The position numbers were made by a program, and so were the translations under genes. From a virus, in the IMG/VR virus record IMGVR_UViG_3300014839_000032, positions 1 through 29,640 of that record: 29,640 nt of DNA, one strand, 5' to 3'. The notes under the pieces were generated by a model. That model saw only the letters and a program-made list of their open reading frames with translations, made no database searches and was not told where the DNA came from. Shown piece by piece: positions 1 to 29,640 of this stretch; positions within the stretch are counted from its first letter, which is position 1, and each line of letters starts with the position of its first letter.

Positions 1-431
1 CAAATCAGCGCGATCTGGCGGTCCGCCCAGGCCTTGCGGCAAACCATCCAGATTTCCTCAACGGTGGGCGTCATCACGCGGCCCTTGTTCACCTCGGCAG
101 CATTCTCGCGCTCCTGCTGCCGGGTGACGCGGATCCGGGAGAGCATCTTCGCCGGCGGTGAGATGATCAGGCCGTTCGTGCCCTTGTATTCGCCACGGAG
201 CACGCGGTTGTATGTGCTGCCGTCGACGCCGAGCATGCGGGCTGCCTCGGCCTGGCTCATGCGCTTCTCGATCTGCGCATACCGAAACCACCAGCGGAGG
301 TCTTCCTGATACTCCGGCGGATTTTTCTGGATGCCGGCTTCGACGATGTCGCCGGCGAGATTGGTGCCATCCCACTCAGCCTGGTCGGCCGGCGCGGGAG
401 CTATCGGGGGGATTACGGGGGGATTTTCCAT
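1..431 (-). CDS. MuB-like transposition ATPase, N-terminal part (runs off the window)
   Basis: The reading frame starts at an ATG at 431 and stays open to the left edge, giving 143 residues. Residues about 50-85 form a helix-turn-helix region (contains MSQAEAARMLGV and STYNRVLRGEYKG). The visible part ends in EEIWMVCRKAWADRQIALI, the kind of segment that comes just before the Walker A motif in MuB/TnsC-like AAA+ ATPases, so the ATPase core would lie outside the window. MuB proteins bind DNA with ATP, choose target DNA and activate MuA. The gene starts 25 bp after the transposase stop on the same strand, which matches the A-B gene order of Mu-like phages. The MuB call rests on the HTH, the position and the lead-in to the ATPase; no Walker motif is visible here. 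Confidence 0.75.
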   Translation of the reverse strand, partial: MENPPVIPPIAPAPADQAEWDGTNLAGDIVEAGIQKNPPEYQEDLRWWFRYAQIEKRMSQAEAARMLGVDGSTYNRVLRGEYKGTNGLIISPPAKMLSRIRVTRQQERENAAEVNKGRVMTPTVEEIWMVCRKAWADRQIALI

Positions 432-455
432 GGGTAGAACGAATAAAACGAATTG

Positions 456-2702
456 CTAGATCAGATCGGAAAGTCCGGCAGACTCATCGGGTTCTGGTTC
501 GATTTCAGCGCTCACTGCAGGCTCCGTGCAGGGCGCTTGAATGAGGTCGGCAAGGCCATTGCCCATTCCCGCCTGGAGTGATGCTTCCTCGCGGTCTGCG
601 CGCTGCTGCAGCGCCTGCGCGTGAGTGGCGATCGCCTGGGCCTGAGCCTCGGCCGTCACGAAGCGGCCGCCGGCGGGCTCGGCAAACTGATCCTGCGCGA
701 GCGTGCGGGAGAGGGACTTCACCCGCGGCCGGTTTCCAGCGTCTCTCTCATTCCGGTTTTCGGCTGTTCGTTCCGCGGGTGAAATTGCTTTGGGCTTCGC
801 CAGGCCCCACTCGATGAGCTTGGCGTCATTGTGCGCGCGATCGGTTTCGGCCTGGGCGCGCTCCCCGGCGAGCAGCTCCTTCACCGGGCCTTCGATCTGC
901 GAATGATAGAACTGCGCCATCTGCTTGGCAGCCTCGCCGATCGCATCGGCGTCCTTGATATCAGCTTTGCCCAGCGCTCCGCCCTTTCGATCGAGCACGG
1001 TCACCGGCCGGCCCTGCAGGTCGGTCACGAACAGACGCGCCGGGGCCTGATCGTCAAAATAGCTCATGAACTGCGTCCCGTCGGGCAGACCTTGCAGGTC
1101 GCCACGCATATCGAGGAACGTGTAACCCGTTCCGATGTGAGAAAAACTCACGGCGTGGTTGCGGAGCGCCACCTTCTTCGGAGTGAAGGTAAGCAGCGCG
1201 AGTAGGAACTCCGGCACCTTCACAAAATGGCATTTTGAAGCGAGTTTCTCCCAGCGTTCGACAGAACTCTCCGCACGCTCGCGCAACTCGACCTGCAGCT
1301 GCTGGTCCGCGGTGAGAAGTCCGAGCTTCGCAAATGGCTTCCATTCGTCACCGGCGCCCGTCCGGAATTCCGTCAGCTTGTCGAAGCCCTGCATCTTGTG
1401 ATCGACGCGCCGGTCCATCCGGTCGCGGATCAGGCTGTATGCCATGGCCTGCTGAACGAAGGTCATGAATGGAGACGCCAGCTGGGCGAGTTGCTCGTCA
1501 GTCAAACCTTCGATCCCGAAGAGCTTATTTGCATAGGCGATCTTCGCTTCAAGGTCGCCCGGCTTCACCTGATAGCTTGAGCCCTTCTGGCCTGGAAGGC
1601 TGGCCGCCATGTTGTGCGTCAGATTCCAGCTGCTCTCTAACCACGATTTCTCCTGTGCCTTGCCGCTTTTCTCAATGAAGCCATTCCCGATTGTCTTGTG
1701 TGCGAGTACATTCGTCCGGCTGATCCGAACCTGGCCGTGGAAGCAGAGTGTCAGCGCGGATTCGAGATCCTCAGTCACCGCGGCCGAAGCGTTCTCGACC
1801 AGGACGGTCATCGGATAATCGACGGGCACACCCCAGCGCGTAAAAACCTGTTTAAGGAGGAACTGAACGTCGGCGCGGACGATCGCGATCTGCCGGCCGT
1901 CATCCTGCTCGATGCGGGGCTTCATTCCCATCGCGAGCGTCCGCCGCGTGGCCACGTCCATCGCTACCAGGCCGGTGCTGCGCACGACGCGGCGCTCGTA
2001 AACGCTCATCGTGTCCGGCTCGAAATCGTCCAGAACGATCAGCTCCAATGGCCGGAGATTCGACGTGTCGCGGACGATGCCGCCGACATATTTCGCGGCA
2101 GCGGCCCGGCCCCGCGTGGCCAGCGCATATTGCGCCTTCGATGGCATGTGCTGATAGAGGGTGCTATTGCCCCAGGCCTTCGGAAAATCGCCGCAGAAAC
2201 CGGCCGGGATCTGCGCGTCCGGGTACGTTCGAGCGAACCATTCGCGCCAGGTGCCATAGCCGGGCACCGGCCGTCCCGCGCGCCATTCCTCCCGGATCTC
2301 GTTCATCGCTTGCAGGCGCGACCGGTGCTGGAGCAGCACGCGCCGCTGCAGTTCGGCGATGAAGTTCTGCGGCAGCGACGTGTCGTGGTGATAAGCATGC
2401 CGCAAAATGCGCCAATCCCACTGGCTGTCTCGCCAGGCGTAATAATCGCTGCGGATCGTACTAAACCCGAAGCCGCGTCGGTCGCGGTTCTGGTTAACGA
2501 TCTCCTGCATTGCGGCCACCTTTCCACGGGGGGAATTCTTGACCGAATTCAGGACCTGAATACGCTCCCGGATGCGAGATTGTTCATCCGGCCCAAGCTT
2601 CGCCCAGTCGTCATGGTGCGCGAAGGGCAGGAACTCGGCCTGGTCGGAGGTCAACGCCAGTTCGCTCTGGGCTACCGGCACGATCGATGTCTCGCTGCTC
2701 AT
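456..2702 (-). CDS. Mu-like DDE transposase (MuA type)
   Basis: This 748-residue protein has the length and layout of MuA-type transposases. It has an N-terminal DNA-binding half, a central RNase-H-fold integrase core and a charged, Ala/Glu-rich tail. The likely catalytic residues are D225 or D226 (in LELIVLDDFEPD), E303 (in MTVLVENASAAV) and E356 (in KSWLESSWNLTHN). The spacing of about 78 and 53 residues is close to that of the MuA triad. The second position reads Glu-Asn where most relatives have Asp-Asn. The protein would cut the phage ends and join them to target DNA during integration and replicative transposition. Its ATG overlaps the stop of the upstream gene (ATGA at 2702-2699), and the MuB-like gene follows. 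The family is clear; activity with Glu at the second position is not proven. Confidence 0.9.
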   Translation of the reverse strand: MSSETSIVPVAQSELALTSDQAEFLPFAHHDDWAKLGPDEQSRIRERIQVLNSVKNSPRGKVAAMQEIVNQNRDRRGFGFSTIRSDYYAWRDSQWDWRILRHAYHHDTSLPQNFIAELQRRVLLQHRSRLQAMNEIREEWRAGRPVPGYGTWREWFARTYPDAQIPAGFCGDFPKAWGNSTLYQHMPSKAQYALATRGRAAAAKYVGGIVRDTSNLRPLELIVLDDFEPDTMSVYERRVVRSTGLVAMDVATRRTLAMGMKPRIEQDDGRQIAIVRADVQFLLKQVFTRWGVPVDYPMTVLVENASAAVTEDLESALTLCFHGQVRISRTNVLAHKTIGNGFIEKSGKAQEKSWLESSWNLTHNMAASLPGQKGSSYQVKPGDLEAKIAYANKLFGIEGLTDEQLAQLASPFMTFVQQAMAYSLIRDRMDRRVDHKMQGFDKLTEFRTGAGDEWKPFAKLGLLTADQQLQVELRERAESSVERWEKLASKCHFVKVPEFLLALLTFTPKKVALRNHAVSFSHIGTGYTFLDMRGDLQGLPDGTQFMSYFDDQAPARLFVTDLQGRPVTVLDRKGGALGKADIKDADAIGEAAKQMAQFYHSQIEGPVKELLAGERAQAETDRAHNDAKLIEWGLAKPKAISPAERTAENRNERDAGNRPRVKSLSRTLAQDQFAEPAGGRFVTAEAQAQAIATHAQALQQRADREEASLQAGMGNGLADLIQAPCTEPAVSAEIEPEPDESAGLSDLI

Positions 2703-3868
2703 GCTTCCTCCTTTTTCTGCGGATGCGTTTTAAGGAAGCGCTGCTTCACTTCCTCCGCGGCCTTTTCGAAGATGAAGCGCAGATCGTCGTGCTGCCGCCT
2801 CGTGAAGCTCATCCAGGTCGCCCGGTCGAGCGTGCCTTCTGTGGCAACGCGCAGATGCTCTTCGATCTGGTTGAAATGCTCATTCAGAGTCATTTCCATC
2901 TCGGCCTCGGTCTGGGCCTTTTTGCCGGGCGAATTCTTCGAGGCTTTGCGATCCTTGATACCATGCTCGGATAAAAGTTCATTCAGCGAACTCCGGCCGA
3001 CGAAATCGACGAGCTTGGTCATCAGCCGGCGCGCAGACTCGTCTGCCGGTTCGAGCGCCAGTTCGGTCTGATTCCCCGGCAGCGATACGATTTCCGGCAC
3101 GGTCGCTTTCGTGCACTCGATCGCGGCGATCGCCAGCCGCATGTAAAAGCGAACCTGAGCAACTCCAGGCAAAACGCTACCACTGGTAGCGGTTTGGCCT
3201 CTAACCTGCCTAACCCACGGTTCCCATTGCCCGTGCGGCAGGCTCGCTTTAATGCGGAGCAAGGTCAGCCCGCAGAGGATCGCCCGGAGCGCGGCCTCGC
3301 GCTCGATGCGCGGGATCGCCGCCAGCTGGTCGATCGCGACCGCCTGCAATTTCGAGACGGTGACCACGGTGCGGATCTCGGCATCCGCCAGCACGGTCAA
3401 CGCATAGTTCGAGGGGGCATTGCTCATTTTTGAAAGATTCCCGTCCGGGGCCTGAGCCCTGGGTTGCTTTGCTTGACCCCGCTGCGTTGGGCGCTTGGAC
3501 GGCTTGTTACCGATTGCCACGAGAGCGGGATCAGCGCTGCTATTGCCACAATCAGTTGCGGCTGTGGCTGGCTGATCCGGACGGGAGAGGGTTGCCACGA
3601 TCCGCACGTTCTCAGTGCTCGTGGCGACACTGCTACAACACGGCCGCGGGAAACCGTCCGCGCCATTCATCCGACGTGCAGTCGCGGGGAGACCTATCTG
3701 TGCACCGCCGGCAGTGGTCGCGCCGGCGGAAAGGGAAAGTGACGATGCGATCTCGGCAGTCGTCAGCCGCGCCCGGTGTGGTTTTGCCTTGCAGCAATGG
3801 GCGCTCAGCCCGCGCCAGGTGAAGCCCGTCGTGCCGCATGCGCTGCAGGTGTAGAGCGACTCGTTCAC
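2699..3868 (-). CDS. Early protein with N-terminal zinc-finger-like motif and DUF3102-like segment
   Basis: This is a 389-residue protein in the leftward early operon, overlapped by 4 bp at both ends with its neighbours. The first 30 residues contain CSACGTTGF followed by a His/Cys pair, which looks like a C2H2-type zinc finger. Residues about 40-160 are low-complexity, rich in Ala, Thr, Ser and Pro. The segment from about 195 to 250 contains LPHGQWEPWVRQV, a pattern typical of DUF3102 proteins of phages and plasmids. The C-terminal third is charged and helical. The position before the transposase suggests an early DNA-related role, but the exact function is unknown. DUF3102 was recognised by pattern only. 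Confidence 0.75.
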   Translation of the reverse strand: MNESLYTCSACGTTGFTWRGLSAHCCKAKPHRARLTTAEIASSLSLSAGATTAGGAQIGLPATARRMNGADGFPRPCCSSVATSTENVRIVATLSRPDQPATAATDCGNSSADPALVAIGNKPSKRPTQRGQAKQPRAQAPDGNLSKMSNAPSNYALTVLADAEIRTVVTVSKLQAVAIDQLAAIPRIEREAALRAILCGLTLLRIKASLPHGQWEPWVRQVRGQTATSGSVLPGVAQVRFYMRLAIAAIECTKATVPEIVSLPGNQTELALEPADESARRLMTKLVDFVGRSSLNELLSEHGIKDRKASKNSPGKKAQTEAEMEMTLNEHFNQIEEHLRVATEGTLDRATWMSFTRRQHDDLRFIFEKAAEEVKQRFLKTHPQKKEEA

Positions 3869-4266
3869 GTCTTCGCTCTCTGCTTGATCTCCGCCTCAGC
3901 CTCGCGCACCAGCTGTTGAAGCTCGATCTCGCCGAACTCGCGCAGGCACGACATGTACGTTTGCAGCTTGGCTTCGGACGAGTAATTCGCGCTGCGGACC
4001 AGCAGTGCGACGACGAAGGCCCGCGGAATTCGTTTCGTGAGACGCTCGCCGCGGCCGGCGTTGAATTCATGTCCGGCGATCTGGCCCTGGTCCCAGAGCT
4101 TTTCGAGAAAGCTGTCGGAGAGGCCCAGCAGCCCGGCGGCAGATTTCAGGCTCCAGAATTGCCGCTCGCCCAGGAGCCAGTCGAACTGCAGCTGCCCAGC
4201 CCCGATCAATGACCTCGGGGTCATCTTTTGGCGCGTCTGCACCGGCATCTGAAGAACGGCGGGCAT
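3865..4266 (-). CDS. Early-operon protein with HTH-like region
   Basis: This 133-residue protein is translated from an ATG at 4266 and ends in a 4-bp overlap with the next gene. The middle (FWSLKSAAGLLGLSDSFLEK, then WDQGQIAGHEF) has the look of a winged-helix or MerR-like DNA-binding unit, in which a helix-turn-helix is followed by a short beta turn. The following segment (LTKRIPRAFVVALLV) resembles the downstream helix of such folds. The C-terminus is an acidic and basic amphipathic helix. Its place in the transposition operon suggests an early DNA-binding or accessory role. No specific family was recognised. Confidence 0.65.
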   Translation of the reverse strand: MPAVLQMPVQTRQKMTPRSLIGAGQLQFDWLLGERQFWSLKSAAGLLGLSDSFLEKLWDQGQIAGHEFNAGRGERLTKRIPRAFVVALLVRSANYSSEAKLQTYMSCLREFGEIELQQLVREAEAEIKQRAKT

Positions 4267-4324
4267 GGCTATTTCGTCCCGATTCGCGATTGCGGAATAC
4301 CAACGGCCGCAGCAGTCTTGCGCC

Positions 4325-4702
4325 GTGAGCGATTGGACCTGGGAACAGATCGAACAGCTGACGCGCGCGTTTGCCCTGATTCTTTTGCAGGCCGGAACGC
4401 CGCAAGAAGCCGCTCCGCTTCCCGAAGCTTCGGAGCGAGCGATTGACCTCTGGGTAGCTCATTTCGCGAATGAAGATCCGCCTTACCCGCTCCCGGTCGA
4501 TCCGCTTCAGAAGCGCGGGCTGCTCGCGCGGATGCGTTACGCATCGACCTTTGCATCGCAGTGTAGGATCGCCGGAAATCCGCCGATCCCAAACGCGACG
4601 GAAGCGATAGCACTGGAGACGATGCTGATCGATTATTGGTATGAGACGGCGAAGCCGCGCTGGCTTGCGGGAGAACGCGGGATAAAGGTTGCCGAGAATT
4701 GA
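4325..4702 (+). CDS. Small protein of unknown function, opposite in direction to the early operon
   Basis: This frame encodes about 125 residues from a GTG at 4325 (begins SDWTWEQIEQLTRAF). A longer version could start at the ATG at 4265, but that would abut the opposite gene start at 4266 and leave no room for a promoter, so the GTG is preferred. The composition is that of a real soluble protein: many aromatic and acidic residues (DYWYETAKPRW near the end) and codons with a GC-rich third base. The overlapping minus-strand frame gives an Arg/Ser/Ala-rich sequence typical of a shadow. The gene lies inside a minus-strand operon and converges on it, so it may be expressed in the lysogenic state. 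No family was recognised. Confidence 0.6.
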   Translation: MSDWTWEQIEQLTRAFALILLQAGTPQEAAPLPEASERAIDLWVAHFANEDPPYPLPVDPLQKRGLLARMRYASTFASQCRIAGNPPIPNATEAIALETMLIDYWYETAKPRWLAGERGIKVAEN

Positions 4703-4708
4703 CCGTCT

Positions 4709-4796
4709 TCATTTCGCCCCCCCCTTGCCGCAGGTCCAGCAGCAGCTGGTTGTGCCGCGCCTCGATCGATTCCAGCTCGTCGGCCAGGGCGGTCAT
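4709..4796 (-). CDS. Very small early ORF, probably interrupted at a run of eight Gs
   Basis: An ATG at 4796 overlaps the stop of the upstream regulator (ATGA), as is usual in this phage. The start encodes MTALADELESIEARHNQLLL, a convincing helical peptide. On the minus strand the next codons enter a run of eight Gs (4724-4717). In the frame as given, the ORF then runs another 140 or so residues antisense to the plus-strand gene and looks non-natural. A one-base change in the run would end the protein at a TGA at 4711-4709, only 6 bp from the end of the convergent plus gene. The coordinates given assume that shift. This could be slippage, a real frameshift or an assembly error. Confidence 0.3.
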
Positions 4797-5008
4797 TTCG
4801 ATGCTCCGTTCTTGAGGCCGGCATTTTGCCGATGCTCTGCCCGAAGCGCGCGGTAACGCTTGATCAGGCTGCGGCTCTGGCGCCGGCCCGTGAGCACCAG
4901 CCAGAGATGGATGCGGTGCACATCGAGCGCCTTGGCGTCGGCCACGATGCCCTGGTGGACCGTGCGGGGAACGTCCCTGGGCTGCGTTTTTGAGGCTTCC
5001 TTTTGCAT
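4793..5008 (-). CDS. Small HTH-like early regulator, first gene of the leftward operon
   Basis: Starting at the ATG at 5008 this gives 71 residues. An ATG at 5062 would extend into the divergent control region and overlap the repressor start, so it is rejected. The central part (ALDVHRIHLWLVLTGRRQSR) has the pattern of a helix-turn-helix with the recognition helix around HIHLWLVL-type residues, followed by a basic segment RSLIKRYRALR. The N-terminus is basic. It is the first gene leftward of the divergent operator region, the place of Cro or Ner-like regulators in temperate and Mu-like phages, so a role in early transcription is inferred. It could also be an adaptor protein of unrelated function. 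Confidence 0.65.
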   Translation of the reverse strand: MQKEASKTQPRDVPRTVHQGIVADAKALDVHRIHLWLVLTGRRQSRSLIKRYRALRAEHRQNAGLKNGASK

Positions 5009-5026
5009 GGGTGTTTCGTGTAACGT

Positions 5027-5056
5027 GGAAACAGATGTGCCCACACGTCTGTTACC
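5027..5056. promoter_or_regulatory. Imperfect 30-bp palindrome, candidate repressor operator between divergent genes
   Basis: The gap between the leftward early operon (start 5008) and the rightward repressor gene (start 5057) is only 48 bp. Most of it is an inverted repeat with arms GGwAACAGAyGTG and CACrTCTGTTwCC around a 4-bp centre. The right arm reaches the base just before the repressor ATG, so a protein bound here could block both genes. A second, smaller symmetry (GTTTC and GAAAC, 5013-5032) overlaps the left arm. This placement is typical for autoregulated phage repressors. Binding itself is inferred. Confidence 0.55.
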
Positions 5057-5389
5057 ATGCAAGCAAAAACGAACACGATTGTTTCCATCGGCTTCGCGGC
5101 GGCATTGGCTGTGGCCATTCGCGATAGCCGATTATCGAAGCGAGCTTTTGCCGATGCCGCTGGGCTAAGCCACGCGGCAATCAATAATTACCTCAAAGGC
5201 CGCACTCCAAAGCTCGATGAAGCCTCTAAATTGGCCCGATACCTCGGCGTCACTATTGATGAACTGGTCACTGGAGCTCGGACGCAACCGGGCGAAAACG
5301 CGGGGATCTGGCGCGAGCGAGCGCTGTCAGCCGAGCAGCGGCTCAACTCCGTGAAAGCCGGTATGATCGAGCTAGTAAAAAAAATTTAG
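5057..5389 (+). CDS. XRE-type HTH repressor, likely lysogeny regulator
   Basis: The protein has 110 residues. Residues about 25-75 form a Cro/CI-type helix-turn-helix: KRAFADAAGLSHAAINNYLK is helix 2-turn-helix 3, followed by the typical DEASKLARYLGVTIDELVTG. The C-terminal 35 residues form a short, partly charged helix that could dimerise, with no LexA-like peptidase domain. The start is the ATG at 5057. No Shine-Dalgarno is visible because the operator-like palindrome ends one base upstream. It is divergent from the transposition operon, so the likely role is repression of early genes through that palindrome, including its own autoregulation. The family is clear; the role is inferred from position. 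Confidence 0.8.
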   Translation: MQAKTNTIVSIGFAAALAVAIRDSRLSKRAFADAAGLSHAAINNYLKGRTPKLDEASKLARYLGVTIDELVTGARTQPGENAGIWRERALSAEQRLNSVKAGMIELVKKI

Positions 5390-5397
5390 ATTTGAAT

Positions 5398-5409
5398 GTT
5401 ACGGGTAAC
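5398..5409. promoter_or_regulatory. Short palindrome before the middle genes
   Basis: GTTACGGGTAAC has 5-bp arms around a 2-bp centre. It lies between the repressor stop and the next gene at 5427. The half GTAAC or GTTAC also occurs at both edges of the 5009-5056 control region, so it may be a second binding site for one of the early regulators. It is too short to be more than a candidate. Confidence 0.25.
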
Positions 5410-5426
5410 GAAATAAGGTTGAATCA

Positions 5427-5663
5427 ATGAAGCGCGAAAGCCGAAATCTACAGCGTGGAAATGCCGCTCGAATACGCAGGTTCCGGAAGGTCGGAGTCAA
5501 ATGGGTCCAGGTACTTGGATCGGGACGTGGGGATGAATGCTCGGCGTGCTCGCGGTTGGTCGATCAACGCTTCCCTATCGGTGAGGCGCCAGCACTTCCT
5601 CCCGAAGATTGCGCCTGTGATCCCTATTGCATGTGCCTGCTGATCGCGGTCGATTCGCCATGA
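5427..5663 (+). CDS. Small cysteine-rich, zinc-binding-like protein
   Basis: This 78-residue protein has a basic first half and a C-terminal cysteine cluster: C38 and C41 (CxxC), then C62, C64, C68 and C70. The stretch SRLVDQRFPIGEAPALPPED followed by the cysteines resembles the C-terminal end of MuF/SPP1-gp7-type head proteins, where a similar cysteine-rich end follows a FPxxxAPxLP pattern. It may be a small stand-alone version of that metal-binding fold, though its place after the repressor suggests a middle or early role. It overlaps the next gene by ATGA (5660-5663). The function is unknown. Confidence 0.6.
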   Translation: MKRESRNLQRGNAARIRRFRKVGVKWVQVLGSGRGDECSACSRLVDQRFPIGEAPALPPEDCACDPYCMCLLIAVDSP

Positions 5664-5947
5664 ACACCGGAATATGCGGCAAATGTGGCGCGACCGTTCG
5701 AGCGGTCATCTCCGAGGAATCCGCGATTACCATCGAAAATCGCGCGAAGGTTCTGAGGGCAGTCACTTTTCGCTGTCCGAAATGCCAGGCCGTGCTTGGC
5801 ATCCAGGACGATCCCGCTGTGACTGATGGCAAGGTCGAAGAAATTGAAGCGACGCTTTCCACGCTGAAGAAAGAGCTCGCCGAGATGCGACGGCATATGC
5901 AAAACGCCGCGATGGAGCGGCGACTCCCGAAATCCTCACCGTCATGA
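5660..5947 (+). CDS. Zinc-ribbon protein with C-terminal coiled coil
   Basis: This 95-residue protein starts at the ATG at 5660, which overlaps the previous stop. C6-G-K-C9 and C39-P-K-C42 form two CxxC knuckles about 30 residues apart, as in zinc ribbons. Residues about 57-85 (KVEEIEATLSTLKKELAEM) form a heptad-rich coiled coil. Such proteins are often small DNA- or protein-binding adaptors. It is coupled by ATGA overlaps on both sides, which places it in a single operon with the membrane proteins downstream. The exact function is not known. Confidence 0.65.
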   Translation: MNTGICGKCGATVRAVISEESAITIENRAKVLRAVTFRCPKCQAVLGIQDDPAVTDGKVEEIEATLSTLKKELAEMRRHMQNAAMERRLPKSSPS

Positions 5948-6222
5948 TGATCACTGGCCCGCTATCGGAGCCGCCAAAGCCTCAATCGATGGTCGGGAAT
6001 ATCTACCGTGTTCTGGCTACCATAGCTGCGGTCGGGGCCGCCGGATCCCTAGTTATGGGGTTGGCGCTTTCAAACGCCACGGTTTTCATCTGCTCGGCCA
6101 TCTCTCTTTTCGGCGCCTTGATCTTTTACGGCCTGGCCGAATTCTTTCAGCAGATTGCCCGGATCGCTACCGCTACGGAGGAGACCGCCCGGCTCCTACG
6201 TGATATCAAACCTTCCCAGTGA
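5944..6222 (+). CDS. Small two-helix membrane protein
   Basis: This 92-residue protein has two predicted transmembrane helices, about residues 22-42 (VLATIAAVGAAGSLVMGLAL) and 46-66 (TVFICSAISLFGALIFYGLA), and a short charged, helical C-terminus. The start is the ATG at 5944, overlapping the upstream stop. Size and topology fit a phage membrane protein of the lysis or superinfection-exclusion kind, but no named family was recognised. It lies between the zinc-ribbon gene and a weak ORF at 6219. Confidence 0.65.
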   Translation: MMITGPLSEPPKPQSMVGNIYRVLATIAAVGAAGSLVMGLALSNATVFICSAISLFGALIFYGLAEFFQQIARIATATEETARLLRDIKPSQ

Positions 6223-6431
6223 CAACCCGGCGAAAGACTGAACGCAAAGGCGCAGCCAAAAGAACCATCAGGGCGTCGCGCCGTGTGAGGCTCCCAGCGC
6301 AACTCGTGAAGCCGGCGACGCTCGAATACCTCCTACGGGTTTCACCCCATTGCGGCGGGATCGGTTGCGCGATAGACTGCACAGTAACTATCGTCCGGAA
6401 TCTCACGCAGCCGGGGAAAATGCTGAAATAG
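6219..6431 (+). CDS. Possible small basic protein
   Basis: This 70-residue frame starts with a GTG overlapping the previous stop (GTGA at 6219-6222). The first half is strongly basic (TRRKTERKGAAKRTIRASRR). The second half has two close cysteines (HCGGIGCAIDC) and a hydrophobic stretch. The only support is the start overlap and an open frame. It fills an otherwise empty gap, and no similarity was recognised. Confidence 0.4.
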   Translation: MTTRRKTERKGAAKRTIRASRRVRLPAQLVKPATLEYLLRVSPHCGGIGCAIDCTVTIVRNLTQPGKMLK

Positions 6432-6473
6432 TCGTCACCGTTCCCACACTGCCCACGGTAGGTTCACGCCTTC

Positions 6474-6731
6474 GTGGGCTTTGTCGTATCTTCGGGGGCT
6501 GTGATCCACCCCACCGCGCAAGTCTTCGGATTTCAGCCCGTCCAGGTCAAGCCCGATGGATACGTGATATTGCCCGCGATGTTCGCGCAGGGCGAGGCGG
6601 TCGGCCTTCGGGCGACTCGCGCATTCTGGAGGAACGCTGCGCATGACATCCTGAACGCGATCGCCATTGCCGAGGCCGCGGAAGAGATGGCGAAAATAGC
6701 CGGGGCGAAATCAACCAGGAGAACGGGATGA
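6474..6731 (+). CDS. Small protein of unknown function
   Basis: This 85-residue frame begins at a GTG at 6474; another GTG at 6501 would remove nine residues. The middle (PTAQVFGFQPVQVKPDGYVI) looks like a beta-rich fold and the C-terminus (AAHDILNAIAIAEAAEEMAK) is an amphipathic helix. The composition is that of a real soluble protein. It ends in an ATGA overlap with the membrane protein at 6728, so it is likely translated from the same message. No family was recognised. Confidence 0.5.
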   Translation: MGFVVSSGAVIHPTAQVFGFQPVQVKPDGYVILPAMFAQGEAVGLRATRAFWRNAAHDILNAIAIAEAAEEMAKIAGAKSTRRTG

Positions 6732-7003
6732 AGGCATTCTTGAGCTATCTCTTCGGCTGGATCGGCCGCGCGATGGGCGATGGCGAAAACCCCTCGGCTT
6801 CCCGCCTAATCGCCGTGCCGTGCGTTCTGGTCGTCGTGCTCGTCCCCGTGCTCGCTTGGGCGTGGATCTCACTCAAAGACGGCAAGCTCGCGGAATTCCC
6901 CGGATCGATGATCGGGCTCATCGGCACTCTGCTCACCCCCTTGCTCGGATTCCTCCACATCCAGAAACGCGAGGAAAACAAACAGACTGGAGACGCAGCA
7001 TGA
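6728..7003 (+). CDS. Holin-like small membrane protein
   Basis: This 91-residue protein has two hydrophobic helices, about residues 28-48 (IAVPCVLVVVLVPVLAWAWI) and 60-76 (MIGLIGTLLTPLLGFLHI), separated by a short charged loop. It ends in a hydrophilic, charged tail (QKREENKQTGDAA). This is a usual layout for class II holins, which form holes in the inner membrane at lysis. Its neighbours are further membrane proteins. Start and stop both overlap adjacent genes. The holin role is inferred from topology and position only. Confidence 0.6.
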   Translation: MKAFLSYLFGWIGRAMGDGENPSASRLIAVPCVLVVVLVPVLAWAWISLKDGKLAEFPGSMIGLIGTLLTPLLGFLHIQKREENKQTGDAA

Positions 7004-7494
7004 ATCTCATGGACTTCGTCGGCAACGCGGCGAGCGGCGGCCTCCTGGGCCTCCTCGGATCCGGCATCACCGGAGTGATTTCCCTATTCCAGGCGAAGAA
7101 CCAATTCACTCACGATGAGGCAATGGGCGACCTGGAGCTCAAGCGCATCGCCGCGAACAGCGACGCGCAATCGAAGCTCTCGGCCGACCAGCTCAAGGTC
7201 GTGATGGAGCAGGGCGCGAACACGGCTTTCACGGCTTCGCAGGTCGGCGGCAACCCATCGATGGGCAACGTGCCGCCGTTTATTGCGGGGATCCTCGCGC
7301 TCTGGCGGCCGCTGCTCACCGCGGTCCTGATCGCCTATTCGCTCTACGTCTATCCGACCAGCGACCAGGCGACACAGACCTTCATCGTCCAGAGCTATGT
7401 CACCGCCGGCAGCGCGGCCGTGCTCTGGTGGTTTGGCTCCCGCCAACTGCAGCGCATGGCGCCGGGCAAGCCGTCGAATTCATCCTCCTCATGA
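7000..7494 (+). CDS. Membrane protein of the lysis region
   Basis: The start is the ATG at 7000, which overlaps the previous stop; a longer reading from 6820 would run through the gene before it and is rejected. The 164-residue protein has a glycine-rich hydrophobic N-terminus (about residues 10-30, GLLGLLGSGITGVISLF), a charged helical middle (about 38-85), and two hydrophobic helices near 100-120 (FIAGILALWRPLLTAVLIAY) and 130-148 (SYVTAGSAAVLWWFG). It resembles hypothetical membrane proteins found next to holins in transposable siphoviruses. Its role may be in lysis or membrane remodelling. No specific family is claimed. Confidence 0.65.
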   Translation: MNLMDFVGNAASGGLLGLLGSGITGVISLFQAKNQFTHDEAMGDLELKRIAANSDAQSKLSADQLKVVMEQGANTAFTASQVGGNPSMGNVPPFIAGILALWRPLLTAVLIAYSLYVYPTSDQATQTFIVQSYVTAGSAAVLWWFGSRQLQRMAPGKPSNSSSS

Positions 7495-7964
7495 TCCCGA
7501 TCTTTGCGGCCGATGCCCCTGATCCCACATTCTTTTCGAATTGGATCGGCGTATTGTTCTATCTGTTCATCGGCGTCGGATCCGGCATAGGAGCTCTCGC
7601 CGCCTGGCGCACATTCAATCCTTCCCCGACGCGGATCAAACAGCCGCTGCGGGTGCAGGAGGAAGTTGAATTCGCGACCGTGGAGCGGGTGGAAAAAGTC
7701 GAAGCCGAGGTCGGATTGCTGCGCGTGGAATTACGCGACGGCTTTGAAGGCCTTCGGACCGACCGCAGCCGGTCGACCGGCAATCTCCACGAACGCATTG
7801 AGGAGATGGATTCGAAGGCCGGAGCGCGGACCGAGGATCTGCGCAAGGAGATCAAGAACGACATGAGGGGCGTCCATGACCGAATCAATGAAGTGCTCGC
7901 CGCCGTTAGCGCAGTGCAAAGCAGCGTCACTGTGTGCCAGGGCATACACCTGCAGAAAAAATGA
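7491..7964 (+). CDS. Membrane-anchored coiled-coil protein, spanin-like candidate
   Basis: Starting at the ATG at 7491, which overlaps the previous stop, this is a 157-residue protein. Residues about 16-38 form one transmembrane helix (NWIGVLFYLFIGVGSGIGAL). The rest is a long charged coiled coil (EFATVERVEKVEAEVGLL and RIEEMDSKAGARTEDLRK). An N-terminal anchor followed by a long helix is the layout of Rz-like inner-membrane spanins, although the helix here is unusually long. It could also be a structural anchor protein. A small gene with a hydrophobic N-terminus follows two genes later. Confidence 0.6.
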   Translation: MIPIFAADAPDPTFFSNWIGVLFYLFIGVGSGIGALAAWRTFNPSPTRIKQPLRVQEEVEFATVERVEKVEAEVGLLRVELRDGFEGLRTDRSRSTGNLHERIEEMDSKAGARTEDLRKEIKNDMRGVHDRINEVLAAVSAVQSSVTVCQGIHLQKK

Positions 7965-8221
7965 GAACCCCCCGCCAGCATCGCATTGACCGCGCCGTTG
8001 CACGCGCCCTCGCTGACTGCGGCGAGTTCATGCTCCGCGAGGATCTGCTCATCGACCAGGCCGGGCTCTGGATCGCCGCTCCGCGCGCCAGCCAGGCTGA
8101 GATCGAAGAGTCAATCCGGCACCATGACGCCAGCGGCCGGTTGACCGGTATCGCAAGCGACTCCGGCAGGAAATGGAAACTCAACGATGCCGGCCGCGCC
8201 TGGTGGGCGGAGAACCAATGA
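7961..8221 (+). CDS. Small winged-helix-like protein
   Basis: The ATG at 7961 overlaps the previous stop and gives 86 residues. The sequence (MLREDLLIDQAGLWI, then ASQAEIEESIRHHDASGRLT and GRKWKLNDAGRAWW) has the rhythm of a winged helix: two helices, then a beta hairpin and the LTDAGR-like turn common in transcription regulators. It has no signal peptide and no membrane helix, unlike its neighbours. A DNA-binding regulator of late genes is one option, but this is inference. Confidence 0.6.
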   Translation: MRTPRQHRIDRAVARALADCGEFMLREDLLIDQAGLWIAAPRASQAEIEESIRHHDASGRLTGIASDSGRKWKLNDAGRAWWAENQ

Positions 8222-8466
8222 GCTTTCGCAAAGCCATATTTCTGGGGGCCGTCTGGACGATCCTGCTCGCCGCCGCTCTGGGCCTCATTGCGATAATGAT
8301 TGCCGTTGCAATTTGCGAACTGGGACAGCCGGCGGATTCCTCACCGGACGTCACACTTTCCCGGCTCGAATATCGTGCCGGGGATTTTGGGGCAACAGAA
8401 CGAAAGCACGAACGCTGCGCCGGGCTAGGGGTAGACCGGCGCAGCACCGCTCTGGCGCACGCATGA
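8218..8466 (+). CDS. Small membrane-anchored protein before the terminase genes
   Basis: The ATG at 8218 overlaps the previous stop and gives 82 residues. Residues about 6-33 (AIFLGAVWTILLAAALGLIA, then IMIAVAICELG) form a transmembrane helix or a signal sequence with a cysteine at its end. The remaining 50 residues are hydrophilic and basic. The layout would fit a small spanin or a lipoprotein-like Rz1 partner of the coiled-coil protein upstream, but no clear lipobox is present. It ends in an ATGA overlap with the small terminase gene. Confidence 0.55.
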   Translation: MSFRKAIFLGAVWTILLAAALGLIAIMIAVAICELGQPADSSPDVTLSRLEYRAGDFGATERKHERCAGLGVDRRSTALAHA

Positions 8467-8984
8467 AGAAGCCGCGCCCAGACGCCAAGCTCATGACCCT
8501 GCCGGATGCCCTGCAGGAAGAGCTCTACCAGCTGCTCCGCCGCACGACGCTGGAGAAAGCGAAGGCATGGCTCGCGGACAATCACGAGGTCGACACGTCC
8601 ACCGGTTCGCTCTCGAAATTTTTCTCCTGGTATCCGCAATCGGCCTGGCTGAAGCATTCGGCGGACTTTGCCGACCAGCTCAAGGCGAGTATGGAAAAGC
8701 TCCCGGCGCTCGCCGGCAAAGCGCAGGAGATCTCCGCGATCGCGCAGGCCGCTTTCGAGATCCAGGCCGCGCAGGATCGGAACGCGCCACTTCACCTAGC
8801 CCTGGTCAAGCGCCGCCAGAAGGACACTGAACTCGCCCTCAAGCGCGAGCATCAGGACCTGGCCGTGCGGCAATACGAGGAAAAGATCTCTGCGGCGCGC
8901 GATGCGCTGGAGAAGGCGCGATCACGCGGCGGCCTCAGCGCCGAGACCCGTGAACTCATCGAGCAGCAGCTCAAACTCCTGTGA
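8463..8984 (+). CDS. Small terminase-like protein (Mu gp27 / DUF3486 type)
   Basis: This 173-residue protein is almost all helical, with the start MKKPRPDAKLMTLPDALQEE typical of DUF3486, the family of Mu gp27. These proteins lie directly before the large terminase and are thought to recognise the phage DNA end for packaging. The first third is a helix-turn-helix-like region (LYQLLRRTTLEKAKAWLADN, then SLSKFFSWYP). The remainder is a long coiled coil. The gene overlaps the terminase gene by four bases at a GTGA. Confidence 0.85.
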   Translation: MKKPRPDAKLMTLPDALQEELYQLLRRTTLEKAKAWLADNHEVDTSTGSLSKFFSWYPQSAWLKHSADFADQLKASMEKLPALAGKAQEISAIAQAAFEIQAAQDRNAPLHLALVKRRQKDTELALKREHQDLAVRQYEEKISAARDALEKARSRGGLSAETRELIEQQLKLL

Positions 8985-10372
8985 TCGCTGTTTCTCCAAC
9001 CAGGTCCGTCAAAGCGAAGGTCAAGGCCCTCGCAGCTTCCTTTTTCCTCAACTACCAGGCGAGGTGGATCAAGGATGATTCCCGCCTCAAGCTCATGGAG
9101 AAGAGCCGGCAGATCGGGATCTCCTGGAGCACTGCCTACCGCCTTGTCCGCAACAAGTCCATCGACGGAGCGAAGAACGACGCATGGATCAGCTCGCGCG
9201 ATGACCTGCAGGCGCGGCTCTTCAAGGAGGATTGCAACAACTTTGCCACGATCCTTAACGCGGCCGCCCAGGATCTCGGTCAGATCGTCATCGACCAGGA
9301 GCGGGCGATCTCGGCTTACGTTCTTCAGTTCGCGAGCGGCGTGCGAATCCACTCGATGTCGAGCAACCCGGATGCCCAGGCCGGCAAACGCGGCGATCGC
9401 GTGCTCGATGAATTCGCGCTGCACCCAGACCCGAGGAAGCTCTACTCGATCGCCTATCCCGGCATCACCTGGGGAGGCTCGCTGGAGATCGTCTCGACGC
9501 ACCGCGGCTCGGCGAACTTCTTCAACAGCCTGGTCCAGGAGATCCGCCACAAGGGCAACCCGAAGGGATTCTCGCTGCACCGGGTGACACTCCAGGACGC
9601 ACTCGATGCGGGGTTCCTCGCGAAACTGCAGGCGAAGCTCCCGGCGGACGATCAGCGGCAGGACATGGACGAGGCCGCCTATTTCGACTTCATCAAGGCC
9701 GGCTGCCCGGACGAAGAGACCTTCCTGCAGGAATACATGTGCGATCCGTCCGACGATGCCGGCGCCTTCATTACTTACGAGATGATCGACGCCTGCAAAT
9801 ACAAGGCGGGCGAAGCCTGGGAGTTCTCTCTGGAGCAGCTTCAGGCATGCAAGGACCCGCTCTATATGGGTGTCGACGTCGGTCGGAAGAACGACCGCGC
9901 CGTTTTCTGGATCGACCAGGTCGTCGCCGGCGTGGCGTTCGCCCGCAAGATGATCGTACTGCAGAATCGCACCTTCTCCGCGATGGAAGCCGAGCTCTAT
10001 CCGCTGCTCGCATTGCCCGCGCTGCGCCGGGCCTGCTTCGACAACACCGGTCTGGGCATGCAGTTCGCCGAGCGCGCCCAGGAGCGGTTTGGCAAATACA
10101 AGGTCGAGGCCGTCACCTTCACCGGTCCAGTCAAGGAGGAGCTCGCCTATCCGGTCCGCGCAAGCATGGAAGACCGTTCCTGCCGTCTTCCCGACGATCC
10201 CTTCATCGTCTCGGATTTCCGCTCAATCCGAAAGGAGACGACAGCGGCTGGCAATATCCGCTTCACGGCCGAAGCCAACGAGACCGGCCACGCAGATCGG
10301 TTCTGGGCGAAAGCTCTTGCCCGACATGCGGCAAAATCGCCCTCCGGCAATTTCAGCTCCGCCATCATCTGA
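8981..10372 (+). CDS. Terminase large subunit (Mu gp28-like)
   Basis: This 463-residue motor protein drives DNA into the head and cuts it. It starts at a GTG at 8981. The ATPase domain has an unusual Walker A (EKSRQIGISWS, about residues 37-48), as in many phage terminases, and a Walker B (RVLDEFALHPD, about 140-150). The nuclease domain begins with the metal-binding GVDVGRKNDRAVFW near residue 297, an RNase-H-like strand with its first Asp. A further acidic turn (CFDNTGLGMQFAER) is near 350. Length and motif order are normal for Mu-like large terminases. The gene is followed by a tiny ORF and then the portal gene. Confidence 0.92.
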   Translation: MIAVSPTRSVKAKVKALAASFFLNYQARWIKDDSRLKLMEKSRQIGISWSTAYRLVRNKSIDGAKNDAWISSRDDLQARLFKEDCNNFATILNAAAQDLGQIVIDQERAISAYVLQFASGVRIHSMSSNPDAQAGKRGDRVLDEFALHPDPRKLYSIAYPGITWGGSLEIVSTHRGSANFFNSLVQEIRHKGNPKGFSLHRVTLQDALDAGFLAKLQAKLPADDQRQDMDEAAYFDFIKAGCPDEETFLQEYMCDPSDDAGAFITYEMIDACKYKAGEAWEFSLEQLQACKDPLYMGVDVGRKNDRAVFWIDQVVAGVAFARKMIVLQNRTFSAMEAELYPLLALPALRRACFDNTGLGMQFAERAQERFGKYKVEAVTFTGPVKEELAYPVRASMEDRSCRLPDDPFIVSDFRSIRKETTAAGNIRFTAEANETGHADRFWAKALARHAAKSPSGNFSSAII

Positions 10373-10374
10373 AC

Positions 10375-10554
10375 ATGCCCCTTTTCCGCAAAACCCGCCA
10401 AATCGCATTTGAGGCCGATATTCCGCCTTGCGCGGGTCAATGTGGCTGCGCGGCGGTCGACCGGCCTAGATCTTCGCTTGCAAGACCCATGCAAGGGCAA
10501 CGCGTGGCAGCGGCATCGGCGTCGCATCGGCCCGGAAAGGGGGTTTCGGCATGA
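10375..10554 (+). CDS. Possible 59-residue protein between terminase and portal
   Basis: A frame from an ATG at 10375, two bases after the terminase stop, runs to a stop that overlaps the portal ATG (ATGA at 10551-10554). It begins MPLFRKTRQIAFEADIPP and has two cysteines (CAGQCGC) near residue 20, then a basic, Ala/Ser-rich tail. Perfect spacing between its neighbours supports translation. The composition of the second half is weak, and no similarity was recognised. Confidence 0.45.
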   Translation: MPLFRKTRQIAFEADIPPCAGQCGCAAVDRPRSSLARPMQGQRVAAASASHRPGKGVSA

Positions 10555-12926
10555 ACCCGACCCAAGACTCCTTCCAGGCTGAGCTGGCGCGATATGCCGG
10601 CGCATCGGCGACGCCTCACGTTTCTGCCGTTCCCATGGCCGTCCAAAAGGCGGGTGGCGTGCCGTTCCCCTTCGACCGCGTCGATATGCTCAGCGCCAAT
10701 CCGCGCGAGCAACTGAACCAGCCCTACAAGCATTCAGTCTGGGTTCAGCGGGCCATCAAGAAGATTGCCGGCCCGATCGCAGCCGTTCCGTTCCGCGTGT
10801 TCGACCCCGCGAATGAGCGCGAGCTCGATGCCCCCGATCTGAAGGCGTTCCTAGACCAACCGGTCATTCGTATCAACCGCAGCGACTTCATCGAGGCCGC
10901 CGTGGGCTGGCTGAAGCTCAAGGGCGAGGCGTTCCTCATCGCCGACGACACCTGGCTGCTGCCTTTCCAAGAGGCGGTCAAGCGGGGCCGGCTCATAATG
11001 CCACGGCCGGACCAGATGCGGCAGATCACCGAGGGCGGCGAGCTCATCGGCTGGGAGTACAGGGATCCGAAGGGCGGGCGCCACATGCTTTTGCCTGAGC
11101 AGGTCTGGCAGATCAAATATTGGAATCCCTATGATCCGTGGAGGGGGATGCCGGAATATGATGCCGCTCGGATCGCTGCGGAGGGTGACTATTACGCGGG
11201 GGATTTCGTGAGGAACGTGATGGCGAACAACGGCGACCAGGGACCGTATATCATCGCCAAGAACGGAATCCCGAGCGATCCCCAACGCGCCCAGATCATC
11301 GCCGACCTGCGCGAAAAGCGCGCGCGGGCTCAGCGGGGCGAATTCCGGCCGGTATTTCTGACCGGTGACATTGAGGTCAAGTCCCCGGAGATCCAGGCGC
11401 CGGATGCGGACCTGGTCGCGACCAGGCTGCAGAGCCGCCACGAGATCTTCATCGCCTTTGGCGTGCCCGCCTCGATGGCCGACGTCGTAGCCAGCTTCTC
11501 GATCGGTTCGGCCAGCGCGCGATATGAGCTGATCGAAGAAACCTGCATGCCGGCAGCGGGCAAAGTCTGTGAGCTACTCGACGGGCCGGCTTCGATCATG
11601 GTTGGCCGCCCGGTGAAGATCAGGGCGAACTGGGATGAGCACTCGACGATGCAGGCGGTGCGTCGCGAACGGCTCGATGCGGCTCAGAAGCTTTGGCAGT
11701 CGGGAATGCCATGGAAGCAGATCAACGACTATCTGCACCTAGGCATGCAACCGTTCACCGGGTGGGATATCGCATATGTGCCGATCAGTGCGAACCCTGT
11801 CTCCGAGCTCGGCGCGGCGAAGCCGGCGGAGAAAGACCCGGCATTCTCGGAGAATACCGAGACAGACGGCGACACGGCGGACGAGGATCCGACCGTCAAT
11901 GAAATGCGCCGGGCGCTTCAGGCCAGGGCGAACGTCCTGGCGCTTCCCGCTCCCGTAGTCGCGAAAGCCGAGCCAGCGCCGGCGATTGCGGCGGACGAAT
12001 ACCGCATCTTCGCCTGCACCTGCGCGAGCTGCGCGGGCCGCGTCGGCAAGGCGCCATCGGCAAAAGACCTGGCGCGGTGGCGGCATTACATGAATTTGCG
12101 CCGCCCGGCGCTCAATGGCTATGTGAAGAAGATCGGCCGGGTGCTGATGATTGCCCGCGGCGAGGTGCTATCGAAGATCTCGGCCAACTATCGCCCGAAG
12201 AAATCCGCGCCCGATGCAGTCGCAAAGGCCAGGGCGGGCGCCGACCTGATGCTCCTTCGTGGTGGGCCCGGCTGTGACGTCGCTGGTTTTGTCGCAAAGG
12301 CCGGGGCTGCCAGCGACTTGATGTTCCGGCAGCATGAGCTGGAAACAAACTTCTTTTCCGCGATGCGGAAACAGGCCGCGGCGACGCTCAAGCTGGCCGG
12401 CCAGCAGCTCTTCGATGAGCTCGGCCGCGACGATCCGTTCAGCATGGCGCCGGAGGCCGTGCTGAATTATGCGCTCAAGCGCCAAAACGTCCTTTCCGGC
12501 GTCCCCCCGGAAATTGAGGCAAAGATCCATGCAACCCTTGCCGAGGGCATCGACGCCGGCGATACGACAGAGCAGCTGGCCAACCGCGTCCGCGCTGCAT
12601 TTAACGAAATCGACGCCGGCCGCGCCCGGACAATCGCCGCAACCGAGACCAGCGCCGCCTATGGCGCCGGGCGCCACGAAGCAATGACCCAGGCCGGCGT
12701 GCGCTTCAAGGCGTGGCTCACAAGCGGCAACGCCAATGTCCGGCCGGCGCACGAGCAGGCCGGGCTCGATTATCCCCCGGACCGCGGGATCCCGGTCGAC
12801 GATCCTTTCGTGGTCGACGGCGAAGAGCTCGATTATCCCGGCGACGATTCCGGATCGGCCGGCAACGTGATCAATTGCCACTGCGTATCGATCGCCGTGG
12901 CAGCTCCAGACGAGGAGGAATCATGA
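10551..12926 (+). CDS. Portal protein fused to a MuF-type minor head protein
   Basis: This single 791-residue frame seems to hold two head proteins that are separate genes in most phages. Residues about 1-430 match HK97-family portals: the start of the clip and wing (REQLNQPYKHSVWVQRAIKK), then IMVGRPVKIRANWDEHSTMQ near 350 and the tunnel-helix segment after it. A linker follows (Ala/Glu-rich) with the cysteine cluster FACTCASCAGRV near 486. Residues about 500-790 match the SPP1 gp7/MuF domain: ARTIAATETSAAYGAGRHEA, the MTQAG-to-GNANVRPAHEQ segment, and the final NVINCHC. The portal forms the DNA gate at one vertex and MuF proteins help head assembly. No stop or frameshift separates the parts, and a good RBS (GAGGAGG) for the next gene lies at its end. 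Confidence 0.88.
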   Translation: MNPTQDSFQAELARYAGASATPHVSAVPMAVQKAGGVPFPFDRVDMLSANPREQLNQPYKHSVWVQRAIKKIAGPIAAVPFRVFDPANERELDAPDLKAFLDQPVIRINRSDFIEAAVGWLKLKGEAFLIADDTWLLPFQEAVKRGRLIMPRPDQMRQITEGGELIGWEYRDPKGGRHMLLPEQVWQIKYWNPYDPWRGMPEYDAARIAAEGDYYAGDFVRNVMANNGDQGPYIIAKNGIPSDPQRAQIIADLREKRARAQRGEFRPVFLTGDIEVKSPEIQAPDADLVATRLQSRHEIFIAFGVPASMADVVASFSIGSASARYELIEETCMPAAGKVCELLDGPASIMVGRPVKIRANWDEHSTMQAVRRERLDAAQKLWQSGMPWKQINDYLHLGMQPFTGWDIAYVPISANPVSELGAAKPAEKDPAFSENTETDGDTADEDPTVNEMRRALQARANVLALPAPVVAKAEPAPAIAADEYRIFACTCASCAGRVGKAPSAKDLARWRHYMNLRRPALNGYVKKIGRVLMIARGEVLSKISANYRPKKSAPDAVAKARAGADLMLLRGGPGCDVAGFVAKAGAASDLMFRQHELETNFFSAMRKQAAATLKLAGQQLFDELGRDDPFSMAPEAVLNYALKRQNVLSGVPPEIEAKIHATLAEGIDAGDTTEQLANRVRAAFNEIDAGRARTIAATETSAAYGAGRHEAMTQAGVRFKAWLTSGNANVRPAHEQAGLDYPPDRGIPVDDPFVVDGEELDYPGDDSGSAGNVINCHCVSIAVAAPDEEES

Positions 12927-13126
12927 TCCGGCGCCTCATCAATTATTGGCGCAACGAACTGGACGACATGCGCCGCTGGGTCGAAGAGCGCGAGGGGAAG
13001 CGCATTCCCGCGCCGGCGCCCGTTCTGCTAGTCAGCAAGGACGGATCCATCCCATTTCTGCGCCTGCCGAGCGGCCAGATCCTCAGCATGAAACGGCTGC
13101 GAAAACGCGTGCGGCTGTCCGAATAG
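12923..13126 (+). CDS. Small basic protein between portal and protease
   Basis: This 67-residue protein starts at the ATG at 12923, overlapping the portal stop. A strong ribosome binding site (GAGGAGG, 12912-12918) is one of the few in this phage. The N-terminus is helical (RLINYWRNELDDMRRWVEER). A proline-rich linker is followed by a short beta-like segment (APVLLVSKDGSIPFLRLPSG) and a basic end. No family was recognised. The position suggests a head-assembly accessory. Confidence 0.6.
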   Translation: MIRRLINYWRNELDDMRRWVEEREGKRIPAPAPVLLVSKDGSIPFLRLPSGQILSMKRLRKRVRLSE

Positions 13127-13155
13127 CCGAGGAACGCAACCAGTGCAATTTCACC

Positions 13156-13833
13156 ATGAATCCCACCCTTCGCCGCGAAATCCATCCCGAAGTCCGCATC
13201 GTCGATGCCGCCAAGGGCATCGTCGACTATACCGCCTCGGATGAGACGCTCGACTACTACGCCGAGGTGATCCGCGTGGCCGGCTGGCGGTTCACGAACT
13301 TCGCCAAGAATTCACCCTTCGTCGACAGCCATGACTATTCCTCAATCGGCAAGCTGCTCGGCAAGGTGATCGATTTCCGCCTTGAGGCCGGCAAGCTGAT
13401 CGAACGCGTGCAATGGGCCAAGGACGTGCCCGACACGCTCGCAGCCTGGGGCTGGAAGATGGTTGAAGGCGGATTTCTGAAGGCCGTGTCGGTCGGATTT
13501 TATCCGACGCGCATGGCCACCCGGTGGGACGCGGACAAGACATCCTGGGTCCAGCAGCTCAAGGAGCTCGGCATGCGCGATGAGGACGGCGCGCGCACCG
13601 TCTATATCGAGCAGGAGCAGATCGAGCTCAGCGCCTGTATCATCGGCGCAAATCCGAACGCGCTCGCCCGCGCCTACAAGGCCGGGGTTCTGAGCGACGA
13701 GGATATCGACAAACTTTCCCTGAAGATCGCAAAGGCGAAATCCGCGACTACCGCCATGTCTCCCGCCGGAGTGGCAGCCGCAACCCGGCGGGCGCAACTG
13801 GCTATCCTCCTGGAATTCCAACGCAGTCTGTAA
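13156..13833 (+). CDS. Prohead protease, HK97/S78-like
   Basis: This 225-residue protein starts at the ATG at 13156; an upstream open frame from 12946 is in a shadow of the previous gene. Herpesvirus-assemblin-like phage proteases have a His early and a Ser about 50 residues later. Here H59 lies in VDSHDYSSIGKLLGKV, and S112 lies in LKAVSVGFYP. The later strand ELSACIIGANPNALA is also typical. The enzyme would trim the capsid protein and scaffold during head maturation. It sits directly before the capsid gene, as expected. Confidence 0.85.
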   Translation: MNPTLRREIHPEVRIVDAAKGIVDYTASDETLDYYAEVIRVAGWRFTNFAKNSPFVDSHDYSSIGKLLGKVIDFRLEAGKLIERVQWAKDVPDTLAAWGWKMVEGGFLKAVSVGFYPTRMATRWDADKTSWVQQLKELGMRDEDGARTVYIEQEQIELSACIIGANPNALARAYKAGVLSDEDIDKLSLKIAKAKSATTAMSPAGVAAATRRAQLAILLEFQRSL

Positions 13834-13841
13834 CCATCACC

Positions 13842-15152
13842 ATGTTAACTCTATTTGAATTCTTCTGGCAGCTCATGCTGCTGGCTATGTTCCCCGGCAT
13901 TGATGAGCCGGGTTTGGCAAAAGGCTTCGAGGAAAAGGTTCTCGAAGGTGTTGGCGCGATTCGCAAAAAGCAGGAGGACCTGCTCGCCGATGTCACCCGG
14001 CTTGACGGGGTGACCAAAAGGGCTCTGGAGGAGCTCACGATCTGCAAGAATCAGGGCAACTCGATTGTCGATTTCCAGAAGAAACTGGAGCGCGTCAATC
14101 TGCTCCTGAAGCAGGAGACCCGCGCCGCGTTCGGTTCTCCGATGGCGCGCCTGCTTGCAAACGAAGACGGCTGCGCCCGCCTGAATCTTCTCCTGCGCCA
14201 GATCGCTTTGACGCGCGGCGAAGCGATTCCGCAGAAGGCGATCGACGCCTGGAAGGGCAAGACGCTCGATGTCACGAATGAGCCTGGCTCCACGTATTTC
14301 CAGGCCGGCTATCTGAAGGAGCTTTACGACACCCTCGCGGAATACGGCGCCTGGTCTTCGCTTGGCGTTCGCCGGATGAGCTCGAAAGTCACGAAGATGC
14401 CCGTCAAGACCGCTCGCCCGATCGCCTATGTGCTGAAGCCCGGCAACCGGCAGATGGCGGATGACGCGAACAAGGCCGGCACCAGCGTGAATCTGGAAGT
14501 CGAGCTGATCGGCGTGCTGATCACGGTCTACTTGGAGTTGCTCCAGGATTCCGAGTTCGACATCTCCGCCGACATCCTCGGCGATTTCATCGAGGCGTTC
14601 AATTACCGTCTGGACTACATCAGCTTCATGGCTGACGGCACGGACAATTCCACGGCCGGCGGCTTCACTGGATTGTTCAATTATGTCGGCGCCGTCACGG
14701 CGGACGCGACTCACACGACGGTCGGGGCATCGAGCTACACCGACTTCCTGAAATGTCTGACCGGTGTCGCCCAAGTCGTGCTGACGCGTAAGCCGCGCTG
14801 GTGGATCCACCCGACGATGCTGGCCAGGACGCTCGCGGTGAAGGATGGCATCGGCCGTCCGATTTTCCAAACCGCGATGGAGGCTCCAAGCTATGGTGCG
14901 CTTGGTTCGATCTTCGGTTTCCCTGTGACTCCGATTTCGGTGGGCCCGAACACGGACGGCGCCGGCCAATCGGTGGCCGCATTCGGCGATCCCAATGCGG
15001 TCGTCGTCGGTGTGCGCACGGACTTCAACTTCGAGGCCAGCGATGACTTCAAGTTCGACATGTTCGAGCGCGCGTTCCGCGGCGTCGGCCGCGCCGGCGT
15101 CAAGGGCCGTCGCACCGATGGCGCCGTGGTCCTGAAGCTCGCGGGCAGCTAA
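13842..15152 (+). CDS. Major capsid protein, HK97 fold
   Basis: This 436-residue protein has an N-terminal region (about 20-100) that is helical and would act as the scaffold-like delta domain. The coat domain follows: STYFQAGYLKELYDTLAEYG, the E-loop region, and later WWIHPTMLARTLAVKDGIGR, GSIFGFPVTPI and an AVVVGVRTDF-type segment, all typical for HK97-type capsids. The first 16 residues (LTLFEFFWQLMLLAMF) are strongly hydrophobic, which is unusual. Translation may begin at the ATG at 13887 instead. A terminator-like hairpin follows at 15174. Confidence 0.85.
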   Translation: MLTLFEFFWQLMLLAMFPGIDEPGLAKGFEEKVLEGVGAIRKKQEDLLADVTRLDGVTKRALEELTICKNQGNSIVDFQKKLERVNLLLKQETRAAFGSPMARLLANEDGCARLNLLLRQIALTRGEAIPQKAIDAWKGKTLDVTNEPGSTYFQAGYLKELYDTLAEYGAWSSLGVRRMSSKVTKMPVKTARPIAYVLKPGNRQMADDANKAGTSVNLEVELIGVLITVYLELLQDSEFDISADILGDFIEAFNYRLDYISFMADGTDNSTAGGFTGLFNYVGAVTADATHTTVGASSYTDFLKCLTGVAQVVLTRKPRWWIHPTMLARTLAVKDGIGRPIFQTAMEAPSYGALGSIFGFPVTPISVGPNTDGAGQSVAAFGDPNAVVVGVRTDFNFEASDDFKFDMFERAFRGVGRAGVKGRRTDGAVVLKLAGS

Positions 15153-15173
15153 GCCACCCTGGAGCGTTCTTCG

Positions 15174-15201
15174 GGCGCCCGGCGCGGGCCGGACGCCTTT
15201 T
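15174..15201 (+). terminator. Intrinsic terminator after the capsid gene
   Basis: A GC-rich inverted repeat has arms GGCGCCCGGC (15174-15183) and GCCGGACGCC (15188-15197), pairing with one mismatch around a 4-base loop, followed by TTTT (15198-15201). It starts 21 bp after the capsid stop. A partial stop here would keep capsid transcript levels above those of the genes further on. Confidence 0.6.
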
Positions 15202-15233
15202 AGAGCCCTTCTCAATTCCAACGCCAAAACGCC

Positions 15234-15725
15234 ATGCCAAACATCACGCCTGTCACTTCTCCCACGAACCCTGGTCCCGATTTCGAAATCGCACGCGGCC
15301 AAAACATCGAGGCGATCGCGCGCAACCTCGGCACGCAGGTCGATTCCGCCGCCACGGACAGCACGGGCAGCTGGAGCTTGATCGCGCTATTCAAGCGGCT
15401 CCTTGGGTTCTGGACCGCACCCGGCTCGCCCTCGACCACTGCGGCGGTGACAGTGCAGCAGGCGGCGTCTGCCCCGCACTTCGACAACACCGCCGCGACG
15501 ATTGCCGGAGCCTCCTTCGTAGCACTGCCGGCCCATGCCTGCCACTCAGTCACGTTCGTCCTACCTGTGCCCTGCGACGTTCAGGGTGCCGGCGACACGG
15601 CCTATGCACCGTACCCAGCAGGGGCAATGACAGTAGCGGTAGCGGCCAACTCCAGCGAGTTGACGTTCCGCCAAAGCGACCACTCCGCCGTGGCCGTCGT
15701 AATCCCGTTTGAATTCAACTCCTGA
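15234..15725 (+). CDS. Probable head decoration or head-surface protein
   Basis: This 163-residue protein starts at the ATG at 15234. The composition is rich in Thr, Ala, Ser and Val, and beta-rich, with helical stretches near 20-35 and 50-62 (SLIALFKRLLGFW). The second half is a run of short strands (AATIAGASFVALPAHACHSV, then AMTVAVAANSSELTFRQSDH). Phages with HK97 heads often have a small decoration gene right after the capsid gene. That and the composition support the call, but no family was recognised. It is directly followed by the DGR target gene. Confidence 0.5.
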   Translation: MPNITPVTSPTNPGPDFEIARGQNIEAIARNLGTQVDSAATDSTGSWSLIALFKRLLGFWTAPGSPSTTAAVTVQQAASAPHFDNTAATIAGASFVALPAHACHSVTFVLPVPCDVQGAGDTAYAPYPAGAMTVAVAANSSELTFRQSDHSAVAVVIPFEFNS

Positions 15726-15730
15726 TCACC

Positions 15731-16747
15731 GTGAGCAGCAAATTCATTCCCGCGGTCGCATATGCTTCCGGAATCCTCCGCAAGCCAAATCCGTTTGCTC
15801 CATGCTTCAGCACCGTTGATGCGACGAACCAGGGCATCTTGGTGATGGCTGGAACTGCATTCCTTTTCGCCAACCGGCCCATTGTATTCAATACGGCAAC
15901 GGTAATCCCTATCAACACCGGCGCTTTGGCTGCTGGAACCGACTATGCGATCTATGTCACGTCCTCCGGGCTGCTGATTTTTTCCGCCAATTTCACCGCT
16001 CCTTATGGCTACACAGCGGCGAACAGTTTCAGGGTTGGCGGCTTCCACTTCGCTCCCGGCGGCCCTGCATCGACCGCGCAGACCGGCGGAAATACCACGC
16101 CGCAGATCTTCCCCCCGTCGATCTGGGATCTCCAATTCCGCCCGGCGTGCCCCGACCCGCGCGCGAAAGCATTCTGCCCTGGCGCCGGCTGGGTGTGTCT
16201 CTATCCGCTCAACACCAACCCAGATTTGCTAGGAGCCTCGGCTTACGGCGCACAGATCGCGGATGGCAGCTCGCTGCCAATTATCCCCGCTGCGCGCGGG
16301 GGAAATGGCTCGGCCGCATATCCGGACTTCTCGCGCTTCGTTGCCGAGGAATTACTCGGAGTGTACGGCTTGGAGCTGCTCACGCCGGCCCAGCGCGCGC
16401 ACGCCGCCTACGGCGTCACCGAAGGCACGCAGGCCGGCGCCGATCCGGTGACGACCGGCCTCGATGCGCCGCGGACCTCATGCTTCATGTTTCAGGCCAC
16501 TGGCAATATGTGGGAATGGCTCGCCGGCGATACCACCGACGCGCTCACCACTGCCTACGCCTGGCAGACCACTCCGCAGACGCGAGGCCAGGTCTATCAC
16601 ACAGCCCTCCGGGCTCCGCTCGGCGGTGGCTATTGGTTCTTCGGCGCCGACTGCGGTTCGCGTTGTTCGTACTGGGGCGTCTCGCCGTGGTATTCCTACG
16701 GCAGTTTCGGCGCCCGCGGCCGCTGTGACCACCTGCAACTTGTATGA
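15731..16747 (+). CDS. DGR variable protein, C-type-lectin/FGE-like
   Basis: This 338-residue protein starts at a GTG at 15731. Residues about 1-115 are beta-rich and would attach it to the virion. From about residue 125 it resembles the formylglycine-generating-enzyme-like C-type-lectin fold used by DGR target proteins, with GNMWEWL at 258-264 and the GGGYWFF start of the last strands near 298. The variable repeat encodes residues 298-333. Twelve variable residues are Y301, F303, F304, D307, Y314, G316, V317, Y321, Y323, G324, S325 and F326. The invariant G-S-R-C and G-A-R-G-R-C-D turns hold the fold. Only HLQLV follows the repeat. The fold and role are well supported; the ligand and virion position are not known. 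Confidence 0.88.
   Translation: MSSKFIPAVAYASGILRKPNPFAPCFSTVDATNQGILVMAGTAFLFANRPIVFNTATVIPINTGALAAGTDYAIYVTSSGLLIFSANFTAPYGYTAANSFRVGGFHFAPGGPASTAQTGGNTTPQIFPPSIWDLQFRPACPDPRAKAFCPGAGWVCLYPLNTNPDLLGASAYGAQIADGSSLPIIPAARGGNGSAAYPDFSRFVAEELLGVYGLELLTPAQRAHAAYGVTEGTQAGADPVTTGLDAPRTSCFMFQATGNMWEWLAGDTTDALTTAYAWQTTPQTRGQVYHTALRAPLGGGYWFFGADCGSRCSYWGVSPWYSYGSFGARGRCDHLQLV
16623..16729 (+). repeat. DGR variable repeat (VR)
   Basis: This 107-bp segment at the 3' end of the variable protein matches 17181-17287 at 90 of 107 positions. All 17 differences lie where the template has an adenine (24 adenines in total, 83 non-adenines all identical). This is direct evidence of adenine-specific reverse-transcriptase mutagenesis. 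The last 21 bp, from GGCGCCCGC to GTGAC, are identical and GC-rich, as expected for the initiation-of-mutagenic-homology region. Confidence 0.95.
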
Positions 16748-17181
16748 GCTGCGCGGAAGCGCAGCCAGCGCCCGAAAATGAACCTCGTACCGTCCTCGAC
16801 CCTGCCAGCTCCCTGCAGCACGCCTGCATGGAGCAACTGGCCATCGTCGAAAAGTATGAGGGATTCGTCGACTATGTATATCCGCTGCTCCGCGGACTGC
16901 CGCGGGCGGACTACGTGCTGCGCGACCATGCTACACACGCCGTCCTCGGACAGGTGCTGCTTTTTATCGAGGCGGGAAAGTCCGGCCAGGTCTCGCGGCT
17001 CTACGCCGCCGACGCCGGCATCGCCCACCTCCGTTTCATTTTGCGGTTCTGCGCCGCGCCCACGCGCAAGTTTATCTCGCAGCATCAGCACCGTACCGCG
17101 GCGATTCTCCTCGCCGAGGTTGGTGCGATGCTCGGGGCTTGGGTCAAGCGCGCGCAAGCCGCGAAGAGAGAGCGCGGATAG
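16744..17181 (+). CDS. avd: Avd, accessory protein of the DGR
   Basis: This 145-residue protein begins with an ATG overlapping the variable protein's stop (ATGA at 16744-16747). An ATG at 16828 would give 117 residues, nearer to the usual Avd length, and would leave the target hairpin in a non-coding spacer; either is possible. The core (IVEKYEGFVDYVYPLLRGLP, then a helix ending in HLRFILRF) has the pattern of the Avd four-helix bundle. Avd forms a pentamer, binds the template RNA and reverse transcriptase, and is essential for mutagenic retrohoming in the Bordetella phage BPP-1 system. The stop codon is the first base of the template repeat. Confidence 0.85.
   Translation: MSCAEAQPAPENEPRTVLDPASSLQHACMEQLAIVEKYEGFVDYVYPLLRGLPRADYVLRDHATHAVLGQVLLFIEAGKSGQVSRLYAADAGIAHLRFILRFCAAPTRKFISQHQHRTAAILLAEVGAMLGAWVKRAQAAKRERG
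16748..16765. promoter_or_regulatory. DGR target-site hairpin/cruciform downstream of VR
   Basis: A perfect inverted repeat has a 7-bp stem (GCTGCGC and GCGCAGC) and a 4-base loop GGAA. It starts 18 bases after the variable repeat ends. In BPP-1, a GC-rich hairpin or cruciform with a GRNA-type tetraloop just downstream of VR is needed for efficient target recognition. GGAA fits GRNA. The sequence and position match that known feature; function here is inferred. Confidence 0.7.
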
Positions 17182-17287
17182 CGGTGGCAATTGGAACAAC
17201 GGCGCCAACTGCGGTTCGCGTTGTTCGAACTGGAACAACTCGCCGTGGAATTCCAACAACAATATCGGCGCCCGCGGCCGCTGTGAC
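17181..17287 (+). repeat. DGR template repeat (TR)
   Basis: This is the invariant 107-bp copy. It contains 11 AAC or AAT codons in the target frame, the classic TR signature, because changes at A can then reach many residues without creating a stop codon. All eleven differ from the VR. It starts at the last base of the avd stop and lies upstream of the reverse transcriptase. Both repeats share the GC-rich 3' end. The sequence TGGAACAAC appears twice in it. In the target frame, TR is in frame with the open frame that leads into the RT. Confidence 0.95.
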
Positions 17288-17461
17288 AATCCGACAAGTC
17301 TTTTTCAACTCCGAGCGCTCACGGGCCTCGGACCCGACTACCAAGGTGGTCAGCCGGGCTCTCTCGCTTCGGCAAATACACTACTGGGTGAGGGCGCGGC
17401 GAGTAGCCTCGCGAAAGCGATCGGCAAAACCCGTCAGCCCTCCACTTTTTTCACTTTCTTT
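17288..17461 (+). other. Spacer RNA between TR and reverse transcriptase
   Basis: This 174-base stretch holds no clear separate gene. In the BPP-1 DGR the spacer after TR is part of the RNA and supplies structure for priming. The same is likely here. It is open in the RT frame, with no stop from TR to the RT motifs. No strong hairpin was found by eye. Confidence 0.45.
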
Positions 17462-18454
17462 GTGGGCCAACGTTATAAAAACCTCTTCCCGGCCATCGTG
17501 GCCGATGCCAATCTGCGCATCGCCTATCGCCTTACCGCGCTCGGCAAGCGGCAGACTCTTGGCTTTCTTGCCTACAAGGAGGAATCTGAGGTGAGGCTCG
17601 CTGATCTGCGCAGCGCGCTGCTCGCCGGCACGTATCGGCCTCAGCCGCCGCACGAGTTCTGGGTGTACGAGCCCAAAGCCCGGTGCATCTCGGCACTGCC
17701 CTTCGCCGATCGTGTCGTGCAGCATGCGCTCTATCGGGTGATCGGGCCGATCTTTAACTGCGTGCTGATGGGCCGCTGCTACGCCTGCCGCGTTGGCCTG
17801 GGCACGCATCACGGCGTCGTGGCCGTACAGGCGGAACTTCGCCGGCTCGTGCGCGAGCATGGACCGGAGCAGGTCTATTTTCTCAAGACCGATTTCCGGC
17901 AATATTTCGCGAACATCGACCGCGGGATCCTCTGGCACGAGATCGAGCGCAAGATCAGTTGCCGCCGCACACTCGATTTGATCGAACGCTTCACGCCGCG
18001 CACGGGTACGGGCCTGCCGATCGGCAATCTCACCTCGCAACTTTGGGCCAATATCTACGGTCACATTTTCGACCGCTGGCTCGTCGCGCAAGGCGCGCTC
18101 CACTGGCACCGATATATGGATGACGTCGTCGTGCTCGGCACCGACTGGCGTGCGCTGGCGGCGCTGCTGAAGCGCGCCGAAGCGTTTGCCGGCGAGGCGA
18201 TGGGCCTGCGGCTCTCGCACTGGATGGTGGCACATCACACGCAGGGCATCAACTTTCTCGGCTACCGGATTTTTGCCCGGCACAAGCTACTGCGCCCGGC
18301 GAGCGTGCGCCGTGCCCGCCGGAAGCTACGGCACTTCGCGCGACATGATGAGCCCGAGGCGCGCCAGCGCTTCCTCTCCGCCTGGCTCGGCCATGCCAGC
18401 TGGGCCGACAGCCGCAATCTGCAGCGCAGCCTCGGGCTTATTTTCGCTGGATAA
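17462..18454 (+). CDS. DGR reverse transcriptase
   Basis: With a GTG start at 17462 (begins VGQRYKNLF, the usual start of DGR RTs) the protein has 330 residues. The frame is open upstream through the TR, but no ATG follows the TR, so the GTG is the best choice, without a visible Shine-Dalgarno. Motifs are complete: KTDFRQYFANID (catalytic D144), LPIGNLTSQ at 185-193, the DGR-type motif 4, YMDD at 218-221 and GINFLGYR further on. The C-terminus is basic and would bind RNA. It reverse-transcribes the template RNA with errors at adenines and feeds the cDNA to VR. All catalytic residues are present, so it looks active. Confidence 0.93.
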   Translation: MGQRYKNLFPAIVADANLRIAYRLTALGKRQTLGFLAYKEESEVRLADLRSALLAGTYRPQPPHEFWVYEPKARCISALPFADRVVQHALYRVIGPIFNCVLMGRCYACRVGLGTHHGVVAVQAELRRLVREHGPEQVYFLKTDFRQYFANIDRGILWHEIERKISCRRTLDLIERFTPRTGTGLPIGNLTSQLWANIYGHIFDRWLVAQGALHWHRYMDDVVVLGTDWRALAALLKRAEAFAGEAMGLRLSHWMVAHHTQGINFLGYRIFARHKLLRPASVRRARRKLRHFARHDEPEARQRFLSAWLGHASWADSRNLQRSLGLIFAG

Positions 18455-18462
18455 CGGTTCCT

Positions 18463-18708
18463 ATGCAAACGATCAACACTCGCCAAGACCTCGATGCCCT
18501 CGCCGGCACGCCTGAGCATGCGGCATTTATCGCCGGCCTTAAGGCCTCACTCATCCGCACCCAAGATACCCAGACGTACCCGGAGGACTACAACCAGGAC
18601 CTCAAGCCCGGCGCCGCTGGCTACCTCCCGCCGATCTTCACTGATGTGCCCGATGCGTCGATCGCAGCACGTTATGGCTTCACGCCGGAGCAGCTCGGCC
18701 TCCTCTGA
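18463..18708 (+). CDS. Small acidic protein after the reverse transcriptase
   Basis: This 81-residue protein has an N-terminal helix (TRQDLDALAGTPEHAAFIAG) and a Pro/Tyr-rich second half (TYPEDYNQDLKPGAAGY, then ARYGFTPEQLGL). It starts 9 bp after the RT stop and overlaps the next ATG at TGATG. The composition is natural and acidic. It belongs to the DGR message by position, but no known DGR accessory protein was recognised. It could be a small structural protein. Confidence 0.55.
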   Translation: MQTINTRQDLDALAGTPEHAAFIAGLKASLIRTQDTQTYPEDYNQDLKPGAAGYLPPIFTDVPDASIAARYGFTPEQLGLL

Positions 18709-18845
18709 TGGCTAAGAAAACTGCGATCAAAGCTGCGGCTCCCATTCTGCCGGCCTCCACGCAATGCCCAAGCGCGCCGGCGCCGGCGCATCGTGCAATC
18801 CTGCGGCCGATCGTGCGCCGTCCAGCCACCCCGCCTTCCCGATGA
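18708..18845 (+). CDS. Very small basic protein
   Basis: A 45-residue frame begins at the ATG at 18708, which overlaps the previous stop, and ends in an ATGA overlap with the beta-propeller gene. It begins MAKKTAIKAAAPILPAS and is rich in Ala, Pro and Arg. Overlaps at both ends suggest translation, but the sequence is low in complexity and no family was recognised. Confidence 0.4.
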   Translation: MAKKTAIKAAAPILPASTQCPSAPAPAHRAILRPIVRRPATPPSR

Positions 18846-19867
18846 TTTTCCCCGCCATCACCGAGCATCCTGGCTATATGACCTCCTGGATCGCCGACCT
18901 CCCCGGTCTGATCCACCGGGCGTTCAACGGGTCGCTGGTGAAATTCGACGGGCATTGGGTACTGGCCGAGCGGATCGAATACTTCGACGGGCGCAGCAGC
19001 ATCCAAATTTCGCGGATCAATCGCACGTCATGGAGGCGCTCCGGCCCCCTCTGGCTCGTCTTCCAGCCAGACCGCGCCGGCACATTCTTCGAGGATCCAC
19101 GCCTCTTCATCGCAGCGGACCAGCTTTATCTTAGCTTCGTTTCCGTCTGCTATGCGCCCCATGGCGATGGCGTTTTCAGTCAGCGTTTGGCGCGCGTTGA
19201 CCTGGCCAAGCTCGCTCTTGAGGAAGTCGAGATATCGGACGGCCGCGGCGGCAAGAACTTCACTTTCTTTGACCATGATGGGAAAATCGGATGGATCTCC
19301 CGACCGAAATTCCGGTGGCCCTGGGGCGAGCCGAGCGGGGGCAGCCCAGCCGTTTTCTCTCCCCGTCATGGCGCCTGGCTCGCGATCGGCCATGCCTATG
19401 TCGCCGAGGTGCACCGCGGCCGGCGTTACAACATGTTCGCAATGCTCCTCGATCCGGTGCGGCGCGCGATCACGCATGTTTCCAAAAATCCGCTCTGGTG
19501 GGGCAGCACCGATGATTTCACGATTGTCTATCCGCGCTTTTTCCACTGGGCGCCGATCGATGTTTTCCCTTCCGGCCTCTGCGCGGCCGGCAACGATTGG
19601 TTCGTCACCATGGGGGTGAACGACAGCGCCACTGCATTGGTCCGGCTGCGCGATGTTGATCTCGACCTGATCCCCGTCGGCCAGATCCCATCCGAAGCTC
19701 CGGCGCAGCTCGCCGGCGCCGTCACCTCGATTGGGTCTGTCCGGGTGCGCAGCATTTCGCACCAGCCGATCGTCGAGCCGGGCGGACCATATCGTCGCGG
19801 CGATGAGTTTCTTCTCTCGGTCGATCGCGCCCACGCGCTCGGCAAACAGATCGAGGTGCTCGCATGA
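18842..19867 (+). CDS. Beta-propeller protein, GH130/glycosidase-like
   Basis: From the ATG at 18842 (overlapping the previous stop; a start at 18764 is rejected) this is a 341-residue protein. It has the repeated Trp/Phe-rich strands of a five-bladed beta-propeller. FEDPRLFIAADQLYLSFV (83-100) resembles the EDPR signature of GH130-type mannoside phosphorylases and hydrolases, and MGVNDSATALVRL (from 257) resembles the late VSYGVND motif of those and related families. Other blades include KIGWISRPKFRWPWGEPSGG and SKNPLWWGSTDDFTIVYPRF. Such proteins cleave or bind glycans. The gene sits between the DGR and the head-tail connector, so it may be a virion glycan-active protein. The match is by pattern; activity is unproven. 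Confidence 0.6.
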   Translation: MIFPAITEHPGYMTSWIADLPGLIHRAFNGSLVKFDGHWVLAERIEYFDGRSSIQISRINRTSWRRSGPLWLVFQPDRAGTFFEDPRLFIAADQLYLSFVSVCYAPHGDGVFSQRLARVDLAKLALEEVEISDGRGGKNFTFFDHDGKIGWISRPKFRWPWGEPSGGSPAVFSPRHGAWLAIGHAYVAEVHRGRRYNMFAMLLDPVRRAITHVSKNPLWWGSTDDFTIVYPRFFHWAPIDVFPSGLCAAGNDWFVTMGVNDSATALVRLRDVDLDLIPVGQIPSEAPAQLAGAVTSIGSVRVRSISHQPIVEPGGPYRRGDEFLLSVDRAHALGKQIEVLA

Positions 19868-20508
19868 ACGCTGGTCTATCAAATCTCGCCACCCTCAAGG
19901 CATGGCTATTGCCGGCATCGATGCAGGCGAGCACCGATTACGACACGCAGATCCTCGCGATCGGCGCCGGCGTCCGAGGCCGGCTGGAGCAGCATTGCAA
20001 TCGCAAATTCCTCCGCGCGGAGAACGCGATCGAATATTTCCAGGCCGACCGCACGAAGCATGTCGTCGAGCGTTATCCGGTCGAGTCGATCGCGAAGATC
20101 GAGGTACAGCAGACGCTCGCCGATGGATGGGCCGAGCTCTCGAATTCCGGACTTTTGGTCAACCAGCTCGATGATGCAGGGCTGCTCTATTTCTACGGTC
20201 AGCAAGGCTGGCAGCGCGGAATGATGCGGGTCACTTACACCGGCGGATATTTCGTCGAACAACTTGAGCCGACGGATGAGGGGTTCCCAACTGCAATCCC
20301 AGCCGGCGCCACCGCGTTGCCAGACGAATTGCTCCTGGCCTGGTCCCTCCAATGCGAACACGTCTGGACCCAGCGCGATAAGCTAGGCCTGGCGATCGCC
20401 GAACATCCGAAGGCCCTGCGCGGCGTGCAACCTGCGCTCGGGGCGCTCGGACTTCTTCCCGATGTGAAGGGACTGCTCGGTTCCTTTATCCGCTACCAAA
20501 TGGCCTGA
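19864..20508 (+). CDS. Head-tail connector (gp6-like)
   Basis: This 214-residue protein begins with a long helix (SNLATLKAWLLPASMQASTD), then GVRGRLEQHCNRKFLRAENA, the sequence pattern of gp6-like head-tail connectors, whose helices dock on the portal. A beta region (about 55-125) and a helical end follow. Its start overlaps the previous stop by ATGA. Position between the head and tail genes fits. Confidence 0.75.
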   Translation: MNAGLSNLATLKAWLLPASMQASTDYDTQILAIGAGVRGRLEQHCNRKFLRAENAIEYFQADRTKHVVERYPVESIAKIEVQQTLADGWAELSNSGLLVNQLDDAGLLYFYGQQGWQRGMMRVTYTGGYFVEQLEPTDEGFPTAIPAGATALPDELLLAWSLQCEHVWTQRDKLGLAIAEHPKALRGVQPALGALGLLPDVKGLLGSFIRYQMA

Positions 20509-21101
20509 TGCCTACCATCGAGATCACCTCCAATGCCGCCGAATGCGCCGCCCAGATGCGCGCGGCTCCGACGCGGATGCTCCAGGCGATCGCGCACGCT
20601 CTCGATTTGGAGAATGAGCTCACCGTCGGTCATATCCAGGCCGAGCACCTCACAGGCACCGGACCTTTTCCTCCTTCCGAACACCGGCTCGGAGTTGTCA
20701 GCAACCGGCTGCGATCTTCGGTCCGTCCATCGGCGGCGAAAATCGTCGACAATGGGGTCTCCAGTTCGATCGGTACTAATGTCGCCTATGCCGGGATTCA
20801 TGAGTTCGGTTTTGATGGAACGGTGACGGTCCGATCCCACACCCGCAGGATCTTGGAGCGACAAGGGCAGGCTGGCCGCGAACTCATTTTCACGCTGCTG
20901 CGATGGGATGGCGCGGGGCACATCAAAAAGGGCCGCACTATAAAGAAGATGGTCGCGGCCGAAGTGACTGTTCGGTCGTTCAAACGTCATATGCGCATGC
21001 CTGAGCGCGCGCCGATCCGCACCGGCATCGAGGAGCGGATCCCGAATTATTCCAGGTCAATCAGCGCCGCGATTTTGACCGCATGGGAGGCCCGCAAATG
21101 A
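20508..21101 (+). CDS. Tail completion / virion morphogenesis protein (gp10-like)
   Basis: This 197-residue protein has the helix-plus-sheet pattern of the phage virion morphogenesis (Mu gpG-like, HK97 gp10-like) family. Key spots are SNRLRSSVRPSAAK, a GTNVAYAGIHEFG segment near 88-100, and PERAPIRTGIEER near 168. AYAxIHEFG is the best family mark. Such proteins join the connector to the tail. Its start overlaps the connector stop by one base (TGATG). Confidence 0.8.
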   Translation: MPTIEITSNAAECAAQMRAAPTRMLQAIAHALDLENELTVGHIQAEHLTGTGPFPPSEHRLGVVSNRLRSSVRPSAAKIVDNGVSSSIGTNVAYAGIHEFGFDGTVTVRSHTRRILERQGQAGRELIFTLLRWDGAGHIKKGRTIKKMVAAEVTVRSFKRHMRMPERAPIRTGIEERIPNYSRSISAAILTAWEARK

Positions 21102-21823
21102 GCACGACTCCGGTCGATTTTCTGCGGCTCATCCAGGAGGATTGCTTTGGCGCCATCCTCGCCGAATCGTCGCTCGCAACCGTCGCCGTCATTTTGGAGC
21201 GAAAGGCCGTCACCGAAGCGGAGGTCAAGCAGCGGCTTGGAACCGAATTGTCGCGAGGGGGAAGGATCGGGGCATGCATCCTGGTCCAGAGGCCGACATT
21301 CTTCCCCGACTCCGGAGATTCGTCGCTCCGCGGTCAGATCATCCAGGCATTTACAGTGATCGAGCATCCGACCTTGAACGCTGGATCGCAGGGAACTGGC
21401 CTAAGCGCCGAGCTCATCGCGGCCGAGTTGATCCGGCTTTTCGCATTTGCCGCTCGATCGAGACCCGAACAGGTCTTCTCTCCATATCATGCCGGCGCGC
21501 TGGTGCCCGACAATTCGTTCGACGGTTTCAATGCTTGGGAGGCGCGATTGCAGACCTTTGTTTCGCTCGGCGCGGCCTGCCGTTGCGGCATTCCTCTGAT
21601 CTCCCCTGATTCCGGGGCGCATCCCCAGACCGTCACACTCACCAGCGCCACGGCCGGCGCCGCGATCTATTACACGATCGATGGATCTTATCCGTCCTCA
21701 GCCAATTCGGCCGCGCACCTCTATTCGGCTCCATTCTCCGTCCCCGTTGCCTGCACACTCCGGGTAGCTGCCCAGAAAAGCGACCTCCAGCAGAGCGGCA
21801 TCGCCGAAGCTACGTTCACGTAG
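21098..21823 (+). CDS. Tail terminator-like protein with a C-terminal chitobiase-type domain
   Basis: Starting at the ATG at 21098 this is a 241-residue protein. Residues about 1-155 fit a Mu gp37/tail-terminator-type protein (helices, then RGQIIQAFTVIEHPTLNAGS). Residues about 165-241 form an Ig-like domain of the CHB_HEX_C type: PQTVTLTSATAGAAIYYTID then GSYPSS. That domain is common in secreted chitinases and hexosaminidases and rare in tail terminators. It could display a carbohydrate-binding face at the head-tail junction. Start overlaps the previous stop. Confidence 0.7.
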   Translation: MSTTPVDFLRLIQEDCFGAILAESSLATVAVILERKAVTEAEVKQRLGTELSRGGRIGACILVQRPTFFPDSGDSSLRGQIIQAFTVIEHPTLNAGSQGTGLSAELIAAELIRLFAFAARSRPEQVFSPYHAGALVPDNSFDGFNAWEARLQTFVSLGAACRCGIPLISPDSGAHPQTVTLTSATAGAAIYYTIDGSYPSSANSAAHLYSAPFSVPVACTLRVAAQKSDLQQSGIAEATFT

Positions 21824-21870
21824 TCCTGAGTAATCCACTTTCACCTGATCCGCCAAAAACATCACACCAC

Positions 21871-23034
21871 ATGAACCTCGCAACACTCCTCGAAGGCCCG
21901 GCCAACGTCACCCATCGCGGCCAGACTTTTCACTTCAAGGGCGGACTCAAGCTGACTCCGCTCGCCGAAATGTTCTCCATCGAAAGCGACCTCTATGGGC
22001 CGCTCGACCAGCGCGCCCTGGACAATTCCGTAGTCCTCACCGGCGTGCCAGTTGGCGAATGGACCGCGGCGGCCCTCGCGGTGCTCCATCGGTGGACCGC
22101 TCCGGTCATTGGATCGCTCGTCACGCCGCGCTATGATGTGCTGTCCGTCGCTGCCGACACCGATGTGATCGCCTTGGTCGGAACCGCAGTTCCTCGCACC
22201 GGCTGCCCGGTGCGATTCTGCCTCTTCCCGAGCGCCACCCTGCCGACCGGCCTCTCGGAGGCTACAACCTATTTCTGGGGCCTGGCCGGCACGCTCCACG
22301 ATACAGAGGCGCATGCGATCGCCGCAACCAACAAGATCGACATCACGGCCGTGGGCAGCGGCGACTTCGCGATCATCGAGCAGGAATATGTACAGATCGA
22401 CGCGCTCGCCGCGAACCGGCGCATCACTTTTTGGAACGGCGCCGTGACGGGCATGCCCTCGGTTATTCACTCCGCGATCGCGAGCATGCTGGGCGCGCTC
22501 TCATTCGGCTGTTTCCGGAAGAACAACGCCCCATGGAGCGACGCGAACAGCCTCTACACCGTCACCAAGATGGCTCTGGCCGATACCACGCCTCCGGTCG
22601 TCGCCAACATGCCAACTCAAGAATACTCATTGGCTTTCGGAGCGTCCCCCTGGGACACATTCAAATCGCGCGGCCCGATCACCCTCAACCCGAATCTCAA
22701 GACCGAACCGATCGTCACCGATGGGCGCGGCACGCTCGGGCTCAAGATATCCGGCCTCGATGTCGGTGCGACCTTCTCGCCGATGGGATTTTCCGAGCAG
22801 CAGATGCTCGATCTCCTCGGCATGCAGGGCGGCGCGGTCGCGCGTGGAGCGACCAGGGTGCGCGGTGACCTGATCATCACCGGAACTGGGGTCTACACGA
22901 AGGTCTGTAATGCAGCACCCCGGCAGCTTCCCCAGACATTCTCCCCGACCGGCCCGCGCGCCGGCGAGCTGGAGGCCCGCGGCGCGGCCACCACGGCCGG
23001 CGCCCGCTTCTTCGTTGGGATAGCATCTCCTTGA
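21871..23034 (+). CDS. Major tail (tube) protein
   Basis: This 387-residue protein is beta-rich and lies where the tail tube gene is expected. The N-terminus (THRGQTFHFKGGLKLTPLAE) and the later segments EPIVTDGRGTLGLKISGLD and QQMLDLLGMQGGAVARG are typical of long-tail tube proteins, with two tube-like beta sheets. It is larger than the average siphoviral tube protein, which suggests an extra surface domain in the middle (about 90-190). No sheath gene was seen nearby, so the tail is probably not contractile. Confidence 0.65.
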   Translation: MNLATLLEGPANVTHRGQTFHFKGGLKLTPLAEMFSIESDLYGPLDQRALDNSVVLTGVPVGEWTAAALAVLHRWTAPVIGSLVTPRYDVLSVAADTDVIALVGTAVPRTGCPVRFCLFPSATLPTGLSEATTYFWGLAGTLHDTEAHAIAATNKIDITAVGSGDFAIIEQEYVQIDALAANRRITFWNGAVTGMPSVIHSAIASMLGALSFGCFRKNNAPWSDANSLYTVTKMALADTTPPVVANMPTQEYSLAFGASPWDTFKSRGPITLNPNLKTEPIVTDGRGTLGLKISGLDVGATFSPMGFSEQQMLDLLGMQGGAVARGATRVRGDLIITGTGVYTKVCNAAPRQLPQTFSPTGPRAGELEARGAATTAGARFFVGIASP

Positions 23035-23046
23035 TTGGCGCCGTGA

Positions 23047-23718
23047 ATGAAAATCGTCTACGGCAGTTTGACGCTGGCTACCGACGATCTGGCCACCGGC
23101 TTGATCAGCGGTAGCCTGGCGCTCAACGGCCAGCAGGTCAACGACGAGGTCCATCTCTTACGCGCGGCCGCGGCGGTTTTTTTCGCCCGCGGCAACCGGT
23201 CGGCGACGGTCAGCTTCTTCGCCTCGGTATCTCACGCCACACAGCACGTCTCCGAGCGCCAATTGCTCACCCATTTCTGGGATCTCCCAACTCAGGACGT
23301 CCTGCGTTTCTGGTGCGGTCCGGATGGCGACCAGGAAATTGTCTCATTCCCTGGTGCGGTCATCGACGGGGCCAACTGCGGGCCAGTACAGGGAATCACC
23401 GGAGCGTTTCGTTATGCGTTCCGGGTGACCGCTCCAATCACCGAAGATCCGCCGCCCGCACTCGTCGAACCAACCACCGACATGATCAAGCGTAGCACAA
23501 CAGCAATTCCTTCCCTAGCCGATCACGTCGACGTCGTCTTTGCCATCCCCTTCGCGTCGGTGCCGATTGTCGTCGCCAACGTTCAAAGGCCTGCAGGCGG
23601 CGATGCGATCTGGGCCGTCATCCGCGCCGGCTCGGTCACCGTTAACGGCTTCACGGCCGATCTGTCCGGCGCGGCGCCAGACGGCACCTATTCCCTCGCT
23701 TGGATCGCCTGCGCGTGA
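23047..23718 (+). CDS. Tail protein with H-type-lectin-like C-terminus
   Basis: This 223-residue protein starts at the ATG at 23047. Residues about 1-140 resemble a minor tail or tail assembly protein (LSHFWDLP-like segments, strand-rich). The last 60 residues (FAIPFASVPIVVANVQRP, then GSVTVNGFTADLSGAAPDG and YSLAWIACA) have the pattern of an H-type-lectin domain: a short strand, a Pro-Ile-Val strand and a closing GT/S-Y-x-x-W-x-A. Such domains bind sugars and are found at fibre tips. The match is by pattern. Confidence 0.6.
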   Translation: MKIVYGSLTLATDDLATGLISGSLALNGQQVNDEVHLLRAAAAVFFARGNRSATVSFFASVSHATQHVSERQLLTHFWDLPTQDVLRFWCGPDGDQEIVSFPGAVIDGANCGPVQGITGAFRYAFRVTAPITEDPPPALVEPTTDMIKRSTTAIPSLADHVDVVFAIPFASVPIVVANVQRPAGGDAIWAVIRAGSVTVNGFTADLSGAAPDGTYSLAWIACA

Positions 23719-23729
23719 CTATTTTCCCC

Positions 23730-24932
23730 ATGAAAACCCTCCGAATTCTTTTCATCGTGATCTTCGCGGCCGCGCTTCTCCACGCCGGCACGCCATTGAC
23801 CGACGTCCGCATGAGCGGCGCCAACAATCAGGTGCAAACTGGAGCGACACTCACGATCAACGGCACCGTCGCAACCGGCAGCGGCGGGACCGTGCCATGG
23901 CAGCCCAGCGCGCCAATCCTGACGACGCTCGCGGGACTCGCGAACAGTGTCGGCAGCCTCACCAACAACGGCAGCGGCAGTTTAACCTGGTCATCGACCG
24001 GCGGCGGCTCTGGCACCGTGACCAGCATCACCGCGGGCACCGGCCTTACTGGCGGCACGATTACGACGAGCGGCACCATTGGGTTGGGGGGCGTCTTGCC
24101 GACGCTTGCGGGGTTAGCGAACAGCTCTGGATCGCTCGCAAACAATGGCAGCGGAGGGCTCTCCTGGACTGGCGGCTCGGGCGGTGGGTTCAGCAACCCG
24201 ATGACCGCCGTGGGTGATTTGGTGATCGGTGGGACGGCAGGAGCGGCGCAACGGCTTGGCATCGGATCTTCCGGCCAGGTCCTCACCGTTGCCTCCGGCG
24301 CACCAGCATGGGTTACTCCGTCGACTGTGACTTCCAATGGGACACTCGTGAAGTTATCAGCGGTTTCCATCGGTCTGACCGAAACCACCGTGCCCCATGG
24401 GCTCTCATCGTCTCCGAGCGTCGTGCTCATCTCCCCCAGGTGCAATACCAGTATCTGGGTCTCCACTGCGCCCGATGCGACCAATCTCTATCTGACTTCC
24501 TTGGGCACCACGGGAATCGTTAGCAATTCCGACTCCGCGGGCCTGGAGGAGCTGGTGAGCAGTGGCGAGACCGAAACTGTGATATCCAGTCTGACAATCA
24601 CGCCCCATGGTTCCGTGGTCGTGATCCACGTCGACCTCTTCACGAGCCAATATATCAACGGACAGGGCAAATCTGCCACAATACGGATCCGGCGGACAAG
24701 CCTGTCGGGCGATATCCTGGCATCGAACGTTGCCCCTGGGAATGTCGATTCAGTTAGCGGCGACGCGAATGAATGGAACAGCACCCTTACCGACTCCTCT
24801 GTGACCGACGGGACATATTTGCTTACGGTCCAAGAAACAAGCAGCGCGAGCTGCCAGATATGGAGCGCCACGCGGTCTTTTTCACTGTCCTCCACTATTG
24901 CCGCGACCGCCGATATATACGTCGGCAATTGA
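23730..24932 (+). CDS. Tail-fibre-like protein with signal-peptide-like start and repeats
   Basis: The ATG at 23730 gives 400 residues. The first 20 (MKTLRILFIVIFAAALLHAG) look like a cleavable signal peptide, unusual for a phage structural protein. A glycine/serine/threonine-rich region holds two copies of a 22-residue repeat (GLANSxGSLxNNGSGxLxW), as in fibre stalks. The rest (from about 190) is beta-rich, with a tail (SSASCQIWSATRSFSLSSTI) that could be a receptor-binding end. No cysteines occur except three. It follows the lectin-like protein and precedes the tape measure. Placement is normal for a tail protein, but the leader makes a secreted or host-origin protein possible. Confidence 0.55.
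   Translation: MKTLRILFIVIFAAALLHAGTPLTDVRMSGANNQVQTGATLTINGTVATGSGGTVPWQPSAPILTTLAGLANSVGSLTNNGSGSLTWSSTGGGSGTVTSITAGTGLTGGTITTSGTIGLGGVLPTLAGLANSSGSLANNGSGGLSWTGGSGGGFSNPMTAVGDLVIGGTAGAAQRLGIGSSGQVLTVASGAPAWVTPSTVTSNGTLVKLSAVSIGLTETTVPHGLSSSPSVVLISPRCNTSIWVSTAPDATNLYLTSLGTTGIVSNSDSAGLEELVSSGETETVISSLTITPHGSVVVIHVDLFTSQYINGQGKSATIRIRRTSLSGDILASNVAPGNVDSVSGDANEWNSTLTDSSVTDGTYLLTVQETSSASCQIWSATRSFSLSSTIAATADIYVGN
23924..23990 (+). repeat. Fibre repeat unit, copy 1
   Basis: This 67-bp unit is related to 24101-24167, 177 bp downstream, and encodes TLAGLANSVGSLTNNGSGSL plus TW. The two copies differ mostly at third codon positions, so they are old, protein-level repeats rather than a recent duplication. 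They belong to the stalk of the fibre-like protein. Confidence 0.7.
24101..24167 (+). repeat. Fibre repeat unit, copy 2
   Basis: This is the second copy, encoding TLAGLANSSGSLANNGSGGL plus SW. The DNA is clearly different from copy 1 at silent sites while the peptide is kept, which suggests selection on the protein. Confidence 0.7.
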
Positions 24933-24935
24933 CCC

Positions 24936-26819
24936 ATGTCTGACGGCGGTCCATCACTCGATTTTCAGATCCGGGTCAACGGCGCGCCTGAAGCGCAAGC
25001 CGCGCTTAACAGCGTGGGCGATGGCGCGCAAAAGGCTGCCAGCGCAACGGGTGACCTCGGCAAGGGCTTCGGCGAGACGCGCAGCGAACTCCGGGAGTTC
25101 GCCCGGAGCGGGCACGAAACCCGCGAAATCATCGAGGGCATCAGTCGCGCCGGCGAGGGTGGAGCGAGCTCGATCATGGGCGTCGCGACGGCTTTCCGGG
25201 GATTCTTGGGCCTCCTGCGCACGTCGATCGGTGCATCCGGGCCGATCGGCCTGGCGATCCTCGGGATTGGCGCGCTGGTCGGCGTGCTCATGTCATTGCG
25301 GCATCACGGCGAGGAGGCCGGAGAAGGGCTAAAGAAGGCGGGCGAGGGAGCGGACGAAGCAAAGGAGGCCTTTGAGCGGTTCAAAAAGGACGCCTTGGAT
25401 CAGGTGGATATCGGCCTCAAAGAGATCAAGGAGGATGCAGACGAGGCCATTAAAAAGCTGAAGTCCGTCGAAGAGGCGGAGCTGAAACACTCCGCGGCGC
25501 AGCTCGATCTCGATAAGGCGAAGATCGAAGCGAACCCGAATCTCTCTCCAGAACAAAAAAAAGAAGCTGCATTCGAAGCGGAGAGCGCGGCGAAGGAGCG
25601 GGATTTCAAGACAAAGCAAAAGGCCAGCGCGGACCAAATCGCGGAAAAGGCCAAGGAAACCCAGGCCACGAATGAAAATGTCGACCGCCAACAGGTAGAA
25701 TATAATGAGGCGGCGAATGCCGTGGCCAGGCATGAAGCCGATCTGGCCAGAAAAGAGCAGGCGCAAAAAGAACTGAATGCGCTTTATTTGGCGAGAGCAT
25801 CGCAACCCTATTCTGGAACAGCCGGTTTGGGAGCGTTCGGTGACTCGCCAGAGGAGACCGCGCGGCGTCAGGCGTTGCAGGGCATCGTTAAGGGATTTGA
25901 TCCAGAAAAGGAGAAGGCCGATATCAAAATCGAGCAGGCGAAGCTCCAAGTCTTAGCGGAGAATGCCGGGAAAGCCGCCCTGGCCGCCAATAATACAGAG
26001 AAGAATAACGATCGCGCGATCACTGAGCTGAAGGGGAGCATGGTCAATGATGCGGAGGACTTTGCCAAGCATCAGCAGGCCGCGCAGCTTCATCGTTCCT
26101 CCGAGATCGCGGAAGGCCTCAAGCACAACAAAGAAAAGGCCGCGCAGATATCGGAGCAGAAGGGTCGCAATCAGGAGGCCCTCCAGCGAGCTACTGCAGA
26201 GAAAGATAGGCTTCTCAAGCATGGCAGCGGTGCCGAGACGCCCACCGACGCGATTGCCGCTGAAGACGCCAGCGTCACCGCGGACATGAAATTCGGCCCC
26301 GATTTACCCGGCTCCGCTTTCATTCCAAGGGGGCGCGGTCGCGGGCGCGGCGCACGTGCGCTCCCTGCTCATTCGGCCTCTCCAACTCACGAGGAGACAC
26401 CCGTCGATCCGGAACGGATAAAGGAAGCCAATCAGAGGATTTTGGATCTCGACGCATCCGGCGGGAAGCTCGATACGGAAGCAAAGGAAAATGACAGCCA
26501 GCACGCCGCGCTTATCGAGGCCCAGAAAGCTGCGACTACGGCCACGCATGACGACATTTCGGCGACCCGCGAAAACACTGCCGCACAGCGCGAGAACACT
26601 CAGATGATGCGCGAGCACATGCGCGCTATGGCCGCGGCAAGCCTCGCTGCGAGTTCGGGCGGCACAATCTCCAGAGGCGGCCGCAGCTACAGCCTCGGCG
26701 CCGGCCAAGATAAGATGACCCCGCTTCCCGTCGCAATCCCCGGCACCGCCTCCGGGCCGTTCACCGATCCGGCCTCGCAGCAGACGGACCAGATCAACCA
26801 GGCCATTAACCCTGGATGA
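24936..26819 (+). CDS. Tail tape measure protein
   Basis: This 627-residue protein begins with a beta strand and short helices (SLDFQIRVNGAPEAQAALNS). A hydrophobic segment (about 80-120, ASSIMGVATAFRGFLGLLRT and GPIGLAILGIGALVGVLMSL) is followed by a very long coiled coil rich in Lys, Glu, Ala and Gln (about 125-560). This is the standard design of tape measures, which set tail length and insert in the host membrane during DNA entry. At about 1.5 angstrom per residue it would set a tail near 90 nm, but only part of the protein may count. The C-terminus is Gly/Thr/Gln-rich and overlaps the next gene by ATGA. Confidence 0.8.
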   Translation: MSDGGPSLDFQIRVNGAPEAQAALNSVGDGAQKAASATGDLGKGFGETRSELREFARSGHETREIIEGISRAGEGGASSIMGVATAFRGFLGLLRTSIGASGPIGLAILGIGALVGVLMSLRHHGEEAGEGLKKAGEGADEAKEAFERFKKDALDQVDIGLKEIKEDADEAIKKLKSVEEAELKHSAAQLDLDKAKIEANPNLSPEQKKEAAFEAESAAKERDFKTKQKASADQIAEKAKETQATNENVDRQQVEYNEAANAVARHEADLARKEQAQKELNALYLARASQPYSGTAGLGAFGDSPEETARRQALQGIVKGFDPEKEKADIKIEQAKLQVLAENAGKAALAANNTEKNNDRAITELKGSMVNDAEDFAKHQQAAQLHRSSEIAEGLKHNKEKAAQISEQKGRNQEALQRATAEKDRLLKHGSGAETPTDAIAAEDASVTADMKFGPDLPGSAFIPRGRGRGRGARALPAHSASPTHEETPVDPERIKEANQRILDLDASGGKLDTEAKENDSQHAALIEAQKAATTATHDDISATRENTAAQRENTQMMREHMRAMAAASLAASSGGTISRGGRSYSLGAGQDKMTPLPVAIPGTASGPFTDPASQQTDQINQAINPG

Positions 26820-28159
26820 ACTGGACCGTCTCAAGGAATGGTGGCCCGGCTCAAACGCTCGCCGGACTGGGCGTCTCTCAGATCACGCTTAACCGGCGAT
26901 CGTTCGGCCTGGATGAGCTTGTTTTTGTCGTCGATCGCACCGATGAGCTCGCCGCGCCGATTTTCGCCTGGGGTGACACGATCGCCCTGGTCGCCGATGG
27001 GGTGACTCGTTTCCAGGGCGCGATCCGGTCCGACGCGACAGTCGAGGGCGACCAAAAACGACAGCAGATCTATGGAGCGTGGAACGTCTGGGATGATCTG
27101 AAATGCACGACCTATCAGCAGGTCCGGACCATCACCGACAGCGCATCGGGCGGCCAAAGCGCGATTCGTACCTCTGCCGTCACTCTTTTCCGCAGTCCGG
27201 CCTATAATGGTACAGGGTGGGACTCCTGGACGGTCGCCACACAGCTCAACGATATCCTCAACTACGCACTCGCCCAAGGCGTCGCTTTCCAAAAGGACGT
27301 CAATATCACACCGAACCTATATGCTCCTTGGGCGGAGGGAATAGACTTAGGCTGCTCGGCCGCACTTCTGCGCTGCCAAGGGCAGATGGTCGACCTCGTG
27401 AGCTGGTGCGATTACACCACGACGCCTCCGACGATCCACTTCCGTCGCCGGTCAAACCAACCGGTGGCGTCGCTCGATCTCACTGACGGCACAAAGGTGC
27501 TGCGCATCGACAATCTCCGTCAGCGTGGCGATCTGGTCCCGCGCGGGATCAGATTCATCTTCCTTACGACGGTCAAAAACGCCGCAGGCGCCTCCTACAT
27601 CATCATCAACGAGACCGTCGCGGGAGCAACGACCGGGCCTCGGGTGATCGTCAACACGATCGATCTCACGGCGCTTGAGAACAGTATCGCGAACTACGTC
27701 GATCCGCCGGATGGAATCCCAGCGGTTGCGGCCGATTATTTCGCAACTCTGACGACTCCCTGGTTTGATGGCCAAATCACCCTTCAACAGGCCGAATGCA
27801 ACGGTGCATTCTCGCCTGGCCAGAAGGTGCAGTTCATCCACGGCCGACCGGACTGGTCCGCTGACGGCGCGATCATCCAGGCTGTCAGCGAGGAGCTGAT
27901 GTCCGGAATCACGACGCTGCGTTTTGGGCCTCCGCCCGTCATGCCGGTCGCCCAGTTCATAACGGCGGCGCTGATGCAGTCCTCAAGCAAGAAGACTTCG
28001 ATTACGGGTGTCGCGGCTTCCACTGGGAGCGTTGCATCCACTCCGACCGGCGCAAGTACGCAAATAGGCAATGCTTTGATGGGCGGTGGCGCTCAGACCG
28101 TTGAACTGTGCGACGGCACGCTTGTCCACGTGATCGGCGAGGCGCCGACCGGTTCCTGA
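26816..28159 (+). CDS. Tail hub / baseplate-like protein
   Basis: This 447-residue protein starts MNWTVSRNG, overlapping the tape-measure stop. The N-terminal half (LNRRSFGLDELVFVVDRTDE and FAWGDTIALVADGVTRFQGA) resembles the hub/tail-tip proteins of siphoviruses, with DUF-type tail-associated folds and paired beta barrels. Later segments (QQAECNGAFSPGQKVQFIHG) look like an OB-like end. The C-terminus is Thr/Ser/Gly-rich. It follows the tape measure, where a tail-tip protein is expected. Confidence 0.6.
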   Translation: MNWTVSRNGGPAQTLAGLGVSQITLNRRSFGLDELVFVVDRTDELAAPIFAWGDTIALVADGVTRFQGAIRSDATVEGDQKRQQIYGAWNVWDDLKCTTYQQVRTITDSASGGQSAIRTSAVTLFRSPAYNGTGWDSWTVATQLNDILNYALAQGVAFQKDVNITPNLYAPWAEGIDLGCSAALLRCQGQMVDLVSWCDYTTTPPTIHFRRRSNQPVASLDLTDGTKVLRIDNLRQRGDLVPRGIRFIFLTTVKNAAGASYIIINETVAGATTGPRVIVNTIDLTALENSIANYVDPPDGIPAVAADYFATLTTPWFDGQITLQQAECNGAFSPGQKVQFIHGRPDWSADGAIIQAVSEELMSGITTLRFGPPPVMPVAQFITAALMQSSSKKTSITGVAASTGSVASTPTGASTQIGNALMGGGAQTVELCDGTLVHVIGEAPTGS

Positions 28160-28164
28160 TCCCG

Positions 28165-28992
28165 ATGCCCGCCCGCCTCTCAGGCCGGATTCTCGGCAGC
28201 TCTGGCCCCAAATGTTGCGGTACCGGTTCGTGCAGCATCACCTGTCGCAGTAAGGGTGGCACGGCGACGCTCATTGGATACAGTGAGTTCACTGACATCA
28301 GCTCGCCGCCCAAGAGGTATCTTACCGTTTCATTTGGTGGCACGATGCACCTCGTAGGATGCTGCTATCCGCTGCTTCAGTCAGACCCAAATCCCAGCTG
28401 GTCTGTGGGAGGGAGTAACTCCTTTGATCCGGTTACGGGTGTACTTACTGCGGGTTCATCGGCGACATTGGAAGGAAACTTATGCTGCAACTGTTATGCC
28501 CCAGCTTGGGGTTCCGGGTCGGGAAGTGGCCTTCCAACATCTACGCTATGGCCCAATGCTTACACCAAAACCACCTGCACTGCGGGCAATGGTGGTTGTG
28601 TGGAAGGCGCATGCACATCCAGCCTGGGAAATGAGGACACCTGGGCGAATGCCAAGGCCCGCGCATTGGCGCTCATCCCCGGCTGGAGCGGATGCGACAG
28701 CTGTGGTAGTTGTTCCAGCTTCGTCAGCTTCATAAGTGGGATCAGCTATTCCTTCAGCGAGGTCCAGGTTCAGGCCACGATCACCGGCGGCGAGGTGGGC
28801 CAGCAATACAAGGTGATCGTCTCGCTGGCCAGCCGCGCCTACGGTTCCTCAGGAGACTACACGGGGTGCGGAACGATTGAGTTCATAGTCACATATACCA
28901 CCGGCCTGAACGTCACCGGATGGCAGGATTTGCCAGTTGGGCTGGGTATTGAGGTCATCGCCACGGGGTGCACTGTGCAGCTGCTGTCATAG
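28165..28992 (+). CDS. Cysteine-rich tail protein of unknown function
   Basis: This 275-residue protein starts at the ATG at 28165. It has about 17 cysteines in clusters: CCGTGSCSITC near the start, GCCYP, NLCCNCYAP, TCTAGNGGCVEGAC and GCDSCGSC. The rest is strand-rich and Gly/Ser-rich. The clusters could bind metals or form disulphides outside the cell, as in some receptor-binding proteins. No family was recognised. It lies between the hub-like gene and the last gene, where receptor-binding or tail-tip proteins are usual. Confidence 0.6.
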   Translation: MPARLSGRILGSSGPKCCGTGSCSITCRSKGGTATLIGYSEFTDISSPPKRYLTVSFGGTMHLVGCCYPLLQSDPNPSWSVGGSNSFDPVTGVLTAGSSATLEGNLCCNCYAPAWGSGSGSGLPTSTLWPNAYTKTTCTAGNGGCVEGACTSSLGNEDTWANAKARALALIPGWSGCDSCGSCSSFVSFISGISYSFSEVQVQATITGGEVGQQYKVIVSLASRAYGSSGDYTGCGTIEFIVTYTTGLNVTGWQDLPVGLGIEVIATGCTVQLLS

Positions 28993-29006
28993 CAGCTCTG
29001 GCTGCT
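28991..29006 (+). terminator. Small hairpin after the cysteine-rich gene
   Basis: AGCAGC and GCTGCT form a 6-bp stem with loop TCTG, starting at the stop codon of the previous gene. No T-run follows, so termination would be weak at best. It could be a processing site or a chance repeat. Confidence 0.2.
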
Positions 29007-29016
29007 TAACTCCATC

Positions 29017-29478
29017 ATGGTTGTTCACTCAGTTAAATACACGCTGTCCCACCCGGCGTTGACCACGGCCATGGCTTTGAAGACGGCGCTGCCTCCTTCA
29101 ACTCCCATTCCTCCGGTGCCAACGGCCGCTGGGACCGGCCGCATCCCTCCGTCCCATCTAGGTCTTGGTGATTGGATCTGGTCCTGGGCGCACCCACTCG
29201 GGGCTTGGATTGACCGTCTGATCGCTCCCCGACTCTTACGGCTCCATCTCTGGACACCCGGTTTCCGTCTTGCGGGCTGTAGTGGCTGTTCCTGGCGCCG
29301 CTCTCTATATAATAGGATACTCCCGGATCTCCAGTCCTGTGCTGCCTGGCGCGCCTTCCCTGGCCGTCTCTGGCGCTACATGCGGGCCGGAGGCCCTCTC
29401 TTTCGCGCGCCCCGCAAGGCCATTTCCGCGCCTATGCAACGCCCAGGCAATTCCGCCGAAAAAGGCCGAGTTTCCTAA
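29017..29478 (+). CDS. Last phage gene, Cys/Trp/Arg-rich small protein
   Basis: This 153-residue frame starts at the ATG at 29017. The first 50 residues are Pro/Thr-rich. The middle (LGDWIWSWAHPLGAWIDRLI, then LRLHLWTPGFRLAGCSGC and SWRRSLYNRILPDLQSC) resembles a recurrent small phage motif where C-x-x-C followed by a basic helix ends in NxL or NRI. The last 40 residues are basic and overlap the end-repeat region, so the true stop might lie earlier. The motif supports a real gene, whose function is unknown. Confidence 0.5.
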   Translation: MVVHSVKYTLSHPALTTAMALKTALPPSTPIPPVPTAAGTGRIPPSHLGLGDWIWSWAHPLGAWIDRLIAPRLLRLHLWTPGFRLAGCSGCSWRRSLYNRILPDLQSCAAWRAFPGRLWRYMRAGGPLFRAPRKAISAPMQRPGNSAEKGRVS

Positions 29479-29517
29479 ACTCGCCGGAATTATTCCCAAA
29501 CTCCGCCGGAATTTACA
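29449..29517. repeat. Repeats at the phage right end, candidate transposase-binding ends
   Basis: CGCCGGAATT occurs at 29482-29491 and again at 29504-29513, so the copies start 22 bp apart, the spacing of MuA end sites. A related inverted copy (AATTCCGCCG) is at 29449-29458. A 6-bp-stem hairpin (GAGTTT and AAACTC, 29468-29482) lies between the first two. The second direct repeat is followed by TTTACA at 29512-29517. The CA at 29516-29517 would fit the TG...CA ends of Mu-like elements, which would place the host junction there. The matching left end lies outside the window, so this is inference. Confidence 0.45.
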
Positions 29518-29533
29518 TCGGCGGCCCGCCGAA

Positions 29534-29625
<92 letters not shown>

Positions 29626-29640
29626 GGAGGCCCTGGCTGA

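Follow-up and report, generated by a model that had tools for sequence, protein, structure and literature searches.

The 29,640-nt stretch of viral DNA that we analysed (IMG/VR record IMGVR_UViG_3300014839_000032, referred to here as the window) very probably (probability of about 0.93) carries a complete diversity-generating retroelement (DGR) of the BPP-1 type, which would act by mutagenic retrohoming onto an Mtd-type C-type-lectin adhesin in a temperate Mu-like phage. All the sequence features of a BPP-1-type DGR that we looked for were found, except the Mtd beta-prism. The initial annotation had placed a target gene with its VR, a hairpin, Avd, a TR and a reverse transcriptase (RT) in this order between positions 15731 and 18454, and coordinates and family matches confirm that order. 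All the parts that it named lie inside this interval, but the cassette is an insert of ~3.5 kb that extends past it, to an upstream gene (ORF163, 15234-15725) and to a bbp4 homolog (18463-18708). The features of the cassette are the following:

15222..18760 (approximate ends), no strand assigned: whole insert, ORF163 - mtd - avd - TR - RT - bbp4, between the major capsid protein (MCP) gene and a propeller gene
15234..15725, plus strand: ORF163, putative structural or anchor protein, belonging to the same insert as the target
15731..16747, plus strand: DGR target, Mtd homolog (Pfam mtd_2nd 3e-20; phrog_11262 tail protein 7e-93; PDB Mtd E 8.5e-52)
16623..16729, plus strand: VR, 107 nt, near the 3' end of the Mtd-like gene, with 17/17 mismatches at TR adenines
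16707..16729, plus strand: IMH-like 3' end of VR, GC-rich, same sequence in TR according to the alignment
16744..17181, plus strand: avd (PF22296 5e-26; NF033474 above cutoff; phrog_3206)
16748..16765, plus strand: hairpin/cruciform, 7-bp stem GCTGCGC/GCGCAGC with loop GGAA, VR 18 nt upstream
17181..17287, plus strand: TR, 107 nt (the TRs of siblings L002 and L004 are identical to each other)
17307..17441, plus strand: Phage_DGR structured RNA RF03022, between TR and RT (55.3 bits for a gathering cutoff of 50)
17462..18454, plus strand: DGR reverse transcriptase, from a putative GTG start (phrog_1423 7e-96)
18463..18708, plus strand: ORF81, bbp4 homolog (49% identity to BPP-1 bbp4), following RT as the fifth cassette gene

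The VR/TR pair bears the signature that is characteristic of a DGR. The two repeats, separated by a spacing of 558 nt, align without gaps over 107 nt each with 84% identity, and all 17 mismatches fall within the 24 adenines of TR (hypergeometric P=1.5e-14), corresponding to ten A>T and seven A>G substitutions. A repeat score tolerating mismatches at TR adenines reached 85.6, while the maximum among 100 codon shuffles of the region was 17.4. One aspect of VR counts against our main reading, as A>C substitutions are missing (0/17, compared to ~19% in relatives), which may be a chance effect. The existence of a repeat is the only thing in favor of an ordinary gene duplication or a chance repeat without any DGR, and this explanation is so improbable that we consider it ruled out: mismatches are restricted to adenines, a TR/VR pair is found in 83 of the 84 related RT loci with enough upstream sequence (with 85% of the mismatches at TR adenines), and the RF03022 element is present together with Avd, RT and the hairpin.

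These other components are also those expected of a phage DGR. The GC-rich IMH end of VR is followed by a hairpin located directly past the stop codon of the target gene, which agrees with the rule described for phage DGRs, where a GC stem of 7-10 bp with a GRNA loop is found 4-34 bp from VR (PMC3240598). The DNA folding z-score of the wider hairpin region was -1.04, which is not significant by itself, and the hairpin was called from its position, its loop and its conservation, not from folding energy. The Avd accessory protein exceeds the cutoff of its NCBIfam model, and the structured TR RNA element RF03022 was also detected in BPP-1 and at four other loci (L002, L004, L096 and L097). The RT is of the DGR type and homologous to BPP-1 brt, its best matches being those of Bordetella phages vB_BbrP_003 and BPP-1 (~51% identity), and it carries the LPIGNLTSQ and YMDD motifs, so that the catalytic motif is intact as reported in the initial annotation. 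The open frame from 16778 to 18454 that had been assigned to the RT does contain it, but this frame runs through TR, and alignment with the bRT of BPP-1 points to GTG 17462 as the most likely start of translation. The sequence upstream of this GTG shows no evident ribosome-binding site, and no close relatives of either the RT or the MuA-like protein were found in bacterial genomes.

Signs of natural activity come from two sibling phages, L002 and L004, with a cassette that is 84% identical to that of the window at the nucleotide level. The initial annotation had named a VR fixed in all related sequences as the outcome that would speak against its proposal, and this is not what we observed: the VRs of L002 and L004 differ at 12 positions, all at TR adenines (P=1.2e-10) although their TRs are identical, while only one difference was found in ~2594 nt outside VR (P=1e-16). 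A DGR that was active not long ago should leave such a pattern. The RT and Avd genes of the window evolve under purifying selection (dN/dS of 0.12 and 0.23, respectively, from comparison with the siblings, L004 in the case of RT) and no disrupting stop or frameshift was found in the cassette, which is probably working. It could be argued that this DGR is decayed or silenced, with a VR signature left by past mutagenesis in a copy that is now dead, for example if the RNA is not made or if the GTG start is not used for want of an obvious ribosome site. The window phage is indeed represented by a single VR sequence, and the missing ribosome-binding site also goes in this direction; nevertheless, the undisrupted genes, the purifying selection, an RNA element that exceeds its Rfam gathering cutoff and the recent activity seen in the sibling cassettes make such a decay very improbable. 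Separately, three other mtd loci (L040, L042 and L044) have avd with no RT match nearby, and these are possible decayed or divergent DGRs.

The C-terminus of the target corresponds to a C-type-lectin domain and VR sits there, as in Mtd-type targets, with a theoretical protein diversity of up to ~1e14 variants. The N-terminal beta-prism of Mtd has no counterpart in the alignment of the target, since the PDB match begins at Mtd residue 74. This absence counts against our main reading; it is shared by the targets of L002 and L004 and is a feature of the target, not of the DGR. ORF163 gave no match in Pfam, PHROG or NCBIfam; it contains a SLIALFKRLL motif that is common to other phage proteins and its matches to cyanophage proteins and to L014 are weak and local. 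In L004, ORF163 is replaced by a small gene (9711-10003) made of 13-residue TATAPGHTTPTAA-type repeats, which adjoins the sibling target upstream. Since another gene precedes the cassette in the siblings and since their target begins with other residues than that of the window, the attachment end of the target appears to have been exchanged.

The position of the cassette between MCP and head-tail adaptor genes is unusual among relatives, and gene order makes it possible that the adhesin is displayed on the head. The DGR would then be real but the diversified protein would be part of a capsid fibre rather than of the tail, which could also fit with a target that lacks the beta-prism and lies directly downstream of the structural-looking ORF163, as well as with Synechococcus phage S-CBS3, where mtd is also found one gene past the annotated major capsid protein. 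However, gene position does not fix location on the virion, the siblings carry the same cassette at another place, the gene that separates MCP from mtd in S-CBS3 matches a major tail protein family, and the medium-sized genes that precede mtd at other loci have their matches most often among tail or tail-fibre families. Altogether, we consider a head fibre unlikely.

Comparison with a relative of the same backbone shows that the cassette behaves as an inserted module. L008, which is part of the sister contig G003, is 81% identical to the window in terminase, 82% in MCP and 80% in the head-tail adaptor, and its propeller-like gene comes directly after MCP: the cassette is missing, and this alignment sets the ends of the insert. 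No VR/TR-like repeat was found in L008, and the sequence of a second MCP relative (L009) stops just past MCP. The contrast between the window and L008 thus corresponds to a cassette that was either gained in the window phage or lost in L008. In L002 and L004, the cassette is carried by a different backbone, as only the cassette genes among the window proteins match L004 closely (27% for terminase). The propeller-like gene at 18764-19867, which probably starts at 18843 from the comparison with L008, has a weak likeness to propeller-type glycosidases/phosphorylases (Glyco_hydro_130 E 0.014, below cutoff); it is kept in L008 within the head-gene cluster and possibly encodes a second surface-binding protein. 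Elsewhere in the window, a single 791-aa protein (10551-12926) fuses portal and Mu F-like domains.

The last gene of the cassette turned out to be linked to mtd rather than to the RT. Among 85 mtd loci with RT, 77 have a bbp4 homolog after the RT (unique mtd loci, mostly from IMG/VR, with a bbp4 start between -60 and +150 nt from the RT end), and such a homolog is also found in 11 of 18 mtd loci where no RT was detected, in 10 cases directly after mtd (<=147 nt). Homologs of bbp4 follow mtd in L002, L004, L005 and many IMG/VR loci, and in the phage collection all nine bbp4 matches covering most of the protein belong to mtd-carrying Bordetella and Synechococcus phages. Because of this linkage even in loci lacking RT, bbp4 looks like a partner of Mtd, and the possibility that it is a DGR accessory gene was set aside. 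The simplest reading is that Bbp4 probably contributes to the folding, assembly or mounting of Mtd, with the DGR as an optional insert between mtd and bbp4. The AlphaFold model of Bbp4 is confident (pLDDT 91), its fold has no match in PDB or BFVD, and our literature search found no paper on bbp4. A broader proposal would be that mtd and bbp4 form a self-contained adhesin module that spreads among unrelated backbones, with avd-TR-RT as the optional insert, and that in the window phage the hypervariable adhesin, having lost its beta-prism, is carried by the head and not by the tail; taken as a whole, this is quite unlikely.

The initial annotation had described the phage as transposable, with MuA/MuB-type transposition, and support for this comes from a MuA profile match that is remote but clear, from a MuB gene on the sister contig and from Mu-like ends; the window itself does contain a MuA-like gene, but its MuB-type gene is limited to the first 143 codons. 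The relevant features are the following:

3..431, minus strand: N-terminal part of a MuB-type gene, first 143 codons, cut by the contig end
456..2702, minus strand: MuA-like DDE transposase (hhalign probability 92%, E 5.9e-7)
29475..29517, plus strand: phage right end, two ~22-nt repeats resembling transposase sites, terminus TACA

The MuA-type transposase is visible only by profile-profile comparison, when a profile made of the window protein and two relatives is aligned to the transposases of Mu, BalMu-1, Mushu and Hankyphage; direct homology searches gave no match in Pfam, NCBIfam, PDB or the phage collection. In this alignment, Glu303 stands opposite the catalytic Asp336 of MuA, which counts against our main reading. 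Glu303 is invariant in the two relatives. The AlphaFold modelling of the MuA-like protein, run on three sequences, was discarded (pLDDT 41). The HTH region of the truncated MuB-type gene matches the MuB homolog L010 of sister contig G003 (E 4e-6), which is complete and belongs to the DNA transposition protein family phrog_296 (1.2e-39). At the right end of the phage, 48 nt are 98% identical to the end of G003 and the flanks diverge beyond, while the left end of G003 begins with TGTG and carries inverted copies of the end repeat. TG..CA ends, repeated sites and varying flanks are thus found as in Mu-like phages, with the right end seen in the window and both ends in G003. No 5-bp target-site duplication is visible at the G003 flanks.

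The 123 nt past the phage end (within 29475-29640) include a tRNA-Ser(gga) gene located 18 bp beyond this end. The DNA past 29517 is presumed to be host DNA, and the tRNA-Ser(gga) flank could help identify the host. The proximity of this tRNA gene, together with the absent Pfam MuA match and the G003 flanks lacking a target-site duplication, could suggest that the phage is not transposable and that its MuA-like gene encodes another DDE-type recombinase, with integration at the tRNA-Ser gene. We find this improbable: none of the proteins scanned was identified as an integrase, the flank of the relative differs and the portion of it that was retrieved contains no tRNA gene, and the MuA profile match, the MuB homolog and the inverted repeated sites at TG..CA ends also speak against it. 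From the MuA profile match, the MuB homolog and the repeated ends, and despite the missing duplication in G003, transposition of the window phage appears well supported, short of a demonstration.

The window cassette most resembles that of BPP-1, with which it shares the gene order mtd-avd-TR-brt-bbp4, an Mtd target (~40% identity), an RT that is ~51% identical, a hairpin after VR, the RF03022 RNA and a bbp4 gene downstream of RT. It differs by the length of VR and TR (107 nt, instead of 134 nt in BPP-1), by a target lacking the beta-prism, by its location in the head-gene region whereas the BPP-1 cassette lies beside a tail-fibre gene, and by the Mu-type end of the phage whereas the attachment site of BPP-1 lies at a tRNA gene. 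The initial annotation had presented the association of a DGR with transposition as remarkable. This holds up poorly, as the pairing is already known from Hankyphage, Mushu and BalMu-1: DGRs in Mu-like phages were published in Toussaint 2013 (as cited in PMC5883640), for Mushu (PMC5883640) and for Hankyphage (PMC6199706, PMC12135933), and DGR activity was measured in the latter (PMC12135933). Hankyphage p00 (Bacteroides) is also a temperate phage with a Mu-like transposase and a DGR, but its RT is only ~27% identical to that of the window, its target was missed by the Mtd search and its DGR is located close to the right genome end. Similarly, Mushuvirus mushu and Bacillus phage BalMu-1 combine MuA, MuB and a DGR (Avd and RT), but the DGR occupies the tail end of their genomes, with distant RTs (28-33% identity) and no Mtd match. 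In Synechococcus phages S-CBS1 and S-CBS3, a bbp4 homolog follows mtd as in the window, and S-CBS3 also has its mtd one gene downstream of the annotated MCP; neither RT nor Avd was matched close to this mtd in the S-CBS3 stretch compared. The most original points of the window are the mtd-bbp4 linkage and the insertion in the head region.

For the window phage, what we infer concerns transcription, cDNA synthesis, homing, the function of the adhesin and its location on the virion. In the proposed mechanism, TR would be transcribed within an avd-TR-rt RNA bearing the Phage_DGR structure and this RNA would be copied by RT with Avd, adenines being miscopied. The cDNA would then take the place of VR in the Mtd-like gene upstream, with the GC-rich end of VR and the hairpin past the stop codon as guides, and the product would be a variable Mtd-type C-type-lectin adhesin binding the host surface. 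The cassette sits as a module among the head genes, together with bbp4 as the likely Mtd partner, in a phage that would move by MuA/MuB-type transposition.

With these results, an uncultivated Mu-like lineage is seen to carry a well-supported DGR, for which sibling phages provide evidence of natural activity. More broadly, the gain concerns architecture: bbp4 accompanies mtd even without RT, and the relatives that have or lack the cassette form a natural example of a DGR being gained or lost in a head-gene region. Bbp4 is thereby a testable candidate for a factor that may mount or fold Mtd, a step needed for the display of any variant.

Follow-up and report, generated by a model that had tools for sequence, protein, structure and literature searches.

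A BPP-1-type DGR at an mtd-like receptor-binding gene in an uncultivated phage

Organization of the cassette

The window analysed here is the whole stretch of 29,640 nucleotides of the IMG/VR virus record IMGVR_UViG_3300014839_000032. It contains a cassette whose order is mtd-like gene (with the VR), avd, TR, RF03022 RNA, reverse transcriptase (RT) and bbp4-like gene, with all reading frames intact. The genes and the RNA are the following.

15731 to 16747, plus strand: mtd-like target gene, encoding a receptor-binding tail protein of 338 aa, GTG start (Pfam, PHROG and PDB matches)
16744 to 17181, plus strand: avd, 145 aa (bAvd, PDB 4dwl, DivGenRetAVD)
17307 to 17441, plus strand: Phage_DGR RNA (RF03022, Rfam; 55.3 bits)
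17462 to 18454, plus strand: DGR reverse transcriptase, 330 aa, GTG start, YMDD motif (PDB 8ub7, phrog_1423, alignment with BPP-1 Brt)
18463 to 18708, plus strand: bbp4-like gene, 81 aa, phrog_30757 (49% identity to BPP-1 Bbp4)

The target protein matches the Pfam family mtd_2nd (3e-20), the tail protein family phrog_11262 (6.9e-93) and the Bordetella phage receptor-binding protein Mtd (PDB 1yu3, E 8.5e-52). Avd is recognised by bAvd (5.2e-26), by PDB 4dwl (1.5e-30) and by DivGenRetAVD above its cut-off. The RT matches the RT of PDB 8ub7 (9.2e-96) as well as phrog_1423, its NCBIfam matches all lying below cut-offs, and its YMDD motif is conserved in the alignment with BPP-1 Brt. Since the proteins of relatives begin there, the RT start is set at the GTG at 17462; a 558-aa open frame at 16778-18454, running through avd and the TR, is interpreted as the RT gene extended by read-through on its upstream side. 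The RNA reaches 55.3 bits where the gathering score is 50, a modest margin, and some of its positions are mispaired.

Upstream of the cassette lie genes for terminase, a portal with a Mu F-like domain and capsid, and downstream lie head-tail connector genes. Elsewhere in the window, a tRNA-Ser (GGA) is located at 29536-29625 on the minus strand near the right contig end, either a phage tRNA or host flank. The protein encoded at 456-2702 on the minus strand looked by eye like a transposase, but Pfam, PDB and NCBIfam give no match to it and PHROG only a weak one (E 0.003), to a family without assigned function, and it is not called a transposase here.

Adenine-specific differences between VR and TR

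The repeat pair was realigned and is placed as below.

16623 to 16729, plus strand: VR, identical to the TR save at template adenines
17181 to 17287, plus strand: TR

The two copies differ at 17 of 107 bases. All 17 differences fall on adenines of the TR, of which there are 24, while none of its 83 other bases is changed, just as the initial annotation had claimed; the hypergeometric probability of such a pattern is 1.5e-14, by which a chance origin is rejected. Strict identity stops at 16729/17287, while the definition used for BPP-1 extends the pair to 16742/17300 and so takes in a diverged 3' part (IMH against IMH*). The window holds no second VR, the next-best match to the non-adenine positions reaching 43/83.

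The VR is in frame and forms the C-terminus of the Mtd homologue. At the codon level, the realignment bears out that every AAC/AAT codon is altered (11/11) and that one ATC became TTC. The 12 altered codons now read Y, F, F, D, Y, G, V, Y, Y, G, S and F. The earlier statement that five Tyr/Phe aromatics stand among the first changes was loose: four of the first five changed codons encode Tyr or Phe, and seven of the 12 overall. The reading of the target as a binding surface agrees with the predicted identity of the protein, which is Mtd-like, Mtd being the receptor-binding protein of BPP-1. In BPP-1 Mtd the variable residues are exposed on the C-type-lectin receptor-binding face. The mutable Asn and Ile positions of the window are in register with those of BPP-1, and the variable residues should therefore sit on the corresponding face. 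The AlphaFold model of the Mtd-like protein is poor (mean pLDDT 43) and was left out of the results, so that surface exposure is argued here from homology.

Target site

Three further elements are found around the 3' ends of the VR and the TR.

16708 to 16742, plus strand: IMH, (GC)14 + 21 bp, 28 of 35 bases identical to the BPP-1 IMH
17266 to 17300, plus strand: IMH* at the TR 3' end, 8 of 35 bases different from the IMH
16748 to 16765, plus strand: 7-bp hairpin/cruciform with a GGAA (GRNA) loop (hairpin scan of the window, BPP-1 comparison)

The first 14 bases of the IMH are all G or C, and the eight differences from IMH* are all within the last 21 bases. The hairpin starts 5 nt past the IMH, within the 5' end of avd, and no other 7-bp GRNA hairpin occurs on either strand of the window; random sequence of the same composition would give 0.075 on the plus strand. 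According to the available text of PMC3240598, homing in BPP-1 requires the (GC)14 + 21 bp IMH and also a GC-rich hairpin of 7-10 bp with a 4-nt GRNA loop, located 4-34 bp past the VR. Both the IMH and the GRNA hairpin, as that text describes them, are present in the window.

Two related cassettes

Protein scans together with a TR-pattern scan of viral contigs yield only two related cassettes, in the IMG/VR contigs IMGVR_UViG_3300037107_000128 (L002) and IMGVR_UViG_3300037185_000229 (L003), and find no direct sibling of the window's phage. Their RT is 90% identical to that of the window, and the cassette and hairpin are in common. From mtd start to RT end, L002 and L003 differ at 13 of 2655 bases, of which 12 are in the VR and one in the RNA region. 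The two TRs are identical, and each of the 12 VR differences coincides with a TR adenine (P 1.2e-10), in accordance with the expectation set out beforehand that sibling phages should differ only at such positions. The two contigs serve as a clean natural experiment, their cassettes differing in almost nothing but VR turnover, and such sibling pairs allow the natural mutation spectrum and template drift to be measured without a laboratory system.

Compared with the window, the VR of L002 differs at 21 positions, 18 of them at window-TR adenines, and that of L003 at 15, with 12 at window-TR adenines. The three non-adenine differences (sites 44, 71 and 83) are T in both VR and TR of the window and C in both VR and TR of L002 and L003, which is what copying from the own template predicts. 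Since each VR matches its own TR at these sites, rewriting of each VR from its template took place after the two lineages had separated. The TRs themselves differ at six sites between the window and L002/L003, three of which are adenines in the window TR and not in theirs.

The NG86 dN/dS between the window and L002 is 0.11 for RT, 0.23 for Avd and 0.18 for mtd outside the VR, against 1.95 for the VR; judged by these ratios, RT and Avd are under purifying selection. In the VR, dS is 0.13 and dN 0.25, while in mtd from residue 85 outside the VR dS is 0.66 and dN 0.12. The low VR dS relative to the neighbouring mtd, together with the match of each VR to its own TR, is as predicted if the VR has been overwritten time and again with copies of the TR.

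In the stretches compared, nucleotide similarity of L002/L003 to the window is confined to 15983-18653, so that an exchange of the cassette between phages is probable. A tblastx listing consists mostly of small spurious segments and was not used. Outside the cassette, L002 and L003 are mosaic with respect to each other, blocks of 95.6-99.3% identity being interrupted by replaced stretches, and the C-termini of their tape-measure proteins differ.

Mutation spectrum

The 17 changes in the window VR comprise ten A to T, seven A to G and no A to C. Over the three cassettes of the window, L002 and L003, A to C accounts for four of 44 changes; being so rare, it indicates that incorporation is not uniform or that the outcomes are filtered by selection. 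Adenines preceding another A in the three VRs, a small sample filtered by selection, became T in 13 cases, G in 11 and C in none, with five unchanged. For the BPP-1 enzyme at AAC, the text available from PMC12875486 gives adenine misincorporation, which places T in the sense strand, as favoured at the first A, and the outcomes in the three VRs agree with it in direction. More broadly, 14 TR/VR pairs hand-picked from a survey of the window and 28 loci give 85 A to G, 69 A to T and 38 A to C; nearly all ends of these pairs come from a finder that stops at non-adenine mismatches, hence they are uninformative on A-specificity and serve for the spectrum only. The same finder limit applies to the TR/VR pairs of the 28-locus survey, whose ends may include a few flanking bases.

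The bbp4-like gene and mtd loci without RT

The bbp4-like gene lies 3' of the RT in the window, L002, L003, BPP-1, the Pandoraea locus L013 and the Akkermansiaceae locus L014. In L013 (6001-7216 of a Pandoraea nosoerga contig), a BPP-1-like RT and the bbp4-like gene are found, with mtd, avd and a TR/VR pair not detectable there. L014, from an Akkermansiaceae MAG, has a BPP-1-type cassette in which the Mtd frame appears shifted near the VR (5233-5316), which is either real or an assembly error. No bbp4-like gene is found in the other RT-bearing loci (L007, L011, L012 and L015-L031), some of which end soon after the RT.

A search of the 50,697 records of the phage collection with the bbp4-like protein gives 15 matching records at E <= 0.01. 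Nine of the 15 matches cover at least 80% of the query, five from Bordetella and four from Synechococcus, and all nine records match Mtd too. The one checked among the four, Synechococcus phage S-CBS3, gives no RVT_1 match anywhere along its record. Occurring with mtd and not in the other RT loci, the bbp4-like gene thus seems to belong with this Mtd lineage and not with the retroelement as such. The structure model of the protein is confident (pLDDT 89), but neither PDB (best E 0.51) nor BFVD (best E 0.55) offers a convincing fold match and Pfam gives none, and our search of the open-licence literature found no paper on bbp4 in Bordetella. We tentatively suggest, at somewhat worse than even odds, that the stretch from mid-mtd to the bbp4-like gene is an exchangeable receptor-diversifying module that moves among phages which are otherwise unlike and, jointly, that the product of the bbp4-like gene works specifically with Mtd, for instance as its chaperone or as an adaptor in the tail; the latter part is proposed because the gene still lies beside mtd in the RT-less Synechococcus phage.

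In S-CBS3 (L008, 4305-4574) and in Marinomonas phage P12026 (L009, 4343-4504), the mtd-like genes have weak RT or Avd remnants alongside (E 5e-4 and 2e-5 in single-locus searches), and P12026 likewise lacks an RVT_1 match in its whole record. Both are possible DGR relics. Two records named Escherichia phage T7 (L010) also match Mtd; one of them, LR745708, is annotated as a made T7/BPP-1 tail-fibre chimera and is not a natural relative.

Interpretation

Overall, the cassette shows a TR/VR pair with differences confined to adenines, an RT with an intact catalytic motif, a VR within a binding-protein gene, and Avd. We conclude, with a probability of about 0.96, that the window carries a complete BPP-1-type DGR which would rewrite the VR of the mtd-like gene from the TR. 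By homology, the TR and the downstream Phage_DGR RNA would be transcribed together. The RT with Avd would copy the TR RNA and, as the A-only pattern also suggests, misincorporate opposite template adenines. The mutated cDNA would then take the place of the VR in the 3' end of the mtd-like gene. The IMH and the hairpin next to it, both seen in the sequence, would presumably mark the target, and the master copy would be preserved in the TR. The changed variable residues may let the phage switch the host surface that it binds.

The alternative that survives best is that the DGR was formerly active and is now silent in the window's phage, leaving the VR as a frozen allele in a passively carried cassette. 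The scans of viral contigs found no direct sibling by which VR turnover within the window's lineage could be shown, and there are related mtd loci that have lost the DGR: S-CBS3 and P12026 have mtd-like genes and are without an RVT_1 match. Against this, the reading frames are intact, the RT has a dN/dS of only 0.11 to L002, and VR and TR are still identical at 83/83 non-adenines despite a dS of 0.66 in the neighbouring mtd from the sibling lineage. We therefore regard a silent DGR as improbable, and an element that is functional in the window's phage as the probable state on this comparative evidence. The initial annotation had spoken of recent or ongoing activity, which is well supported for the L002/L003 lineage, and for the window lineage is argued through the VR/TR concordance and the intact cassette.

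An ordinary tandem duplication, with one copy drifted or positively selected and no retroelement, would give two copies of one sequence and could accommodate the VR dN/dS of 1.95, yet drift or selection would not spare 83/83 non-adenine bases, and the TR lies outside the mtd gene with RT, Avd and DGR RNA adjoining; the substitution pattern and the neighbouring genes thus refute it, leaving it next to no probability. Adenine deamination or other A-directed editing of one copy would explain why changes are confined to adenines, but deamination yields A to G, while 10 of the 17 window changes are A to T and the siblings show A to C too, so that the T and C outcomes refute it and its chance is likewise negligible. 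The adenine-specific mutagenesis proposed at the outset is thus upheld by the A-only differences, both between VR and TR and between the siblings, and rewriting by a DGR is the reading we retain.

Comparison with known systems

The DGR family was first found in a Bordetella phage. The gene order of the window is the same as in BPP-1 (AY029185, mtd-avd-TR-brt-bbp4), and the spacing from VR to TR is nearly so, 558 against 556. Identities to BPP-1 are 51% for RT, 46% for Avd, about 38-40% for Mtd and 49% for Bbp4. Both have the RF03022 RNA between TR and RT, a (GC)14 IMH and a GRNA hairpin, which lies 4 nt past the IMH in BPP-1 and 5 nt in the window. The TR translations align without gaps, with 10 of the 11 mutable Asn positions of the window and the mutable Ile in register, the window TR having one more mutable Asn codon. 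Unlike BPP-1, the window RT starts with GTG and the cassette is placed between head genes and head-tail connector genes.

A first scan of genome contigs gave no relatives, and 21 loci were recovered by a second, which used a broader RT alignment. The loci of Chromohalobacter phage YPCBV-1, Bordetella hinzii, Pusillimonas and Halomonas (L007, L015, L017, L018 and L025) have the target-Avd-TR-RT order of the window and TR/VR pairs that likewise differ at adenines; their RT is about 38% identical to that of the window and no bbp4-like gene was found in them, while RF03022 is not reached in L007, L015, L017 or L018. As given in the available text of PMC8144416, a survey counts more than 30,000 DGRs, with phage lineages having tail targets and broad activity in nature. 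The DGR of the window adds to the known BPP-1 subtype, its mechanism being already known and its genomic setting different, and it brings in an uncultivated phage as the carrier of a close and complete relative of the best-studied DGR.
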